Shown: one piece after another, positions 1-64,000 of the stretch
Layout: the number at the start of each line of letters is the position of its first letter
Numbering within the stretch: the first letter of the stretch is position 1
Origin: Natrarchaeobaculum sulfurireducens
Lineage (GTDB): Archaea > Halobacteriota > Halobacteria > Halobacteriales > Natrialbaceae
Length of the DNA: 64,000 nucleotides
Assembly (NCBI RefSeq): GCF_003430825.1
Contig: NZ_CP024047.1
Span: 1,736,001-1,800,000 of the forward strand
Direction: 5' to 3'
The notes under the pieces: generated by a model
What the model was told of the DNA's origin: nothing
Database searches by the model: none
What the model saw: the letters and a program-made list of their open reading frames with translations, nothing else
Translations under genes and position numbers: made by a program

Positions 1-2
1 AA

Positions 3-197
3 ATCGCTCAGGTGGTCCACGGGGACGAGTTCGAAGACGATGCAGCAGCTGCTGACGACGCCGACGGAGAGGCCGATGATACCGGCGGCGACGAGACCGA
101 TGCCACTGATGGCGACGCCGAGTCGATTCCCGGCTTCGGCGTTGCTGTGGCTGCCCTGGCTTTGATCGGCGCGATTGGTCTGTTCGTCCGTCGATAG
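3..197 (+). CDS. C-terminal end of a PGF-CTERM surface protein (5' truncated by window)
   Basis: The reading frame is open to the window edge, so only the last ~65 residues of a larger exported protein are visible. It shows an Asp/Glu/Ala-rich low-complexity stretch, then the motif PGFG, then one hydrophobic helix of about 18 residues, then a short basic end (VRR). This is the PGF-CTERM tripartite signal that archaeosortase A processes while the protein is lipid-anchored; S-layer glycoproteins and other large cell-surface proteins carry it. The acidic linker is typical of the wall-spanning segment. What the missing N-terminal part does cannot be told from here. Confidence 0.8.
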
Positions 198-328
198 CGC
201 CTCGGTCGGTGACTTCGGTTCGACCGACTGCCCATCGCAGCTTCTGCTCGAGTGTGAGCGAAGGTCGACCCGCGTCGATGCGTCTCGTTTTGAAAAGCGT
301 TTACACGTCGGCCTGCGCAGGTAGGCGT

Positions 329-610
329 ATGGTCGAGAACGTCATCTGGCCCGCCTATCTCGATGCTGACCGGACGCGCTCGGAAGGCCGGCGCGTGCCA
401 CAGGAACTGGCCGTCGGGGAGCCGACGGTCGACGAGATCGCGAAGGCAGTCCAACAGATCGGGTACGACGCCGTCGTCGAACGGGACAAGAGCTACTCCC
501 GCGAGCCATGGGCTGAACGTGGCCGCGTCGTCGTCCGCGGTGCCGACGACTCCACGAAGAACGATCTCGTCCAGGCCGTCGCGGCGTACGTTGCCGCGAT
601 GCGCGAGTGA
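329..610 (+). CDS. srp19: Signal recognition particle 19 kDa protein
   Basis: A 93-residue protein of archaeal SRP19 size and pattern: N-terminal [18 protein letters not shown], then a [16 protein letters not shown] segment. SRP19 binds the tips of helices 6 and 8 of 7S RNA and prepares it for SRP54 binding in co-translational membrane targeting. The ATG at 329 is chosen because the WPAYLD core follows directly; the longer upstream extension has no family resemblance. A TATA-like GTTTACAC lies about 30 nt upstream. It is followed one base later by Gar1, so the two are almost certainly co-transcribed, pairing two RNP proteins. Confidence 0.93.
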
Positions 611-611
611 G

Positions 612-860
612 ATGCGCCGGGTTGGCTCCGTCGTCCGGACTGCCCAGGGACTTGCGATCCTCCGGGCCGAACCGAGTGACGACGCCGCGGACGTCGACGC
701 CCATCGCGACGAGATCGGGACGACTGTTCTCGACGACTCGCTCGAGGAGGTCGGTCGCGTCGTCGACGTCTTCGGTCCCGTCGATCGACCCTATCTGGCA
801 GTGACGCCGTACGACGTTCACCTTCCGTCGCTGGTCAGTTCGACTCTATACGCGAGATAA
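612..860 (+). CDS. gar1: H/ACA snoRNP protein Gar1
   Basis: An 82-residue protein with the small beta-barrel pattern of archaeal Gar1: MRRVGSVVRTAQGLAILRAE at the N-terminus, then an IGTTVLDDSLEEVGRVVDVFGPVDRPYLAV core. Gar1 binds the Cbf5 pseudouridine synthase and promotes product release in H/ACA-guided pseudouridylation of rRNA. The ATG sits one base past the stop of srp19, which fixes the start and implies translational coupling. The pair is a recurrent arrangement in haloarchaea. Confidence in identity is high from the GxVxDVFGPV-type signature. Confidence 0.9.
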   Translation: MRRVGSVVRTAQGLAILRAEPSDDAADVDAHRDEIGTTVLDDSLEEVGRVVDVFGPVDRPYLAVTPYDVHLPSLVSSTLYAR

Positions 861-953
861 CGGGGACGACGGAGGCGACTGATCGAGGTGTTGGCAACGA
901 ACTGTGTTGTCGACGCCCCGACGTTGCATGGCCCCATCGACGACTGGCTCCGC

Positions 954-1433
954 TCAGGGGAGCCCGTCGTCCGGCCGGTAGCAGTTGTATTCGTAGCTGA
1001 CCGACTGGACGATTTCGTCGTCTGAATCGATGACCGCTACGTCCACCACGCCGTGTTGAGCTGGCGGACCGAGCACGACGGCATAGAGTTCGCCGTCGTC
1101 GCCGAGGGCTGAGTCGATGTCCGGCTCGAGGTCGCTCATGTTTCGGTTGTCGGTGATCGGGACGTCCGCGAGGAGGTCGCCGTCGCGGTCGCGAACGGTG
1201 ACGGCAGCGATCGAATCGTCCGTCGGCGCGTCCTCGTCGACGAGTATCCCGAGTGAGAGCTGTTCGTCACCGCGAACCACTTTGATTCGACGCAACGGGC
1301 CGTCCTCGCGATGATCGCCTCGCCCTGAACACCGAGCGGTTGTCGGATCACTGCCAAGACAGCCTGCACTCGTCGCTGTGAACCCGACGGCGAGTCCCGC
1401 GAGGAAGGTCCGTCTGGACGTATTGGAGGGCAT
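954..1433 (-). CDS. Tat-exported lipoprotein, unknown function
   Basis: A 159-residue protein. The N-terminus reads SRRTFLAGLAVGFTATSAGC: a twin-arginine motif, a hydrophobic core and a lipobox-like AGC, so it should be exported folded and anchored to lipid at the Cys. The mature part is acidic and beta-rich (VRDRDGDLLADVPITDNRN...), with two further Cys (one near the start of the mature chain, one in EYNCYRP at the end) that could form a disulfide outside the cell. The ATG at 1433 is used because it begins the Tat signal. No domain was recognised. It is convergent with nothing; the next gene (A22 protease) diverges from it. Confidence 0.75.
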   Translation of the reverse strand: MPSNTSRRTFLAGLAVGFTATSAGCLGSDPTTARCSGRGDHREDGPLRRIKVVRGDEQLSLGILVDEDAPTDDSIAAVTVRDRDGDLLADVPITDNRNMSDLEPDIDSALGDDGELYAVVLGPPAQHGVVDVAVIDSDDEIVQSVSYEYNCYRPDDGLP

Positions 1434-1558
1434 GTGTTCAATTCGTTGACGCGTCGGGATCATAGGTGTTCCGAACCGCAGAGACGACGGCCGACGGCCG
1501 CTCGAGCGGTGCGGTCGAGAGGAAAACACCCATAGCGTCCGGGGCCAAACGGCGGGCT

Positions 1559-2635
1559 ATGAACCATCGGATCCGGGTTTTTGGCGCCGTCGCGGCGACG
1601 GTGGGGATCTTTCTCTCCGTCCAGATCGGTGCGCTCGCGTTGATCGAGCCGTTCTACGAGTCGGAACTGCAGGCCGTCGACGATCCCCAGAACCCGACCA
1701 ACAGCGTCGTCTACTTTGGTATTATTTTGCTCGCGACTGCGTTCATGCTCGCGGCGTTCAAGTATGACCTCCAGTTGTTGATCCGGGCGATGGTCGTCGG
1801 TGTAAGCGTCATGCTCGCCTGGTTCGTCTTCGACGAACTCGTTCCCTCGGCGGTTACGGTCGGCTCGATCAACCTCCTGGCCGCCCTCGCTGCACTCGGA
1901 CTCGGAATGGCGCTGTTAGGCTATCCCGAGTGGTACGTCATCGACCTCTCCGGGATCGTCATGGGTGCCGGGGCGGCTGCACTGTTCGGGATCAGTTTCG
2001 GACTCCTCCCCGCGATCCTGTTGCTCACCGTTCTCGCCGTCTACGATGCAATCAGCGTCTACGGCACCGAACACATGCTCGACCTCGCCGAGGGCGTGAT
2101 GGATCTCAAAATCCCCGTTATCCTCATCGTTCCCACCTCGCTGTCGTACTCCTACCTCGAGTTAGGAGAGAGCGACCCGGTCTCGAACGACGATGCAGCG
2201 ACGGCGAGCGACGGCGGCGAACGCGATTCGGCAGACGCCGCTGAACCGTCAGGAGACGCCGAGCCAGCCGTCGACGGTGTGCCAGCCGAAGCCGAGGACG
2301 GTCCCACCGAGGCCGAAACGGACGACGGTGCCGATTCACTCGAGCGAGACGCGCTGTACATCGGCCTCGGGGATGCCATTATTCCCAGTATTCTCGTCGT
2401 GAGCGCGGCGTTTTTCCTCGACGCCGGCCACCTCGACGTTCCTGGCATGGTCGTCAACCTGCCGGCGCTCGGGGCCATCGTCGGCACCATCTTCGGACTG
2501 CTCGTGCTCATGTACATGGTCCTCAAGGGCCGCCCCCACGCGGGGTTGCCGCTGCTCAACGGCGGCGCGATCGGTGGCTACCTGCTCGGGGCCCTCGCAA
2601 GCGGCGTCTCCGTGCTGACCGCTCTCGGCTTCTGA
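1559..2635 (+). CDS. Presenilin-like A22 intramembrane aspartyl protease
   Basis: A 358-residue multi-spanning membrane protein. Membrane helices fill residues ~5-215 and ~270-358, split by an Asp/Glu/Ala-rich loop (~220-265). The two catalytic motifs of family A22 are visible: YDAISVYG (~residue 160) and IGLGDAIIPS (GxGD, ~267), and a PLL in LPLLNGG near 330 stands where presenilins have PAL. These enzymes cut substrate helices within the bilayer; the best-known archaeal model is the PSH protease. The start is placed at the ATG before NHRIRVFGAV, since the upstream extension is charged and unlike the family. Its substrates here are unknown. Confidence 0.87.
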   Translation: MNHRIRVFGAVAATVGIFLSVQIGALALIEPFYESELQAVDDPQNPTNSVVYFGIILLATAFMLAAFKYDLQLLIRAMVVGVSVMLAWFVFDELVPSAVTVGSINLLAALAALGLGMALLGYPEWYVIDLSGIVMGAGAAALFGISFGLLPAILLLTVLAVYDAISVYGTEHMLDLAEGVMDLKIPVILIVPTSLSYSYLELGESDPVSNDDAATASDGGERDSADAAEPSGDAEPAVDGVPAEAEDGPTEAETDDGADSLERDALYIGLGDAIIPSILVVSAAFFLDAGHLDVPGMVVNLPALGAIVGTIFGLLVLMYMVLKGRPHAGLPLLNGGAIGGYLLGALASGVSVLTALGF

Positions 2636-2669
2636 TACTGCCGGACAGTATGAGTCAGGGCCCCACGAT

Positions 2670-3386
2670 TCACTCGTCGGCGGATTCGTCCGCGTAATCG
2701 ATCTCTGCGTCCACGTCATCACCGTGTTCGATCCCTTCGATCATCGTGTCGACGTTCGTTGCCTCGTCTTCGCGCTCGAGTAAGTCGTCGTCGGGGTAGA
2801 CGGCAGCGATCACGAAGTGGTCGTCGTCGTAGTCGGGCTGGGAGACGTCGAGAAACACGTCGAACGACGTTTCACCGTCGAACCTCGCGACGCCCTCGTA
2901 CGTGTCGATGCTGATCGAGAACTCGAGCATGTCGACGGTTCGTCGACGGATCGACTGGTTGTCAACCTCGAGGTCGTCGTACTGGCCCTGGACCGCTGCG
3001 GCGATTTCGGCGTGGCTCAGATCGCCGACGGGGTTGAACGTCTCTTCACCGACGGACACCTGCGGCGTGGTGAGGACGCCGAAGACGCCCGTTTCCGTCT
3101 CCGCTTGCTCACCGAGGGTCTCGAGTGGCGTGTCGATCGTTCGCACGTAGGTGCTGATGTAACTGATTATTTCGACGGTCTGGCCGGCGACGGTTTCGGT
3201 TTCGATCCTCTCGTCGGTTCCCTGGTAGTCGTAGCCCGTTTCGTCGGCTCGGTCGGGAGAGACGATCGCCGGCGACGCAGAAAACGAGGTGGCGGTGTCG
3301 ACGAGTTCTCGAACGTCGTCGAGACAGCCCGCCGTCGTGGCAACGCCGATGGCCCCGACTGTCGCGACGAACCGCCGTCTGTCCAT
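2670..3386 (-). CDS. Tat lipoprotein, DUF6517-like
   Basis: A 238-residue protein with MDRRRFVATVGAIGVATTAGC at its N-terminus: twin Arg, hydrophobic core and lipobox, hence a Tat-exported lipid-anchored protein. The mature domain is acidic, mostly alternating beta strands (ETVAGQTVEIISYISTYVR), and ends in an Asp/Glu tail. It resembles the haloarchaeal family catalogued as DUF6517, by my recollection of the pattern GYDYQGT...VEIISYISTY; that family has no assigned function. It converges on the A22 protease gene with 34 nt between the stops. No partner gene is evident. Confidence 0.72.
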   Translation of the reverse strand: MDRRRFVATVGAIGVATTAGCLDDVRELVDTATSFSASPAIVSPDRADETGYDYQGTDERIETETVAGQTVEIISYISTYVRTIDTPLETLGEQAETETGVFGVLTTPQVSVGEETFNPVGDLSHAEIAAAVQGQYDDLEVDNQSIRRRTVDMLEFSISIDTYEGVARFDGETSFDVFLDVSQPDYDDDHFVIAAVYPDDDLLEREDEATNVDTMIEGIEHGDDVDAEIDYADESADE

Positions 3387-3488
3387 ATCTCGACGACCAC
3401 AGATCGGGCTATAAGTTCCGTGTCGATCCTCACGCGGTGAATCGAGCGCGTGTTCCCGCCGTCCGACGGACCGCCGCTGGTTTCTTGA

Positions 3489-4988
3489 CTACTCTGTCGA
3501 CGGAAGCCGGTACGACGGCCCCTCGTCCGTATCCTGCACCTCGACGCCGAGCGTCTCGAGTTCGTCGCGCAGCTCGTCGGCTCGGTCGTAGTTGCCATCC
3601 TCGCGCTCTCGTTCGCGAACGTCGAGGACGAGTTCGACGACGTCACCCGCCAGATCGGCTGTCCCCGTCGTCTCGCCGCTAAAGGAGAACCCGAGGACGT
3701 CACCGAGTTCACAGAGCGCGTCGACGGCCTCCCGGAGTCCCCGGTAATCGTATGTCTCCGGCTGGGCCTCGAGATGGCTGTTGACGGCCGAAGCGATCGA
3801 CAGGAGCGCCGACTGGGCCTCACGCGTGTTGAAATCGTCGTTCATTGCGGTCACGAACGCCTCGCGAGCCGTTTCGACCGCCGCCCGGAGGTCGGCGTCT
3901 TCGACTTTCGAGCCGGCGGCCGGCGAATCGAGGGTCTCGACGGCCGCCTCGTATGCGCGCTCGAGTCGTTCCCAGCGTTCTTCGGCCTCGGCGATCGTCT
4001 CGTCGCTATAGAGCTGTGTGCTGTTGTACGACCCCGCGGTGAGGAACGTTCGCAACACGTTCGTTCCCCACTGGTCGACCGCCTGCTCGACGGTGACGAA
4101 GTTCCCCAGACTCGAGGACATCTTCTCGTCGTCCATCTCGAAGAGTTCACAGTGGAGCCAGTACTGGGCGAACTGCTGGTCGGTCGCCGCCTCCGACTGA
4201 GCGATCTCGTTTTCGTGGTGGGGGAAGACGAGGTCGCGGCCGCCGACGTGGAGATCGAGCGTCTCGCCGAGGTGGGTCATGCTCATCGCCGAGCACTCGA
4301 TGTGCCAGCCGGGGCGGCCTTCGCCCCATGGCGAGTCCCAGGTGAGTGCGGTCTCACAGGCGTGTTCCGGATCGGCAGCCCCTTCGTGGCGGTGTTCTTC
4401 GACTGCGTCCGAGGCGACGCCGCCGGCTTTCCAGAGTGCGAAGTCAGCCGGATTGCGTTTTTCCGAGCGTTCGTCCGGATCACCCTGGGATTCGATCTCC
4501 TCGAGTTCCTGATTCGAGAGTTTGCCGTACTCCTCGAAGCGACTGACGTCGAAGTAGACCGACCCCGCCGACTCGTAGGCGTAGCCCTTCTCGACTAAGG
4601 TCTCGATCAGATCGATGATTTCGGGGACGTGCTCTGAGACGCGGGGGTACACCTCCGCCCGCAGAAGGTTGAGCGAGCGCATGTCCATCAGGGTGCGTTC
4701 GACGTAGCTTTCGGCGACTTCGGCTTCGTCCTCGCCGAGGTCGTCTTCGCCCACGCGGGCGACGATCTTCTCGTTGACGTCGGTGAAGTTCTCGACGTGA
4801 CGGACGTCGTAGCCAACGTACTCGAGCCAGCGGTGCATGACGTCGACGTGGACCCACGACCGCGCGTGGCCCAGGTGGGGCGGATCGGAGACCGTCAGGC
4901 CACAGTAGTAGAGCAAGACGTTCTCGGGGTCCCGTGGCTCGAACGGCTCTTTCTCCCCCGTCAACGTGTTCGTCACGTGTAGGGTCAT
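3489..4988 (-). CDS. cysS: Cysteinyl-tRNA synthetase
   Basis: A 499-residue class Ia aminoacyl-tRNA synthetase that charges tRNA-Cys. The HIGH motif is HLGH at residues 38-41 and the KMSKS-type loop is KMSSS at 289-293. The zinc site expected in CysRS is present: Cys29, Cys232, His257 and Glu261. A helical anticodon-binding domain occupies roughly 350-490. Length is close to the bacterial/archaeal norm (~460-500). A TATA-like GTTTAACT lies about 40 nt before the start. It is monocistronic as far as the sequence shows. Confidence 0.96.
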
Positions 4989-5179
4989 TACGGACGTGTA
5001 GCCCCGGCCCGAAGTTAAACGCTATCAATACGACGGTCCTGGAGCCGTCTCCCACAGCAGCACTGTTCACACGCTTCCCGATCGATCACGACCACTGAAC
5101 CGAGTCGATCACACCTGCCGGGACGAGGCCGTTGTTGACAGCCCGGTCACGTCATCCCATCGGTGTCCGTCCAGCGCTG

Positions 5180-5692
5180 TCAGATCTGCTGTGCACTCGG
5201 TTCGACGGGCACACCGTCGAGTGCGTCTTCGACCCCTCGTAACGCCGATGCGCCCTCGAGCCGCTCGACGACGACGACCAGGGTGTCGGCTGCGACGCCT
5301 GCTGCCACGACGTCGACGTCGTCTACCGCCAGTCGCTCGAGGACGGCTGCGAGCGCCCGTCCATCGACGGTGCCCGTCGCCACGATCTCCGTGAACTCGC
5401 CGCTACCTGCACCGAACACGCCATTGCCAACCGCGAGGGACACGTCGTCACGGTCGGCGGGCTCGAGTTCGTCGACGCCGCGTTCCATCCGGACGCGAAC
5501 GTCGCGTGGCTCGCGGTCGTAGTCGGGCAGTTCTGCCGCGTATCGACGCAGCGCCGTCGCGATCGCGTCGACGTCCCCCTCGACGTCGAGAAAACGGGCG
5601 GCAGCGGTGTAGTTGACCACACTTGCTCGGAGCGCCGAGACGAGAAACGGATGCTTTGCGACCGCACGACGCGTTTCGGCAGCCAGTGACAT
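5180..5692 (-). CDS. Conserved haloarchaeal protein, function unknown (DUF7523-like)
   Basis: A 170-residue acidic, Ala/Val-rich protein. An N-terminal helical segment (ETRRAVAKHPFLVSALRASVVNYTAAARFL) is followed by VDAIATALRRYAAELP and then by a beta-alpha-beta-like C-terminal half (AVGNGVFGAGSGEFTEIVATGTVDG; VDVVAAGVAADTLVVVVE) that looks like an ACT or related regulatory fold. I believe it is the family catalogued as DUF7523 but cannot verify this. The ATG at 5692 is preferred over an upstream extension of atypical composition. It diverges from BolA, with 114 nt between the starts. Confidence 0.6.
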   Translation of the reverse strand: MSLAAETRRAVAKHPFLVSALRASVVNYTAAARFLDVEGDVDAIATALRRYAAELPDYDREPRDVRVRMERGVDELEPADRDDVSLAVGNGVFGAGSGEFTEIVATGTVDGRALAAVLERLAVDDVDVVAAGVAADTLVVVVERLEGASALRGVEDALDGVPVEPSAQQI

Positions 5693-5806
5693 GTTCGCGA
5701 GACGGCTTCGCGACGATATAAACGCGACGAGTTGTCGGGTGGTGGCGCTGTTGCGACACGGTCCCAGACCGCGGCGCTTTTGCCGAACGCACCCGATCAA
5801 CCGGGT

Positions 5807-6055
5807 ATGAAGCCAGAAGACGTCGAGGACGTCATCGAATCGGCCCTCGAAGACGCTGACGCGACGGTCACCCACGCCCGCGACAAACACGACGACGACC
5901 ACCTCGCGGCGACGGTCGTCTCTCCCGCGTTCGACGGCCTCCCGCTCGTCCAGCAGCACCAGCAGGTGTACGACGCCCTGGACGACCACATGACGACGGA
6001 CATCCACGCCCTCGAGCTCTCGACGTACACGCCAGCGGAGTACGACGAGGCGTAG
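5807..6055 (+). CDS. BolA family protein
   Basis: An 82-residue protein with the BolA pattern: an N-terminal helix (MKPEDVEDVIESALEDADATVTH), central strands (HLAATVVSPAFDGLPLVQQHQQVYDALDD) and a conserved C-terminal helix region with H-A-L-E-L. BolA proteins partner monothiol glutaredoxins in Fe-S cluster handling, or bind DNA in some bacteria; which role applies in haloarchaea is not settled. The ATG at 5807 opens the domain directly and a TATA-like GCTTTTGCC lies ~30 nt before it, consistent with a leaderless message. Confidence 0.85.
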   Translation: MKPEDVEDVIESALEDADATVTHARDKHDDDHLAATVVSPAFDGLPLVQQHQQVYDALDDHMTTDIHALELSTYTPAEYDEA

Positions 6056-6109
6056 GCGGCCGGCCGAACGGCCGACGCCGCGGTCGCACGCTCGCGGACC
6101 GAACCGCAG

Positions 6110-6116
6110 CTTTATC
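6110..6116 (+). promoter_or_regulatory. TATA-like box of the PH-domain operon
   Basis: CTTTATC is centred about 28 nt before the ATG at 6141. This is the archaeal TATA-to-start spacing expected when transcription begins at or next to the start codon (leaderless message). Confidence 0.5.
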
Positions 6117-6140
6117 CTGCAGTGCTGATAGGATACACGT

Positions 6141-6602
6141 ATGGAATCGCTTCACCCGCGGATCCGGCTCCTCTGGATCGGACAGGGGGTGATCACGGCG
6201 GCCGTGTTCGGCGTCGTCCTCGCGGCCGTCGATCAGTGGCTTCTCGAAGTTCCGACTGCCGCCCTGGCTGCGGTGGTTGGCCTCGTTTTCGTCCTCGGAG
6301 CCGCCTACGCTATCCGACTGTATCAGGTCTGGCAGTTCGAACTCCAGCCCGACGCGCTCTACCTCGAGCGTGGGGTCATCACCTTCGTCGAAACTGCCGT
6401 CCCCTTCGTCCGCGTCCAGCACGTCGATACGCAGTTCGGCCCCATCGAGCGCGCGCTTGGCCTCTCGAGCGTCGTCGTCTACACGGCCGGCTCGAGAAAT
6501 GCGGACGTCAGGATCCCAGGGCTCCCGCCGAACCGCGCCCGAGAACTCCAGGATACGCTGCGCGAACTCGCTGTCGAGAGCGAAGCTGACGACGCTGTCT
6601 GA
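6141..6602 (+). CDS. Bacterial PH-domain membrane protein, YdbS type
   Basis: A 153-residue protein with two N-terminal membrane helices (residues ~9-60) followed by one bacterial pleckstrin-homology (bPH2, DUF304) domain: FELQPDALYLERGVITFVETAVPFVRVQHVDTQFGPIERALGLSSVVVYTAG. The key pattern is 'P..R.Q.VD...GP.eR.lGL', normal for YdbS. In Bacillus, YdbS and YdbT act together in resistance to an antimicrobial peptide; the archaeal role is unknown. It is followed 10 nt later by the YdbT-like gene, so the two form an operon. Confidence 0.8.
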   Translation: MESLHPRIRLLWIGQGVITAAVFGVVLAAVDQWLLEVPTAALAAVVGLVFVLGAAYAIRLYQVWQFELQPDALYLERGVITFVETAVPFVRVQHVDTQFGPIERALGLSSVVVYTAGSRNADVRIPGLPPNRARELQDTLRELAVESEADDAV

Positions 6603-6612
6603 GAACACACGA

Positions 6613-8301
6613 ATGAACCGTCTCCATCCACTCAGCGCCGTCGTATACGCACTCCAGTACGGGTTCGTCTGGCTGTGGATCCCCGTCTTTCTCGTGGTGG
6701 TCCTCTCCGGCGTCTTCGATCCGATTCGAGCCGCCTGGATGCCGCTATTCGCCTTAGCCGGACTCGCTTTCGGGCTCGTATACGGTGTCGCGTATTACTA
6801 CCGATTCGGCTACCAGGTCACCGAGGACACCTTCGATGTCGCATCCGGCGTCTTTGCCCGTCGTTCGCGTGAAATCCCGTACGGTCGCATCCAGAACGTC
6901 GATATCAGGCAGGGTGTCGTCCAGCGGCTCATCGGCCTCGCCATCGTTTCGATCGAAACCGCTGGTGGCGGCGACACTGAGGCGTCGTTGAACTTCGTCA
7001 GCGAAGCCGAGGCGACCCGGCTCCAGAACGAGATTCGCCGGCGTACGGCCGGCGCGAAAAACCGCCGGCGACGTCGAACCGAGCGGCCAATGGCCGACAC
7101 ACCAGATGACGAGGCCGACCTGATCGGGCCGAGACGTCCGCCAGAGATGCGACGAGACGACGCGATGTCCGATCCCGACCTCGAGTCGCTCGGGCCTGGC
7201 ACGGGCGCAGGCGATTCGGTTGCTCACTGGGAGACGCCGACAGAGACGTTCGCCGAGCCTCGCCGCCAGCGTCTCTTCGACCTCGATTCGCGAGAACTCC
7301 TCTTGTACTCGTTCACGTCGTTTCGACCCGCCGCCGTCGCGGCCGTTCTGTTCATCTTCTTCCTCGCGACCGATACGATCGTCGAGTTCTTCCTCACCGT
7401 GGCCCAGCCCGTCGGCGGACCGGCTGACCTCGAGACCGGGACGACGGGTAGTTACGGCGTTCTCACCATCGTCTCGCTGATCAACGGTATCGTCATTACC
7501 TACCTGCTCAGCGTCGCGTACACGTTCGCCACCTACTACGATTTCCGGCTTGGCCGCATTGACGAGGACTTCGTCTACGAGCGTGGTTTGCTCCAGCGCT
7601 ACAGCGGCTCGGTTCCCTCGGAGAAAGTCCAGTCAGTGACCGTCACTGACAACCCGGCCCAGCGGCTGATCGGCTACGCCGGTCTGTGGGTCGAAACCGC
7701 CGGGTACGGCCCCGACAGTAACGGCGGCAGCCAGTCGGCGGTCCCCCTCGCTCGGCGCGACCGCGTCTACAGCTTCACGGAGAACCTGACGGACGTCGAA
7801 ACACCGGCGTTCAGGAGTCCACCGACGCTTGCCCGCCGGCGCTACCTCGTCCGATACGGCCTCGTCGCAGCCGGAATCGTGGCCGTTGCGTTCGGTTTCA
7901 CGCAGGTGACGATTTTCGATCGGTGGTACCTCGCCGCCATCGTCTTCGCTGCAGTTCCTGTGGCCGCCCACCTCCGGTACGTTAACCTCGAGTATTACGT
8001 CGGCGACGAACACCTCGTCATCAGACGTGGGTTCTGGCGACGCCGCACGACGATCATCCCATACTACCGGATCCAGACCGTCTCGACCCGACGATCGATC
8101 TTTCAGCGGCGGCTCGGTCTCGCTTCGCTCATCGTGGATACGGCGAGCTCGCAGTCGTTTTCCTGGACTGCGCCGACGATTTACGACGTCGACCTCGAGG
8201 ACGCCCGCGACGTCCATCAAACCAGTCGCAACCGTCTTCAGTCGGCATTGCGCGAACGGGCTGACGCCGACGACCATGGACTCTCCGTAGATTTCACCTG
8301 A
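6613..8301 (+). CDS. Membrane protein with three bacterial PH domains, YdbT type
   Basis: A 562-residue membrane protein built from three helix-pair + bPH2 modules. The PH units are near residues 70-140 (IPYGRIQNVDIRQGVVQRLIG), 315-395 (VPSEKVQSVTVTDNPAQRLIG) and 455-540 (IPYYRIQTVSTRRSIFQRRLG), each with the RxQ...R.lGl pattern. A charged, disordered ~60-residue linker (GAKNRRRRRTERPM...) separates the first unit from the rest. The ATG at 6613 is used because membrane helix 1 follows at once; the reading frame upstream belongs to the previous gene's shadow. With the preceding YdbS-like gene it should form one envelope complex of unknown function. Confidence 0.82.
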   Translation: MNRLHPLSAVVYALQYGFVWLWIPVFLVVVLSGVFDPIRAAWMPLFALAGLAFGLVYGVAYYYRFGYQVTEDTFDVASGVFARRSREIPYGRIQNVDIRQGVVQRLIGLAIVSIETAGGGDTEASLNFVSEAEATRLQNEIRRRTAGAKNRRRRRTERPMADTPDDEADLIGPRRPPEMRRDDAMSDPDLESLGPGTGAGDSVAHWETPTETFAEPRRQRLFDLDSRELLLYSFTSFRPAAVAAVLFIFFLATDTIVEFFLTVAQPVGGPADLETGTTGSYGVLTIVSLINGIVITYLLSVAYTFATYYDFRLGRIDEDFVYERGLLQRYSGSVPSEKVQSVTVTDNPAQRLIGYAGLWVETAGYGPDSNGGSQSAVPLARRDRVYSFTENLTDVETPAFRSPPTLARRRYLVRYGLVAAGIVAVAFGFTQVTIFDRWYLAAIVFAAVPVAAHLRYVNLEYYVGDEHLVIRRGFWRRRTTIIPYYRIQTVSTRRSIFQRRLGLASLIVDTASSQSFSWTAPTIYDVDLEDARDVHQTSRNRLQSALRERADADDHGLSVDFT

Positions 8302-8454
8302 GGCGGCCCACCAATTCGGTGGATCGAACTGACGTGGCTGTGTCTCGACCGCCCAGAAAACGCCGTCTACCGGTCCGCATACACCCGGCGAGGAGGCTGT
8401 CGATCCCGACGAACGACGGGTCTTGCTGCCCGTCGCCCCACTCGTTTCGGTGGA

Positions 8455-8462
8455 TTTTACCT
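8455..8462 (+). promoter_or_regulatory. TATA-like box of fumC
   Basis: ATTTTACC is centred about 26 nt before the fumarase ATG, the spacing expected for a leaderless haloarchaeal transcript. Confidence 0.5.
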
Positions 8463-8484
8463 GACCGGACGTGAGCCTCCGTCT

Positions 8485-9897
8485 ATGGGAGACGACAACT
8501 ACCGAATCGAGGAGGACAGCCTCGGCGAAATGCAGGTGCCCGCGGACGCCTACTGGGGAGCACAGACCCAGCGTGCGATCCAGAACTTCCCCATCTCGGG
8601 GATCACGTTCGGCCGCCGCTTCGTCCGAGCGCTCGGGGTCGTCAAGAAGGCCGCCGCACAGGCCAACCGCGACCTCGGGCTGGTCGAAGCAGACGTCGCC
8701 GACGCCATCGTCAAGGCCGCCGACGAGGTCATCGCGGGCGAACACGACGAGCAGTTCCCGGTCGACGTTTTCCAGACCGGCTCCGGGACGTCCTCGAACA
8801 TGAACGCCAACGAGGTCATCGCCAACCGCGCCGCCGAGCTCATGGGTGCCGAAATCGGCGACCGCGTCGTCCACCCTAACGACCACGTCAACTACGGCCA
8901 GTCGTCGAACGACGTCATCCCAACGGCGATGCACGTCGCCGCCCTCGAGGCCGTCGAGAAAGACGTCACTCCCGCACTCGACCAGCTTCGCGAGGCGCTC
9001 GAGCGCAAAGAAGCGGAGTTCGACGACGTCGTCAAGACCGGCCGCACCCACCTGCAAGACGCCACGCCGGTCACGCTCGGCCAGGAGTTCGGTGGCTACC
9101 GCACCCAGATCGAGAAGGGACTCGCCCGCGTCGACACCGTTCGTGCACATCTCGCCGAACTCGCACTGGGTGGCACTGCGACCGGGACCGGCCTGAACAC
9201 GCACCCTGAGTTCCCCGGCCGCGCCGCCGAGTACATCACCAAAGAGACCGGCGTCCAGTTCCGCGAAGCCGACGACCACTTCGAGGCTCAGGCCGCCCAC
9301 GACGCCATGGCGGAGGCCCACGGCGCGCTCCGCGTCGTTGCCGGGTCGCTCAACAAGATCGCAAACGACCTGCGCCTGCTCGCCTCCGGTCCGCGAAACG
9401 GCCTGGGCGAACTCGAGCAACCCGAGAACCAGCCCGGCTCGTCGATCATGCCCGGCAAGATCAACCCCGTGATCGCCGAAGCGGTCAACCAGGTCCACAA
9501 GCAGGTCGTCGGCAACGACGCCGCCGTCGCCGCCGGCGCCGCCGAGGGACAACTCGACCTCAACCTCTACAAGCCCGTCTGTGCGTACAACTTCCTCCAG
9601 TCTGCAGAACTCATCGCGAACTCGAGTCAGGTCTTCGCCAAGCGCTTCGTCGACCCGCTCGAGGCGAACGACGCGTTCTGTGCGGATCAGGTCGAGCAGT
9701 CGATGGCGATGGCGACGTCCCTGAACGTTCACATCGGCTACGACAAAGCCAGCGAGGTCGCAAAGACCGCGCTCAAAGAGGACAAGACCGTCCGCGAGGT
9801 CGTCCTCGAGAAGGAATATCTCTCCGAGGAAGAAGCCGACGAGGTCCTCGACCCCCGCAAGATGGCTCAGCGCGGTATCCTCGGTCAGGACGACTGA
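8485..9897 (+). CDS. fumC: Class II fumarate hydratase
   Basis: A 470-residue homotetrameric-type fumarase interconverting fumarate and malate in the TCA cycle. The superfamily signature GSSIMPGKINP is intact near residues 318-328, with the catalytic Ser in the flexible loop, and QTGSGTSSNMNANEV and RTHLQDATPVTLGQE sit where the other active-site segments belong. Length matches the family (~460-470). It is very acidic. A T-rich tract about 150 nt after the stop could be a terminator. No other TCA genes are adjacent. Confidence 0.95.
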   Translation: MGDDNYRIEEDSLGEMQVPADAYWGAQTQRAIQNFPISGITFGRRFVRALGVVKKAAAQANRDLGLVEADVADAIVKAADEVIAGEHDEQFPVDVFQTGSGTSSNMNANEVIANRAAELMGAEIGDRVVHPNDHVNYGQSSNDVIPTAMHVAALEAVEKDVTPALDQLREALERKEAEFDDVVKTGRTHLQDATPVTLGQEFGGYRTQIEKGLARVDTVRAHLAELALGGTATGTGLNTHPEFPGRAAEYITKETGVQFREADDHFEAQAAHDAMAEAHGALRVVAGSLNKIANDLRLLASGPRNGLGELEQPENQPGSSIMPGKINPVIAEAVNQVHKQVVGNDAAVAAGAAEGQLDLNLYKPVCAYNFLQSAELIANSSQVFAKRFVDPLEANDAFCADQVEQSMAMATSLNVHIGYDKASEVAKTALKEDKTVREVVLEKEYLSEEEADEVLDPRKMAQRGILGQDD

Positions 9898-10162
9898 CGA
9901 CTCGGACCGACCGCTCGAGCGTCCACCTCGACGGCCCGTCCCGCAACGACTGTCTCTATACTGACACCCGCTCGTTCCACGGTTCGACTCCGCCTCACCT
10001 GCCAGCTGAGTGAATACTCGATACTGAGTAAACAGGGTCACGAGTAGGTTTTTCTTCCCCGAGTGTTTCCCCTAAATCGACGTAGTGGGGCGTAATCACG
10101 GTTGATTCCGGCGCAATAAAAGAACCCAAGCAGTTTTGATGGATGCTCGCGTCAGACGAAAT

Positions 10163-10396
10163 ATGCACACCTGTCGTAGCTGCAACCAGTCGTTCCAGAC
10201 CGAACTCGCCCTCGAACTACACCACGATACGTGCTCGAGCGGACAACTTCTCTGTCAAGTATGTGGGGATCGATTCCGGGAGGCCGATGCAACCCAGGAC
10301 GGGTGGCACTACGAGTGCCCAGACGAAGACTGCGACGGCAGCGGTCTCCAGGAAGACCTGTATCGGGTCGACGAGATTCGTATGGCGACACACTGA
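10163..10396 (+). CDS. Small C2H2/zinc-ribbon-like protein
   Basis: A 77-residue protein with MHTCRSCNQSFQTELALELHHDTC, a C-x2-C...H-x4-C arrangement much like a single C2H2 finger, followed by a second possible metal site LLCQVCGDRF...HYECPDEDC. Such one-domain zinc proteins are numerous in haloarchaea and mostly uncharacterised. The start is uncertain: an in-frame ATG exists at 10139, but ATG 10163 begins just before the finger and fits better with AATAAAAG ~45 nt upstream. It could bind nucleic acid or a protein partner; no neighbour hints at a pathway. Confidence 0.7.
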   Translation: MHTCRSCNQSFQTELALELHHDTCSSGQLLCQVCGDRFREADATQDGWHYECPDEDCDGSGLQEDLYRVDEIRMATH

Positions 10397-10629
10397 CCCC
10401 AGGTTCGCGTTTTCGACGTCGACTGGTTCATTTCGGCTTGTGCCCGTTCGTCCGACGGTGTGTGTATCGTTCTCTACAACCGAGGTCCGTGTAGTCGAAC
10501 AGGGCTCTCGGTGGACTCTCCTCACTGTGAGCCACAGCCACCGGGGTCATGTCGATGACCGACGCTGACTCGCCGACGAGCGAACGCGATACAAACGCTT
10601 TCGGGTTTCGAGTCCAGACTCTCGAGGCA

Positions 10630-10821
10630 ATGACGTGCCAGTACCAGGCGCCAAACAGTGGGGAGACGTGTGCGAACGAGGCCACTCGCGTGTTTAGTGT
10701 CTACTACCCGGAACGGCAACGCCAGGTCGTAAACCGCTACTGTGCTGGCCACGCCGACGCGATGGAAGCCAAGATCGAGGACGATCCAAACCGACAACTC
10801 GTCTCGAATCAGGAGTGGTAG
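10630..10821 (+). CDS. Small cysteine-containing protein, unknown
   Basis: A 63-residue protein MTCQYQAPNSGETCANEATRV...YYPE...NRYCAGHADAME. The spacing C-x10-C...C-x2-H suggests one bound zinc ion. A start at 10549 (adding 27 residues) is possible, but GATACAAAC at ~10589 followed by ~35 nt to this ATG favours the short form, and the extension is Ser/Thr-rich and unstructured. It lies 233 nt after the other tiny zinc protein, on the same strand. No function is assigned. Confidence 0.6.
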   Translation: MTCQYQAPNSGETCANEATRVFSVYYPERQRQVVNRYCAGHADAMEAKIEDDPNRQLVSNQEW

Positions 10822-11214
10822 GCTCCTCGAGCCTGCGCTGATTCTTGGTTGGAGCCGCCGTTGAGTGGGCTTACTCGACTGATTTCGTCAATCGGTTCGG
10901 TGCGCCGCTATCTCTTTCTTCGATATAGCGAAAAAAGGTTTATCTATTCACTCTCGCCCACGAACAGTCCTACAACTGTACTCCTGTTCGAGTGAGTATT
11001 CGTCCCACAAACGGAGCCGATGGTAATCTCTCGGCCCTAACGTACTCCTCGAGGACGTGTGCTCTCTAGTTACGTATTTGCTTCCGGGACACCTGCAAGT
11101 TTTAGCACTTCGATATCACCGCTACCGGTCGAAACTCGCCGACTTCACTGACGAGCCGGCTGCTGCTAACGGAATACTCCAGCAGTCACTGAACGTCAGT
11201 GTCCACTCCAGCCG

Positions 11215-11251
11215 GACGATCAGTGCATATCCCGACCAGACGATCAGTGCA
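11215..11251 (+). repeat. Two direct copies of GACGATCAGTGCA
   Basis: The 13-mer occurs at 11215-11227 and again at 11239-11251, a 24-bp period. It lies in the gene-poor stretch, so it is not coding. The CGATCAGT core recurs in the palindrome at 51417-51433. Confidence 0.6.
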
Positions 11252-12163
11252 GTGGGCGTGGAACCCGTTCCCGTGGGTACAGTAGCCGCTGCAAGTCAGA
11301 GCACACTTGATCGCACGATAGGAGCGAGGAGCTGAGTGGGAACCCCAGATTGTACAATCGGCGTGTACATTGCTGTACGTAGTGCTAGTATACGTCGTCT
11401 CCTCTCGGCCGGGGCCGTCAGTTGCCGGTGTCGTACTCGAACGATCACACCGTGGCACCTGTACAGTGCCGATCCGGACGGACCGCCGGAACTGGCCTAA
11501 ACCGACGAAACGGCGCATAATCGGCTCTCAATCGGGTTCGAACTCGAGGTGGGAAAAGAAGGCCTGACAGACAGCTTGGACGCTCGAATCGCCGTCCTGT
11601 GCCCGCCAGTCGGCTATCCCAACCGCACCATTGTCCCAGGGGTGGCCATGACTTTTCTCCTCGCGGACCAAGTGGAGGAGGGTTACAAGTACGTCCCTAC
11701 GAGTGAACGATGCAATCGACCTGTTGAACCGCCGTTGTTTCCACCCACACCCGAGCGTCCAGCTCGAGTTGGTAACTGGAGTATTTCGACCCCGGATGAG
11801 ATAACCAGTCACAGTCGTCGCTCGCTGTGCTGATAGCCACTCGCCTATATCAATTGTGAGCAACAATCTCTCGACGATCGTTACGGTGACAAGATGTATC
11901 ATCAATGAATATCTTGGCGGTCTACACGGTGAAAATATCCTGCTCGAGGAACCCGGTTCTAGGGACACAACCCCTGGGGGTACGACCCACGAAAAGTAGG
12001 TTCCGCGAACAGTCAAATCCCTCATGAACTCTCATCCGTTTCGGCGAAAAGTATCTGTTTAGCATCATTAGTGGCTCTCCTAGCGACCGGTAACAATCGG
12101 CTGATAGGGAGTCGTCTTCTTTCGAGCGACTGAACCCACTCACGACCTCGGTCGGGATTTGCT

Positions 12164-12276
12164 TTATTTGTGGCAGTGGGTTTAGCAACCCTCTCAAAGT
12201 GGGGTCACCTGCTCAAATAACATGTCTTCTCGCCAGAGACTGGGGCACCTTTTCCCCAAATAAGGGTCTTTATTTG
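12164..12276. repeat. Four TTATTTG heptamers, two direct and two inverted
   Basis: TTATTTG is at 12164-12170 and 12270-12276, its complement CAAATAA at 12214-12220 and 12257-12263. The last two face each other across 6 nt and could form a hairpin. The outer two sit in a longer repeated context (CTTTATTTGTG, then GTGGG after three or so bases). The cluster ends 45 nt before the DUF5805-recombinase operon, so it could be promoter, operator or recombinase arm sites. Confidence 0.6.
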
Positions 12277-12321
12277 TGAATGTGGGATAGATTGAAGTGA
12301 TCGTGGTGAGACCGGTCAGGT

Positions 12322-12723
12322 ATGTCCGACGAACGGGTCGCGGTGAAGACCTACGTCCCGGCGTTCCAGAAAGAAGCCTGGCAGCGACACGCCGACGAAC
12401 TCGAGATGAGCCAAAGCGAGTTCGTTCGGACGATGGTCCAGGCAGGTCGACGTGACTACGACGTACCGTCGAGCGAGCTCAGCGGTGTAACTCACGACAC
12501 GCAGGAGGCCACAAGCGGTGATTCCGGGGATGAGAACGGCTTTAGCGACCGAATCCTCGAGGCCCTCGAGCGGGAGGGTGTCCTCGACTGGGACGCCCTC
12601 GTCGACGCGTTGATCGACGATGTCGAGGCAGATCTCGACGCCGAACTCCAACACCTACAGGACGAGAATATGGTCCGCTATAGCGGTCGTGACGGCGGCT
12701 ACGTGGTGGTCAGTGATGACTGA
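12322..12723 (+). CDS. DUF5805-type small protein, partner of the recombinase
   Basis: A 133-residue protein. Residues 1-50 (RVAVKTYVPAFQKEAWQRHADELEMSQSEFVRTMVQAGRR) look like a ribbon-helix-helix fold: a strand followed by two helices. The C-terminal half (DRILEALEREGVLDWDALVDALIDDVEADLDAELQHLQDENMVRYSGRDGGYVVV) reads as a winged helix. It matches the haloarchaeal DUF5805 family, which is regularly found just before an XerC/D-like gene. The stop overlaps the recombinase start by 8 nt, so the two are translationally coupled; a DNA-binding accessory or regulator of recombination is the likely role. Confidence 0.75.
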   Translation: MSDERVAVKTYVPAFQKEAWQRHADELEMSQSEFVRTMVQAGRRDYDVPSSELSGVTHDTQEATSGDSGDENGFSDRILEALEREGVLDWDALVDALIDDVEADLDAELQHLQDENMVRYSGRDGGYVVVSDD

Positions 12724-13753
12724 GAGCCGACAGCGTCAGAACACGGTCGAGTACTTCCTTCAGGATATCGAACACCACGGTCGAAACGAGCGGACAGCTG
12801 ACGCTTATCGCCGGGTGCTATCCGACTACAAGGCCTTTCTCGAAGCGCGATTCGGGAAGACGCCGACGGACGCGAGCTATCGGGACTGCATGGCCTACGT
12901 TCACGAGCTTCGGACCACACACTCGAAGAGTACGGTCGCGACGTACGCCTCGTATCTCAACCGGTTTTACAGTTACCTCGTTCGGGTCGGACACGCCGAT
13001 GAGAACCCGATGACCGTCGTCCTAGAGGAGATGAACGAATCGATCGAGTCGAACCCGACCCGCAGGGACGTGACGCTCCCGCAGATGCGGTCGTTCGTCA
13101 CCGAAATCCGCCACCCATTGCATCGGGCGATCGTCGTGACGCTGTTGAAAACCGGGATGCGAGCCGGCGAACTCTGCAATCTGGATCTGATCGACTGTCA
13201 CATAGACCACGAGGCGACGACGTGGCAGCCGCGGGCGCATATCGCCGGGCGGCCGGATTCGCTGTTCGTCTCCGCCGAGCACACGTACGGCGAAAAATCC
13301 GGCGGTGAACGCCGGACCGCGTCGAACAAGCGAAAACGAGAGACCGTCGTCCCGGTCGACGAGGAACTACGGACAGCCCTCGTACGCTGGCTCGCCGTCC
13401 GCCCCGATACGAACTTCACGGGACCGTCGATGGCCGCTTCGGAGCCACTGTTCGTCGGAACGGCCGATAGCTGGGGACAGCGGCTTACGCCACACGTCGT
13501 CCACCACGTCGTCGAGAAGTACGCGAGAGAGTACGGCTGGTATCGAACAGGCGGCGGCGCCGCCGAGAACGTCACGCCCCACTACTTTCGACACTTCTTC
13601 ACCACCCACCTCCGGGATCGGACGGGCGACCGTGGCATCGTCCAGTATCTCCGTGGTGACGTCGCCAGCGATGTGATCGATACATACACGCACAACTGGG
13701 GCGATCGTGTCCGCAATACTTATCTCGAGCACATCTACTCGTTGAGCGTCTGA
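12716..13753 (+). CDS. Tyrosine recombinase (XerC/D-like integrase)
   Basis: A 345-residue site-specific recombinase. The N-terminal SAM-like core-binding domain (residues ~5-100, TADAYRRVLSDYKAFLEARFG...) is followed by the catalytic domain with Arg149 in TGMRAGEL, His289 and Arg292 in TPHYFRHF, and the nucleophile Tyr324 in IDTYTHNW. All catalytic residues are therefore intact. A Lys/Arg-rich stretch (TASNKRKRETVV) holds the beta-hairpin Lys. It is coupled to the DUF5805 gene. It may be a chromosomal resolvase or the residue of an integrated element; no attachment repeats or tRNA gene are seen nearby. Confidence 0.88.
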   Translation: MTESRQRQNTVEYFLQDIEHHGRNERTADAYRRVLSDYKAFLEARFGKTPTDASYRDCMAYVHELRTTHSKSTVATYASYLNRFYSYLVRVGHADENPMTVVLEEMNESIESNPTRRDVTLPQMRSFVTEIRHPLHRAIVVTLLKTGMRAGELCNLDLIDCHIDHEATTWQPRAHIAGRPDSLFVSAEHTYGEKSGGERRTASNKRKRETVVPVDEELRTALVRWLAVRPDTNFTGPSMAASEPLFVGTADSWGQRLTPHVVHHVVEKYAREYGWYRTGGGAAENVTPHYFRHFFTTHLRDRTGDRGIVQYLRGDVASDVIDTYTHNWGDRVRNTYLEHIYSLSV

Positions 13754-13992
13754 TCGGATCGATTTCGGTCGGTGTGATTCTCTGACGGGTTAAGTTTACT
13801 ACCCTTGTACACGATTTTGACGTCCGAACTCGAACATATATATCTCATACTGCTATACAGACTCTCATGCACGACTGCCTGGCTTATTATATTTTCAATA
13901 ATACGATTCGGACACCGGTCCGTCCGCTGGCTACCTCACTCGAGACGTCGCTATCGGGCGCGTTGGGGAACGTACGGGGACAGAACCAGTGA

Positions 13993-14904
13993 CTACCCGT
14001 CGACAGTCAGTTGGGTCTCGAGGTCGTCGCCGTCTAACAGCGAGCGGACAGTGGCGACCGTCTCCGACAGTTCGGACTCGTTCTCGAGCAGGACGGTCTC
14101 GCTCGGGAACAGTTGCTCGCCGAGTAAGAGCCCGTGGTCGCGGGCGGTCGAGCCGGTGACGGTCAGGTAGACGCCGAGGCCCGTCTCGGCGATCGCGGCT
14201 TCCTCCTCGCGGCCATCTTCGGGGTACCGAAACTCGACGCCGTCTAACGTTTGTGTGCCGAGGACGGCCTGAACCAGTCGCTCGTACCGGGGCTCAATGC
14301 ACAGTGGCCCTTCGTAGGACTCGAGAAATGCCCGATCGAGCGGTTCGGTGCCTGGGGCTACCTCCGGGGTCGCCATCAGCGTGTGGTAGACGGTATCTCC
14401 GAGGCCGGTCACGACGCGAACGTCGGTGTCGGTGGGGTTGATCCGGGCGTTCACGTCGGCGATTCGGTCAAGCGGCTCCGAGCGAAGTTCGACTACCTCT
14501 TCTAGGACGAGGTCGGCGCTGTCGAACCCCATCGCGAACTCGTGGGTGCGTAACGCCCGAAACGGCTCCTCGCGGCCCACGAGTTGAATGTCGGTGTCGA
14601 CGCCCTCGAGTGGGATCGTGACGCTGTCGAAGACGATTCGGCGGGGTTTACCGGCCCGGTCGTCGCGCAACACGGTATACTCGGGCTTCGTCGGATCGTC
14701 GGTGGTGCTATACTCGGCGAGACGATGATAGATGTTCTCCTCGTCAGGTTCGACAGACCCCTTCGTGAGGGCTTTTTCGTGGCGTAGCGTCGAAGCGATC
14801 TCGTCTGCGAGATCAGTGACGTTGAGGCGTCGAGCGATGCGATCGAGCACCGACTCGAGCGGCCGCCCCTTGCGAGGTACGGCGATCGGAATAGTCTCGC
14901 CCAT
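13993..14904 (-). CDS. Conserved haloarchaeal protein with HisG-like features
   Basis: A 303-residue protein of unknown function. The opening IPIAVPRKGRPLESVLDRI recalls the first strand and 'KGR' loop of ATP phosphoribosyltransferase (HisG), and LRTHEFAMGFDSADLVLEEVVEL (~residues 118-140) recalls the HisG 'GvaDlGItG.D.v.E' segment, so a periplasmic-binding-protein type II fold is plausible. The usual PRPP-binding loop is not recognisable and the C-terminal half differs, so the enzyme activity should not be assumed. It ends next to a 240-nt AT-rich gap shared with the convergent recombinase gene. Confidence 0.6.
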   Translation of the reverse strand: MGETIPIAVPRKGRPLESVLDRIARRLNVTDLADEIASTLRHEKALTKGSVEPDEENIYHRLAEYSTTDDPTKPEYTVLRDDRAGKPRRIVFDSVTIPLEGVDTDIQLVGREEPFRALRTHEFAMGFDSADLVLEEVVELRSEPLDRIADVNARINPTDTDVRVVTGLGDTVYHTLMATPEVAPGTEPLDRAFLESYEGPLCIEPRYERLVQAVLGTQTLDGVEFRYPEDGREEEAAIAETGLGVYLTVTGSTARDHGLLLGEQLFPSETVLLENESELSETVATVRSLLDGDDLETQLTVDG

Positions 14905-15061
14905 CGACCGGTGGTCGACTGGCGAGAGATAAACGAGTTACGTTTCGAGAGCAGTACGTTGCGGTGGCCTTCGAGTGTCCTATCCGGCCTCCTGTCCGTC
15001 GGTACGGTCGTGACCCGAATCTGGGCGCGAGTTCGTCGGGAACCTGTGGTACCCGCCCGTC

Positions 15062-16936
15062 TCAGTTGTCAGCGAACATCGAGCCAAGCTGCTCCCGCCA
15101 GTTCTGGAGATCGGTTACGTCTTCCTGAACGGACGCGAGGTCAGCCTCGACGTCCTCGAGGTCGGCTTCGAGATCGTCGACATCGCCCTCGAGATTGTCG
15201 ACGCTTTCGTCCACGTCGACGACTTTCCCTTCGAGGTCGTTGATGCCGCCCTCGAGGTCGTCGACGGTTTCATCTACGGTGACGACGGTTCCACTGAGAT
15301 CGTCGACGGTCCCGGAGAGCTCGTTGACGTCCGTTTCTACGGTTTCGACCGCTCCTTCGACACTGTCGACGTCGGTTCTCAGGTTCTCGACCGTCTCTTC
15401 TACGTCCACGACGGCTCCTTCTGTCTCTTCGAGGCGAGTATCGACGTCGGACTCGACGGTGTCGATTTGGTCCTCGACGGACCCAACGTCTTCGGTTACG
15501 GCATCGACAGCTGTTTCAACGGACTCGACCTCCGTTTCGAGGTCGGTCGACCACTCGGTGAGCGTCTGAACTTCGGCTTCGACGGCCTCGATCCGGTCGT
15601 CAGCACCGCCAGCGAGGCGCGCTGTTTTTTCGAGTCGATCGTCCATCGCCTCGACCGTCTCTTGAAGCTCGAGTAAGTCCGTCCGGAACCCAGTGATGAG
15701 TTTCTGGCCAGTACCGTGTTCTCCAAGGAACTCCTCTAACGCGTCCGCGTAGGCGGCTACCTCCTCGACCCGCGATTGGAGGTGGTTGAATTTCACTTGC
15801 TCGAGCGTCGCGCCGTCTCCCTCGAGTTCGGCACTGAGTACCGCCAGATCGTCGTCGTCGACGGCATCGGCTCTGATCTCGGCAGCGAGTTGGGCGACGA
15901 GCGATCCGTCCTCGAGCGACCCGACGGGGGCTGCGTCGTCGGCCGTTGTCTCGCTGGTCGGCTCTTCGAGTCCGTCCCGCTCGTCGCCTTCTTCTGCGAT
16001 CGAGGGCGTCTCGACTCCGTCGTCGAGTTCGGGTTCTATCTCGTCTTCTGCTTCGGACTTTGCTTTCGGCTCAGCTTCGGCTGTCTCAGCATCCATCTCG
16101 TCGGTGTCTACAGCCTCATCGAGTGTGTCGTCTGTCTCGTCAAGGCCATCGCCAACCGTCTCTTCGAGTTCGAGTTCGAGCGTTTCACTCTGATCGACGT
16201 CGAGGCTGTCGGCCGACTCCTCGTCGTCCGTTTCCGTTGGCTCGAGTGCGTCCGGCCCGTCGTCAGGTTCGGGAATTTGGTCGTCGCTGAACCCGAGGTC
16301 GATGTCCGGCGCATCATCGTCGTCGGACGCTGCGTCGGAGTCGAGCGGATCGACGGGGTTGGGGTCGACGTCACCGAGATCTAACTCGAGGTCCTCGGCC
16401 TCATCATCGAAGGAGACGACCTCGTTCGTCTCTTCGTCGGCATCGAGCCCTGGGACCGCTTCGGACTGGCCGGAGAGCATGTCCTTGACGGGTTGATTCC
16501 GATCTTCGGTGACGATGCTCTCGATGACGCCCTCTTCGACTTCGTTGGCGTCAGATCTGTCGTCGTCCTCCGAACTGACCTCGACGATCGTCGGCTCGGT
16601 CAGAAACGTCGCTGCGTCGCTTTCGTCGTCGATGCGGATGCCATAGACCGTGACAAGTACGGCGTCGGGGTCGACTGTTCCGGTGAACTCGACGTGATTA
16701 TCCTGGAACGCGGTCCAGTCGTCGCTATGGTAGTCGGGGTGGAATCCGACTTTGTCCATCGGGAAATCCTCGGGGATGTCCTCGGAGAGACGAAACGCTA
16801 CCTGTTCGTCTCGGCTGGACTCGATCTCGAACTGGATCGCAGGTACCGGGAACTCGTCCGCCGTGAACGATTTCCTGACGGTCAAACCGTCAGTACTGAC
16901 CTCGATCACGTCGCCCGTGTCGGCGGTGTTACTCAT
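15062..16936 (-). CDS. Long acidic coiled-coil protein
   Basis: A 624-residue soluble protein in three parts. Residues 1-120 form a beta-rich domain (VIEVSTDGLTVRKSFTADEFPVPAIQFEIESSRDEQVAFRLSE...). Residues ~120-340 are a disordered, extremely Asp/Glu-rich linker. Residues ~345-615 are helical, ending in a long run of degenerate heptads of the type V-x2-V-E-x2-V-x2-V (VESVETAVDAVTEDVGSVEDQID) and closing with WREQLGSMF. No membrane helix or signal is present. It could be a structural or scaffolding protein; homologues are annotated only by their coiled coil. It is followed on the same strand by no close partner. Confidence 0.7.
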   Translation of the reverse strand: MSNTADTGDVIEVSTDGLTVRKSFTADEFPVPAIQFEIESSRDEQVAFRLSEDIPEDFPMDKVGFHPDYHSDDWTAFQDNHVEFTGTVDPDAVLVTVYGIRIDDESDAATFLTEPTIVEVSSEDDDRSDANEVEEGVIESIVTEDRNQPVKDMLSGQSEAVPGLDADEETNEVVSFDDEAEDLELDLGDVDPNPVDPLDSDAASDDDDAPDIDLGFSDDQIPEPDDGPDALEPTETDDEESADSLDVDQSETLELELEETVGDGLDETDDTLDEAVDTDEMDAETAEAEPKAKSEAEDEIEPELDDGVETPSIAEEGDERDGLEEPTSETTADDAAPVGSLEDGSLVAQLAAEIRADAVDDDDLAVLSAELEGDGATLEQVKFNHLQSRVEEVAAYADALEEFLGEHGTGQKLITGFRTDLLELQETVEAMDDRLEKTARLAGGADDRIEAVEAEVQTLTEWSTDLETEVESVETAVDAVTEDVGSVEDQIDTVESDVDTRLEETEGAVVDVEETVENLRTDVDSVEGAVETVETDVNELSGTVDDLSGTVVTVDETVDDLEGGINDLEGKVVDVDESVDNLEGDVDDLEADLEDVEADLASVQEDVTDLQNWREQLGSMFADN

Positions 16937-17023
16937 GCGGACAACGTTACCATACCATTACTATAAAACGTACGGACAATATCACAGGAAAAACAGTATT
17001 CGATCGGAAACGACGCCGGCTCG

Positions 17024-17860
17024 TCACTCGAGGTCGATCCGGTCTCCGATCTCGACGATCTCGAGTCGCTCCGGGTACTCGAAGCTCTTTGCGTGGTGGT
17101 GGAGCACTTTCGGGTCGGACGTCAGTCCCTTCCACATGTCCCAGTGGCTTGGCACCAGTCGATCCAGCTCGAGCGCCGACGCGGCCTCGACGACCTGATT
17201 CTCGTCGTTGTACCACTGCGTCCGCTTCGGTTCGCGCGTCTCTTTGTCCGGGATCTGACCGACGGTGCCGAACGCGAGAATCCCGAGGTCGAGGTCGTAC
17301 TCCTGTCCAATCCGGTCGAACTCGTTGCTCGGCTTCGTATCGCCGCCGTGGAAGACGGTCCCGGCGTCGTGTTCGAAGACGTAGCTCACGGGGTGGGTCG
17401 CGTCGGGATCGTTCGCGTCCTCGACGTGGATAGTGAACTCGCCGACTTCGATGACATCTCCCTCGGTAACGTCGACGAACTGGTCGTCCTCGAGATCCCA
17501 CTCCTCAGCCCACGATTCGTCGTCGCGCGCGACTGCAAGGCTGTCGTCGGGGCCGTAGAACGTCGCATCCGTGTTCTCGAGGATCGGTGCCTGGCTCGGG
17601 CCGTGGACGTGGTCGGTGTGTTCGTGTGTGGCGAAGACGGCAGCGGCGTCGGTGACGTCCGTCGGGTCGAACGGTACTGGAATCATGCGGACGGTCCGTG
17701 GCGGATCGCCGAGTCCGACGTACGGGTCGATGAAGATCGTCGTTCCCTCTTGTCCCTTGAGTACGAAGCCGTTACAGCCGAGATACCAGATCGCCACGCC
17801 CTCGGGCGACGCGTCTTCGACGTCACGAACGAGCCAGTCTCCCCAGTCGCTCTGAATCAT
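17024..17860 (-). CDS. Metallo-beta-lactamase-fold hydrolase, UlaG-like
   Basis: A 278-residue cytosolic enzyme. The metal motif HEHTDHVH is at residues 79-86, a second ligand is the Asp of HGGDTKPS (~175), and SHWDMWKG (~240) supplies the last His. N-terminal IWYLGCNGFVLKGQEGTTIFIDP is typical of the UlaG-like (lactonase/hydrolase) branch rather than of RNase Z or glyoxalase II. Substrate is unknown. It is transcribed alone, with its 3' end 88 nt after the start of the coiled-coil gene. Confidence 0.85.
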   Translation of the reverse strand: MIQSDWGDWLVRDVEDASPEGVAIWYLGCNGFVLKGQEGTTIFIDPYVGLGDPPRTVRMIPVPFDPTDVTDAAAVFATHEHTDHVHGPSQAPILENTDATFYGPDDSLAVARDDESWAEEWDLEDDQFVDVTEGDVIEVGEFTIHVEDANDPDATHPVSYVFEHDAGTVFHGGDTKPSNEFDRIGQEYDLDLGILAFGTVGQIPDKETREPKRTQWYNDENQVVEAASALELDRLVPSHWDMWKGLTSDPKVLHHHAKSFEYPERLEIVEIGDRIDLE

Positions 17861-18026
17861 ACGCGAAGGTGTGGTGACCGACCGGGTAAGTGTTGCCCTC
17901 TCCGGGTGTGAACAGAGAAAAGATCCGGGTTCGAGGTGGGCGGGATCGAATACCGGAGCGTGCTCGTCGGCAGGCGATCGTCAGCGAGCGACCGCCCCCA
18001 CATGAGATAGCGCGATGCCCCCGATA

Positions 18027-18752
18027 TCACACGTCTGAAGGCTTCGACAGGAACGACACGGCGCCAGCATTCGAGTCCCCGCTCGAGGAGTCGGGCTCGA
18101 GCCAGGCGACGTCGAGAACGGGGTGTCCAGCGAACGAGACACGATCCGCGTCGGCGTCGTACTCGACGAGTCCAGCTGTCGAGAGGATGGGGACGTGGAC
18201 GTGTGTGAGTGCGGTTTGGACGCGTTCGACGTGCGTTTTCGCGTCCTCTTGGTGGGCCACACCCGACTCGAGCGACGCCACTTCGTGGGCCAGACTCCGC
18301 ACTGTCGTCGGCCGGTACCGCTTGGTGAGTATCGAGAGCGCCGCGCGACGTCGGGCATCGGCGAGCGCCTCGAACAGCACGTCGAGTTCCTCGGCCGAGT
18401 GGTTCGTTCGGCCGGTGATCGGAGCCGAGAATCCGGGATCGTCGTACGCCCAGTGGTCCGTCGCGCGGACCGTCTCGTCGTCGACGGTCACGAGCCCCGC
18501 GTCGACCAGAGCCGGTACTCCGCGGTGGTGACACTCGAGGAGCGCACGCTGGATCTGGTCGTCCGTCACGCTGTCGGGCTCGATATCGTTCGTTACTGCC
18601 GCAAATCGCGACGCAAGCTCGTGTTTCTCGATGCCCGCGGGCGACTCGGCGACGACGAGTCGAGCGAGGGTTCGACAGGAGGTGTTCGAGAGCACCTCGA
18701 AGCAGCGGTCGCGATCGGTGGGTGGTCGGCCGGCTGCGTCTGGAGTAGTCAT
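18027..18752 (-). CDS. Winged-helix protein, DUF7344-like repeats
   Basis: A 241-residue protein with two similar helical-winged segments: CFEVLSNTSCRTLARLVVAE...ALVDAGLVTVDDETVRATD (residues ~18-105) and VLFEALADARRRAALSILTKRYRPTTVRSLAHEVAS...LSTAGLVEYDADADRVSF (~125-215). Each looks like the haloarchaeal DUF7344 winged helix often seen in signalling-related transcription factors. No membrane segment or sensor domain is seen. It probably binds DNA; its target is unknown. An upstream gap of over 500 nt precedes it, with the TnpB scar inside. Confidence 0.68.
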   Translation of the reverse strand: MTTPDAAGRPPTDRDRCFEVLSNTSCRTLARLVVAESPAGIEKHELASRFAAVTNDIEPDSVTDDQIQRALLECHHRGVPALVDAGLVTVDDETVRATDHWAYDDPGFSAPITGRTNHSAEELDVLFEALADARRRAALSILTKRYRPTTVRSLAHEVASLESGVAHQEDAKTHVERVQTALTHVHVPILSTAGLVEYDADADRVSFAGHPVLDVAWLEPDSSSGDSNAGAVSFLSKPSDV

Positions 18753-18929
18753 CGACTACTGTTCGGCGCGATCCCTCCAAAAGCGGTGTTCCAAACTACA
18801 TTGGTCTTCTGCTGCATTTCATCCACTTCTGGTGAAACTCATCGAATTATATCGGCTATAGGGTGACCATTCGTCTGTCTATGAGCTCGTTGTAGCCGTA
18901 CGATATCGTCCGCCCAAGATTGAGTTCTC

Positions 18930-19156
18930 CTCCGCGTAAACGCGGAGAATTCTCAGAGTGGCAATTGCAACGCAGATTGACGCCGAGTCGTCGGACTCAT
19001 CCTGCGGTTGAAGCCCCAAGTATCCTCCTTGGCCTTTATGATCGGCAGGGTCGCTCGACTGTCGTCCGCTGTCACAGTGAGTTCGCCCCGTTGCAGTGGG
19101 CTGTTCAGACAGGGGAGTGTCATCCTGACCGACGTTTGTAGGTACGGCTGAAGTCA
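18930..19156 (-). mobile_element. Probable 3' remnant of a TnpB-type (IS200/IS605, IS1341) element
   Basis: Read on the minus strand, a frame ends in ...KAKEDTWGFNRRMSPTTRRQ... with TGA at 18955-18953, immediately followed by GAATTC and a perfect 7-bp stem (CTCCGCG, 18930-18936 / CGCGGAG, 18941-18947, loop of 4). A stop running straight into GAATTC plus a GC hairpin is the usual end of haloarchaeal TnpB genes and of the guide RNA they carry, as I recall them. The zinc-finger and nuclease parts are absent, so this would be a decayed tail. The rest of the 528-nt gap shows nothing. Confidence 0.4.
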
Positions 19157-19281
19157 CGAGGCGGTGAAAACGGCCCGAGGTGCTCGGTACTGGACGACGC
19201 TCGCTCGAGGAGCGAAGCCTCGGCTAGCAGGTGTGCAAACGGGGATCGTCGGCCAGCAGGTGGCGAGGAGAGAACCGTCGG

Positions 19282-20331
19282 TTACCAGGTGCCGTGGAAG
19301 GTGTCGAACGAGAGGTTTTCGAGGGGCTCGTTGCCGACCGCGATCTCGTACTCGCCGGGAGTGAGCATCGGCTTGTGGAACTGCGGGCCGTCGTCGGTCG
19401 TGATGCGGGGACAGCCGGTGTTGACGAATGCGTCCATGTCGAAGTTCCGCAACCGATCGGGGGTGACCTCGTCCATCGTGATGAGGTAGGCGTTGTCGTT
19501 GTCGGCGAGGATCTGCTGTGCCTCGTCCCAGCGCCCCTGGCCGATCTTGGTACAGAAGATGACACCCCACTTCTCGGCGTCCATCGCGCGGTGGACGGCG
19601 CCGAAACGCTGTTTCAGGAACTTCTCCGTGTCGGCGACGGTGACGACGTTGTTGACGGGATCGGCGATGACGACGTGCTTGTCGGGGTGTTCCATGGCCA
19701 GCCCAAGCGGGTGGAACTTGCCGCCACCGACGTAGAGTACCTGGTCGGCGGGGACGTCCGCACTCGCGTAGTTACAGCCAAGCACCTGTCCTTCGTGGGT
19801 GAGCCGATCGTCACCGCGGCGGCTATGGACCTCGTAGCCCCGATCTTCGAGGAACTCGCGCATCTCTTCGTACCGGTTCATGTGCTGAGCCGTCGTCACG
19901 AGACCGACGTCAGGCGTCTCCTCGGGCGACTCGAGCGTGTCGAGTGCCTCCTCCATGATCGGCGACACTTCGACGTTCGAGAACAGCGGGACGTAGATCA
20001 CCTTGTCCGTGTTCTTCATCGGCGAATGACCGAAGTGGACGAAGACGTCGGTACGTTTCATCAAATAGGTATCGAGGTCACAGGCACCGTAGCAGGGCTG
20101 ACCCGAGAGCATGAACGTCACGTCGTCGTCGACCAGTTCACGGAGGTCGTCGGCGACGGCCGGACCGCGGCGTTTGAGTCCTTCGGGGAACTGCAAGCCG
20201 ACCTTGCTGGCATCTCGCTCGTCGACCGCGTCGACGATGCGCTCGAGTTCGTAGTCCCACTCGCGATCGTGTTTGAGGTTCATCCCCGTATTCCGGAGGT
20301 CTCCTTCGGTGTACCCCGACTCCTGACTCAT
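19282..20331 (-). CDS. dph2: Diphthamide biosynthesis enzyme Dph2
   Basis: A 349-residue archaeal Dph2, the homodimeric [4Fe-4S] enzyme that breaks S-adenosylmethionine to transfer a 3-amino-3-carboxypropyl group to a His of elongation factor 2, the first step of diphthamide. Cysteines for the cluster come from three separated domains: GQPCYGACD (Cys80/Cys84), VLGCNYA (Cys186) and NTGCPRI (Cys307). The start at 20331 (MSQESGYTEGD) is used; the frame upstream merely translates a dinucleotide repeat as Cys-Val. Its promoter region therefore abuts the (AC)20 tract. Confidence 0.93.
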   Translation of the reverse strand: MSQESGYTEGDLRNTGMNLKHDREWDYELERIVDAVDERDASKVGLQFPEGLKRRGPAVADDLRELVDDDVTFMLSGQPCYGACDLDTYLMKRTDVFVHFGHSPMKNTDKVIYVPLFSNVEVSPIMEEALDTLESPEETPDVGLVTTAQHMNRYEEMREFLEDRGYEVHSRRGDDRLTHEGQVLGCNYASADVPADQVLYVGGGKFHPLGLAMEHPDKHVVIADPVNNVVTVADTEKFLKQRFGAVHRAMDAEKWGVIFCTKIGQGRWDEAQQILADNDNAYLITMDEVTPDRLRNFDMDAFVNTGCPRITTDDGPQFHKPMLTPGEYEIAVGNEPLENLSFDTFHGTW

Positions 20332-20393
20332 TACCCGCCCTAGCGCCCACGAGCCTATAACGGCGGCGCTTTTCGAACCCGTGACTGTCGATC

Positions 20394-20438
<45 letters not shown>

Positions 20439-20535
20439 GGGTTGACTCGGAGGATCACCATTGTCGGTTCACTGTCCGGAACGGTCACGAGAGCTGACCC
20501 AACAGTCATAGTACTGGAGTTTGAACGGGTGGACA

Positions 20536-21444
20536 ATGGCAGCGGATCCGCCCGAAAACGGACGCCTCTTTGCCCTCTATCGCCGATACATCGGCGAGCC
20601 GGAGGACAGAACCGACGTCTACCTCGGTTTCGGACTGTTCCTCGGCGGCATCGGACTGGCACTCGTGGGGCTGGTACTGTTTCTCTGGAGTACGACCCTC
20701 GAACTCAGATCGGATGCGTACTTCGCCTGGGTGACGCCCGCGTACGCGCTCGTGATGGTCGCCCTTCCCGTTACGATGCTCGGCATCGTCGTCTTACTTC
20801 CGTCGGAACGCCGGATGCTCTATACGTCGATCGCGGGGACGGCCGTGACGATCGGGGCTACCATCGGGTTCCTCACTGTGTATCCCGAGCACTGGAACTT
20901 CATGCAGGACACCGACTACACCGTCGAGGTAACGGCGACCTACGCCGTCGGGCTTGCCGGCCTCACCGCCGCGACGGGAGCGGCGCTGATCGCCCACTAC
21001 CTCGATATGGCCCGACGCGCTGACGTCGCCACCCTCGAGGACGACGAAGACGACGTCGAATCCGAGTCGTACTCCGACGAAGAAATCCAGCGGGACATCG
21101 ACGAAGCGATGGAGGGCGTCGAACTCTCCTGGGGCGGCGTCGAGAAAACCGAACACACCCGCCTCGAGTTCTCCGGGAACGAGTTCGACGACGTCGACGT
21201 CGACGTGCCGGCGGCGAAGACGACCCGTTCGTCCGGCGTCGACGCCCAGGTCGCCGGTCTCAAGGGGCTAAAAGGCGGCGACTCGAAGACGACCACCTCG
21301 AGCGACACGGTCGACGACCAGACCGCGAAACTGAAAGAGCTACGCGAACAGCAACGGGTCGAAGAACTCGCGACGGCCGACCCTGATCCGGGCTTTCTCT
21401 CGAGCGCCGTCGATCGAGTTCGGTCTCTCCTGGGCCGGAAGTAA
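20536..21444 (+). CDS. Four-helix membrane protein, DUF7139-like
   Basis: A 302-residue protein. Four membrane helices are visible between residues ~30 and 160 (VYLGFGLFLGGIGLALVGLVLF; ALVMVALPVTMLGIVVLL; TSIAGTAVTIGATIGFLTVY; YAVGLAGLTAATGAALIAHY). The remaining 140 residues are acidic, cytosolic and largely disordered, with a short amphipathic helix near AKLKELREQQRVEELA and a basic end (LLGRK). I take it for the haloarchaeal DUF7139 family, function unknown. ATG 20536 is preferred over the TTG at 20521. It is followed by the actin homologue, each apparently with its own promoter. Confidence 0.65.
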   Translation: MAADPPENGRLFALYRRYIGEPEDRTDVYLGFGLFLGGIGLALVGLVLFLWSTTLELRSDAYFAWVTPAYALVMVALPVTMLGIVVLLPSERRMLYTSIAGTAVTIGATIGFLTVYPEHWNFMQDTDYTVEVTATYAVGLAGLTAATGAALIAHYLDMARRADVATLEDDEDDVESESYSDEEIQRDIDEAMEGVELSWGGVEKTEHTRLEFSGNEFDDVDVDVPAAKTTRSSGVDAQVAGLKGLKGGDSKTTTSSDTVDDQTAKLKELREQQRVEELATADPDPGFLSSAVDRVRSLLGRK

Positions 21445-21533
21445 CGGCTTACTCCACAGTGGTAATAGGCAGTTTGTGATGGGGTAATACTCAGACATAT
21501 TATAGGTTGGCCGATGGAGTTAAGTCACATAGA

Positions 21534-21540
21534 TTTATAA
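21534..21540 (+). promoter_or_regulatory. TATA box of the actin-homologue gene
   Basis: TTTATAA is centred 27 nt before the ATG at 21564, an exact fit for a leaderless haloarchaeal transcript. Confidence 0.6.
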
Positions 21541-21563
21541 CCTGTCGGGAACGTTGCCCAACT

Positions 21564-22589
21564 ATGGCCAAAGGCCTAGACGTCGGTACGATGAACATCC
21601 TGTCCGCACAGCAGGATGGGAACGATACGGTCTTCGTGCAACAGCGCAACTCCTTCGTCGAGATCGAGTACTCGGATATGGCCGAGCAGATGCTCTCGCG
21701 AAGCGAAGTACTCCACATTCGGAAGGACGACAAGGTGTACGTCGTTGGTGACGACGCCCTGAACTTTGCGAATATCTTTAACAAGGAGACTCGCCGTCCG
21801 ATGAAAGCCGGGATCCTCTCGAACGACGAGAAGAGTGCGATCCCGATGATGAAGCTCATCATCGAACAGGTCGTCGGCGATCCGAGTTATCCTGGCGAGA
21901 AACTGTACTTCTCGACGCCGGCGGATCCGATCGACGACGATCTCTCGACGCTCTATCACCAGAAGACGATCGAGTCGTTCCTCAACGACATGGGCTACGA
22001 CGCCGAACCCATCAACGAGGGGATGTCGGTCATCTACAGCGAACTGGCGGACAACAACTTCACCGGACTGGGTATCTCGTTCGGTGCCGGCATGACGAAC
22101 GTCTGTCTGGCGTACTACGCCGTTCCCGTCATGAAGTTCTCCGTCGCCCGCGGTGGCGACTGGATCGACGAGCAGGCCGCTCGAGCGACCGGCACGCCGG
22201 TTGATAAGGTTACCTCGATCAAAGAGGACGACTTCGAACTCGACTTCACCACCGACGTCGGCGGCGTCGAGGGTGCGCTGTCGATCTACTACGAGAACCT
22301 ACTGGATTACGTCATCGAGAACATCGTCTCGGAAGTCGACGACGAAGACGTCGAGGAGGGCCTCGACGTGCCGGTCGTCGTCACCGGCGGGACCTCGAGT
22401 CCGAACGGCTTCGAGGCGCTGTTCCGTGACCACCTCGACGATGCGAACATCCCGTTCTCGATCAGCGGCGTCACGCACGCCAACGAACCGTTGTACAGCG
22501 TCGCTCGCGGTGGCCTCGTCGCCGCTCGCTCCGACGAAGACGTCGAGCACGAAGAAGAGCCAGCGGAAGCCGACGCACCGGCCGAATAA
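21564..22589 (+). CDS. Actin-superfamily protein, salactin/volactin-like
   Basis: A 341-residue protein of the actin/MreB/Hsp70 ATPase fold. Phosphate-1 loop: [15 protein letters not shown] at the N-terminus; phosphate-2 loop: [15 protein letters not shown] (~residues 170-185); adenosine motif: [17 protein letters not shown] (~270-287). These are the usual three nucleotide-binding segments. Haloarchaeal members of this group, salactin in Halobacterium and volactin in Haloferax, form filaments affecting growth or cell shape. The last 15 residues are a Glu/Ala-rich tail. It stands alone, with its own strong promoter and a decamer repeat behind it. Confidence 0.83.
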
Positions 22590-22610
22590 CTCGCTCGGGT
22601 TCCGTCGAAC

Positions 22611-22660
22611 TCTCTTGCCGTCTCTCGCCGTCTCTCGCTATCTCTCGCCGTCTCTCGCCG
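22611..22660 (+). repeat. Five tandem near-identical decamers (TCTCTCGCCG)
   Basis: From 22611 the decamer TCTCTCGCCG repeats every 10 nt: three exact copies (22621, 22641, 22651) and two with one or two changes. It begins 22 nt after the stop of the actin-homologue gene, so it should lie in its 3' untranslated region, as a pyrimidine-rich tract that could act in termination. Confidence 0.7.
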
Positions 22661-22741
22661 TTTCGAGTGGACGAAGCGACTGCTGTCGGCAACACCCGCT
22701 ACGACGAGCTGTGGGTGCGTCGGTCACCTCGCGGGAGGACG

Positions 22742-22942
22742 TTACCCTGTCGTCTCTTCGGTCCGACGAGCCTGGTGGTCGTAAAATCGGTTGAACGCGT
22801 CCTGCCAGGACTCCGGCTGCTCGACGTCCCGTTCGTGTTCGACCGGAATGTCTGCATAGCCACAGTGTGAACACGCGACGGTTGACGTCTCACCGAAGGT
22901 GAGCATCTCGAGTGGACTCTGACAGCGAGGACACTCGTTCAT
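22742..22942 (-). CDS. Small zinc-ribbon protein
   Basis: A 66-residue protein MNECPRCQSPLEMLTFGETSTVACSHCGYAD... with a clean CPxC...C-x2-C zinc ribbon in residues 4-28, followed by a charged helix (SWQDAFNRFYDHQARR). Haloarchaeal genomes hold many such micro zinc-finger proteins, some affecting biofilm, motility or translation. The start at 22942 directly precedes the ribbon. The promoter region it shares with the divergent gene at 23225 contains the four 41-bp repeats. Confidence 0.8.
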   Translation of the reverse strand: MNECPRCQSPLEMLTFGETSTVACSHCGYADIPVEHERDVEQPESWQDAFNRFYDHQARRTEETTG

Positions 22943-22983
22943 ACACGTATTCTTTTTGGCCGACCCTTAACTCTATTCGACGT

Positions 22984-23147
22984 ATTCCTGCTACCATATC
23001 ACATTCGTTCCGGTGGGTCGTCGAATTCCTGCTACCATATCACATTCGTTCCGGTGGGTCGTCGAATTCCTGCTACCATATCACATTCGTTCCGGTGGGT
23101 CGTCGAATTCCTGCTACCATATCACATTCGTTCCGGTGGGTCGTCGA
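22984..23147 (+). repeat. Perfect 41-bp x 4 tandem repeat
   Basis: Units begin at 22984, 23025, 23066 and 23107; each runs from ATTCCTGCTACCATATCAC to GGTGGGTCGTCGA, and all four look identical. The array fills most of the gap between the zinc-ribbon gene (start 22942, minus) and the gene at 23225 (plus). The identity implies recent expansion or homogenisation; each unit holds a CCATATCAC stretch that could serve as a protein-binding or TATA-like site. Confidence 0.95.
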
Positions 23148-23224
23148 ATGAGCCCATGTCCCGAGATGTATTACTATAGTGCATCTGCAAACATTTTTGT
23201 ATGCGGCCAGTGTATCCTCGAGCG

Positions 23225-23626
23225 ATGAGCACCACTTCGCCCGCCGAGTTCGCACCCACGATCGAACGGTGTCGACCCGCAGACGTCACTCCCGTCACGC
23301 TCGAGGCCACAGCGCTCGAGTCGACCGCACCCGACCACCTGCGAGCGTTGAACCGAGAGTTCGCACAGGCGGGACTGTCACCGGTCGAGTTGACGGTCAC
23401 GGCACAGTTCGACGAGGATTGCTCGCTCGCCACGCGCAAAGAGATCGAGCGCATTCGACGGTACGTTCGTGCCGGGGCGTTCCTCGGCGTCAGTACGGTG
23501 TCGGTGACAATCGAACGCGTCGCGACCCCCGAGAAAGTTCGACCCGAACTCACGGCCTGTGCCGAACGCGCAGAACGTGACGGGGTCGTCCTCGAACTCG
23601 ACGGACCGATGACCCTCGAGCACTGA
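23225..23626 (+). CDS. Conserved haloarchaeal protein beside METTL5-like gene
   Basis: A 133-residue protein not recognised by name. It is a likely alpha/beta domain: VTPVTLEATALESTAPDHLRALNREFAQAGLSPVELTVTAQFDEDCSLATRKEIERIRRYVRAGAFLGVSTVSVTIERVATPEKVRPELTACAERAERDGVVLELDGP. There is no signal peptide or membrane helix. The ATG at 23225 has ACATTTTTG centred ~28 nt before it. It ends 10 nt before the METTL5-like methyltransferase, so it may serve in the same rRNA-modification or ribosome-related task. TATA and repeats suggest regulated expression. Confidence 0.65.
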   Translation: MSTTSPAEFAPTIERCRPADVTPVTLEATALESTAPDHLRALNREFAQAGLSPVELTVTAQFDEDCSLATRKEIERIRRYVRAGAFLGVSTVSVTIERVATPEKVRPELTACAERAERDGVVLELDGPMTLEH

Positions 23627-23636
23627 GCCCCCGGTA

Positions 23637-24260
23637 ATGGCCGCCCCATCACGACGAACGCTCGCCCGAACCCTCGAGTCACTCGCGGACTTTCCCGACC
23701 CCTCACCCGACCTCGAGCAGTATCTCACGCCACCCGACCTTGCCGCCCACGTCGCTCACCTCGCCCACCTGCACGGCGACCTCGAGCATCGAGTGATCGA
23801 CCTCGGCACGGGGACGGGAATGCTGGCGATCGGTGCCGCCCTGGCCGGTGCAGAGTTCGTCGTTGGCGTCGACGTCGACCGCGATGCACTCGCCGTTGCT
23901 CGTGAGAACGAGCGTCGGGTCGCGGCGGGAACGACGGTCGAGTGGGTTCACGGCGACGTCACACGCCACTCCTTCTCACGTACGGACGCGACCGTCGTCT
24001 CGAACCCACCCTTTGGCGCACAACGCGGCAACCGCCATGCCGATCGTGCGTTCCTCGAGACGGCACGCGAACTCGCGTCGGTTTCGTATACGATCCACAA
24101 CGAGGGGAGCCAGGAGTTCGTCGAGTCGTTTGCGGCCGACGAGGGCGGCGAGGTGACCCACGCGTTCCGGGCACCGTTTCCCATCGAGCGACGGTTTTCG
24201 TTTCACACCGAAGCCGAAGCGACGGTGGACGCCGAAGTGTTCCGGATCGAGTGGCGGTAA
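23637..24260 (+). CDS. METTL5-family RNA N6-adenine methyltransferase
   Basis: A 207-residue SAM-dependent methyltransferase. Motif I VIDLGTGTGMLAIGAALAGA begins near residue 57, the acidic D-V-D of motif II follows, and the N6-adenine signature NPPFG is at ~122. An N-terminal YLTPPDLAAHVAHLAHLHGDL segment is typical of the METTL5 group. In eukaryotes METTL5 methylates one adenine in 18S rRNA; the archaeal orthologue is likely to modify the equivalent 16S position. It is co-directional with the preceding gene (10 nt gap) and converges with the ABC permease, 3 nt between their ends. Confidence 0.82.
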   Translation: MAAPSRRTLARTLESLADFPDPSPDLEQYLTPPDLAAHVAHLAHLHGDLEHRVIDLGTGTGMLAIGAALAGAEFVVGVDVDRDALAVARENERRVAAGTTVEWVHGDVTRHSFSRTDATVVSNPPFGAQRGNRHADRAFLETARELASVSYTIHNEGSQEFVESFAADEGGEVTHAFRAPFPIERRFSFHTEAEATVDAEVFRIEWR

Positions 24261-24263
24261 CGT

Positions 24264-25496
24264 TCACTCCTCTAGGTGTTCGATGCGCGCGTAGCGGCCG
24301 GCCCGCCAGCCGGTGACGACCGCGACGAACGAGCCGACGACGAACGCGAGAGCGAGCCCGATCGCGTACACCTCCGGTGGCGTCCGGAGGACGTCCTCGA
24401 AGCCGATGACCGAGCGGGAGACGTGGTTGAGCGCCCGGGCGACGAGCGGCGTCAGGGCGAGTCCGACGAGGCCGCCCACGAGCCCGACGAGCGCCCCCTG
24501 TGCGCCGACCGTCCCGGCGAGGAGTCGCCGGGAGAGCCCGAGCGCCCTGAGCGCGGCCAGTTCATCACGTTGTTGTGCGGTCACGAGCGCGAACAGGTTG
24601 GTGGTGAGGACGAGACCGCCGACGACGGCGAGGCCGACCAGCGTCACGCCGCTTGCGAGCACGAGCGGGCGTTCCTCGAGAAACGCACCGACCTGTTCGT
24701 CGCTGGTTCGGATATCGTACTCTGGGTGCGCTTCGCTGAGGTCAGCCGCGACGGCGTCGGAATCGGCGTCGTCCTCGAGAGCGGCCGTGACGAACGTCGC
24801 CCGGTCGGTGCCGGTAGTGCCGGCGATCGCCTGTAGGTCCCCGAGCGGGATCGTCACCGTCTCCGAACCCAGAAACTGTGAGTAGTACTCAGACGTACCA
24901 ACGACGGTGAACACGTTGTCGTCGGCCGTCTCCCGGCTCGTTCCGACGTATACCGTGTCGCCGACCTCGACGTCGTGTGACTCGGCGACCACCGGATCGA
25001 GAACGATTTCCTCGGCGGTCGGCTCGCTAGCACGGCCGTTCTCGTAGACCTCGGTGTAAGTGTCGAATCCACCGCCTTCCTCGAAGCCGAACCCGTCGTG
25101 AGTCGACTGGACGCCGACCGCGGGCTGGCGTTCGAGATCCTCGGGATCGGTCCCCAGGTAAACTTCGTGCATGGCGATCGGCGCGGCCGCGCGGACGTCG
25201 TCGCGTTGGGAGAGTTCCACCGATAGCTCATGGGAGCCGACGATGGGGTTCTCGGTTCCGCTGGCTGAGGGGTCGACTGGATCGCTCGAGATCCAGATGT
25301 CCCGGTCGGCGCTGTCGAGGCCGTCTTCGCCCATCGCTACGACGCCGACGCCGAGACTCGCGAGCAACGTCACCGAGAGGACCGCGAGCGTCACTGCGAA
25401 GATCGAGAGGATCGTTCGGCCGGGCGAGCGGTGTAGCGTCGCGACGGCGATCCCGAAAACGGCACAGAGTCTGACGTAGGTGCCGCTTGCACTCAT
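24264..25496 (-). CDS. ABC transporter permease, FtsX/MacB-like
   Basis: A 410-residue permease with one N-terminal membrane helix, a long external domain (residues ~45-265) and three C-terminal helices (~275-405). This is the MacB/FtsX plan, where the external domain often relays signals or moves lipoproteins, peptides or lipids. The last segment GALVGLVGGLVGLALTPLVARAL and GWRAGRYARIEHLEE is typical. Its ATG overlaps the end of the previous permease by 4 nt (ATGA). Together with the other permease and the ATPase it should make one transporter; the substrate cannot be told. Confidence 0.83.
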   Translation of the reverse strand: MSASGTYVRLCAVFGIAVATLHRSPGRTILSIFAVTLAVLSVTLLASLGVGVVAMGEDGLDSADRDIWISSDPVDPSASGTENPIVGSHELSVELSQRDDVRAAAPIAMHEVYLGTDPEDLERQPAVGVQSTHDGFGFEEGGGFDTYTEVYENGRASEPTAEEIVLDPVVAESHDVEVGDTVYVGTSRETADDNVFTVVGTSEYYSQFLGSETVTIPLGDLQAIAGTTGTDRATFVTAALEDDADSDAVAADLSEAHPEYDIRTSDEQVGAFLEERPLVLASGVTLVGLAVVGGLVLTTNLFALVTAQQRDELAALRALGLSRRLLAGTVGAQGALVGLVGGLVGLALTPLVARALNHVSRSVIGFEDVLRTPPEVYAIGLALAFVVGSFVAVVTGWRAGRYARIEHLEE

Positions 25497-26758
25497 CGTC
25501 GCACCTCCTCGAGGACGGACGTTCGCGCCGCGATCGCCAGGGGATAAGGCATGGCGAGCAGTCCTGCCACGAGGGCGACGCCCACAGCGTACGGAACGAA
25601 TAGCGGGTGGATAAGCGCGACCGTCCCCGGGGCGATCGTTGCGGCCGCGAGCGCGTTCACGACCTGAATGCCAGCGATTCCGATCGCAGCACCGAGCAGG
25701 GCACCACAGACGGTCGTCACGAGCGTCGATACCGCGACGAGCACCAGCCGTCCGCGCCGGGGAATCCCGACGGACTCGAGGACGGCCAGCGACCGTCGGT
25801 CGTCGTTGACGGTCATGCCGGCGGTCGTCGCGACGAACGACGAGCAGATGACGATGCCGACGAGTAACGCGAGCAGGCTCGTCGCCAGCGCCAGTCCGTC
25901 ATCGAACAGTGCCGAGGGATCAGTTGGGGCGTTGGATTCGACCGCCGCGTCGGGGTACGCTTCGGTGGCGGCCGACTCGGCCGCCGCTGGCTCGCCCCAG
26001 ACGATCACCCGGTCGGCGAGCTGCCCGTCGTCAGCCCCCGTAAACGATTGCAACTCGCTGAGCTGGACGAGTGCAACCGGGACGTCCGTATCACCATCGT
26101 CGGCCCCTTCTTCGACGGCTGCGACGGTGAGCGTGACCGAGTGCGTCTCGGCTGCGGCCTCCGGCGTCGGAACGTCGAGTTCGTCGCCCTCGCTCGCCCC
26201 GAGCCGGTTGGCGGCCGCTTCAGAGAGGACCATCTCACCCTCGGGGACGCCATCGTACGAGCCGTTCGCGTAGTGGGGGTCACCCGGCTCGAGGTCGTCG
26301 GTCGGGAGACCGGCGGCGGTGCGTGGCTCGCCGTCGGCGACCACCCCGACGAGTAACACGGTCGGCTGGTCGTCGCCATCGGCCGCCTCGAGCCGTCCTG
26401 GCTCGGCGAGAACTGGCGAGGCGTGGTCGACGTCCTCGTGAGTGTGCATCGACGCGGCGCGCTCGTTTGTCTCGCCGAGTCGCGGCCGTTCGACGCCGTC
26501 GACCGCCGACAGGGTGGCGCTGTCGTCCGGGACGACCTCGACGGTCGCGTCGTCGTCGGTTGCCGTTCCGCCGTCGGCTAACGCCAGTGCGACACCGGTT
26601 ACCATGAGCAACAGGGCGGTCGTCAGGGCGACGGTGACGAGGATCGCGGCGACGCGTCCAGACCGCGTTCGCGTCGCCCGCTTCCAGAGCCTCATCACCG
26701 AGAGTGAGACGATGCCGGCCCAGCGCGTGTGTCTCGTCCCCTCGCGATCACCGACCAT
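25493..26758 (-). CDS. ABC transporter permease, FtsX/MacB-like
   Basis: A 421-residue permease of the same architecture as its neighbour: one membrane helix near residues 32-60 (RSGRVAAILVTVALTTALLLMVTGVALAL), an external Asp/Glu-rich domain, then three helices at the C-terminus (SLLALLVGIVICSSFVAT; LVLVAVSTLVTTVCGALLGAAIGIAG; PYAVGVALVAGLLAMPYPLAI). The start is the ATG at 26758, overlapping the ATPase end by 11 nt. The two permeases probably form a heterodimer. The external domains differ, as is usual for such pairs. Confidence 0.82.
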   Translation of the reverse strand: MVGDREGTRHTRWAGIVSLSVMRLWKRATRTRSGRVAAILVTVALTTALLLMVTGVALALADGGTATDDDATVEVVPDDSATLSAVDGVERPRLGETNERAASMHTHEDVDHASPVLAEPGRLEAADGDDQPTVLLVGVVADGEPRTAAGLPTDDLEPGDPHYANGSYDGVPEGEMVLSEAAANRLGASEGDELDVPTPEAAAETHSVTLTVAAVEEGADDGDTDVPVALVQLSELQSFTGADDGQLADRVIVWGEPAAAESAATEAYPDAAVESNAPTDPSALFDDGLALATSLLALLVGIVICSSFVATTAGMTVNDDRRSLAVLESVGIPRRGRLVLVAVSTLVTTVCGALLGAAIGIAGIQVVNALAAATIAPGTVALIHPLFVPYAVGVALVAGLLAMPYPLAIAARTSVLEEVRR

Positions 26759-27512
26759 CGTCTATCACCTGCCCGTCGCGCAGGGAGATGACCCGATCGG
26801 CGACGGCCAGCGTCTCGTCGTCGTGCGACGCGACCAGCACGGCCCGGTCGCGTGCCACGTCAGTCAGGAGCTCGAGCACGTCGGCTCCGGTCGCCGTGTC
26901 GAGTTCGCCCGTCGGCTCGTCAGCGATCAGCACGTCGGGGTCCGAAACGAGCGCCCTGGCGATGGCGACGCGCTGGCGCTCACCGCCGCTTAACTCGCCC
27001 GGAAGGTGGGTGATCCGGTCACCGAGGCCGACCTGCTCGAGCAACGCTGTCGCTCGCTCGCGCCGATCCGGTTTGGGGACACCCGCCTGAACGAGCGGGA
27101 GCGCGACGTTCGCCCTGGCCGACAGCGACGGCAACAGGTGAAATCGCTGAAAGACGATACCGACGTGTCGTCGTCGAGCTCGTGTTCGATTGCGGCCCGA
27201 TAACCCGGCGAGGTCGGTCCCTTTGAGCTCGACTCGCCCGCGCGTCGGCACGAGCAAGCCAGAGACGGCGTGCAAGATCGTCGACTTGCCGCTGCCGCTT
27301 GGCCCCCGAAGGCCGACGATCTCCCCGTTTTCGACCTCCAGGGAGATCCCTCGCAGCGCCGTTACCGTTCGACCCGTGCCCGAGCGAAGCCGGCTGCCGC
27401 CCGACCCGTACTCGTGGGTGACGTCCTCGAGGCGGACGGCCGCCTTCGGCGCAGCGTCCTCGCTCGAGCCCGTCGTCGATTTGCCCGAAACCCGCAGTAT
27501 ACGGTTGATCAT
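26748..27512 (-). CDS. ABC transporter ATP-binding protein, LolD/MacB type
   Basis: A 254-residue ATPase: Walker A GPSGSGKST, the signature LSGGERQRVAIARAL, Walker B VLIADEPTGELD and the switch His in VLVASHDDET. The 'PTGELDTATG' form is typical of the LolD/MacB/FtsE group that energises FtsX-type permeases. An ATG at 27512 (MINRILRVSG) is preferred to a TTG 27 nt further up. It is the first gene of a three-gene operon with its two permeases, all overlapping. Expression signals upstream are not clear. Confidence 0.87.
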   Translation of the reverse strand: MINRILRVSGKSTTGSSEDAAPKAAVRLEDVTHEYGSGGSRLRSGTGRTVTALRGISLEVENGEIVGLRGPSGSGKSTILHAVSGLLVPTRGRVELKGTDLAGLSGRNRTRARRRHVGIVFQRFHLLPSLSARANVALPLVQAGVPKPDRRERATALLEQVGLGDRITHLPGELSGGERQRVAIARALVSDPDVLIADEPTGELDTATGADVLELLTDVARDRAVLVASHDDETLAVADRVISLRDGQVIDDGR

Positions 27513-27968
27513 TTTCAGCCGGTCAACTCGGCCTGACAAATCACTCGTCGGGACATTGTTTCCCGCTGGCTTCCCGACGCCACGTAGCGATTAACGCCGC
27601 GGGCCAGTGCTCGACCAAGCGGTGTCTGTCTCGGTCGGGTCGAATCTGGCGACGACGGGGGGACGACGGAGACGGGCGGTCGTTCCCGACGGGTGACCGG
27701 CGACGAAACGTCCGCGTACAGGTGACTGTTCGGTGGCCGTATGAGTCAGAAGCGACTCGGTACGCCCGAATGCCTCCGATTCGACGACGATTTGCCTGCC
27801 CCGCTTCCAGGTAGACGCCGGTACGCCCCCCGAGACAATGAGTCCCATCGAACGCTCGAGTCGAGGTCTCGAGGCGTCCACACGACGAGAACGGTCGCCT
27901 TACAGGAACGCTGCGTGACAGGAGCTGGGTGTAAGGGTATCGGTCGGTTATCGGTCCCGTTCAGTCGC
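27513..27968. other. Intergenic gap without a supported gene
   Basis: Short frames on both strands are Arg/Ser/Thr-rich and do not resemble haloarchaeal proteins. It should contain the promoter of the ABC operon (reading left). No repeat or structured RNA stood out. Confidence 0.45.
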
Positions 27969-29774
27969 TCAGTTGTACGTCTCCTCGCTTGCGACCGCGA
28001 CTTCGGTCCCGTTCGATGCGGCGTAGAGCGTGCCGTCGTCGTTTTCAACGGTGAGGCCACCGATCTCGACGAACTCGTCGTCCTCGGGAACGGGGGCCGT
28101 CTCGAGGTCACCGTCGAATTCGACGCCGAGGACGAACTCGCCGTCCTGGGGGGCGATCGCGACGGTGCGGTCCTGGATTCTGACGTTGGCGGACGCGCTG
28201 TCTGACTCGTATGCCAGCCGTTCGTCACCGTCGGCCGAGAGCCAAACCTGGTAGACGGTGTCGTTTCCGACCAGCTCCCAGCCGGACCGTTCCGCGGTGA
28301 CCGTCTCCCGCCAGCCGGGGCCGCCGACCGACACCGTCTCCTCGCCGACGAACTCGAGATGGTCGGCCGAGACGGCTTCGAGCCAGATCGTTCGCTCTCC
28401 GCTCGAGACGATCACGCCGCTGGCTTCGAGTCCCTCGTCTTCGGTCAGTTCGTCGAGCCCGAATCCGGAAACGAGCAAGTTCTCGGCCTCCTTGGTGTAC
28501 TCGATCGTGTAATCGTCGACCGTAAGCGTCGTCTCTTCGTCGTGGCTCGGCTCGGCCATCACCAGCAGGTTCGTCGGGACGGCTATTCCGGCGACCACGG
28601 CAAGGACGAGCAAGACGGCCACGAACGCCGTCCCGCGTTGTGTCCGAAACGACAGCGACGGGACGTCGGCGGAGCGTTCTCCGCCGACCAGATCGGCGAT
28701 GCGCTCGAGCCGAGCGCTCGAGTCCTCGACCGTTTCGGGGACTTCTCGGGCGAGTTCGATCGGTCGCCGAAGATCGATCCGCAGGTCCTCGGCCGGGCTC
28801 GAGGCTCGAAAGCGGTCGAGGCTGGACGGGAGCGCTGGCTCGTCGGAAGCGGCGACCGCGAGCGTGATTACGACCGCGAGAACGGTGACGACCGCGATGC
28901 CCGGCCCCTGAAAGAGCAGAAACGAGTTGCCCTCGCCGAACCAGTAGATCTGCCAGAGCCCCTTCGCGAACGCGAACAGCACGACGGCGAGCCACACCCT
29001 GAGTGGATTCGGGCGAATTCCACGCCGCTCGAGCAACACGATTCCGAGGACCAGTCCGATGAAGAATCCGAGGGCATGTCCCTGGATAGCGATAGTGGCC
29101 CAGGAGGGCGCTTGTGGCGGGCTCGCCTCGGCGACGTAGACGTATACGGGCGTCTGGAGGGCGCGAACGGTGGTCAACGCCGCACTCTGGAGCAGCGTCG
29201 TCGCGAGCAAGGTAGCGATCGGGTATCGAACGATCGCAAAGCCCGCAAACGCGTAGACGAGGCCCGAAAACCCGATGACAGGGCCGAGTGCGAACAGGCT
29301 CGTCAGGAAGCCAATCCCGATGACGACGAGTGGAAAAATCACTACCGCACGGACCCAGGGAGTGTGCCACAAGCCATCGCCCGTCCCGTCTCGCTCGTCG
29401 GGATAGTGACCCCAGACGAATTCAGCAATCGGCGCGACCAGGAGCGTCCCCGCCATGTTCCCGGTGAAGTGACTGAGGCTGGCATGAGAGAACGACGCCG
29501 TCGCCATGCCAAGCGGCGAGAAGTACGACCAGGCCCGGTAGGGGATCGAGACGGGATCCGTCGGATCGGTGATCCCGTCCTGGACGAAGAGATAGACAGC
29601 AGTAACGAACGCGACCACGACGAGCGTTCCCCAGGGGACACCCAGGACGAGTCTGGACGAGGCTGCCTCGTACCAGCCGCGGGAGGGCTCGTGAAGTCGC
29701 CTGAGGACGGCGACCGAGCCGAGGAGGACGACGGCGAGAAGCACCGCGAGCGCGATCCCGGTGAACGAACGCAT
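27969..29774 (-). CDS. Rhomboid-family intramembrane serine protease with large C-terminal domain
   Basis: A 601-residue protein. The rhomboid core (residues ~40-260) holds HASLSHFTGNMAG, the catalytic Ser in VIGFSGLVYAFAGF, and the catalytic His in QGHALGFFIGLVLGI. Two or three further helices follow, then a linker, another membrane helix (~385-405, VAVLLVLAVVAGIAVPTNLLV) and about 190 residues of predicted external beta-rich domain (DDYTIEYTKEAENLLVSGFG...EETVSVGGPGWRETVTAE). That extra domain is unusual beside classic ~200-300-residue rhomboids and may present or inhibit substrates. It is transcribed alone. Confidence 0.85.
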   Translation of the reverse strand: MRSFTGIALAVLLAVVLLGSVAVLRRLHEPSRGWYEAASSRLVLGVPWGTLVVVAFVTAVYLFVQDGITDPTDPVSIPYRAWSYFSPLGMATASFSHASLSHFTGNMAGTLLVAPIAEFVWGHYPDERDGTGDGLWHTPWVRAVVIFPLVVIGIGFLTSLFALGPVIGFSGLVYAFAGFAIVRYPIATLLATTLLQSAALTTVRALQTPVYVYVAEASPPQAPSWATIAIQGHALGFFIGLVLGIVLLERRGIRPNPLRVWLAVVLFAFAKGLWQIYWFGEGNSFLLFQGPGIAVVTVLAVVITLAVAASDEPALPSSLDRFRASSPAEDLRIDLRRPIELAREVPETVEDSSARLERIADLVGGERSADVPSLSFRTQRGTAFVAVLLVLAVVAGIAVPTNLLVMAEPSHDEETTLTVDDYTIEYTKEAENLLVSGFGLDELTEDEGLEASGVIVSSGERTIWLEAVSADHLEFVGEETVSVGGPGWRETVTAERSGWELVGNDTVYQVWLSADGDERLAYESDSASANVRIQDRTVAIAPQDGEFVLGVEFDGDLETAPVPEDDEFVEIGGLTVENDDGTLYAASNGTEVAVASEETYN

Positions 29775-29931
29775 TAGTTCTGTGGTTCGAGCGAGGGCGT
29801 ATAGTGGTTCCCTTCGTCCCCTCGAGTGTGACGGCGTCGGGACGTGTCAGGCGTCCTCGCTCGAGAGGACGTGCGTCTCGACGAAGAGGCCCTTCGAAAG
29901 GTACAAGCACACGTCGGACGGATGACGAGCC

Positions 29932-30216
29932 ATGGAACTTCGGGTCACCGAGAGTAGCGAGAACGAACTCTCGATCGAGATCGCAGGCGAAGATCACACG
30001 TTCATGAACGTGCTCAAGGGAACCCTCCTCGAGCACGAGGACGTGGCTGCAGCGACCTACGACGTGAACCCCGAACAGTCGGGCGGCCAGACCGAGCCGA
30101 TCCTGACGATCAAGACCGAAGACGACGTCGAGCCGCTCGAGGCACTCGAGGAGGCCGCAGCCGACGTTCGTGAAAAGGCAGTCTCGTTCCGCGAGGCGTT
30201 CGAAGCGGCTGCCTGA
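29932..30216 (+). CDS. rpoL: RNA polymerase subunit Rpo11 (RpoL)
   Basis: A 94-residue subunit that pairs with Rpo3 (RpoD) in the alpha-like assembly platform of archaeal RNA polymerase. It shows the family pattern [35 protein letters not shown]...[26 protein letters not shown]. The ATG at 29932 has AAAGGTACAA about 30 nt upstream, so it is probably leaderless. It stands alone between the divergent rhomboid and a convergent lipoprotein gene. Confidence 0.95.
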
Positions 30217-30450
30217 GTCGGTTTTCGATCCAGACTCACGTCAGAACCCCCGCTGTACTGCGACTCGAACCGTCGGGCGTCGGTGATCCCGAACCTCTCA
30301 CAGTTATTCTCGCAGCCGTCTCTCACAGCTATTCTTTCGAACTCGACATCGACATCATTGGCCGGTCGCATACGCCGATCACGTCATTGTCCAAGATATT
30401 CGTCCGGTTACCCGTCTACGTTCGGATATAAAGACGGAGACCAGAGACCG

Positions 30451-31359
30451 TCAGTCGTCGGCCTCGAGTGAGACGACGCCCTCCGTCGAATTGACGTGGA
30501 CCCGGTAGTCCTCGCTCACCGTGATGCTCGCGCGGGCGAACTCGAGGTCTGCGGGCCGCTCGACTACGATTACCGAGTGGCGGGTCGTATAATCCATCGT
30601 CCCGAAGTGCGGGTCGGTGTAGTAGCCGTGGAGGTGGATCGTGTCCTCGTCGCCTTCGATGCGCGCCCATCGGTGATGGACCGAACTCGAGCCCCAGCCG
30701 GATTCGACGACCACGACGGCCGTCTCAGCGAAGTCGATAGCCTCGAGCGTTTCCGCGTCTTTGTCGTCGGTGGTCTCGAGATCGATCACGTCGGTCAGGG
30801 CTGTCTCGCTCTCGAGCAGTCGGACGTGGTACTCCATCTCTCCGTCACCTGGTTCGACCTCGGCCCCGCCCGGTTCGACGCGGTCGTCCTCAGAGTCGGG
30901 ATCTGCTGGCTCGGAGCCGTCACCCGACTCGTTTTCGGGCGACTCGAGGGTGTCGTCGCCGTCACTCGAGATGTCGGCCATGGGCTCGTCGAGCGTCGGA
31001 TCGGCGAGTCTGACTCCGTCGAGGACGTCGAACTCGAGACTGGGTTCGGGCTCGATGTGCTCGCCGAGGTAGTCGTCGTTCCACTCCTCGTCTTCGTCGG
31101 GGTCGTCCGGCACTTCGGGGCGTTCGATTTCGTGGGGGGGCTCGTCGATCCGCGGATCCTCCTCGACCGTGACTGGTTCGTCGTCCGCCTCGCTCGAGTC
31201 GTCGTCCGTGTCGGTCGGCTCGTCGGCATCAGTGCTGTCGCTCGAGTCGGTGTCCGGTTCAGGGCTCTGGGTGTCGGCGTCGTCGAGACAGCCCGCGGTG
31301 ATCCCGAGGATGGCGACACCGCCTGCCGTGATGACGGTCCGACGGCTTCGATGACTCAT
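30451..31359 (-). CDS. Acidic Tat lipoprotein, unknown function
   Basis: A 302-residue protein. RSRRTVITAGGVAILGITAGC gives a Tat signal and lipobox. The mature chain has an Asp/Glu/Ser/Thr-rich linker (about residues 25-115), another acidic stretch (~130-170), and a C-terminal globular domain of ~120 residues (EYHVRLLESETALTDVIDLE...AETAVVVVESGWGSSSVHHRWARIEGDEDTIHLHGYYTDP...SVIVVERP) with strand-rich character. It is a surface-attached protein whose folded head is held off the membrane by an acidic stalk. No domain name was recognised. Confidence 0.72.
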   Translation of the reverse strand: MSHRSRRTVITAGGVAILGITAGCLDDADTQSPEPDTDSSDSTDADEPTDTDDDSSEADDEPVTVEEDPRIDEPPHEIERPEVPDDPDEDEEWNDDYLGEHIEPEPSLEFDVLDGVRLADPTLDEPMADISSDGDDTLESPENESGDGSEPADPDSEDDRVEPGGAEVEPGDGEMEYHVRLLESETALTDVIDLETTDDKDAETLEAIDFAETAVVVVESGWGSSSVHHRWARIEGDEDTIHLHGYYTDPHFGTMDYTTRHSVIVVERPADLEFARASITVSEDYRVHVNSTEGVVSLEADD

Positions 31360-31443
31360 GGTTGGACCTTCTGTGGACGGATGTATATGCCTTCAGGTAG
31401 CTCAAACGTTCATTTCACCGTGACTCTTTGAAATCGTTATGCG

Positions 31444-32262
31444 CTAGCACGCGACGTAGAAAACCGCGATCGTTCCGTCGGGTGTCACATGTAGATCGAG
31501 ACCCTCGGAACTGTGTCCGGTCCTCAGCTCGTCGCCAGTCGCCTCGAGTAACTCGGTTGCGACGTCGCCCGCGAGGTCGGCTTCGTCGTCGTACGCCGTC
31601 GGATCGATCTCGAAGACGAACGGGCCGCCGACGAGATCTCCGTCACATTCGACGCCGAACTCGTCCGGTGAGACGGGGTCAGGCTGTCCGTCGTCGTGTT
31701 CGACGATGACGTTCACACGATTCTGGTACTCCGCGAAGGCGGCGAGACGCTCGTCGTAGGTTCGTGACTCGTCCCGTTCGGCCTCGAGCTGGGCGTGGAC
31801 TTCCGGTTCGACGGTCTCCAGGTCGAGCCCGGCGACCTCGCTCCCCTCGCCAGGGGCGTCGGGCGGTGACGGCGACCCGATGCCGGGGATAATCGACGGG
31901 GAGACGATGCCCGTCGCAAAGAGCGCGAAGACGAGGCCGACGACGACGAACACCGGCAGGTACGGCCTCGCAACTTCGAGCCAGCCCGGCGTCTCGAGGT
32001 CGCGCTCGACGTCGTCGTACGTCTGTTCGACCTTTTTCAGATCGTGGTGGTGACAACGCGAACACGGTGGGTTGTTCTTGACGTGATCGCGGCCGCAGCT
32101 CTCACAGCGCCAGACGTAGGTCGTTCCGGTGTCGACGGTCTTTGGCTCTGGCTCGTCGCCGGTGCGAACAACGGCCTCCTCGAACTTGTTGTGGCCGCAC
32201 TCGTCACACGGCGGATCGTTCGACTCGTGTGGTTTCCCACACCACGTACACCGCCACTTCAC
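31444..32262 (-). CDS. Membrane protein with two zinc ribbons and a possible CAP-like domain
   Basis: A 272-residue protein starting with GTG. Two zinc ribbons lie at the N-terminus: RCTWCGKPHESNDPPCDECGHNKF (residues ~4-27) and WRCESCGRDHVKNNPPCSRCHHHDL (~50-75), both C-x2-C...C-x2-C. A single membrane helix follows (~105-125, VFVVVGLVFALFATGIV), then about 135 residues with a pattern distantly like CAP/SCP (EPEVHAQLEAERDESRTYDERLAAFAEYQNRV...SSEGLDLHVTPDGTIAVFYVAC). So the ribbons would be cytosolic and the C-terminal domain external. Function is unknown. Confidence 0.65.
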   Translation of the reverse strand: MKWRCTWCGKPHESNDPPCDECGHNKFEEAVVRTGDEPEPKTVDTGTTYVWRCESCGRDHVKNNPPCSRCHHHDLKKVEQTYDDVERDLETPGWLEVARPYLPVFVVVGLVFALFATGIVSPSIIPGIGSPSPPDAPGEGSEVAGLDLETVEPEVHAQLEAERDESRTYDERLAAFAEYQNRVNVIVEHDDGQPDPVSPDEFGVECDGDLVGGPFVFEIDPTAYDDEADLAGDVATELLEATGDELRTGHSSEGLDLHVTPDGTIAVFYVAC

Positions 32263-32316
32263 TAGGTGAACTGCACGACCGCGACGAAATAAGCGTATTG
32301 GAACGCGAGACGGGCG

Positions 32317-33132
32317 TTAGAATCGGACGGGGACCTCCCGCTCGTCGAGGATAGACTTCGTCTCCTCGATGGAATATTCGTCGAAGTGAAAGATAGAGGC
32401 GGCGAGACCAGCGTCAGCGCCGGCTTCGGTGAAGACGTCGTACATGTCTTCGGGGCTGCCACAGCCGGAGGAGGCGATGACGGGCGTGTCGACGGTGTCG
32501 CAGACGGCCTTGGTCAGTGGCAGATCGTAGCCGTCTTTGGTGCCGTCTTTGTCGATCGAGTTGACGAACAGCTCGCCCGCGCCGCGAGACTCGGCTTCTG
32601 CCGCCCACTCGAGGACGTCGATGCCGGTCCCCTCTCGGCCGCCTTTCTTGGTACACTCGAACCAGCAGGACTCGCCGTCCACCTCGACGTAGTGTTCGCC
32701 GCCCTCGTCGAACCGGCGGCGGGCATCGACGCTGATGACGATACACTGACTGCCAAATGCCTTCGCGCCCTCGTTGACGAGTTCGGGACGCTCGAGTGCG
32801 CCGGTGGTGATCGAGACCTTGTCCGCACCAGCGCGCAGGGTCTCTTTGATGTCGTCCGTGGTGCGGATTCCGCCGCCGACGGTCAGCGGGATGAACACCT
32901 CGTCGGCGACGCGCTCGACGACGTCGAGCATCGTCTCTCGCCCCTCCGCGGAGGCGGTGATGTCGAGGAAGACGAACTCGTCGGCCCCGGCCTCGTTGTA
33001 CGCCTGCGCCATCTCGACGGGATCGCCGGTATATTTGAGATCCTCGAAGTGAACGCCGGTGTACACCGCCGGGTTCCCGTCTTCGTCCAGGTCGACGTCG
33101 ATACACGGGATGATCCGCTTCGTCAGTACCAT
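32317..33132 (-). CDS. hisF: Imidazole glycerol phosphate synthase, cyclase subunit HisF
   Basis: A 271-residue (beta/alpha)8-barrel that closes the imidazole ring in histidine synthesis, using ammonia from HisH. The catalytic Asp residues are seen in RIIPCIDVDLDEDG near residue 12 and in CIVISVDARRRF about 130-140; phosphate-binding segments VGGGIRTTDD and SSGCGSPEDM are intact. Length is slightly above the norm (~255). HisH and the rest of the pathway are not in this window. A TATA-like TTTACTAC lies ~35 nt upstream. Confidence 0.95.
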   Translation of the reverse strand: MVLTKRIIPCIDVDLDEDGNPAVYTGVHFEDLKYTGDPVEMAQAYNEAGADEFVFLDITASAEGRETMLDVVERVADEVFIPLTVGGGIRTTDDIKETLRAGADKVSITTGALERPELVNEGAKAFGSQCIVISVDARRRFDEGGEHYVEVDGESCWFECTKKGGREGTGIDVLEWAAEAESRGAGELFVNSIDKDGTKDGYDLPLTKAVCDTVDTPVIASSGCGSPEDMYDVFTEAGADAGLAASIFHFDEYSIEETKSILDEREVPVRF

Positions 33133-33370
33133 CTCTTATGCGTCCGTTGGCACCCGGGGTAGTAAAGGCGTCTGGATCGGTCGATTCTGGCCGCCAGCTT
33201 CGACGGTCCGGTCGAGCCCCGTGGTTCGTGCGTTGGTCAGGCCTCGAGCACCCGGTCGCTGATCGTCTCGATGGCGGCTTCGGCGGCGGCGATCGCCCGT
33301 ACCCATTCGGTGCATACCGCCGCCGCGCTGTCGGGGGGAGCAAGGTTGTGGACTGGGTCGCTCCAGGTGG

Positions 33371-33377
33371 TTTTAAG
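33371..33377 (+). promoter_or_regulatory. TATA box of the small membrane protein gene
   Basis: TTTTAAG is centred 28 nt before the ATG at 33402, fitting a leaderless transcript and supporting that the tiny gene is real. Confidence 0.55.
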
Positions 33378-33401
33378 ACCTCGAGCGGGCAACGATCGGA
33401 T

Positions 33402-33590
33402 ATGGCAGACGATACCGAGTCTGCGGTGGACGAAGACTCCGCTGCGGACGTTGGACACGATGTCGAGGCGGAACGGACGACGGCGCCGATGAGTGACTAC
33501 TCTTCGCGTGCCGTCGCAATCGGCTTTCTCGTGATGCTCATCGGCGTCGCAGTAACGTTCGGGATTCCGCTGGCAGGAGTTGGACTCTGA
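33402..33590 (+). CDS. Small single-span membrane protein (DUF7550-like)
   Basis: A 62-residue protein: about 33 acidic residues, then SSRAVAIGFLVMLIGVAVTFGIPLAGVGL with one membrane helix near the C-terminus. I believe it belongs to the haloarchaeal family catalogued as DUF7550, but that is memory, not a search. A clean TATA box supports its expression. It converges with the RHH-like gene, 9 nt between stops. Function unknown. Confidence 0.68.
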   Translation: MADDTESAVDEDSAADVGHDVEAERTTAPMSDYSSRAVAIGFLVMLIGVAVTFGIPLAGVGL

Positions 33591-33599
33591 GAGAGAGAG

Positions 33600-33821
33600 T
33601 TAGAAGACGTACTCGTCGTCGTGGCCCATCATCCCGTCGTCTTCGAGGCCGCCGGTTGCTGGCTCTTCGTCATCCATCGGTCCACTCGTCTTGTAGGCTT
33701 TGATACCCGTCGAGAGGAGATCCTCGATGGCTTCCTCGCGGTTGACGAACTCACCACGCTCGACCATCTGGGCGATCTGCATCTCGAGGTGCTCCGGTAT
33801 GGTGATCTCTACTTTCGGCAT
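33600..33821 (-). CDS. Ribbon-helix-helix-like DNA-binding protein (DUF7120-like)
   Basis: A 73-residue protein whose first 45 residues, MPKVEITIPEHLEMQIAQMVERGEFVNREEAIEDLL, form the strand-helix-helix of MetJ/Arc (RHH) repressors: VEITIPE for the DNA-contacting strand, then two helices with 'G.F.nReEAi'. The acidic tail (MDDEEPATGGLEDDGMMGHDDEYVF) is disordered. Such small proteins bind DNA as dimers. It has no toxin or obvious regulated gene beside it. It resembles the haloarchaeal DUF7120 group by memory. Confidence 0.7.
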   Translation of the reverse strand: MPKVEITIPEHLEMQIAQMVERGEFVNREEAIEDLLSTGIKAYKTSGPMDDEEPATGGLEDDGMMGHDDEYVF

Positions 33822-33933
33822 CTGATTCGGGTTTCGGCGAGGGGGTATATAGGTCTGACGGGGAGTGTATTCGCCTGCTCGTGAAAAGATCTCGGTCGTG
33901 TCGGCACGCCGATTCGGTGTGGTTCCTGGCTGG

Positions 33934-34233
33934 TCAACGGTTGCCCATCATCGAGTCGAGTGCGTTTTTTAGCGTCGTGCCGGGTTGTGTGATCGAGTCC
34001 AGTTGCTGGCGCATCTTCCGCTGGTTGAAGTAACTCGCGAACGCGAGGATCGTCGGCGGCCAGAGGCCGACGAACAGGCCGCGTTCTTTCTCACCTTGGA
34101 GGAAAAAGTAGTACCACGCCAGCCCGACCGATGCGGCCGAAGCGAGAAACGCAGGTCCCATTACCTGCTCGCCGACTTCCTCTGGTGTCTGTCCCGAACC
34201 TTCTCGTTCCGCCAGCTGCTGTTTACTCGCCAT
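33934..34233 (-). CDS. Small two-helix membrane protein, unknown
   Basis: A 99-residue protein. An N-terminal polar segment (MASKQQLAEREGSGQTPEEVGEQV) is followed by two membrane helices (PAFLASAASVGLAWYYFFL, ~27-45; GLFVGLWPPTILAFASYF, ~53-70) and a C-terminal amphipathic helix (NQRKMRQQLDSITQPGTTLKNALDSMMG). The ATG at 34233 is preferred to an upstream one six codons earlier because of the internal MASK start common in this family. No function is known. Confidence 0.62.
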   Translation of the reverse strand: MASKQQLAEREGSGQTPEEVGEQVMGPAFLASAASVGLAWYYFFLQGEKERGLFVGLWPPTILAFASYFNQRKMRQQLDSITQPGTTLKNALDSMMGNR

Positions 34234-34417
34234 ACATCGGGACAGTGGCACCAGACGCCACTAATTGGTGCCGAGGGTTTCGGAAGGTACCCGCAAATTG
34301 TGCTGCAACTGAACCCCTTTCAATCCGTTTCATCCCCGACGCATGCACCGCATTCTGCCATTACGCGGACCGAACGTGTGCCATCCGGAACGACGCAGCG
34401 TTCGGCCACGGTCGGTC

Positions 34418-34453
34418 GGTCGAACGTCACGCCGATGTGCGGTCGAACGTCAC
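34418..34453 (+). repeat. Two direct copies of GGTCGAACGTCAC
   Basis: The 13-mer occurs at 34418-34430 and 34441-34453, spaced 23 bp (two helical turns), and ends 31 nt before the oxidoreductase ATG. That is the promoter position, so an activator or repressor site is possible. Confidence 0.5.
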
Positions 34454-34483
34454 ACCTACGTGTCCTCGAGCGAACTCACGTGT

Positions 34484-35080
34484 ATGACCGTCGAAGACGT
34501 CACGGATCTGTACGAGGAGTTCGGCGACGAACGACTCCCGCCGGGACAGCGCGAGACCTCGGCGTTCCCGGTGCTCTCGAAAGGCGAAACGCCGCCGTTC
34601 GACCCTGATACGTGGGAGTTCACCGTCACCGGCGCCGTCGAAACCGAACTCTCGTTCACCTGGGACGAATTTTGCGACTTACCGAGTGTCACCCAACGTC
34701 AGGACTTTCACTGCGTAACCGGCTGGAGCAAGTTCGACTGTGAGTTCACCGGCGTTCCCTTGCTCGAGCTCGCCGACCGTGCCGGTGTCAGCGACGATGC
34801 CGTTCACATCATGTTCTCTGCGCTCGATGACTACACCACGGATCTCCCGCTCGAGGACTGCCTGCGCGAGGAGGTATTGTTCGCCTGGTCGTTCGACGGC
34901 GAGCCGCTGACTCCAGACCACGGCGGTCCGCTCCGCGTCGTCACGCCTCACCGATACGCGTACAAGGGGGCGAAGTGGGTCGACGGGATGGAGATTCTCA
35001 CCACCGCCGAACGCGGTTACTGGGAACGGCGTGGCTACTCCCAGACCGCGAACCCGTGGCGAGAGGAGCGATATAGTTAG
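34484..35080 (+). CDS. Molybdopterin-dependent oxidoreductase, sulfite-oxidase fold
   Basis: A 198-residue protein carrying only the Mo-pterin-binding domain of the sulfite oxidase/MsrP group. The Mo-ligating Cys is Cys77 in DFHCVTGWSKFDCEF; GVPLLELADRAGV, GGPLRVVTPHRYAYKGAKWVDGMEIL are usual pterin-pocket segments. It has no Tat signal, heme domain or dimerisation domain, so it acts in the cytoplasm with an unknown partner. The ATG at 34484 is taken as start, since the preceding frame is low-quality. It precedes menF, with a separate TATA-like site between. Confidence 0.82.
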   Translation: MTVEDVTDLYEEFGDERLPPGQRETSAFPVLSKGETPPFDPDTWEFTVTGAVETELSFTWDEFCDLPSVTQRQDFHCVTGWSKFDCEFTGVPLLELADRAGVSDDAVHIMFSALDDYTTDLPLEDCLREEVLFAWSFDGEPLTPDHGGPLRVVTPHRYAYKGAKWVDGMEILTTAERGYWERRGYSQTANPWREERYS

Positions 35081-35112
35081 GCTGAAGGCGGACCGGTCCT
35101 GACCTTTCGTCG

Positions 35113-36462
35113 ATGGAGCCGACGCCGGGTGAGAGTGGGCTGGCGGCAAACACTCCAGTGACCGCCGAGGAGTCGATCGAGCTGGTCAGTTACAGCCGCG
35201 CGCTCGAGGACGTATCCTTCGGCGCGATCGCCGACAGCGATGTAGCCCAGATCCAGTGGGCGACACCGGATGGACTCGAAACCGTCGGTCGAGGTGTCGC
35301 TGTCCGGTTGTCAGCAAGTGGCCCAGCCCGGTTCGACCGCATCCGTTCGCAAGCCGAGACAGTCCTCGGCGAGCTCGACCACAACGGTCCCGCGGTCGCC
35401 CGACCGCGGGCGTTCGGTGGCTTTGCATTTCACGACGAACGCGAGCCCGGGACGCCCTGGAACGGATTCGCCTCCGCCTCGTTCGTCGTTCCCCACGTGT
35501 TGCTCACCCGAAGTCCGGACGACGACGCCACCTGGCTGACCGTCGTCGGTGACGACACAGATGGCGTCCGCGACGCGCTCGAGGAGTGGTCCCAACGAGT
35601 CGACGACTATCCGACGATGCGAGCGAGCGGCCGGAGTCCAGGTGTCGACTCGACTCGACGGACGACCACGCCAGACAGGTGGGACGAGCAAGTCGATGGT
35701 GCCCTCGAGCGGATCGCCGACGGTAGCCTCACCAAGGTCGTCCTCGCACAGGCGTTGACTGTCGACCTCGAGGAACCGGTCGACGTTTCGGCGACGGTCG
35801 AACGACTCCGACGTCGCTATCCTAACTGTTATCGATTCCTGGTCAACGGCGGTGACGGTGCCACGTTCTTCGGCGCACCGCCGGAACGATTGGTCTCGAA
35901 ACGGAATACCCGCGTCGAAACCGAGGCGCTTGCGGGCTCGGTCCCGCGCGGCGAGACGCCCGAGGCAGACGACGAGTACGCCGATCAACTGTTAGCCGAC
36001 GAGAAGCTGCGTCACGAACACGAACTGGTCGTCGACGCGATCTGCACCCAGCTCGAGTCGTTCGTCTCCGATCTGTCGGTCGCCGATCGAACAATTCGAC
36101 GACTCGCGAACATCCAGCACCTCTTGACACCGATTTCAGCGACGCTCGAGACGGATCACCACGTCCTCGAGTTGGTCGAGACACTGCATCCGACGCCAGC
36201 CGTCGGGGGTGTTCCGCCGGAGGTCGCCTGGGAGACGATCCGCGAGACTGAGTCGTTCGATCGCGGTTGGTACGCCGGGCCAGTCGGCTGGTTCGACGCA
36301 GCGGGCGACGGTGAGTTTGCCGTTGGCCTCCGTTCGGGCGTCGCCAGCGACGAAACGGTCACGCTCTTCGCTGGCAGCGGTATCGTTGCCGACAGCGACC
36401 CCACGGCAGAATGGGAGGAAGTACAGCTAAAGTTTCGCCCGGTTCTCGACGAACTCCGATGA
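35113..36462 (+). CDS. menF: Isochorismate synthase MenF
   Basis: A 449-residue chorismate-utilising enzyme converting chorismate to isochorismate, the first step to menaquinone. The C-terminal catalytic region is clear: KVVLAQALTVDL (~215), FLVNGGDGATFFGAPPERLVS (~240), EALAGSVPRGETPEADD (~275-290), LLADEKLRHEHELVVDAI (~295-315) and the C-terminal HPTPAVGGVPPEVA (~358), which carries catalytic Glu/Gly context. The stop overlaps the menD start (ATGA), so menF-menD are coupled. ATATAGTTA, about 38 nt upstream, may be the promoter. Confidence 0.93.
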   Translation: MEPTPGESGLAANTPVTAEESIELVSYSRALEDVSFGAIADSDVAQIQWATPDGLETVGRGVAVRLSASGPARFDRIRSQAETVLGELDHNGPAVARPRAFGGFAFHDEREPGTPWNGFASASFVVPHVLLTRSPDDDATWLTVVGDDTDGVRDALEEWSQRVDDYPTMRASGRSPGVDSTRRTTTPDRWDEQVDGALERIADGSLTKVVLAQALTVDLEEPVDVSATVERLRRRYPNCYRFLVNGGDGATFFGAPPERLVSKRNTRVETEALAGSVPRGETPEADDEYADQLLADEKLRHEHELVVDAICTQLESFVSDLSVADRTIRRLANIQHLLTPISATLETDHHVLELVETLHPTPAVGGVPPEVAWETIRETESFDRGWYAGPVGWFDAAGDGEFAVGLRSGVASDETVTLFAGSGIVADSDPTAEWEEVQLKFRPVLDELR

Positions 36463-38267
36463 CTGCACCGAATCGCGCGACCCTGTGGGGTCGTACGCTC
36501 GTCGACGAACTCACAGCGGGTGGCCTCGAGGCCGTCTGTATTGCCCCGGGTAGTCGATCGACACCCCTGACGGTCGCGTTCGCCGAACATCCGGACGTCA
36601 CCGTCTTCTCACACCTCGACGAGCGCTCGGCCGGATTCTTCGCGCTCGGTCGCGCGCGTCGCACGGGAGAGGCGACAGCCCTGGTCTGTACGTCCGGAAC
36701 GGCGGCGGCGAACTTTCATCCGGCCGTGATGGAGGCCGATCAGGCGCGCGTTCCGCTGCTCGTGTTGACCGCCGACCGGCCACACGAACTTCGGGATAGC
36801 GGTGCAAACCAGACGGTCGACCAGGTCAAACTCTACGGCGATGCCGTCCGCTGGTATGCCGAACTTCCCGAACCAGAAGCCACCGAGCGGAAAGTCCGCA
36901 ACCTCCGGACGACTGCGGCGCGGGCGCTCGCCGAGACGGTCGGCGTCGAGCCCGGCCCCGTCCATCTCAACTGTCCGTTTCGAAAGCCACTCGAGCCGAC
37001 CTGTCGGCCGGGTGACGTTTCGGAGGCCTTCGGCGACACCCTGGCGGGACGCGGGCGTTCGGGTCCGTTCGTCGAGACGACTTCGGGGACGCGAACGCTC
37101 GAGAACGAACAGTACGATGCGCTCGTTGAGGCGCTCGAGCGTGCCGAACGCCCACTCATCGTCGCCGGCCCCGCAGATCCGGCCGACCTGACCACGCTCG
37201 ATCCGGACACCGTCGTTCGCGTCGCCGACCGACTCGACGCACCGGTGTTCGCAGACTCGCTTTCGGGTGTGCGATTCGGTGCCCACGTCGACGCAGGCGA
37301 TGGGGCCTCGAGTTCCGTCGTCGGTGGCTATGATTCCTACGTCGACGATCTTCCCGACCCCGACGTCGTCGTTCGGTTCGGCGCTTCGCCGACGTCGAAA
37401 CCGCTGCGCCACGCCCTGCGAGACGCCGATGCCCGACAGTTCCTGATCGATCCGGCCGGCACGTGGCGTGAGGCGACGTTCACCGCGACTGACTTGCTCG
37501 CGGCGTCACCTGGTCCCGTCTTTGAGGGACTTCTCGAGCGGCTCGACGCCGGAGCCGAGACGACCGCGAACGACGAGTGGCTCGCCAACGTTCAGGCTGC
37601 AGAACGTCGCCACTGGGCGATTCGGGACGACGCGCTGGCGGTCGACACACTCGAGGACGAGCCGTTCGAAGGGGCGATTCTGGCGTCGGTCTTCGAGTGT
37701 GTGCCCGAGACGGCGACCCTCTTCGTCTCTAACAGTATGCCGATCCGCGACGCCGACCGGTTCGCCCGGCCGCGCGCCGCCGATCTCACCGTGCTCGCCA
37801 ACCGCGGTGCGAGCGGGATCGACGGCATCGCGAGTACGGCCCTCGGCGCTGGCAGCGCACTCGACACTGACGAACCGCTTGTACTCGTCACCGGCGATCT
37901 CGCGTTCTATCACGACTCGAACGGCCTACTCGCGGTCGACCGCTGCGGAGTCGACGCGACGATCGTCGTCCTCGACAACGACGGTGGCGGTATCTTCCAC
38001 AAACTCCCGATCGAGGAGTTCGAGCCGCCGTTTACCGAGCAGTTCAAAACACCCCACGGCCTCGAATTCGAGGCCCTCGCGGAACTGCACGGCCTCGAGT
38101 TCGAGCGCGTCGACCCAACTGGATTCGAGGCTGCCTATCAGCGGTCGCTCGAGCAGGCGGGAACGCAGGTGCTCGCCGTCGAGTTCGACGCGGAAGCGAG
38201 CCACCGACGCCGTGAAGAACTCAGAGAGCAGGTTCGAGACGCGGTTCGGTCGACCCGCGACGCGTAG
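36459..38267 (+). CDS. menD: SEPHCHC synthase MenD
   Basis: A 602-residue thiamine-diphosphate enzyme that joins 2-oxoglutarate to isochorismate. The N-terminal Pyr domain starts ATLWGRTLVDELTAGGLEAVCIAPGSRSTPL; the PP domain has the ThDP/Mg motif ITVLANRGASGIDG...VTGDLAFYHDSNGLLA...VVLDNDGGGIFHKLP (GDx~25N, ~residues 478-512). Length agrees with the family (~560-610). The ATG sits on the menF stop. The gene ends 6 nt from the convergent J-domain gene. Confidence 0.94.
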   Translation: MTAPNRATLWGRTLVDELTAGGLEAVCIAPGSRSTPLTVAFAEHPDVTVFSHLDERSAGFFALGRARRTGEATALVCTSGTAAANFHPAVMEADQARVPLLVLTADRPHELRDSGANQTVDQVKLYGDAVRWYAELPEPEATERKVRNLRTTAARALAETVGVEPGPVHLNCPFRKPLEPTCRPGDVSEAFGDTLAGRGRSGPFVETTSGTRTLENEQYDALVEALERAERPLIVAGPADPADLTTLDPDTVVRVADRLDAPVFADSLSGVRFGAHVDAGDGASSSVVGGYDSYVDDLPDPDVVVRFGASPTSKPLRHALRDADARQFLIDPAGTWREATFTATDLLAASPGPVFEGLLERLDAGAETTANDEWLANVQAAERRHWAIRDDALAVDTLEDEPFEGAILASVFECVPETATLFVSNSMPIRDADRFARPRAADLTVLANRGASGIDGIASTALGAGSALDTDEPLVLVTGDLAFYHDSNGLLAVDRCGVDATIVVLDNDGGGIFHKLPIEEFEPPFTEQFKTPHGLEFEALAELHGLEFERVDPTGFEAAYQRSLEQAGTQVLAVEFDAEASHRRREELREQVRDAVRSTRDA

Positions 38268-38273
38268 CTGAAT

Positions 38274-39170
38274 TTAGGGCCGAAGGGCCCACCAGAGGCC
38301 GATCGCGTAGCCGAAAGGGATCCAGGTAAACCCCAGTGCGACCAGCCCGACGACCGAGAGTGGGGAACTCACGTCGAACGCGACCAGTCCGACGGGAATC
38401 AACAGACTCCAGGAGCCGAACGTCACGGCGGCGATGCGGGGCCACGTAAGCAGGTATGCGACGATACCGAGCGTACACGCCGCGACGACGGCGTTCACGG
38501 CGAGTGGGAACGCAGCTGTCAGGCTCGAGGCGACGAACGCCGGGTAGAGCAGCCAGAGACAGCCGAGAGTGACCGCCGTCGTCTGAGTCAGTGGTCGCCT
38601 GTCTCGTTCGAGGCTGACCTCGCCGTCCCAGTTGTGGACGGCGTACTGGAACGTCGAACCGCCATCGTCCGCCATACCATCTGAACTGGTGGTCGTGTCC
38701 TCGCCGCTGTGGGTGGTTTTGCTGTCGTCACTTCGGGTGGACGCGTCGGTCGTCCCGGACGGCCAGTTGCCCGACGCACGACGCCGGGCGGTTCGCCGTC
38801 GGCGCTCGCGTCGGTGTCGCGCGTGGTGGCTTTCACCCCGGCCTCGAGAGCCGTGTCCACCGCCGGAAGCGCTGTCCGTCGACCGTACTCGCTCGGCAGC
38901 GGCCTGCGGGTCGTCGCTTGGACTACGTTCCTCGCTGCCGTCGATGAACCGGACGTACGCGTCGTGTCCGAGCCTGTCGTATCGTGCCCGTTCGGTCTCA
39001 TCGGTGAGGACCGCGTTCGCCTGCGAGACGCGTTTGAACGCGTCCGCCGCATCTGGGGCGTCGTTGTGGTCCGGGTGCGTCTCGAGGACGCGCTCGCGGT
39101 AGGCCGACCGGATCTCCTCGCGACTCGCGTCGGGGGCGACCTCGAGTATCTCGTAGTACGTCTCGCCCAT
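38274..39170 (-). CDS. J-domain membrane protein
   Basis: A 298-residue protein. The N-terminal 70 residues are a J domain with the HPD tripeptide at 32-34 (YYEILEVAPDASREEIRSAYRERVLETHPD), able to stimulate Hsp70. Next comes a charged, Ser/Arg-rich linker (~75-185), then four predicted membrane helices (~205-298: LTQTTAVTLGCLWLLYPAFVAS; FPLAVNAVVAACTLGIVAYLL; IAAVTFGSWSLLIPVGLVAF; VVGLVALGFTWIPFGYAIGLW). It lacks the Gly/Phe and zinc regions of DnaJ. Sitting in the men locus, convergent with menD, it could help assemble membrane proteins; that is inference. Confidence 0.83.
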   Translation of the reverse strand: MGETYYEILEVAPDASREEIRSAYRERVLETHPDHNDAPDAADAFKRVSQANAVLTDETERARYDRLGHDAYVRFIDGSEERSPSDDPQAAAERVRSTDSASGGGHGSRGRGESHHARHRRERRRRTARRRASGNWPSGTTDASTRSDDSKTTHSGEDTTTSSDGMADDGGSTFQYAVHNWDGEVSLERDRRPLTQTTAVTLGCLWLLYPAFVASSLTAAFPLAVNAVVAACTLGIVAYLLTWPRIAAVTFGSWSLLIPVGLVAFDVSSPLSVVGLVALGFTWIPFGYAIGLWWALRP

Positions 39171-39346
39171 CGCGCTGGTGTCGATACATCTTCTTCGGTG
39201 AAAATCTCTCGCACTGATCAGTTGTGGCTGTGATCTGGATCGAATCCTGAACGGGCGAACTCGCCCACATAAACTCCATGGTGCTGTATCAAATCGGGTT
39301 CAGCATGGTCCCGTTCGCTCTGGCACTCAAACCTGACTATCAGGTC

Positions 39347-40111
39347 CTATGGCGACCAACGCGCCCGAATCAGCGCTTTTCGATTCGAAAAAGAGACGAC
39401 GGTTTCGTCCTCGACGACGATCTCGAGGATCGATTTCACCTCTTCGGGAGCCTCGAGCAGAAGCGACTCGACGCGGTCGCGACGCGCGGTTGATGGTGAA
39501 AGCCGGTCGACCCACGGCTCGAACTCGAGGGTTGTCCGTACCTGATGGACTGCCTCGAGTTCGAATCCGCGCTCGGTGAGCCAGTCGTCCCACCGTTCGG
39601 TTGGGTGCGATCGCACGTGCGACGGATCGCGAAGGCGCTCGACACGGTCGAGAAGGGCGTCGACTGCAGGGTCTTCGGGCGCGACGGTGTCCTCGAAGGC
39701 GAACGTCCCACCCGGTCGGAGAACGCGAGCCACTTCGTCGACGAACGCGTCGGGGGCTGGGAAGTGATGGGCGGCGATCCGGCAGGCGACGGCGTCGAAG
39801 GCGTTCTCGTCGAACGGTATCCTGGCAGCGTCGGCGACGACCCCCTCGAGGCCCGCGAACGCCTCGAGCGCGGTCGCGATCATCCGAGAGGAGGCGTCTG
39901 CGGCGACCACTCGCGAAACGCCTCGCTCGGCGATCGCGCCAGCCGTGTGGCCCGCGCCGGTGGCGACGTCCAGGGCGACGCTGGCATCGCCACACCACGT
40001 CGCGAGTTGCTCGAGATCGTCGCCCTCGCGGTGGGTGTCACTCTCGAGGTAGGCGTCGGCAGCGTCGTCGAACGACGCGACGTCGTCGGGTGGTTCGTCG
40101 TCACGTGGCAT
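39347..40111 (-). CDS. UbiE-like SAM methyltransferase
   Basis: A 254-residue class I methyltransferase: motif I VALDVATGAGHTAGAIAERG (~46-65), an AADAS acidic strand end, and ADAARIPFDENAFDAVACRIAAHHFPAPDAFVDEVARVLRPGGTFAFED, the standard 'PF...FD.v.c...hHf' run of the UbiE/Methyltransf_11 group. Substrate is not determined by sequence. It lies inside the men gene cluster, divergent from menB, which makes demethylmenaquinone a candidate substrate (the MenG step); a dedicated menG may equally be elsewhere in the genome. Confidence 0.75.
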   Translation of the reverse strand: MPRDDEPPDDVASFDDAADAYLESDTHREGDDLEQLATWCGDASVALDVATGAGHTAGAIAERGVSRVVAADASSRMIATALEAFAGLEGVVADAARIPFDENAFDAVACRIAAHHFPAPDAFVDEVARVLRPGGTFAFEDTVAPEDPAVDALLDRVERLRDPSHVRSHPTERWDDWLTERGFELEAVHQVRTTLEFEPWVDRLSPSTARRDRVESLLLEAPEEVKSILEIVVEDETVVSFSNRKALIRARWSP

Positions 40112-40207
40112 TCGTTTTCGTTCGAGACGGTCGCCATCGGCTTGATCGTACCGACGGTCGCTGTCCGACGAGAATCTATTTCACGTCACGCACGTCACAC
40201 TCGAGCA

Positions 40208-41101
40208 ATGGTTTCGGAACTCTTCGACGCCGAGCAGTGGGAACCGGTCGACGATCTGAACGACGACTTTCGGGATATCACGTACCACCGTGCGGTCGAT
40301 TCGGGGACGGTACGGATCGCCTTCGACCGCCCCGAGGTTCGCAACGCGTTCCGACCGGGGACCGTCGACGAACTGTACGACGCGCTCGAGCACGCCAAAA
40401 GACAGACCGACGTGGGCTGTGTGCTTCTGACCGGGAACGGTCCGTCGCCGAAAGACGGTGGCTGGGCGTTCTGTTCGGGGGGCGACCAGACAATCCGTGG
40501 CGACGACGGCTACCAGTACGAAGGAGACGAAGCGCGGGCATCGGAACAGGGTCGATTGCACATCCTCGAGGTCCAACGCCTGATTCGGCACATTCCGAAA
40601 GTCGTCGTCTGCGTCGTCCCCGGCTGGGCCGTCGGCGGCGGCCACTCGTTGCACGTCGTCTGTGACATGACCCTCGCGAGTGCGGAACACGCCAAATTCC
40701 TCCAGACCGACCCCGACGTGGCCAGTTACGACGCCGGTTTCGGTTCGGCGTATCTCGCCAAACAGATCGGCCAGAAGAAAGCGCGCGAGGTGTTCTTCCT
40801 CGGGAAGACCTACAGCGCCGACGAGGCCGCCGAGATGGGGATGGTCAACGACGTCGTACCCCACGACGAACTCGAGGAAACTGCCCTCGAGTGGGGCGAA
40901 CGGATCAACGAAAAGAGCCCGACGGCAATGCGGATGCTCAAGTACGCGTTCAACATGACCGATGACGGCATGATCGGCCAGCAGGTGTTCGCCGGCGAGG
41001 CGACCCGACTCGGATACATGACCGACGAAGCCAAAGAGGGTCGGGACGCGTTCGTCGAAAGCCGTGATCCGGAGTTCGACGACTACCCCTGGCACTACTG
41101 A
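40208..41101 (+). CDS. menB: 1,4-dihydroxy-2-naphthoyl-CoA synthase MenB
   Basis: A 297-residue crotonase-fold enzyme that cyclises succinylbenzoyl-CoA. The N-terminus (FRDITYHRAVDSGTVRIAFDRPEVRNAFRPGTVDEL) and WAFCSGGDQTIRGDDGY, VPGWAVGGGHSLHVVCDMTLAS and QTDPDVASYDAGFGSAYLA are diagnostic of MenB rather than of other enoyl-CoA hydratases. The C-terminal PEFDDYPWHY is also typical. The start at 40208 opens the domain; longer frames upstream overlap the divergent methyltransferase. It is separated by 247 nt from menA. Confidence 0.95.
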   Translation: MVSELFDAEQWEPVDDLNDDFRDITYHRAVDSGTVRIAFDRPEVRNAFRPGTVDELYDALEHAKRQTDVGCVLLTGNGPSPKDGGWAFCSGGDQTIRGDDGYQYEGDEARASEQGRLHILEVQRLIRHIPKVVVCVVPGWAVGGGHSLHVVCDMTLASAEHAKFLQTDPDVASYDAGFGSAYLAKQIGQKKAREVFFLGKTYSADEAAEMGMVNDVVPHDELEETALEWGERINEKSPTAMRMLKYAFNMTDDGMIGQQVFAGEATRLGYMTDEAKEGRDAFVESRDPEFDDYPWHY

Positions 41102-41348
41102 CGAGCGGTCGTCCCGGTCTCTCGAGCAAAGCCGGTATCGATTGGTGCGGCCTGTGACCTGATCGTGTCGGCCGACCGAACGCAACTGTCAGGTCCGCCC
41201 ATCCGCGCTCACTGCACACGACTACAGCTCGAGCGAAGCTGAACGACCGAAGCCAGTCACGGCCAGTCGACACAATCGGGACGACGAACCGGTATTCCTC
41301 GCGGCCAATGCCAACGTTGACACTCCCTCGAGTCGGACACTCGAGCAA

Positions 41349-42296
41349 ATGAGCACCGTCGAGGCAGACGTATCGCGGACGAAAGCGTGGGTGATGGCTG
41401 CCCGTCCGCAGACGCTCCCTGCGGCCGCTGCGCCGGTGATCGTCGGCACGGCGCTTGCCGTTCACGAGGGCGTCTTCGCGCCGTTACCGGCGTTATTCGC
41501 GTTCGTCGGCGCCGCGTTGATCCAGGTTGGAACGAACTTTGCGAACGATTACTACGACGCGATCAAGGGGGCCGACACCGACGACCGGGAGGGGTTCACG
41601 CGCGTCACACAGTCAGGACTTATCGCGCCATCGCAGGTGAAGCGGGCGACGATCGTGACGTTCGCGCTGGCGATCCTCTCGGGAACGTATCTCGTCTCCG
41701 TCGGCGGGTTACCGATCCTCGTTATCGGACTCGTGAGCGTGCTCTGCGGCTGGGCCTACACGGGCGGGCCGTATCCCCTCGGCTATCACGGTCTCGGTGA
41801 TCTGTTCGTCTTCGTCTTCTTCGGGATCATCGCCGTGATGGGGACGTTCTACGTACAGGCTGTGGCTGTCGCACCCGTCGGGGCGTTTCCGACGACGATC
41901 CCGCCGGGAACCGTTACACTGGAGGCGTTCATCGCGAGCCTGCCCATCGCAGCCATTTCCACGGCCATCATCGTCGTGAACAACGTCCGGGACAAAGAGA
42001 CCGACGAGGTGGCCGGCAAGCGGACGCTCGCGGTTCGGCTGGGCTATCGCTGGAGCCGCGTCGAGTACGTTGCGCTGTTTGCACTCGCGTATCTCGTTCC
42101 CGTCTGGCTCTGGCTCGACGGCGGCTTCGGACTCGGCGTGCTGGCACCGCTAGTTACCGTTCCGTACGCCGCTGTCCTCGCTCGAACGCTCTGTACGCGA
42201 ACGGATGGAGAGGCGCTCAACCCGGCGCTCGAGGGCACCGGCAAACTCCTTGCCATGTACGCGGTCCTCTTCGCCGCTGGAGTCGTGATCGTATGA
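41349..42296 (+). CDS. menA: 1,4-dihydroxy-2-naphthoate polyprenyltransferase MenA
   Basis: A 315-residue UbiA-superfamily membrane enzyme with about nine helices. The first Asp-rich motif reads NFANDYYDAIKGADTDDR (~residues 60-77); the second is VVNNVRDKETDEVAGKRTLAVRLG (~203-225). It attaches the polyprenyl chain and decarboxylates to give demethylmenaquinone. AWVMAARPQTLPAAAAPVIVGTALA at the N-terminus is typical of MenA. Its stop overlaps the menC start by 4 nt, so menA-menC-menE form one operon. Confidence 0.93.
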   Translation: MSTVEADVSRTKAWVMAARPQTLPAAAAPVIVGTALAVHEGVFAPLPALFAFVGAALIQVGTNFANDYYDAIKGADTDDREGFTRVTQSGLIAPSQVKRATIVTFALAILSGTYLVSVGGLPILVIGLVSVLCGWAYTGGPYPLGYHGLGDLFVFVFFGIIAVMGTFYVQAVAVAPVGAFPTTIPPGTVTLEAFIASLPIAAISTAIIVVNNVRDKETDEVAGKRTLAVRLGYRWSRVEYVALFALAYLVPVWLWLDGGFGLGVLAPLVTVPYAAVLARTLCTRTDGEALNPALEGTGKLLAMYAVLFAAGVVIV

Positions 42297-43384
42297 CGAC
42301 GTCGTCGACCGACGAGCTACAACTCGAGTATCGTCCGTTCTCCGTCAGACTCGAACGCCCGCTCCGAACGGGCCACGGCTCGATCGAGAGCCGCGACGGA
42401 TTCCTTGTGCGCGTGACAGAGGCGGACGACGGTGGAATCGACTCCCCCACCGGCCGACCGGTTGGTTTCGGTGAGGCGACGCCGCTTTCAGGCTGGACCG
42501 AATCGTACGCCGACTGCAAAGGGGCACTCGAGCAGGCCCAGGCCGCGTTTCAGGCTGGTGGACCGGAGGCCGCACTCGAGGCCGTCGACGAACGGAGTGC
42601 CGCCAGACACGGAGTGACCCTCGCACTCGCGGACTTCCAGGCGAGGCGGACTGCAACCCCGCTGTACCGGTATCTCGGACAGGGACCGATGGTCGCTCGC
42701 ATCCCGGTGAACGCGACGATCGGCGACGGCACTCCCGCCGACACTGCGGCCGACGCCGCCCGAGCCGTGGCGGACGGCTTTCGGTGTTGTAAACTCAAAG
42801 TCGGGGCACGGTCCGTCTCCGAGGACGTCGAGCGCGTCCGGCAGGTTCGCGATGCAGTCGGCCCCGAGGTCGAACTCCGCGTCGACGCGAACGAGTCCTG
42901 GACCTACGACGAGGCCGGCACTGCCATCGAGCACTTCGCCGATTTCGAGGTCTCGCTGCTCGAGCAACCGCTCCCTGCGGGGGCACTCGAGGGCCACGCC
43001 ACGCTCCGGGGCAACGGTGTCCCCATCGCACTCGACGAGGGGGTGCTCGAACACGGCGTGGACGCGATCTGTCGCGCCGGCGCGGCGGACGCCGTCGTCC
43101 TGAAGCCGATGGCGCTCGGGGGTGTCGACGTCGCCCGGCGAGTCGCCGCCTGGGTGACCGAACTCGGGGTGGTACCGATCGTGACGACGACGATCGACGC
43201 CGTCGTCGCTCGGACCGGAGCCGTCCACCTCGCGGCGGCGATCCCCGACGTCCCCGCCTGTGGGGTCGCGACCGGCGACTTGCTCGCCGAGGATCTCGCC
43301 AGGGATCCCGTTCTCCTCGAGAACGGCTCGGCCGTCGTCCCGCAGACGAAAGGCCTCGGCGTCGAGGGGGTGTGGACGGAGTGA
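42293..43384 (+). CDS. menC: o-Succinylbenzoate synthase MenC
   Basis: A 363-residue enolase-superfamily enzyme. Catalytic elements in order: CCKLKVG (Lys, K-x-K type, ~163-169), ELRVDANESW (metal Asp, ~190), LLEQPLPAG (metal Glu, ~220), IALDEG (metal Asp, ~245) and AVVLKPMALGG (catalytic Lys, ~270). It dehydrates SHCHC to succinylbenzoate. It overlaps menA upstream by 4 nt and menE downstream by 4 nt. MenH, which makes SHCHC, is not seen in the window. Confidence 0.92.
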   Translation: MTTSSTDELQLEYRPFSVRLERPLRTGHGSIESRDGFLVRVTEADDGGIDSPTGRPVGFGEATPLSGWTESYADCKGALEQAQAAFQAGGPEAALEAVDERSAARHGVTLALADFQARRTATPLYRYLGQGPMVARIPVNATIGDGTPADTAADAARAVADGFRCCKLKVGARSVSEDVERVRQVRDAVGPEVELRVDANESWTYDEAGTAIEHFADFEVSLLEQPLPAGALEGHATLRGNGVPIALDEGVLEHGVDAICRAGAADAVVLKPMALGGVDVARRVAAWVTELGVVPIVTTTIDAVVARTGAVHLAAAIPDVPACGVATGDLLAEDLARDPVLLENGSAVVPQTKGLGVEGVWTE

Positions 43385-44976
43385 CACCGATAGACTGGCC
43401 GACGCGAGACCTCCTCGCCCACCGCGTCGACGCGACGCCACAACGCACGGCACTGGTCGACGTCGCGACCGACGAGTCGTGGTCGTATCGGGAGTTCGAC
43501 GACCGCGTCGACGCCGTCGCCAGCACGCTCGAGGCGACGGGGCTCGGCCGAGGCGACCGTCTTGGTGTCCTGATGGACACCAGGCCAGCGTTCGCCGTGG
43601 TCTGTTTTGCCGCGTTGCGACTGGGCGTGACCGTCGTCCCGTTGAACGTTCGCGAGACAGAACCGGAACTCGTCTCGAAAGCCGATCGAACGACCCTCAC
43701 AGCGCTGGTCTGCGAACGCGACACCGAGGCCGTCGCGCTGGACGTGGCCGACGCGGCCGACGCCTCGTGTTACTCGGTCGACGATCCGGATGCCGACCGG
43801 ACGCAACCGGTATCGATCGCTCCCAAACGTGAGCAGTCGGTCGATCCCGTCGACGTAACACGCGACACCGAGGCGGTAATCATGTTCACCTCGGGGACCT
43901 CGGGCGAGCCCAAGGGTGTTCGGTTGACGATCGGCAATCTGGTCGCCAGCGCGACGGCCTCGGCGTTCCGTCTCGGGGTCGATCCGGACGACCGATGGCT
44001 CTGTTGTCTCCCGATGTACCACATGGGCGGGCTCGCACCCGTGCTTCGGTCGACGCTCTACGGGACCACCGTCGTCGTCCAGCGCGCGTTCGACGCCGAG
44101 TCGACGGCACGCGTGATCGACGCTCGAGCCGTCACGGGCGTCTCGCTCGTTCCGACGATGGTAACGCGGCTGCTCGAGGCGGGCTGGCAGCCCCCCGAAT
44201 CGCTTCGATCCGTCCTCCTCGGGGGCGCACCGGCCTCGAGCGAGCTGCTCGAGCGGTGTCGCGAGCGATCGGTTCCGGTCTATCCGACCTACGGGATGAC
44301 CGAGACGGCCTCACAGATCGCGACGGCGACACCCGAGGAGACACAGCAGTACCCGGGGACGGTCGGCCAGCCGCTCGCGTTCACGGACGTCTCGGTCGTC
44401 GACGACGATGGCTCGCCGGTCGAGTCGGGCGAGCGGGGAGAACTGGTCGTCTCCGGGCCGACGGTGACGCCGGGCTATCTCGAGTCCGACCATACGACGG
44501 CGGCGTTCACCGACCGGGGACTTCGGACGGGCGACATCGGACACCGCGATCAGGACGGCTATCTCTGGATCTCGAATCGCCGTAGCGACCGGATCGTCAC
44601 GGGCGGAGAGAACGTCGATCCCGGTGAAGTGATCGAGGCGCTGTGTACACACTCCCGCGTCGAGGCCGCGGCGGTCGTCGGCCTCCCCGACGAGGAGTGG
44701 GGCGAGCGCGTCGCTGCAGTGGTCGTTTTCGACTCGAGTCCGAACACCGGTGATTCGAACGCAGGCGCTACGAACGGTGCCAGCGAGACCGCCGACGATG
44801 GTCTCGCTGTCGCGTCGCTGCTCGCCCACTGCGACGGTCGGCTCGCTGGATTCAAGCAGCCGAAGACGGTCGCCGTTACCGACGCGCTCCCCCGAACGGC
44901 CTCGGGTACCGTCGACCGGGACGCGGTGCGGGCGCTCCTGAGTGAGCGAGGTGTCGACGTCTCGGAACTGCGCTGA
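43381..44976 (+). CDS. menE: o-Succinylbenzoate-CoA ligase MenE
   Basis: A 531-residue AMP-forming acyl-CoA ligase. The P-loop-like A3 motif is MFTSGTSGEPKGVRLT (~160-175); the A5 motif YPTYGMTETASQIAT, A7 GLRTGDIGHRDQDGYLWI (~381) and A8 RRSDRIVTGGENVDPGEVIEAL are present, and the terminal catalytic Lys is in LPRTASGTVDRDAV (a Thr-Val replaces the usual K-hint 'SGKi' stretch, so the final Lys is not obvious). A GTG at 43381 overlaps the menC stop (GTGA); a GTG at 43372 is an alternative. It activates succinylbenzoate for MenB. Confidence 0.9.
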   Translation: MTPIDWPTRDLLAHRVDATPQRTALVDVATDESWSYREFDDRVDAVASTLEATGLGRGDRLGVLMDTRPAFAVVCFAALRLGVTVVPLNVRETEPELVSKADRTTLTALVCERDTEAVALDVADAADASCYSVDDPDADRTQPVSIAPKREQSVDPVDVTRDTEAVIMFTSGTSGEPKGVRLTIGNLVASATASAFRLGVDPDDRWLCCLPMYHMGGLAPVLRSTLYGTTVVVQRAFDAESTARVIDARAVTGVSLVPTMVTRLLEAGWQPPESLRSVLLGGAPASSELLERCRERSVPVYPTYGMTETASQIATATPEETQQYPGTVGQPLAFTDVSVVDDDGSPVESGERGELVVSGPTVTPGYLESDHTTAAFTDRGLRTGDIGHRDQDGYLWISNRRSDRIVTGGENVDPGEVIEALCTHSRVEAAAVVGLPDEEWGERVAAVVVFDSSPNTGDSNAGATNGASETADDGLAVASLLAHCDGRLAGFKQPKTVAVTDALPRTASGTVDRDAVRALLSERGVDVSELR

Positions 44977-45023
44977 CTCGAGCCGCCGGTGAGACGACGG
45001 TTCTGGAAGCTCGAGTCGTCCGA

Positions 45024-45030
45024 ACTTAAG
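45024..45030 (+). promoter_or_regulatory. TATA-like box of the NRDE gene
   Basis: ACTTAAG is centred about 28 nt before the GTG start at 45055, the leaderless spacing, and supports that GTG over an upstream start. Confidence 0.5.
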
Positions 45031-45054
45031 GGGGCTGCGTCCCTATTCTCGACC

Positions 45055-45828
45055 GTGTGTACGCTTGCTCTCGCCTGGGAAGTCTTCGACGATGCGCCGG
45101 TCGCCGTCGCCGCGAACCGCGACGAATCGCTCGAGCGTAAGTCACGACCACCGGAACTCTACCGGGAGGAGCCGCTGGTCGTCGCCCCACGAGATGCTGC
45201 GGCAGGTGGCACCTGGATCGGCGTCAACGAACACGACGTCGTCGTCGGCATCACGAACAAGTGGAACGACGCGGATCTCGCCGGCGAGCGCTCGCGGGGG
45301 CTGCTCGTCGCGGACACCCTCGAGGCAGCGTCTGCGACCGACGCGGCGTCGATCGTCGAGGCCGAGACAGCGTCGACCGAGTACGAGGGATTCTACCTGG
45401 TCGTCGCCGACGCGAGCGACGCGTTCTGCTACGAGTGGAACGGTGAGCTGGCTCGCATCGATTTCGAGCCCGGCGTCCACGTCGTGGTCAACGCAGCGGT
45501 CGACGACCACGTGGACGCACCTGCGACCCGGACCGACGCGGCTCGGGCGCAGGCTCGAAACGGGCAGGCGGTGCGGCGAGCCCTCGCGACCGAGTCAGAT
45601 GAAACGGTCGATGAGTGGCTCGAGCGAGCCGGTGGCGTCCTCGGCGACCACGAGTACGGCGTCTGTATCCACCGGGAGGGGTTCGGGACTCGCTCTTCGT
45701 CGCTGATCGCCACCGGCGAGGCGAGCACGTATCGGTTTGCCTCTGGGTCACCGTGTCGCAGCACCTACGAACCGGTCGTCGTCGCGGATCGACTCGAGGC
45801 GGACGGGGACGTCGAAGGCCACATTTAA
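45055..45828 (+). CDS. NRDE/TANGO2-family protein
   Basis: A 257-residue protein with MCTLALAWEVFDDAPVAVAANRDESLERKSRPP at its start: the conserved NRDE motif (Asn-Arg-Asp-Glu) and Cys2 directly after the initiator, the arrangement of an N-terminal-nucleophile fold. Further hallmarks are GGTWIGVNEHDVVVGITN and SRGLLV. The family includes eukaryotic TANGO2; bacterial and eukaryotic members are implicated in heme trafficking, though biochemistry is debated. It starts with GTG. It is followed by a mini-ORF and HTH gene with their own promoter, which lies inside this gene's last codons. Confidence 0.88.
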   Translation: MCTLALAWEVFDDAPVAVAANRDESLERKSRPPELYREEPLVVAPRDAAAGGTWIGVNEHDVVVGITNKWNDADLAGERSRGLLVADTLEAASATDAASIVEAETASTEYEGFYLVVADASDAFCYEWNGELARIDFEPGVHVVVNAAVDDHVDAPATRTDAARAQARNGQAVRRALATESDETVDEWLERAGGVLGDHEYGVCIHREGFGTRSSSLIATGEASTYRFASGSPCRSTYEPVVVADRLEADGDVEGHI

Positions 45829-45829
45829 G
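45824..45829 (+). promoter_or_regulatory. TATA box of the mini-ORF/HTH unit
   Basis: TTTAAG, within the last codons of the NRDE gene, is centred 27-28 nt before the ATG of the 16-codon mini-ORF, so transcription should start at that ATG. Confidence 0.55.
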
Positions 45830-45853
45830 CAGCTTCCGGTCCCTCGTAGTGAT

Positions 45854-45904
45854 ATGGACGAACTCCTGCCTGTCGCGCCGAGCATGGAGGGGTGGTCACG
45901 GTGA
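45854..45904 (+). CDS. Leaderless 16-residue mini-ORF coupled to the HTH gene
   Basis: ATG at 45854 opens MDELLPVAPSMEGWSR and stops at TGA 45902-45904, which overlaps the GTG start of the HTH gene (GTGA). A TATA box is correctly placed for transcription to begin at this ATG. That suggests the peptide is translated and that ribosomes reach the HTH gene by termination-reinitiation. It could be a regulatory leader or a functional micropeptide. It might instead be a chance frame; conservation would decide. Confidence 0.55.
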   Translation: MDELLPVAPSMEGWSR

Positions 45905-46251
45905 GCATCTCCGCACTTGAGGCGGAACTCTCCGAGGACGAACGCGCTGGTCTCGAACTCGTTCGCGAGAGCGGCGGCATCCACCAGAGCGACTTCTGGA
46001 AAGAACTCGACGTCTCCTCACGAAAGGGCAGTCGGATCGTCGAGTCGCTCGTCGAGAAGGATCTCGTCGACCGCGAAGAGACGGTGTACGCCGGACACAA
46101 CACCTACTACATCACGCCGATGGCTCGCGATCTCGATTTCACGCTGTTGATGGCCGGCGATATGCTCTCGCCGTTTATCGGCGAAGAGGAAGTCGACCCC
46201 AATAGCGACGCCTTCTCGCAGTGGATCATGAACCTCGCCTACCAGGAGTAA
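45901..46251 (+). CDS. Winged-helix transcriptional regulator, Lrp/MarR-like
   Basis: A 116-residue protein: LSEDERAGLELVRESGGIHQSDFWKELDVSSRKGSRIVESLVEKDLVDREETVYAGHNTYYITP is a winged helix with recognition helix SSRKGSRIVESLVEKDL. The rest forms a short C-terminal segment (LLMAGDMLSPFIGEEEVDP...), too short for a ligand domain. The GTG at 45901 overlaps the mini-ORF stop; a GTG at 45892 is an alternative. It may be an autoregulated DNA-binding protein. Its target genes are not apparent. Confidence 0.75.
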   Translation: MSISALEAELSEDERAGLELVRESGGIHQSDFWKELDVSSRKGSRIVESLVEKDLVDREETVYAGHNTYYITPMARDLDFTLLMAGDMLSPFIGEEEVDPNSDAFSQWIMNLAYQE

Positions 46252-46357
46252 TCCTGGGTCGAGAGAAACGCACAGTAGCTGGTTGCGACCGAGTCATTTT
46301 TCGCCGCGGACTCGAGAGCCGGTACGCGAGCGTCATGCCAACACGTCCTACGTTGGG

Positions 46358-46762
46358 TTACTCGTACCTGAGAGGGTGTTCGATACGAACGAACGGGTCG
46401 CGGTCGCACTCGGGGGTGCCGTCGACCGCCTCGACGATTCGGCGGTGGACTGCTCGAGCGGCTCGGTCTTCGTCGGCAGCTATGTTGTGCTCGTGGCGAA
46501 GCTCACTCCAGAGGTCACGTTCGAGCCAGTACAGGACCTCGCGGTCCGACTGGAACACCAACTCGTCGGCGTCGGCGAGTTCGTCCACCGTCAGCCGGTG
46601 ACTCGAGAGCTGAACTCTCGCCAGGACGGCAACGAGCTGGCGTTTCGAAACCGGTGCATCGAGGGCGACGTCGTCGAGCGTCTCACCGAAGTAGTCTTCG
46701 ACGAGATCACACGCTCTCGAGAACTCGCCGAACGTGACCTCCGTCTCTTCTGTGAGTATCAT
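46358..46762 (-). CDS. Conserved haloarchaeal protein, DUF5788-like
   Basis: A 134-residue acidic helical protein: EVTFGEFSRACDLVEDYFGETLDDVALDAPVSKRQLVAVLARVQLSSHRLTVDELADADELVFQSDREVLYWLERDLWSELR. No signal, membrane helix or metal motif is visible. I associate it with the haloarchaeal family DUF5788 from memory only. It converges with the HTH gene and is followed by a gap of about 80 nt before gatA's 3' end. Function unknown. Confidence 0.62.
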   Translation of the reverse strand: MILTEETEVTFGEFSRACDLVEDYFGETLDDVALDAPVSKRQLVAVLARVQLSSHRLTVDELADADELVFQSDREVLYWLERDLWSELRHEHNIAADEDRAARAVHRRIVEAVDGTPECDRDPFVRIEHPLRYE

Positions 46763-46844
46763 GGGCTTGCGGGGACTGTATACCGTAGTCGACCACTATC
46801 GTGAAGAAAAACTTATCGGCAGTTTTCCAGGAGGTGTCTGCGAG

Positions 46845-48113
46845 TCACTCGAGGGCGCTCGCAGCGCGAATCAGCGTCCGCTCGTCGAACGCTGGGCCGA
46901 CGAGCTGGAGACCGACCGGGAGGCCGTCGGTTTCGCCCGCGGGGACGGAGATCGCCGGCAGATCCGCGAGGTTGACTGGCACCGTGTTGGCGTCGGCGAG
47001 GTACATCTGGAGGGGGTCGTCGAGGCTCTCGCCGAGTTCGAACGGCGGGACGGGCATCGTCGGCGAGGCGAGGACGTCCGCGTCGGAGAGCGCCTCGTCG
47101 AAGTCCTGTTTGACCCACGCTCGTGCGTCCTGGGCCTTCTTGTAGTACTTGTCGTGATAGCCCGCCGAAAGGGCGTACGTTCCGAGGAGGATTCGGCGTT
47201 TGACCTCGTCGCCGAAGCCTTCCTGGCGAGCCGCCGAGAACGCCTCGTTCCAGTTTCCGTCGTAGCCGCCGGAGTGACCGTAGCGGACGCCGTCGAACCG
47301 GGCGAGGTTCGAGGAGGCCTCCGACATCGCGATCACATAGTAGGCTTCGACGGCGTGTTCGACCGACGGCAGCGACACGTCGTGAGTGGATGCGCCCTGA
47401 TCCTCGAGGTCGCCGATGGCGTCCCAGAACGTCTCGACGACGCCCTCGTCTGCGCCCTCGAGCAGTTCCGTTGGGATGCCGATCGAGAGCCCGTCGACGT
47501 CGCCCGTCGCAGCGTCCGCGTACGTCGTCTCGTCACCGTCCGCACGTGTGGTGGCGTCTCGCTCGTCGCTCCCGGCGATCACCTCGAGCAGCGAGGCGGC
47601 GTCCTCGACGCTGTTCGCGAAGGGGCCGATCTGCTCTAAGCTGTTACCGTAGGCGACGAGGCCGTATCGGGAGACGAGTCCGTAGGTGGGTTTGATGCCG
47701 ACGACGCCGCAGAACGCGGCCGGACAACGGATCGAGCCACCGGTGTCCGAACCGAGTGCGAGATCGGCTTTACCGGCTGCTACGGCCGCCGCCGAGCCCC
47801 CAGAGGAACCGCCGGGGACGTGACCGGGTGCCGCAGGGTTGTCGACCGAACCGAAGTACGAGGTCTCGTTGGTCGTCCCCATTCCGAACTCGTCCATGTT
47901 CGCTTTGCCGACGATCGTTGCGCCCGCCTCTTTGAGTCGGGTGACGACTGTCGCGTCGTACGGTGGGACGTACTCTTCGAGCATCGCCGACCCGCACGTG
48001 GTCCTGACACTGGCGGTCGAGATGTTGTCCTTGACGGCGACGGTCTGACCGGCGAGCGGACCGTCCGCAGCGCCGTCGATCGTCTCTTCGGTGATAAATA
48101 TGTTCTCGGACAT
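46845..48113 (-). CDS. gatA: Asp/Glu-tRNA amidotransferase subunit A
   Basis: A 422-residue amidase-signature enzyme that releases ammonia from glutamine to convert Asp-tRNA-Asn or Glu-tRNA-Gln. The Ser-Ser-Lys triad is in place: Lys of TVAVKDNI (~28), GGSSGGSAAAVAAG (~105) and the nucleophile Ser in GSDTGGSIRCPA (~128). Length is at the short end (~420-485). It follows gatC with a 2-nt gap, so GatC-GatA are one operon. GatB is not in the window, as is usual for haloarchaea where it lies elsewhere. Confidence 0.94.
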   Translation of the reverse strand: MSENIFITEETIDGAADGPLAGQTVAVKDNISTASVRTTCGSAMLEEYVPPYDATVVTRLKEAGATIVGKANMDEFGMGTTNETSYFGSVDNPAAPGHVPGGSSGGSAAAVAAGKADLALGSDTGGSIRCPAAFCGVVGIKPTYGLVSRYGLVAYGNSLEQIGPFANSVEDAASLLEVIAGSDERDATTRADGDETTYADAATGDVDGLSIGIPTELLEGADEGVVETFWDAIGDLEDQGASTHDVSLPSVEHAVEAYYVIAMSEASSNLARFDGVRYGHSGGYDGNWNEAFSAARQEGFGDEVKRRILLGTYALSAGYHDKYYKKAQDARAWVKQDFDEALSDADVLASPTMPVPPFELGESLDDPLQMYLADANTVPVNLADLPAISVPAGETDGLPVGLQLVGPAFDERTLIRAASALE

Positions 48114-48115
48114 GA

Positions 48116-48394
48116 TCAGGAGACGTTCGGACCTTTGAAGTAGTCGTCCTCGGGTTCCGGCGCGTTCCGAAGTGCCGCCTCGCTATCGAGTGACTCGCGT
48201 TCTTCGTCGGGGCGCATCACGTTCGCGAGAGGGGCCTCTCGGTCGACCGCTGGCACCTCGTCGAGCGTCTCGAAGTACTCGAGAATGTCCGCGAACTGCC
48301 GGGTGAACCGGTCGACCTCGTCGTCTGCGAGATCGACGCGAGCCAGCTCCGCGACGTGGCGGACCTCCTCTGAACTGACGGCGTCTTCGCTCAT
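48116..48394 (-). CDS. gatC: Asp/Glu-tRNA amidotransferase subunit C
   Basis: A 92-residue belt-like subunit that wraps GatA and steadies the GatCAB complex. The family pattern VRHVAELARVDLADDEVDRFTRQFADILEYFETLDEVPAVD is clear, and the C-terminal LRNAPEPEDDYFKGPNV is the expected R.D...... 'F.vP' tail. It is the first gene of the gatC-gatA operon, with gatA two bases on. Confidence 0.93.
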   Translation of the reverse strand: MSEDAVSSEEVRHVAELARVDLADDEVDRFTRQFADILEYFETLDEVPAVDREAPLANVMRPDEERESLDSEAALRNAPEPEDDYFKGPNVS

Positions 48395-48553
48395 ACGTGT
48401 GAGAATCCGACTGTGGAGAGTAAGGGTTTCGATGTGTGGTTCGACGCTCGAGGCGCGGTCGCTGTAAGCGAGCGATACTGGCAGGCAGGCTCCGAGACCA
48501 CGTGTCGACTCTCGGTGAGTGTTAGCCGCTGTACGGGTCGAACACCACCGCAG

Positions 48554-48561
48554 TTTTTAAG
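48554..48561 (+). promoter_or_regulatory. TATA box upstream of TFB
   Basis: GTTTTTAA lies ~70 nt before the TFB ATG, in an AT-rich patch (TTTTTAAGTAATTAAGG). It would give a ~45-nt leader, longer than most genes here. Confidence 0.5.
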
Positions 48562-48628
48562 TAATTAAGGCCCGTCAATTAGGGGCACGGTAGGCGGTTT
48601 CGATCGAGACATCGAACCGTTCACTACA

Positions 48629-49606
48629 ATGACTGACCCCCCGATTCGAACTCGCAGTGACGAGCGACGCCAGACGGAGCAGACGAAATCGCTCGAGGAT
48701 GCAGACGAACGAGAACAGTGTCCGGAGTGTGGCGGCCGACTCGTCTCGGACACCGAACACGCCGAGACGCTCTGTGACGACTGTGGGCTCGTCGTCGAGG
48801 AAGGAGAAATCGATCGCGGCCCCGAGTGGCGCGCGTTCGATTCGGCCGAGAAAGACCAGAAGAGTCGCGTCGGTGCCCCCACGACGAAGATGATGCACGA
48901 CCAGGGGCTGTCGACCAACATCGGCTGGCAGGACAGAGACGCCTACGGAAAAGCGCTCTCGAGTCGCCAGCGTCAGAAGATGCAGCGGCTCCGAACGTGG
49001 AACGAGCGGTTTCGCACCCGTGACTCGAAAGAGCGCAACCTCAAGCAGGCCCTCGGTGAGATCGACCGGATGGCCAGTGCGCTTGGCCTTCCAGAGAACG
49101 TCCGCGAGACTGCCTCGGTCATCTATCGGCGCGCCCTCGAGGAGGACCTCCTCCCCGGACGGTCGATCGAAGGCGTCGCGACGGCGTCGCTGTACGCCGC
49201 CGCCCGCCAGGCCGGGACGCCGCGCAGCCTCGACGAGATCTCGGCCGTCAGCCGCGTTGAGAAAGACGAGATCGCCCGCACGTACCGCTACGTCATCCGG
49301 GAACTCGGCCTCGAGGTCAAACCAGCCGATCCGGAGAGCTACGTCCCGCGCTTTGTGAGCGACCTCGACCTGTCGGACGAGACCGAACGCCGCGCCCGTC
49401 AGCTGCTCAAGACCGCGAAAGACGCTGGCATCCACAGCGGCAAGTCGCCGGTCGGTCTCGCCGCCGCCGCGGTATACGCCGGTGCGCTCCTCACGAACGA
49501 GAAAGTCACCCAGAACGACGTCGGCGACGTCGCGAGCATCTCCGAGGTCACCATCCGCAACCGCTATCACGAGTTGCTCGAGGCCGAAGAGGGAACGGCC
49601 GCCTGA
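48629..49606 (+). CDS. tfb: Transcription initiation factor IIB (TFB)
   Basis: A 325-residue TFB. The N-terminal zinc ribbon uses Cys31, Cys34, Cys49 and Cys52 (CPECG...CDDC), followed by the B-reader/linker WRAFDSAEKDQKSRVGAPTTKMMHDQGLSTNIGWQD, then two cyclin-like repeats (~125-210 and ~225-320) with ILPGRSIEGVATASLYAAARQAGTPR-type and GLAAAAVYAGALLTNEKVTQNDVGDVASISEVTIRNRY helix-turn-helix. It recruits RNA polymerase to TBP-bound promoters. Haloarchaea usually have several tfb genes; which one this is cannot be told. Confidence 0.95.
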   Translation: MTDPPIRTRSDERRQTEQTKSLEDADEREQCPECGGRLVSDTEHAETLCDDCGLVVEEGEIDRGPEWRAFDSAEKDQKSRVGAPTTKMMHDQGLSTNIGWQDRDAYGKALSSRQRQKMQRLRTWNERFRTRDSKERNLKQALGEIDRMASALGLPENVRETASVIYRRALEEDLLPGRSIEGVATASLYAAARQAGTPRSLDEISAVSRVEKDEIARTYRYVIRELGLEVKPADPESYVPRFVSDLDLSDETERRARQLLKTAKDAGIHSGKSPVGLAAAAVYAGALLTNEKVTQNDVGDVASISEVTIRNRYHELLEAEEGTAA

Positions 49607-49851
49607 ACCAGTCTGGTGAACGCGAGTTCCGGGGCGACTGGGACAATCATATGCCCGCTATTTCCGACGCGATCGGGTCCGACTGCGATCGTACCGGGAG
49701 ATCGGCACGGAAATCCGTACGAGTGGCTCAAATGCCCCATCTGTCGACCCGCTCAATTCGTCGTTGACGCCCAGTTAGTACGGGACTTCCTAGCGGAGGC
49801 GAGTCCTAAGTAGTGGATACTGATACCTTACCGTGACGGTCTCACTCGGTG

Positions 49852-49980
49852 ATGCGTTGTGACAACTGCGAATCGGCGGACGAGATCGCGTACACGCTGA
49901 CGACACACGTCGAGCGTGGAGCCGGCGAACGGATCGACCTCCACTTCTGTTCGACCGACTGCCTGCGCGTCTGGACCTGA
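49852..49980 (+). CDS. 42-residue zinc-finger protein (DUF7576-like)
   Basis: A tiny gene: MRCDNCESADEIAYTLTTHV...IDLHFCSTDCLRVW, with C-x2-C and C-x3-C pairs 28 residues apart, the spacing of TRASH/MYM-like one-zinc folds. The F-C-S-x-D-C end is typical of the haloarchaeal DUF7576 group as I recall it. The codons are strongly GC3-biased, supporting a real gene. The ATG lies in the sequence TCACTCGGTGATG, which recurs at 52639. Function is unknown. Confidence 0.7.
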   Translation: MRCDNCESADEIAYTLTTHVERGAGERIDLHFCSTDCLRVWT

Positions 49981-50224
49981 CGGCGTCGAGCCCGCTCGAG
50001 CATCGGCACGGGAATAAACGCCGAAGTAAACGAACAGGTGCTGTCTCGGTGCTGACCGATCCGGACTCCTGTGGTGTACAGCCACTTCTCCACAGTTCAC
50101 TCGCGTGGAGTGGCCCATCCGCATCAGAACGTGCGGTCGGTCACCGACGTCGACGTTCCCGGTCCGCTTTCACTGTCGCCGGCCCCCCTTTCACAGTGCT
50201 TCGTCTCGTAGCTCGACGTGGCGT

Positions 50225-51130
50225 ATGGAAACCGATCACCTGATGGCTGACCAGGACGTTCTCCCGTCCGTCGCCAGTTCGACGGCTCGAACGGTTAACG
50301 ACATCACCATGCACGTGGTCACGGGTGGCCAGACGGACGCCCCCCTCGTGGTGTTGCTCCACGGCTTTCCCGAGTGCTGGTACACGTGGCGTCACCAGCT
50401 CGAGGCGCTCGTCGACGCCGGCTACCGGGTCGTCGTGCCGGACCAGCGAGGCTACAACCTGAGCGAGAAGCCCCAATCGGTTCGTGCCTATCGGCTCCGC
50501 GAACTCGCCCGTGACGTCATCGACCTCGTCGCTACCGAGGATCGAGCGTCGGCGCACGTCGTCGGCCACGACTGGGGTGGCGTCGTCGCCTGGCATCTCG
50601 CACTCCGGCATCCAGAGGTGGTCGACAGCCTCGCGGTCGCCAACGCATCGCACCCGACCGCCTACCGTCAACACCTCCTCAGCAACCCCGAGCAGCTTCG
50701 ACGAAGCTGGTACGCCGGGGCGGTCCAGCTGCCCTGGCTTCCCGAACGGCTTCTCCGTCGGAGAAACTTCACACTCCTCGAGCGGGCGGTGCGTGGAACG
50801 GCCGCCCCAGAGACGTACACGGAGGAAGCGATGGCCTACTACCGTCGGGCCTGGAGCCGAACGGGGGCGCTCACTGCCATGCTCAACTGGTATCGGGCAG
50901 TCCTGCGATATCCTCCGACGTACACCAAACCCCGAGTTACGGTGCCGACGCTCGTCTGTTGGGGTGACGCCGACGTCGCACAGGTGCCCGAACTGGCGAT
51001 CGACAGCTACCACTACTGTACCGACGCTCGACTCGAGTTCCTCCCTGGGGCGAGCCACTGGGTTCCACACGAGCAACCGGAGCGGACGACGTCGCTGCTG
51101 TGTGAGCACCTGAGCCGATCAGCCGACTGA
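50225..51130 (+). CDS. Alpha/beta hydrolase, epoxide-hydrolase-like
   Basis: A 301-residue alpha/beta hydrolase. The oxyanion segment HGFPECWYTWR and the nucleophile elbow VGHDWGG (Asp) are those of soluble epoxide hydrolase/haloalkane dehalogenase relatives; the second acid is in VCWGDADVAQ, and the His is in GASHWVPHEQP near the C-terminus. Two Tyr in the lid (YYRRAW, YHYCTD) are possible epoxide-activating residues. A start at ATG 50225 is used; an ATG at 50243 is possible. No neighbours define a substrate. The last 12 nt overlap a broken gene on the other strand. Confidence 0.82.
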   Translation: METDHLMADQDVLPSVASSTARTVNDITMHVVTGGQTDAPLVVLLHGFPECWYTWRHQLEALVDAGYRVVVPDQRGYNLSEKPQSVRAYRLRELARDVIDLVATEDRASAHVVGHDWGGVVAWHLALRHPEVVDSLAVANASHPTAYRQHLLSNPEQLRRSWYAGAVQLPWLPERLLRRRNFTLLERAVRGTAAPETYTEEAMAYYRRAWSRTGALTAMLNWYRAVLRYPPTYTKPRVTVPTLVCWGDADVAQVPELAIDSYHYCTDARLEFLPGASHWVPHEQPERTTSLLCEHLSRSAD

Positions 51131-51319
51131 GCGGTCCCAGCTGACAGCAACCACTTCGCGCTCGAGTTCCAGCGTCTCGTACTCGTAGCTGCACTGCTCG
51201 AGGTTCGAGAAGGGAAACGGTGGGACGCAATCGTTTCGCTGGACGAACACCGCCTCGTCCGGACAGTCAACCAGCAACTCGAGCGTTTCGGCGAGCGGTT
51301 CGGTCGGGTAAATCTGTCG
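51119..51319 (-). pseudogene. 5'-truncated coding fragment, unknown
   Basis: On the minus strand a frame of 66 residues runs YPTEPLAETLELLVDCPDEAVFVQRNDCVPPF...YETLELEREVVAVSWDRS to TGA, with strong haloarchaeal codon bias, but it is preceded by a stop codon and has no ATG; only internal TTG/GTG could start it. It overlaps the 3' end of the hydrolase gene. It looks like the C-terminal remains of a gene whose start has been lost, or a small gene with an unusual start. Confidence 0.5.
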
Positions 51320-51416
51320 CTATCACGTATAATTCACCTCAGTGACTTCTGTCTGGCAGTATATGTACCCCGATCCAGTGGAAGCGTGTTATAGTAACAG
51401 CTACAACGAGTTGCAC

Positions 51417-51433
51417 ACTGATCGCCGATCAGT
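51417..51433. promoter_or_regulatory. 17-bp palindrome, operator candidate
   Basis: ACTGATCG-C-CGATCAGT is a perfect inverted repeat with one central base. It lies about 140 nt before the HTH-10 regulator. Outside it, TATAGTA (51390-51396) and TACTATA (51467-51473) also face each other. Confidence 0.5.
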
Positions 51434-51573
51434 CTGGCGAGCAGGTGCGCACTGACGTGCAGTGGCTACTATAGTCCGACGGTGTTCGCCCCGGTGATTG
51501 TTCTCATCCGGTAGGAATCGAACCGAACATATTCGACGCCACGCGCCTACAGGTACAGTTGGACGCAGTTCGT

Positions 51574-52245
51574 ATGGCCCAGGCGACACTCACGATCACG
51601 ATGCCCGAGCAGGTCTGGATTCAGCAGCTATCTACGGCCTATCCCAACGCGACGTTCCGCGTGCTTGCAGCAGTCCCGGGTGCAGAATCCGGTTTTGCTC
51701 TCGTCCGGATCACCGGGCCGGACGTCGGGGACGTAATCGACGACATGAACGACCATCCACAGGTCACGGAACTCACGCTCGCTCAGTGGAGCGACGACGA
51801 GGCGACGGTACACTTCGAGACGACAGCACCGCTATTGTTGTTCTCCACTCGAGATTCCGGGATGCCGATCGAACTGCCCGTCGAAATCACCGACGGCGAG
51901 GCGACGATCGAGGTTACCGGCTCGCGCGAGCGACTCGCGGAACTCGCCCAACAGCTCGAGAACTTCGGGCTCCAGTACCGCATCGAGCACGTCCGCGAAC
52001 GGCTCCACGAGAGCCAACTCCTCTCGGAACGCCAACTCGAGGTGGTCGCGGCGGCCGTCGACGAGGGCTACTACGATACGCCGCGTCGCTGTTCGTTGAC
52101 CGAACTCGCCGAACACCTCGGCGTCGCGAAATCGACCTGCAGCGAAACGCTCCACCGCGCAGAGGAGGCGATCATCAAACGCTTCGTCGACGACCTGCCC
52201 GGTCTCGACGACGAACCGCTCGAAGAACAGCTCACGACGAACTGA
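51574..52245 (+). CDS. HTH-10 (Bat/DmsR-type) transcriptional regulator
   Basis: A 223-residue haloarchaeal regulator. Residues ~1-150 form a beta-rich input domain (TLTITMPEQVWIQQLSTAYPNATFRVLAAVPG...), and residues ~160-215 the HTH-10 domain: LLSERQLEVVAAAVDEGYYDTPRRCSLTELAEHLGVAKSTCSETLHRAEEAIIKRFV. This group includes the bacterioopsin activator Bat and DmsR, which controls DMSO respiration. The ATG at 51574 is preferred over a TTG five codons up. Its position 437 nt before the ferredoxin-NrfD module, on the same strand, makes it a candidate regulator of that module. Confidence 0.83.
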   Translation: MAQATLTITMPEQVWIQQLSTAYPNATFRVLAAVPGAESGFALVRITGPDVGDVIDDMNDHPQVTELTLAQWSDDEATVHFETTAPLLLFSTRDSGMPIELPVEITDGEATIEVTGSRERLAELAQQLENFGLQYRIEHVRERLHESQLLSERQLEVVAAAVDEGYYDTPRRCSLTELAEHLGVAKSTCSETLHRAEEAIIKRFVDDLPGLDDEPLEEQLTTN

Positions 52246-52682
52246 GACCCCGGATCTGTCGCCCGCGACCGAGAGTTGACGGTGGTGATACCGACCTGTC
52301 GTCGTCCAGTATCACGCCTTCGGCACAAGCTTTTGGAGTCTCGCAAGCATCCCCTGGTGTGTCACTTGCCTGTGACTACACCTCGCTCGCACTCGGAACC
52401 CACCGCTGGCCGTATCGAGTATCGTTCGTAGCCGGAGTTGTTCCGGCTGTTGGCCATACCGGGTCCCGTATGACCGTGCTGTCACATCGCTACCCTGCCA
52501 AAAGAATATGGTCAACCGAACATGTCTGGCCCAATTCTCATCGCGTGGAAATCGCCTCAATACTACTTCCACATCTAGTTGTGAGTGCGCAGTAGAGTAG
52601 CCACAAATGAACGTATTCAAGTATGCGTCGCTGTGTAATCACTCGGTGATAGGATCATTATGAACAGAGGTGTTGTGAGCTA
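52246..52682. other. Intergenic region before the ferredoxin-NrfD module
   Basis: No supported gene. Near its end ATCAC-TCG-GTGAT (52638-52650) is a short inverted repeat 33 nt before the ATG at 52683; TCACTCGGTGAT also occurs at 49842. AT-rich stretches lie around 52495-52520. It should hold the module's promoter. Confidence 0.5.
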
Positions 52683-54332
52683 ATGAGTACGGACGACGAA
52701 TCATTCCACCCGCTCGGCGCTGAGTGGGAAAACGACCTCGAGCAGATGCTCGACGAGACCGAGTACGATACGGACCTCGGTCTCGAGATGGCCAAAGACG
52801 CGATGCGCGTCACGAAAGGCGAACTCTCCGAAGCCGAGTTCCACGAGAAGTATCACGACGACGTGATGGACGAGTTCGGCGAGGACCAGCGCCCGACCCA
52901 GGAGGCCTACGAGGAAGCACAGGCCGTCGAGGAGGGGACGTTCTCCCGGATGCTCGATAAGTTCGACGGCGACGGCGAAGACGGTCGCCGCGACGTAATG
53001 AAGAAGATGGGTGCCGGTGCGGCGTTCGTCGGCCTCGGTGCCTGGACGGTTACCGACGACGGCCAGCCCGAACCCGAACCGGGCGTCGCTGCCGCAGAAG
53101 AAGACGACGATGGCGATGGCACCCAGTGGGGGATGACCATCGACCTCGAGCGCTGTGACGGCTGTCTCAGCTGCGTGACAGCGTGTGCCGACGAGAACCA
53201 GCTCGATGCGGGCGTCAACTGGATGTACGTCTTCGAGTACGACGACCCGGACAACGAGGAAGGGACGGACTCCTCGCTCGCTCGCGCCGCTGGTCCGGCC
53301 GCAAACCGCATGGTTCGACCGTGCCAGCACTGTACGGACGCGCCGTGTGAGAAGGTCTGTCCGACGACGGCCCGTCACACGCGGGACTCGGACGGGCTCG
53401 TCCTGACCGACTACGACGTCTGTATCGGCTGCCGATACTGTCAGGTCGCTTGCCCGTACGGCGTCAACTACTTCCAGTGGGACGAACCGGACGTCCCGAC
53501 GGACGCCATCGCAGAACACTACGAGGAGATGGACATGGGCGACCACATGACCGACGAGCGTGGTCGCTGGGTCGACAGCCGTGCCCCGCGTGGTGTGATG
53601 AGCAAGTGTACGATGTGCCCGACTCGCCAGGACGGCGACATGGGCGACGACTTCGTCGGCACGACCGCGTGTTTCGACGCCTGTCCGCCGGACGCAATCC
53701 AGTTTGGCAACGTCAACGACGAAACGAGCGACCCGAAGAAGTACGCCGCCAATCCGAGCCGCGGCCGAACGCTCTCTTCGCTCTCCGTTCCGGCCGCCAG
53801 CGCACTCGAGGAAGACCTCGAAGGGGCCGACGACGACCTCGAGTCCGTCCTCGACGCCGCAGAGGACCTCGACGAGGAGACGCTGGCACTGTTGCTCGCC
53901 GTCGAGATGACCGGCGAGAACATGGGCGAAGCGCCCGAGGGCGAACAGAGTATCATGGCCGAGTACGAACAGGAGGTCCTCGACGCGCTCGAGGCCCTCG
54001 AAAACCACGGCCTCGACCTTGAGGACGAAGACCTCCTCGAGGAACTCGACCTCGAAGGTGGCGAAGGCGACGCACAGGTCGTCCTCGAGCGATTTGCGGG
54101 TGCCCCCTCCTCGAGTTACAAGCTGCTCGAGGACATCGGTACCAACCCGAACATCCAGTATCTCGGAAACCAGCCCGGTGCACGTGCAGAACAACGTGAG
54201 CCGACCGGGACGGGTGTCGAGTACGAGGCCCTCGGTTACGAGCAGGTCACCGGTGATCAGGTCGAACTCGTCGACAACCGCAAGGACGTCCTCGACGAGG
54301 AAACCGTTGGCTGGACGGGTGGTTCCCTATGA
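52683..54332 (+). CDS. Four-cluster ferredoxin subunit (DmsB/PsrB/NrfC-like) with internal Tat-like motif
   Basis: A 549-residue protein. Residues 1-100 are an acidic N-terminal extension. A Tat-like motif GRRDVMKKMG (101-110) is followed by a hydrophobic run AGAAFVGLGAWTV. The Fe-S domain (150-345) has 16 Cys in four groups: Cys158/161/164/168, 214/217/222/226, 247/250/253/257 and 309/312/330/334, enough for four [4Fe-4S] clusters as in DmsB and PsrB. The last ~200 residues are acidic and unlike those subunits. It is ATGA-coupled to NrfD and would pass electrons between it and a missing catalytic subunit. Confidence 0.87.
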   Translation: MSTDDESFHPLGAEWENDLEQMLDETEYDTDLGLEMAKDAMRVTKGELSEAEFHEKYHDDVMDEFGEDQRPTQEAYEEAQAVEEGTFSRMLDKFDGDGEDGRRDVMKKMGAGAAFVGLGAWTVTDDGQPEPEPGVAAAEEDDDGDGTQWGMTIDLERCDGCLSCVTACADENQLDAGVNWMYVFEYDDPDNEEGTDSSLARAAGPAANRMVRPCQHCTDAPCEKVCPTTARHTRDSDGLVLTDYDVCIGCRYCQVACPYGVNYFQWDEPDVPTDAIAEHYEEMDMGDHMTDERGRWVDSRAPRGVMSKCTMCPTRQDGDMGDDFVGTTACFDACPPDAIQFGNVNDETSDPKKYAANPSRGRTLSSLSVPAASALEEDLEGADDDLESVLDAAEDLDEETLALLLAVEMTGENMGEAPEGEQSIMAEYEQEVLDALEALENHGLDLEDEDLLEELDLEGGEGDAQVVLERFAGAPSSSYKLLEDIGTNPNIQYLGNQPGARAEQREPTGTGVEYEALGYEQVTGDQVELVDNRKDVLDEETVGWTGGSL

Positions 54333-55696
54333 GCACCAAGACGCCGACCGAGGCGGACATTCTGCGGCCGATCAAAAACACCTCGAAAGCGTACTTCGTA
54401 CTCTTTGCTGTCGCGGGGCTGGCGTTCGCCACCTTCCTCGCCGGCTGGGCGTACCAGCTTCAGCAAGGGATGGTCGTCACCGGCCTCTCCGACTGGGGAA
54501 CCGGTGGCGGCGTCACGTGGGGGCTGTACATCGGCGCGTTCATCTGGTGGGTCGGGATCGCTCACGGCGGTATCATCCTCTCGGCTGCCGTTCGTCTGCT
54601 CGGGATGGATCGGTACATGCCAGTCGCCCGACTCGCAGAGATGCTCACGCTCGCCGGTCTTTCGGCGGCCGGCTTCTACGTTATCGTCCACATGGGCCGT
54701 CCGGACCGGATGGTCACCAGTGTTCTCGGCCACTACCACATCACAGTCAACAACTCGCCGCTCGTGTGGGACGTGACCGTCATTACGGCGTATTTCGTCT
54801 TGACGGCGACGTATCTCGCACTCACGCTTCGGTACGACATTACGCGCCTGCGTGACGACCTGCCGAACATCTTCGAACCGGTCTACAAGATGATGACCAT
54901 CGGTTACACGAAGAAAGAAGACGAGGTCATCGACCGGATGGTCTGGTGGGTCGCACTCGCGATCATCATCATGGCACCGCTTCTGCTCCACGGCGGTGTG
55001 ATCCCGTGGCTGTTCGCACTGCTGCCGACGTATCCCAGCTGGTTCGGCGGCATCCAGGGCCCACAGTTCCTCACTATCGCACTCACGTCCGCGATCAGTG
55101 GCGTGATCATCCTCTCGTATGCGTTCCGACGTGCGTACAACTGGGACCACATCATCACTGACGACGTCTTCCGCGGACTGCTCCTGTGGCTTGGGTTCTT
55201 CTCCCTGCTGTTCCTCTGGCTGCAGCTCCAGCAGCTCGCCGTGGGTAACTTCTTCCCGCCAGTCGACGCTCAGCCGTCGTCCGCATCGAAGCTCTCGCAT
55301 CCGATGTACGTCATCCCGATGCTGATGGTCGTCGGCGTGTTGGCGTTCATCTTCGCGACCGTCCTTCGACCGTCGCTGTTCACGAAAGCCCGCGCCATCG
55401 GCGCTGCCCTCCTCGTGCTGGCCGCGACGTTGGTCGAGAAGACGTACTTCGTCCTCTCGGGTCTCTGGTACCCAACGTTCAGCATCTACGAGGCCACGCC
55501 CGGTGACTACTTCCCGAGCTGGATCGAACTCTCGTCGATCCTGGGAACCATCGGAATGGTGACGCTGTTCTTCCTCGTCGTCACCAAGGTCGTTCCAGTC
55601 GTTGAACTCCACGCAATCGAGCATCTGCGCGGCGACCACGGCCACGGCCACGACGAGGCCGTTGAAAGCGCAACCGAGCAGGAGGTGGAAGCATGA
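54329..55696 (+). CDS. NrfD/PsrC-type quinone-interacting membrane subunit
   Basis: A 455-residue integral membrane protein with about ten helices, e.g. YFVLFAVAGLAFATFLAGWAY, VTWGLYIGAFIWWVGIAHGGI, LAEMLTLAGLSAAGFYVIVHMGRP. The PsrC/NrfD pattern includes IAHGGIILSAAVRLL and HMGRPDRM. Such subunits exchange electrons with menaquinone or menaquinol, without cofactors of their own, for Mo oxidoreductases and for alternative complex III. The C-terminus is His-rich (HLRGDHGHGHDEA). It overlaps the ferredoxin by 4 nt and its small partner by 4 nt, so the three genes are one operon. Confidence 0.88.
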   Translation: MSTKTPTEADILRPIKNTSKAYFVLFAVAGLAFATFLAGWAYQLQQGMVVTGLSDWGTGGGVTWGLYIGAFIWWVGIAHGGIILSAAVRLLGMDRYMPVARLAEMLTLAGLSAAGFYVIVHMGRPDRMVTSVLGHYHITVNNSPLVWDVTVITAYFVLTATYLALTLRYDITRLRDDLPNIFEPVYKMMTIGYTKKEDEVIDRMVWWVALAIIIMAPLLLHGGVIPWLFALLPTYPSWFGGIQGPQFLTIALTSAISGVIILSYAFRRAYNWDHIITDDVFRGLLLWLGFFSLLFLWLQLQQLAVGNFFPPVDAQPSSASKLSHPMYVIPMLMVVGVLAFIFATVLRPSLFTKARAIGAALLVLAATLVEKTYFVLSGLWYPTFSIYEATPGDYFPSWIELSSILGTIGMVTLFFLVVTKVVPVVELHAIEHLRGDHGHGHDEAVESATEQEVEA

Positions 55697-55998
55697 GCGC
55701 ACTCTCACCCGCACTCGAGGCGCTCCTCTACGCCGGTATCGGCGGCACGGAGGGACTGACCGGCTTCCCGAACATCGGAACCTATCTGATCTTCGGAGTC
55801 GTCCTCGTTCCCGTCTACGTCATGATCGTCGCCTGGTTCCTCGGAGATCCAAGCGACGCCAAAACGGGCGTGATGGGCGTCGTCTACCTCGTCGGTATCA
55901 CCCTCGGAATGTGGGTCCCGATGTTCTTCCTGACGATGCTTATCGGGATCATCTTCTTCGGCGGGGTACCGGAACCGCTCGCCTCACCCGGCCCGTAA
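55693..55998 (+). CDS. Small membrane protein of the NrfD operon, copy 1
   Basis: A 101-residue protein with two membrane helices: GTYLIFGVVLVPVYVMIVAWFLG (~30-50) and TGVMGVVYLVGITLGMWVPMFFLTMLIGIIFFGG (~60-90), a short N-terminus and a Pro-rich end (VPEPLASPGP). The overlap with nrfD (ATGA, 4 nt) means it is part of the same operon, so it is probably a structural subunit of the respiratory complex. It resembles its neighbour at 56176 throughout (LLYAGIGGTEGLTGFPNIGTYLIFGVVLVP...). No family name is known to me. Confidence 0.75.
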   Translation: MSALSPALEALLYAGIGGTEGLTGFPNIGTYLIFGVVLVPVYVMIVAWFLGDPSDAKTGVMGVVYLVGITLGMWVPMFFLTMLIGIIFFGGVPEPLASPGP

Positions 55999-56122
55999 GC
56001 CGACTCCGGTCTTTCGGATTTTTCGGTACTCGAACTCGATTCTCACTCGCTTGTCGTTGCAAGCGCTCGAGCGAGGCGTCAACGGCTCGAGACGCCGACT
56101 ACCCAGTATGACATTACATAAC

Positions 56123-56132
56123 GTGCATGCAC
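56123..56132. promoter_or_regulatory. Palindrome GTGCATGCAC
   Basis: A perfect 10-bp palindrome within ATTACATAACGTGCATGCACG, ~45 nt before the ATG of the second small membrane protein. It could be an operator; TTACATAAC beside it may be TATA-like. Confidence 0.4.
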
Positions 56133-56175
56133 GCCAATGCACTACCACCTCCTCGGTCGGGATAGAGTTCGGCAT

Positions 56176-56481
56176 ATGAGTTCATACGCGGTCCTCGAAT
56201 CGGTGCTGTACCACGGCTACGAGGGGACCGCAGGGGTCACTGGCTTTCCGAACACCGGGACGTGGCTGATCTTCGGGGTCGTGCTGGTGCCGATCTACGC
56301 GATGGTCGTCGCGTGGTTTACGGGTACGCCTCGCGATACGAAAACCGGACTCCTCGGCGTCTCTTATCTCGTTGGACTGGTGACCTCGATGTGGGTCGGG
56401 ATGTTCGTTCTCACCGTCCTCATCGGGATCGTCTTCTTTGGCGGACCGCCCGAACCGATCGGCTCGGTCGGCCCACCCTGA
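56176..56481 (+). CDS. Small membrane protein, copy 2 (paralogue of 55693)
   Basis: A 101-residue protein aligned end to end with its neighbour at 55693: both have GYEGTAGVTGFPNTGTWLIFGVVLVPIYAMVVAWFTG-like and TKTGLLGVSYLVGLVTSMWVGMFVLTVLIGIVFFGGPPEP-like segments, two helices, and the same Gly-Phe-Pro-Asn loop. This points to a tandem duplication. It is not coupled to the operon (177-nt gap) and may have its own promoter, so it may be an alternative subunit for other conditions. Confidence 0.75.
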   Translation: MSSYAVLESVLYHGYEGTAGVTGFPNTGTWLIFGVVLVPIYAMVVAWFTGTPRDTKTGLLGVSYLVGLVTSMWVGMFVLTVLIGIVFFGGPPEPIGSVGPP

Positions 56482-56581
56482 CGAATCCGGCTTCGTGCAG
56501 CCGCTGGTGGCACGTGCCGGCCCAAACCATCACACGTATCCCGTTCGGTCCCCTCCCTCCCGGTAGCACACTTATTGGATT

Positions 56582-57673
56582 ATGAGCATCACCGAACACG
56601 AATTCAAGATCAAACTCGAGGAGGTCGAAGACCCCGATATCGGCGAGGATATCGTCACGCTGGGACTGGTCAACGACGTCGCGATCGAGGACGAGACGGC
56701 TCGCATCTCGCTCGCATTGAACGCACCGTACGCTCCCTCGGAGATGGAACTGGGCAATCAAATTCGGGAGCTCTGTGACGAGGTCGGTCTCGAGGCCGAT
56801 CTGCGTGCCCACGTCGGCGAAGAGCACGGGTTCGATGACACGGTCCTCCCGCAAGTCCGAAACGTCATCGCGGTTTCTTCAGGGAAAGGCGGCGTCGGCA
56901 AGACGACAGTGGCTGCGAACCTCGCGGCTGGCCTCGAGAAACGCGGCGCGATGGTCGGCATCCTAGACGCCGACATCCACGGGCCGAACGTCCCACGAAT
57001 CCTGCCCGTCGAGGGTGAACCCGGTGTCATGCCGAACGAAGACATCGTTCCGCCACGATCCGACGGCGTCCGCGTCATCAGCATGGGATTCATGATGGAA
57101 GACGACGACGACCCCGCGATCCTCCGGGGTCCGATGGTCAACAAATTCATGCTCAAATTCCTCGAGGGCGTCGAGTGGGGCCGACTCGATTACCTCATCG
57201 TCGACCTGCCCCCGGGAACCGGTGACGCGACGCTCAACCTGTTGCAGTCGATGCCGGTCACTGGCTCGGTCGTCGTCACGACGCCACAGGAGATGGCTCT
57301 CGACGACACCCGAAAAGGTGTCCAGATGTTCCAAAAACACGAGACGCCGGTGCTCGGCGTCGTCGAGAACATGAGTTCGTTCATCTGTCCAAGCTGTGGC
57401 GACGAACACGGGCTGTTCGGAACCGAGGGGGCGGACGGGATCGTCGACAAATACGACGTCCCGCTGCTCGGTCGGATCCCGATTCACCCGGACTTCGGTG
57501 CCGACGGCACCTCGGGTCCGATCGTCAAAGACGACGACAGCGAGGTTCAAGACCACATCGAGGAGGTCGTCGGCGAGATCGCCGACCGGATCGGCGAGAC
57601 GAACCGCCGCACAGTCGCCGAACACACACCCGACGAACCGTTCGATACGCTGCCGACCGAGACGGAAGACTAA
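56582..57673 (+). CDS. Mrp/NBP35-family Fe-S carrier ATPase
   Basis: A 363-residue protein: an N-terminal MIP18-like (DUF59) domain, residues ~8-85, then the P-loop ATPase with deviant Walker A SSGKGGVGKTT (99-109), ILDADIHGPNVPR, MPGTGDATL-like DLPPGTGDATLN, and a CPSC pair near 269-272 in FICPSCGDEH that would bind the bridging [4Fe-4S] cluster between two subunits. Such proteins deliver Fe-S clusters to apoproteins. It is next to the ferredoxin module, and this suits a job in maturation; but Mrp proteins are housekeeping and usually serve many targets. Confidence 0.93.
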   Translation: MSITEHEFKIKLEEVEDPDIGEDIVTLGLVNDVAIEDETARISLALNAPYAPSEMELGNQIRELCDEVGLEADLRAHVGEEHGFDDTVLPQVRNVIAVSSGKGGVGKTTVAANLAAGLEKRGAMVGILDADIHGPNVPRILPVEGEPGVMPNEDIVPPRSDGVRVISMGFMMEDDDDPAILRGPMVNKFMLKFLEGVEWGRLDYLIVDLPPGTGDATLNLLQSMPVTGSVVVTTPQEMALDDTRKGVQMFQKHETPVLGVVENMSSFICPSCGDEHGLFGTEGADGIVDKYDVPLLGRIPIHPDFGADGTSGPIVKDDDSEVQDHIEEVVGEIADRIGETNRRTVAEHTPDEPFDTLPTETED

Positions 57674-57840
57674 CCGTCTCATCCGGCTTCACTGGGGCCG
57701 CACCCTCCGCATATATCCCGTTTTTCTCTTCTCGTCTGCCCGCAGCGACGGGTAGGTAGGTGACCTCGAGCGGGCGCATCACTGGATCTGTGGAACCGTT
57801 CGTGCGACCGTTTACGTGACTCGAGGGCGAACCGGTGGCT

Positions 57841-58170
57841 ATGTCGCTCGATCGTTACGCCGACGCGCTTGCCGACCTCGAGCCAGCCGAGGGGGACCTC
57901 GAGAGTACCGAACTCGTCGTCACCGACGACGTCCTGGTCAAGGCGTTCGCGCTTGGTCCGGGGGCTGAACTCGAGGCGCACGAACACGGAGACAGTACGA
58001 ACGTCTTCCACGTACTCTCGGGGACAGTCACCGTCGTGCAAGACGAAACAACAGACCGAGTCGAAGCACCGGGTGTCGTTCTCAACGAGCGTGGAGTCGT
58101 CCACGGTGCGCGAAACGAGACCGACGAGACGGTCGTGTTTACCGCGAGTCTCTGTCCGTTGCCGTCCTGA
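57841..58170 (+). CDS. Small cupin-domain protein
   Basis: A 109-residue single cupin: motif 1 LEAHEHGDSTNVFHVLSGTVTVV (with two His and Glu-like positions for the metal, ~residues 42-64) and motif 2 GVVLNERGVVHGARNETDE (~79-97, His in VVHG). These bind one metal ion in a beta-barrel. Substrate is not defined. The 3' end overlaps that of the convergent AsnB-like gene by 32 nt. Confidence 0.8.
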   Translation: MSLDRYADALADLEPAEGDLESTELVVTDDVLVKAFALGPGAELEAHEHGDSTNVFHVLSGTVTVVQDETTDRVEAPGVVLNERGVVHGARNETDETVVFTASLCPLPS

Positions 58171-59314
58171 CCGGGTCGTCGAGTAATGACTCAATGTACT
58201 TCGTGACGTGATCGCCGATCCGTCGTTTGTAGCCGTTCTGACGGGCGAGTCGGTCGAGTTCACGGGCGACGAGGCTCCCGTACTGGACGGCTTTTTTGTT
58301 CCGGTCAGTGACTTCTTCCGGGAGGTACCGGCCCGCAACGCGACGGAAGCCGCGCTTTCGACGCTCCTCGTCGGCGAGCAACGCGTCGGGAAGCCGGAGT
58401 GCGGCGTCGACGACGGCGTCGTAGAGCAGTGGCGCGACGGGCTCGAGGCCGGTCGCCTCGATGGCGAGGACGTCCCGCGGGAGCTGATCGGGCAGCGTCA
58501 GGATGCTCTCGCGGACTGCGCCACGGGTGGTGTCGGCGTCGACGCGATGGTCGAGGTGGACGACCTTCTCGTAGCCGCCAAACAGTTCGTCGGCACCCTG
58601 GCCGACCGCCAGCGCGTCGTAGCCGTCGGCGGCGACGCGTTCGCCGACCAGAGACAGCGGCAGGGCGATCTGGACGTCCATCGCGTTCGTTCGACCGATC
58701 GCCCGCGCGACGGCCGGGACCGCCCGCTCGAGGTCAGCGGGCTCGAGCTCGACGACCGTTAGCTCCCGATCCATCGCTGCGGCGGCGCTCCGGGCGGCCT
58801 CGACGTCGTGGCTGTCCGGAAAGCCGACGACGTAAAGCGGTGCGTCGAGCCGTTCGGCGACGAGCGCGGAGTCGACCCCGCCGGAGAAGGCGACCGCCAC
58901 GTCGCGGTCGTCGGCTCGAACCGTGTCGGTCGCGGTTCGGATCGCCCGATCGAGAGACTCGAGTGCGGCGTCCGGGTCGGCTTCGGGGTCGGGCTCCGGG
59001 AGCCGCCAGCGCCGTTCGAAGGCGGACGTCGGACTCTTCGAGTGGAGTCGAGAGACGTCACCTGCGAGCGTCTCGAGGGAGGTCGCAGTGCCCGCAGGTA
59101 CGAGGACGGGATCTTCGAGGTCGGTCGGCTCGAACGCCCACCCGTCCGAGACGGAGACCTGACCGCTGCGATCGACGAACAGCGGGACGCGCCCGAGCAC
59201 GTCCCGGACGAGCAGCCCGTCGACGACTCCCGCGAACCCGGCTCCGCCGGGGAGGGGGTCGCCGGTCTCGAGTGCCCCGCGGACGACGGACGGACTCGAG
59301 CCGCGGAGACTCAT
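58139..59314 (-). CDS. Asparagine-synthase-like ATP pyrophosphatase without glutaminase nucleophile
   Basis: A 391-residue protein. The PP-loop is SGGVDS at 144-149 in VAVAFSGGVDSALVAERL, followed by GFPDSHDVEAARSAAAAM, AVGQGADELFGGYEK and the 'DRNKKAVQYGS' C-terminal piece of the AsnB synthetase domain. The N-terminal ~125 residues keep the shape of the class-II amidotransferase domain, yet position 2 is Ser and no Cys is near the start, so it cannot hydrolyse glutamine; it would use free ammonia or another nucleophile. Its ATG overlaps the PHP gene stop (ATGA): one operon. Confidence 0.8.
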   Translation of the reverse strand: MSLRGSSPSVVRGALETGDPLPGGAGFAGVVDGLLVRDVLGRVPLFVDRSGQVSVSDGWAFEPTDLEDPVLVPAGTATSLETLAGDVSRLHSKSPTSAFERRWRLPEPDPEADPDAALESLDRAIRTATDTVRADDRDVAVAFSGGVDSALVAERLDAPLYVVGFPDSHDVEAARSAAAAMDRELTVVELEPADLERAVPAVARAIGRTNAMDVQIALPLSLVGERVAADGYDALAVGQGADELFGGYEKVVHLDHRVDADTTRGAVRESILTLPDQLPRDVLAIEATGLEPVAPLLYDAVVDAALRLPDALLADEERRKRGFRRVAGRYLPEEVTDRNKKAVQYGSLVARELDRLARQNGYKRRIGDHVTKYIESLLDDPVRTATDRDSR

Positions 59315-59997
59315 TCGAAGAGGCCAACGAGCCCACTTCTGACTCGTCGGGAGACGCCGCCGGCGGCCTGCCGGAAGCTGATGTGCCACGGCGTTCGTTT
59401 TCCTTCGACCGACGTTTTGCCCTCGCGGATGGCCTCGAGGATGGCGTCGGCGGAGCGGTCGTCGGCGTCGACCCGGGTGATCGCCTGGCCAACCATCTCG
59501 CTGATGTGGGCGTCGCTGCCCGCGGTCATCGGCATGTCTCGTCGTTTGGCGAACCGTCTGGCCTGGCGGTTCGCCCGACCCGTGAGCAACCGGGAGTTGT
59601 ACACTTCGATCGCGTCCCCCTTCTCGAGGTCGTCGCGGGTAACTCGGGCCATCACGCCGTGTCGGGACTCCTGGAACGGGTGTGGGATGACTGCGAGCCC
59701 GCCCTGGGCGTGGATTGCGTCGATCGTCGACTCGTAAGAGAGCCCAGCCGGGACTGCCTCCTCGAGCCCGAAGCCGAGGATGTGTCCAGCCTTGCTCGAG
59801 ATCTCCATTCCGGGGATGCCGACGAGTCCGTACTCCGGCGCTCGCCGGACGGCCTCGAGGCTGGCGTCGATCTCGTCGTGGTCCGTAATCGCGATCGCGT
59901 CGAGACCGACGGCTTCGGCCTGTTCTAAGATGAGCTCGACGGGGTCCCGGCCGTCGTACGACAGCGCCGAGTGGACGTGGAGTTCGACCGACAGCAC
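59311..59997 (-). CDS. PHP-domain phosphoesterase
   Basis: A 228-residue metal-dependent hydrolase with PHP motifs: LHVHSALSYDG (His7, His9), AITDHDEID (His near 40), IPGMEISSKAG (Glu ~65), PHPFQESRHG and TAGSDAHISEMVG (final Asp-His). It resembles nucleotide or sugar phosphatases of the TrpH/YciV group rather than DNA polymerase PHP domains. The start is a GTG at 59997 because the metal-binding LHVH needs to be included; AAAATATAC ten nt upstream is too close to be its TATA, so an earlier start is possible. It is upstream of, and coupled to, the AsnB-like gene. Confidence 0.8.
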   Translation of the reverse strand: MLSVELHVHSALSYDGRDPVELILEQAEAVGLDAIAITDHDEIDASLEAVRRAPEYGLVGIPGMEISSKAGHILGFGLEEAVPAGLSYESTIDAIHAQGGLAVIPHPFQESRHGVMARVTRDDLEKGDAIEVYNSRLLTGRANRQARRFAKRRDMPMTAGSDAHISEMVGQAITRVDADDRSADAILEAIREGKTSVEGKRTPWHISFRQAAGGVSRRVRSGLVGLFE

Positions 59998-60149
59998 AGC
60001 CGTATATTTTCCACGCCTGATCAAAAGCACCTCGGTCCGGGACCTTGCGGAAACCGACCGCCGGTTGCCGCGGTGTGGTTGGCCAAAGCGAAGGCTGTCG
60101 AGCGGACCGATACTCGAGAGACAATACACGAACGTGTATATGGAAACCC

Positions 60150-60156
60150 CTTTACA
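60150..60156 (+). promoter_or_regulatory. TATA-like box of purL
   Basis: CTTTACA is centred about 28 nt before the purL ATG, giving a leaderless start. Confidence 0.45.
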
Positions 60157-60180
60157 GCCCGACTTCCACCACTAACGTGA

Positions 60181-62358
60181 ATGAGTCTTGCCGATTCGGA
60201 CCGCGAACTCGTCGTCGAGGAACTGAGGCGGGAGCCGACCCCGGCCGAGGCGGCGTTGTTCGAGAACCTCTGGAGCGAACACTGCGCGTACCGCTCCTCG
60301 AGACCGCTGCTGTCGGCGTTCGAGAGCGAGGGCGAGCAGGTCGTGATCGGGCCGGGTGACGACGCGGCGGTCGTTGCACTGCCCGACGCCGACGACGCAG
60401 GCGAGGACGAACGCACCTACATCACGATGGGGATCGAGAGCCACAACCACCCCTCCTACGTCGACCCGTTCGACGGCGCAGCGACCGGTGTCGGCGGGAT
60501 CGTCCGCGACACGCTGTCGATGGGTGCCTATCCCATCGCGCTCGCGGACTCGCTGTACTTCGGAGAGTTCGACCGCGAACACTCGAAGTACCTTTTCGAG
60601 GGGGTCGTCGAGGGGATCAGCCACTACGGTAACTGTATCGGTGTCCCGACCGTCGCTGGCAGCGTCGACTTCCATCCCGACTACGAGGGCAACCCGCTGG
60701 TGAACGTCGCCTGTGTCGGCCTCACCAACGAAGAACGGCTCGTGACGGCCGTTGCCCAGGAGCCAGGCAACAAACTCGTCCTCGTCGGCAACGCCACCGG
60801 CCGCGACGGCCTCGGTGGCGCAAGCTTCGCCAGCGAGGACTTAGCGGAGGACGCAGAAACCGAAGACCGCCCCGCCGTACAGGTCGGTGACCCCTACGCC
60901 GAGAAACTCCTCATCGAGGCCAATGAAGTGCTGATCGAGGAGAACCTCGTCGAGTCCGCACGCGACCTCGGTGCTGCCGGGCTAGGTGGTGCCTCGAGCG
61001 AACTGGTCGCCAAAGGTGGCCTCGGCGCACACATCGAACTCGAGCGCGTCCACCAGCGCGAACCCAACATGAGCGCCCTCGAGATCCTGCTGGCCGAATC
61101 TCAGGAGCGTATGTGCTACGAAGTCGCCCCCGAGAACGTCGAGCGCGTCGAGGAGATCGCCGCGAAGTACGACCTCGGCTGTTCGGTCATTGGCGAGGTC
61201 ACCGAGGAGAACTACACGTGTACCTTCGAAGGCGAGACAGTCGTCGACGTCGACGCCTCCTTCCTCGGGGAGGGTGCGCCGATGAACGACCTTCCAGCCG
61301 ACGACCCCGACCAGCCTGAAACTGATCTCCCCCAGGCGGACCTCGAGGAGGCGTTCGAGACGATCGTCTCGAGCCCGAACACCGCCTCGAAACGGTGGGT
61401 CTACCGCCAGTACGACCACGAGGTCGGCGTCCGAACGAGCGTCGGGCCGGGCGACGACGCGGCCATCGTCGCCGTCCGAGAAGCCGGCCAGGGCCTGGCT
61501 ATCTCGAGCGGTGCCGCCCCGAACTGGACCGACGTCGCTCCGTACGAGGGTGCCCGCGCCGTTGCACTCGAGAACGCCATGAACGTCGCGGCCAAGGGTG
61601 CAACCCCCCTCGCGGCTGTCGACTGTCTCAACGGTGGCAACCCGGAGAAGCCCGAGGTCTACGGCGGCTTCAAAGGCATCGTCGATGGTCTCGCCGACAT
61701 GTGCCAGACGCTCGGAGCACCCGTCGTCGGCGGGAACGTCTCACTGTACAACGACTCCCCGTCGGGGCCGATTCCGCCGACGCCGACGCTCGCGCTCGTC
61801 GGGACGAAAGACGGCTACGATGCTCCGCCGCTCGCTCTCGAGGCCGACCCCGAGAGCGAACTCCTGCTCGTCGGTGACGTCGGCCTTGAAAACGGCGACA
61901 TCAGACTGGGCGGTTCCGAGTACCTCGCCCGGTTCGACGGCAGCGACCGATTTCCCACGTTGCCTGACGATCCGGCCGCACTGGTCGATGCGGTCGCTGC
62001 CATCGCAGACGACGACTCGACACTTGCGACCCACGACGTCAGCCACGGCGGCCTCGCCGTTTCGCTCGCCGAGATGGTCACGGCCGAGGCGGGCCTCGAG
62101 GTCTCGATTCCCGTTCCCGAGTCGGCCGACGCCGGCCCTGCAGGCGTGCTCTTTCACGAACAGCCCGGCCGCGTCCTGATCCAGACGACCGACGCCGACG
62201 CCGTTCGCGAGACCTTCGACGGTGTCGCCCCCGTCGTCTCGCTCGGGACGCCGACGACCGACGGCAAAATAACGATCGAAGCCGGTACCGAGACGATCAC
62301 CGACGACGCAGAAACCATCCGCGAGCGTCGATCGGTCATCGAAGCCGAACTCGCGTAG
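60181..62358 (+). CDS. purL: Phosphoribosylformylglycinamidine synthase subunit PurL
   Basis: A 725-residue small-type PurL (the form that needs PurS and PurQ) of purine synthesis, converting FGAR to FGAM. Two related AIRS-like halves: [28 protein letters not shown] (active-site His, ~residues 80-108) and later [64 protein letters not shown]. Length agrees with bacterial/archaeal small PurL (~720-750). PurS and PurQ are not in the window. Confidence 0.95.
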
Positions 62359-62562
62359 TCGGACTGTTCGCTTCTCACGGACTCGTTTTTCCAGGTCTGC
62401 TGATCGACGCCAGTCGGGTGTAACAACGCTTTATCCGTGATCGCTTAGAGACGGCGATCATCGTGTCGAATCGTAACAGACCGTCTGAGAGCGCTCGACG
62501 TGTGTCCCTCGTTTTGATCGCTGTCATCACGGTCTGCGTCGAGTTGTGAAAATCAACCAAAC

Positions 62563-62576
62563 TTGTACTAGGACAA
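62563..62576. promoter_or_regulatory. Palindrome TTGTACTAGGACAA before the His-rich lipoprotein
   Basis: TTGT-n-CTAG-n-ACAA is palindromic except at two positions. It sits just upstream of the TATA-like ATATTTATC (62589-62597), where a repressor would block TFB/TBP. Confidence 0.5.
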
Positions 62577-62631
62577 AATTAATTGAAAATATTTATCTCT
62601 AACTGGTCTGAAGTGAATAGTAGGGTATTCA

Positions 62632-63072
62632 ATGAAACGATTACAGTTCACGCGGCGGAAACTGAGTATGAGTGTTGCAAGTGGAGTAGCGATGGTCACT
62701 GCCGGATGTCTCGGTAGCAACGGCGACAGCGAGTACGAAGTCGACGTTATCGACCGAAGCTCCGACGATGCGGTCGCAGATTACCACGGACACTGGCACG
62801 GCGAACTCCCATCGATTTCTCTCGAGGACAACGTCTCACTCGGTGCCGTCTTCGAGGACGAAGATGGCGAAGCGGTCGACCTCGGTGGTGAGTATAGCCT
62901 CGACGTGGAACCGACGGACGAGGCCATCGTGAGCGCGGAGTCACACGGCGATCACGTCCACCTCTACGGCGAATCGGCAGGTGAAACAACGGTCACGTTC
63001 CAGTTATTCCACGACGACCACGTCGAGTGGGAAACCTCGGAAGCGATCGACGTCGAGGTTCTCGAGGAGTAG
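62632..63072 (+). CDS. His-rich lipoprotein, possible metal binder
   Basis: A 146-residue protein. The N-terminus FTRRKLSMSVASGVAMVTAGC carries twin Arg and a lipobox, so it is a Tat lipoprotein. The mature part contains two His clusters, DYHGHWHGEL and SHGDHVHLYGE, together with many acidic residues, suggesting binding of a transition metal such as zinc, nickel or copper. It is otherwise a beta-rich, Ig-like domain (ISLEDNVSLGAVFEDEDGEAVDLGGEYSLDV). The AT-rich promoter with a palindrome suggests regulated expression. No transporter genes adjoin it within the window. Confidence 0.7.
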   Translation: MKRLQFTRRKLSMSVASGVAMVTAGCLGSNGDSEYEVDVIDRSSDDAVADYHGHWHGELPSISLEDNVSLGAVFEDEDGEAVDLGGEYSLDVEPTDEAIVSAESHGDHVHLYGESAGETTVTFQLFHDDHVEWETSEAIDVEVLEE

Positions 63073-63120
63073 GTCCGTACACCGGACGGAGGCGACGAAC
63101 GCTCGCACTGTCCGGCAGTA

Positions 63121-64000
63121 TTAGACGTTTTCTACGGGCTCGAGCGTCGTCACGTCGCGGATCTCGATTCGGGTGCCGACGCCGTCGTCGTCGACGATCA
63201 CGAACGACCAGTCGTGGGCTTCGGCGATTGCGCGGACAAGCGTGAGCCCGAGGCCGCTGATCGCACCTTCGTCGTCGGTCGTCGGATCGATCGGTCGACT
63301 GTGGGGATCGGCCGGTGGCTCGGCCGCATCGTCCCACAGGAGAAAGCCCCGGGGCCGGTCGTCGTCGACGCCGATCAGCTCGACACAGACGGTGACGTCG
63401 TCACCCGCCCGCGCAGCGATGTCATCGAAAGCGGTCTCGAGAAGGTTGATGAATCGCTCGGAGTCGGCTCGGAGTGTCGCAGCCCGGTCGACGGTGACGG
63501 CCTCGTCAGCGAGTCGAGAGGTCCCAACGGCCTCCTCGATCGCCTCCTCGAGGTGGACGCGGCTTCGCGTTCGGACCGACGTGGCGTTGCGAGCGAACTC
63601 CTGAACGTCGTCGACGAGGCCCTCAGCCCGCTCGAGGGTCGTCTCGACGGACTGCTCGGCGAGAGGGAACTCCCAGCCAGCGTCGCCATCGTCACCACCG
63701 CTCTCGCTGACTGCAGCGGCGACGTCCTCGAGTTGGCGCTGGAGGTCGTTCGAGAGCACGCTCGCGATTCCCTCGAGTCGCTCGGTCTGACGCTCGAGTT
63801 CGGCGGTCCGGTTCCGGAGGACGCGCTCTCGGTTCGCCCGATCGAGTGCGGCACGGGTGTTCTCGACCAGTGTCGAGACGAGTTCGACGTCGGTCTCGTC
63901 GAACCGGTGGGGGTCGAGCGAGCCGGTCATGAGCACGCCGTGGGTGCCGATCGGCGCGATAACCTCAGATCGAATCGGCGTATCTGGGTTGTAGAGGCCA
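63121..64000 (-). CDS. GAF-domain histidine kinase (N-terminus beyond window)
   Basis: The frame is open from 63121 to the window edge. It has the C-terminal part of a GAF domain (YNPDTPIRSEVIAPIGTHGVLMTGSLDPHRFDETDVELVSTLVENTRAALDRA), a coiled-coil linker (NRERVLRNRTAELERQTERLEGIASVLSNDLQRQLEDVAAAV), then the catalytic ATP-binding domain (DSERFINLLETAFDDIAARA...SGLGLTLVRAIAEAHDW; G2-like 'SGLGL'). The dimerisation His expected after 'LSNDL' is not seen: the usual 'SHDLRNPL' reads SNDLQRQL, so autophosphorylation by the standard His is doubtful. Confidence 0.8.
   Translation of the reverse strand, partial: GLYNPDTPIRSEVIAPIGTHGVLMTGSLDPHRFDETDVELVSTLVENTRAALDRANRERVLRNRTAELERQTERLEGIASVLSNDLQRQLEDVAAAVSESGGDDGDAGWEFPLAEQSVETTLERAEGLVDDVQEFARNATSVRTRSRVHLEEAIEEAVGTSRLADEAVTVDRAATLRADSERFINLLETAFDDIAARAGDDVTVCVELIGVDDDRPRGFLLWDDAAEPPADPHSRPIDPTTDDEGAISGLGLTLVRAIAEAHDWSFVIVDDDGVGTRIEIRDVTTLEPVENV

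Follow-up and report, generated by a model that had tools for sequence, protein, structure and literature searches.

Pairs of an iron-sulfur (FeS) subunit and an NrfD-type membrane subunit usually serve molybdopterin enzymes of the DmsA/PsrA type. The FeS-NrfD dimer of Qrc takes electrons from an external donor and reduces menaquinone (PMC13059093), and alternative complex III (ACIII) can deliver electrons directly to caa3 (PMC5928083). Among the haloarchaea, approximately one-third lack cytochrome bc1, and for these species the step from menaquinol to halocyanin is listed as unresolved (PMC8305020, PMC3403918); one study reached the conclusion that species of this kind have to rely on quinol oxidases (PMC6176080). 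For the locus analysed here, the open-access literature yielded no described complex with the same genes, nor any earlier proposal of a complex III role for this module.

The module lies on the + strand within a window of 64,000 nucleotides of Natrarchaeobaculum sulfurireducens DNA (the whole stretch that was analysed). It begins with FeS1 (52683..54332), an exported four-cluster ferredoxin subunit of 549 amino acids, followed by NrfD1 (54329..55696), an ActC-like membrane subunit of 455 amino acids, and sm1 (55693..55998), a 101-amino acid membrane protein with hydrophobic helices at residues 32-50 and 71-89. Next is sm2 (56137..56481), a two-helix paralogue 65% identical to sm1, whose start is probably at 56176 because the ATG at this position aligns with the starts of sm1 and other orthologues. 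The 4-nt overlaps noted previously, at the FeS1/NrfD1 and NrfD1/sm1 junctions, are present and are of the ATGA type; sm2 does not overlap sm1 and is separated from it by 138 nt, or by 177 nt if the later start is used. All module frames combine a GC3 of ~0.8 with conservation across other species, and are thus real genes.

The initial annotation described these four genes as adjacent and free of a catalytic gene, which holds within the window, but it placed the outer limit of the region at an Mrp gene. This gene, encoding an Mrp/ApbC-type iron-sulfur cluster carrier ATPase (56582..57673, + strand; PF10609, 3.4e-90), is instead the last member of the set, since it follows FeS-NrfD(-small) in 79 clusters from many genera and families. 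Orthologues of sm1 are also found after NrfD in other families, whereas only some of the clusters encode a second copy. No similarity between the small protein and any solved chain in the PDB was detected.

The 16 cysteines counted earlier in FeS1 indeed form four sets of four (158/161/164/168, 214/217/222/226, 247/250/253/257 and 309/312/330/334). These reside in a ferredoxin domain spanning approximately residues 149-345 (53127..53717, + strand), delimited by the cysteine positions and by profile alignment to 6cz7_B and 6lod_B. The closest solved proteins in profile alignments to the PDB are ArrB and the C-terminal domain of ActB. A Tat-like twin-arginine motif, RRDVMKKMGAGAAFVGLGAW, occupies residues 102-121 (52986..53045, + strand), and its R102 and R103 are invariant across 14 homologues. 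N-terminal to this motif is a PF16947 'Ferredoxin_N' domain (residues 9-73; 52707..52901, + strand; E 3.9e-35), which in two loci (L210 and L211) exists as a separate small gene directly 5' of dmsA. Structure prediction for FeS1 gave a poor model from a shallow alignment, and this model was left out of the evidence.

NrfD1 has approximately 10 hydrophobic helices, and its match to PF03916 (4.8e-20) together with its fold place it in the NrfD superfamily. A profile search of the PDB with NrfD returned ActC chains only, and ActC was likewise the best match in a fold search (TM 0.72-0.76) with an NrfD1 model of moderate quality (pLDDT 64). The ActC quinol-site residues W82, I86, F89, H139, L166 and D169 are conserved in NrfD1, whereas ActC Asp253 is replaced by Leu. 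By this comparison, W64, H121 and D148 of NrfD1 are predicted to line the quinol site and K371 to act as the gate residue. The quinol-site His is replaced by Asp in haloarchaeal DmsC and in distant archaeal homologues. A tree places NrfD beside ActC with support of 100/97, although the ActC branch is very long and this placement was not relied on. Conservation of the set without a catalytic gene, along with retention of the ActC quinol-site residues, supports the earlier suggestion of a stand-alone, quinone-linked electron-transfer complex.

Two further NrfD genes are present in this genome, one for a DMSO-reductase anchor and one for NrfD2, a paralogue 76% identical to NrfD1 and unlinked to the module. 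A constant partner for NrfD2 was sought and rejected, as its neighbours vary (acetyltransferase-like and permease-like genes, in some cases an FAD oxidoreductase gene). Each cluster has one NrfD gene in the neighbourhoods inspected, and the genome G020 has a single NrfD of this kind.

Several features of the module resemble ACIII. Its NrfD is ActC-like and carries the quinol-site His and Asp (ActC His139 and Asp169), the ferredoxin domain of FeS1 resembles the C-terminal part of ActB, and the two-helix small membrane subunit recalls ActD. Moreover, quinol oxidation is the proposed activity, and the module occurs where bc1 is missing. However, the pentahaem subunit ActA is absent, with none of the genes called in 87 cluster loci carrying more than one CxxCH motif, and ActE was not recognised beside the clusters, where the motif search covered only genes with at least two such motifs. 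FeS1 has only PF16947 and Fer4 matches and is without the molybdopterin-like N-terminal domain of ActB, and no linked second NrfD (ActF) occurs in the neighbourhoods inspected. In addition, FeS1 has all sixteen cluster cysteines where ACIII has one [3Fe-4S] cluster, NrfD1 has Leu for ActC Asp253 and Lys for the gate Arg, the small protein has no detectable similarity to solved chains, and the module includes an Mrp gene. The module is not a member of ACIII.

Comparisons with other systems likewise reveal partial overlap. Like NrfCD and QrcCD, the module combines a four-cluster ferredoxin with an NrfD membrane subunit handling menaquinone, but it has no attached catalytic or cytochrome subunits, keeps the two-helix protein and Mrp, and would run electrons in a different direction. 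The best NCBIfam matches are to DsrO (122.6 bits) and DsrP (71.4 bits), far below the curated cut-offs of 200 and 350 bits, respectively. NrfD1 shares a gate-position Lys with that reported for DsrP1, but differs in that its quinol site carries a His in place of Asp, and DsrM, DsrK and DsrJ were not recognised in the module neighbourhoods inspected. DmsB and DmsC belong to the same superfamily, are approximately 31-38% identical over parts, and come from operons that also contain PF16947, yet they form a separate clade in the tree, are accompanied by DmsA, which the module lacks, and have Asp (DmsC) where NrfD1 has the quinol-site His. The bc1/b6f complexes (PetABD) have the same proposed job of passing electrons from quinol to a one-electron carrier, but their parts are unrelated, the module contains no haem b, and the distributions are largely complementary.

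This complementarity was quantified in 292 Halobacteria genomes, 288 of which carry a haem-copper oxidase. The presence of bc1 was scored by cytochrome b (PF13631), re-checked with PF00033 in 81 host-family genomes, and that of the module by an A1 match at E<1e-150. Cytochrome b was absent or below the cut-off in 69 genomes, and 67 of these carry the module; the two exceptions (G007 and G093) lack a haem-copper oxidase as well. Among oxidase-bearing genomes, the module is present in 66 of 66 without bc1 versus 29 of 222 with bc1 (Fisher p ~2e-42, kinship ignored). Within family f1 alone, bc1 is found in all 10 module-less genomes but is absent from 56 of 64 module-bearing genomes (p 6e-8). The bc1-less module genomes span 21 genera and four families (f1, f3, f10 and f11). 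Because 29 genomes carry both systems, the module is not strictly a bc1 replacement everywhere. In one genome (G129), the module occurs in the absence of both bc1 and a PF00115 oxidase. The Rieske family PF00355 was rejected as an independent bc1 marker, being present in 81 of 81 genomes, and a search for orthologues in the phylum beyond Halobacteria gave only distant NrfD proteins in one family (f15).

The CuA motif is intact in COX2 of this genome and in 30 of 30 COX2 loci sampled in the host family, which implies that the haem-copper oxidases need a one-electron donor. A functional complex III should occur in genomes that have CuA oxidases but no bc1; the module was present in 66 of 66 oxidase-bearing bc1-less genomes, and the CuA motif in 30 of 30 loci sampled. 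On this basis, and from the linkage to halocyanin and NirK genes described below, the ActC-like sequence, fold and quinol-site residues of NrfD, the bc1-less module genomes that have no PF00384 protein, and the literature gap at the quinol-to-halocyanin step, we propose that the module is probably a menaquinol:halocyanin oxidoreductase that stands in for respiratory complex III. This proposal is weakened by G129, the 29 dual genomes, the patchy halocyanin linkage, the small number of PF00127 proteins in this genome (two) and the Leu at the Asp253 position, as well as by the quality of the FeS1 and NrfD1 models and by an association that allows for shared ancestry only through counts of genera and families.

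In such a mechanism, menaquinol would be bound and oxidised in NrfD1 near the outer membrane face, and its electrons would enter the four-cluster chain of exported FeS1. FeS1 would then pass single electrons to a membrane-anchored blue-copper protein (halocyanin), which is probably the acceptor and would in turn reduce the CuA site of a haem-copper oxidase, or copper nitrite reductase in denitrifiers. The two-helix protein or proteins may be accessory membrane subunits, and Mrp may load the four clusters into FeS1 prior to Tat export. We infer the direction of electron flow, the halocyanin acceptor, complex formation, what Mrp and the small proteins do, and proton pumping, if there is any. A more ambitious version, which we hold tentatively at somewhat less than an even chance, is that a complete complex III, free of haem and molybdopterin, is built from FeS1, NrfD1 and the two-helix protein. 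As a minimal quinol:blue-copper oxidoreductase, it would oxidise menaquinol, reduce halocyanin, translocate protons via NrfD and replace bc1 in approximately one-quarter to one-third of the haloarchaea. If true, an NrfC/NrfD redox pair can be a complete complex III without a haem or molybdopterin-type subunit, with a bearing on the origin of ACIII. A concrete operon can now be named for the menaquinol-to-halocyanin question, and a single gene deletion could test its role.

Evidence for the acceptor comes from gene linkage. Halocyanin genes are directly upstream of the module in L138, L140, L160 and L167 (PF00127 confirmed in all but L140), and the module sits between NirK and NorB genes in L145 and L147. 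Overall, a halocyanin or NirK gene is present in 26 of 79 cluster loci versus 4 of 36 orphan NrfD loci. Direct halocyanin linkage is limited to few genera and is not seen in this window. Such patchiness, the presence of only two PF00127 proteins in this genome and the ACIII-caa3 precedent (PMC5928083) would fit transfer of electrons from menaquinol straight to a CuA oxidase in a supercomplex, with no free halocyanin. We consider this unlikely, as the module has a halocyanin or NirK gene next to it in several genera, which span at least two families.

Reverse operation is less probable still. The module would then resemble QrcCD and reduce menaquinone with electrons from an external donor, for which the Qrc dimer offers a precedent (PMC13059093), and sequence alone leaves the direction unfixed. 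However, the presence of the module in every aerobic bc1-less genome examined and the CuA-type oxidases call for a quinol oxidation step, and the ActC-type quinol-site His, which is Asp in the compared homologues, also points to quinol oxidation. There is a similarly slight chance that bc1-less species use quinol oxidases, as proposed for natronoarchaea (PMC6176080), leaving the module another role such as denitrification. NirK-like genes near 22 of 79 clusters would be in keeping with this reading, but the CuA ligands, intact in this genome and in each of the 30 COX2 loci sampled, argue against it, as does the presence of the module in every bc1-less oxidase genome, whether NirK is nearby or not.

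The initial annotation also considered a catalytic partner encoded elsewhere. A survey of 87 cluster loci revealed no molybdopterin subunit inside the operon, and the module is thus not a CISM molybdoenzyme (Dms/Psr/Arr). Any molybdopterin gene lies within ~10 kb in only two of these loci, and the one in L050 is accompanied by B and C subunits of its own. Genome-wide, all four PF00384 molybdopterin proteins are encoded far from the module, and the three enzymes that were followed, all but the NasA-like one, have their own ferredoxin subunits. Five module genomes, all bc1-less, have no PF00384 protein (G020, G032, G043, G101 and G207, the last three being single-contig genomes), which excludes a hidden molybdoenzyme partner as a general explanation. 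Therefore, although anchoring a DmsA/PsrA-type enzyme is the usual role of FeS-NrfD pairs and this genome encodes four PF00384 proteins, these observations make such a role for the module very improbable.

Sequence 5' of FeS1 was searched for promoter motifs, and no convincing element was found. An HTH_10 (Bat-like) transcriptional regulator gene (51559..52245, + strand; PF04967, 1.8e-19) precedes FeS1 and likely regulates the FeS1-NrfD1 operon in Natrialbaceae. Its homologues accompany 49 of 79 clusters overall, and are located on the same strand immediately 5' of most Natrialbaceae clusters.

The four-cluster ferredoxin subunit FeS1 (52683-54332; 549 amino acids) carries a PF16947 domain, then a Tat-like twin-arginine stretch (residues 102-121), and then 16 cysteines in four cluster-binding sets. 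Its gene overlaps by 4 nt with that of the membrane subunit NrfD1 (54329-55696), which overlaps to the same extent with the gene for the two-helix protein sm1 (55693-55998). The four-gene arrangement of the initial annotation, which ended with the sm1 paralogue sm2 (56137-56481), is confirmed, except that sm2 does not overlap and is preceded by a gap of 138-177 nt. The next gene encodes an Mrp-type iron-sulfur carrier ATPase; it had been regarded as the outer boundary but proved to be part of the conserved set. Among 123 NrfD loci examined, 79 carry FeS-NrfD together with Mrp (a small gene was recognised as well in 67 of these), 8 carry partial sets at contig ends or with missed ORFs, and 36 are orphan copies resembling NrfD2, the unlinked second copy in this genome, with no constant neighbour. 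Members of families f1, f2, f3, f4, f7, f9 and f11 carry the set, and the named relatives retrieved by the NrfD search are mostly from Natrialbaceae. The sm2-type duplicate is confined to part of Natrialbaceae.

We screened 292 Halobacteria genomes for the module NrfD, cytochrome b (as the marker for bc1) and haem-copper oxidase. In 69 genomes cytochrome b is missing or scores under the cut-off, and 67 of these carry the module; the two exceptions (G007 and G093) also lack an oxidase. Among the 288 oxidase-bearing genomes, the module is present in 66/66 without bc1 versus 29/222 with bc1, a comparison in which shared phylogeny inflates the association p-values, although the bc1-less module genomes are spread over 21 genera in four families. 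Within f1, bc1 occurs in all 10 module-less genomes and is missing from 56 of the 64 module genomes, a pattern confirmed with PF00033 (81 genomes). Because 29 genomes have both systems, and one module genome (G129, locus L141) lacks both cytochrome b and a PF00115 oxidase, the role of the module may be wider than simple bc1 replacement. Genome G001, with cytochrome b and neither a PF00115 oxidase nor a strong module match, is probably an anaerobe that uses bc1 otherwise.

The quinol-to-halocyanin step in bc1-less species is described as unresolved (PMC8305020, PMC3403918), and quinol oxidases have been inferred for related natronoarchaea (PMC6176080). The CuA motif CxExCGxxHxxM is present in 30/30 COX2 loci sampled in the family as best matches of a family-wide search, which covers bc1-less genomes, among them G004, G005, G025, G028, G119, G181, G191 and G196, and is kept in the COX2 of this genome (L206, 7976-9049). 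This intact site argues against that quinol-oxidase inference and implies that these oxidases require a quinol:one-electron step ahead of them.

Alongside the observed gene set, motifs, distribution and conserved residues, we propose that menaquinol would be oxidised at an outer-face site of NrfD1, with electrons passing through FeS1 to reduce halocyanin by one electron. The small proteins would be accessory, Mrp would load clusters before Tat export, and proton translocation is possible. Halocyanin genes lie immediately upstream of FeS at L138, L140, L160 and L167 (confirmed by PF00127 for all but L140), and at L145 and L147 the module is flanked by a NirK-type multicopper gene on one side and NorB on the other. 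Halocyanin or NirK-like genes accompany 26/79 cluster loci versus 4/36 orphan loci, although these counts are modest and include related genomes.

Alternative complex III (ACIII) is among the closest known systems. Chains of its NrfD-type subunit, ActC, are the sole PDB matches to the NrfD profile, and ActC is the best match to the predicted NrfD1 fold (TM 0.72-0.76; model pLDDT 64). Of the ActC quinol-site residues (PMC5928083, PMC8076601), W82, I86, F89, L166, H139 and D169 are kept in NrfD, whereas D253 is replaced by Leu; the gate residue R395 is replaced by Lys, as reported for DsrP1. The H139 position is Asp in haloarchaeal DmsC and distant archaeal homologues, and Ser in a divergent NrfD copy at L157. 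Three of the features that define ACIII, the multihaem subunit, the fused molybdopterin-like ActB domain and the linked second NrfD, were looked for and not found, and we therefore file the module as working like ACIII rather than as a member. No called gene with at least two CxxCH motifs was found at the 87 cluster loci searched.

As a general explanation, a role as molybdoenzyme anchor is ruled out by module genomes without PF00384 proteins, and the gene neighbourhoods also speak against it. Seven module genomes among the 292 read as PF00384-free, five without bc1 (G020, G032, G043, G101 and G207; G043, G101 and G207 are single contigs) and two with it (G203 and G127). A molybdopterin subunit lies within ~10 kb at just 2/87 cluster loci, one with its own ferredoxin and membrane genes (L050) and one a weak match (L158). 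None of the four PF00384 proteins of this genome is encoded near the module; three come with ferredoxin subunits of their own, and the fourth is NasA-like.

Other haloarchaea encode PF16947 'Ferredoxin_N' as a separate small gene in DMSO-reductase operons, where it overlaps the dmsA start (L210:9066-9431, L211:9212-9448); in FeS1 the domain is instead fused ahead of the Tat-like signal (52707-52901). This region of FeS1 contains no cluster cysteines, so PF16947 might act in maturation or export instead of being a ferredoxin. The second copies in this genome, FeS2 (L039:9224-10606) and NrfD2 (L038:8848-10191), are encoded apart. FeS2 has lost one cluster cysteine, and the Asp at the C312 position suggests a [3Fe-4S] or Asp-ligated cluster. 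A FAD/NAD-type oxidoreductase gene lies directly upstream of NrfD2 (L038:7429-8667), and its product might feed or share this copy; such genes also occur near NrfD at several other orphan loci.
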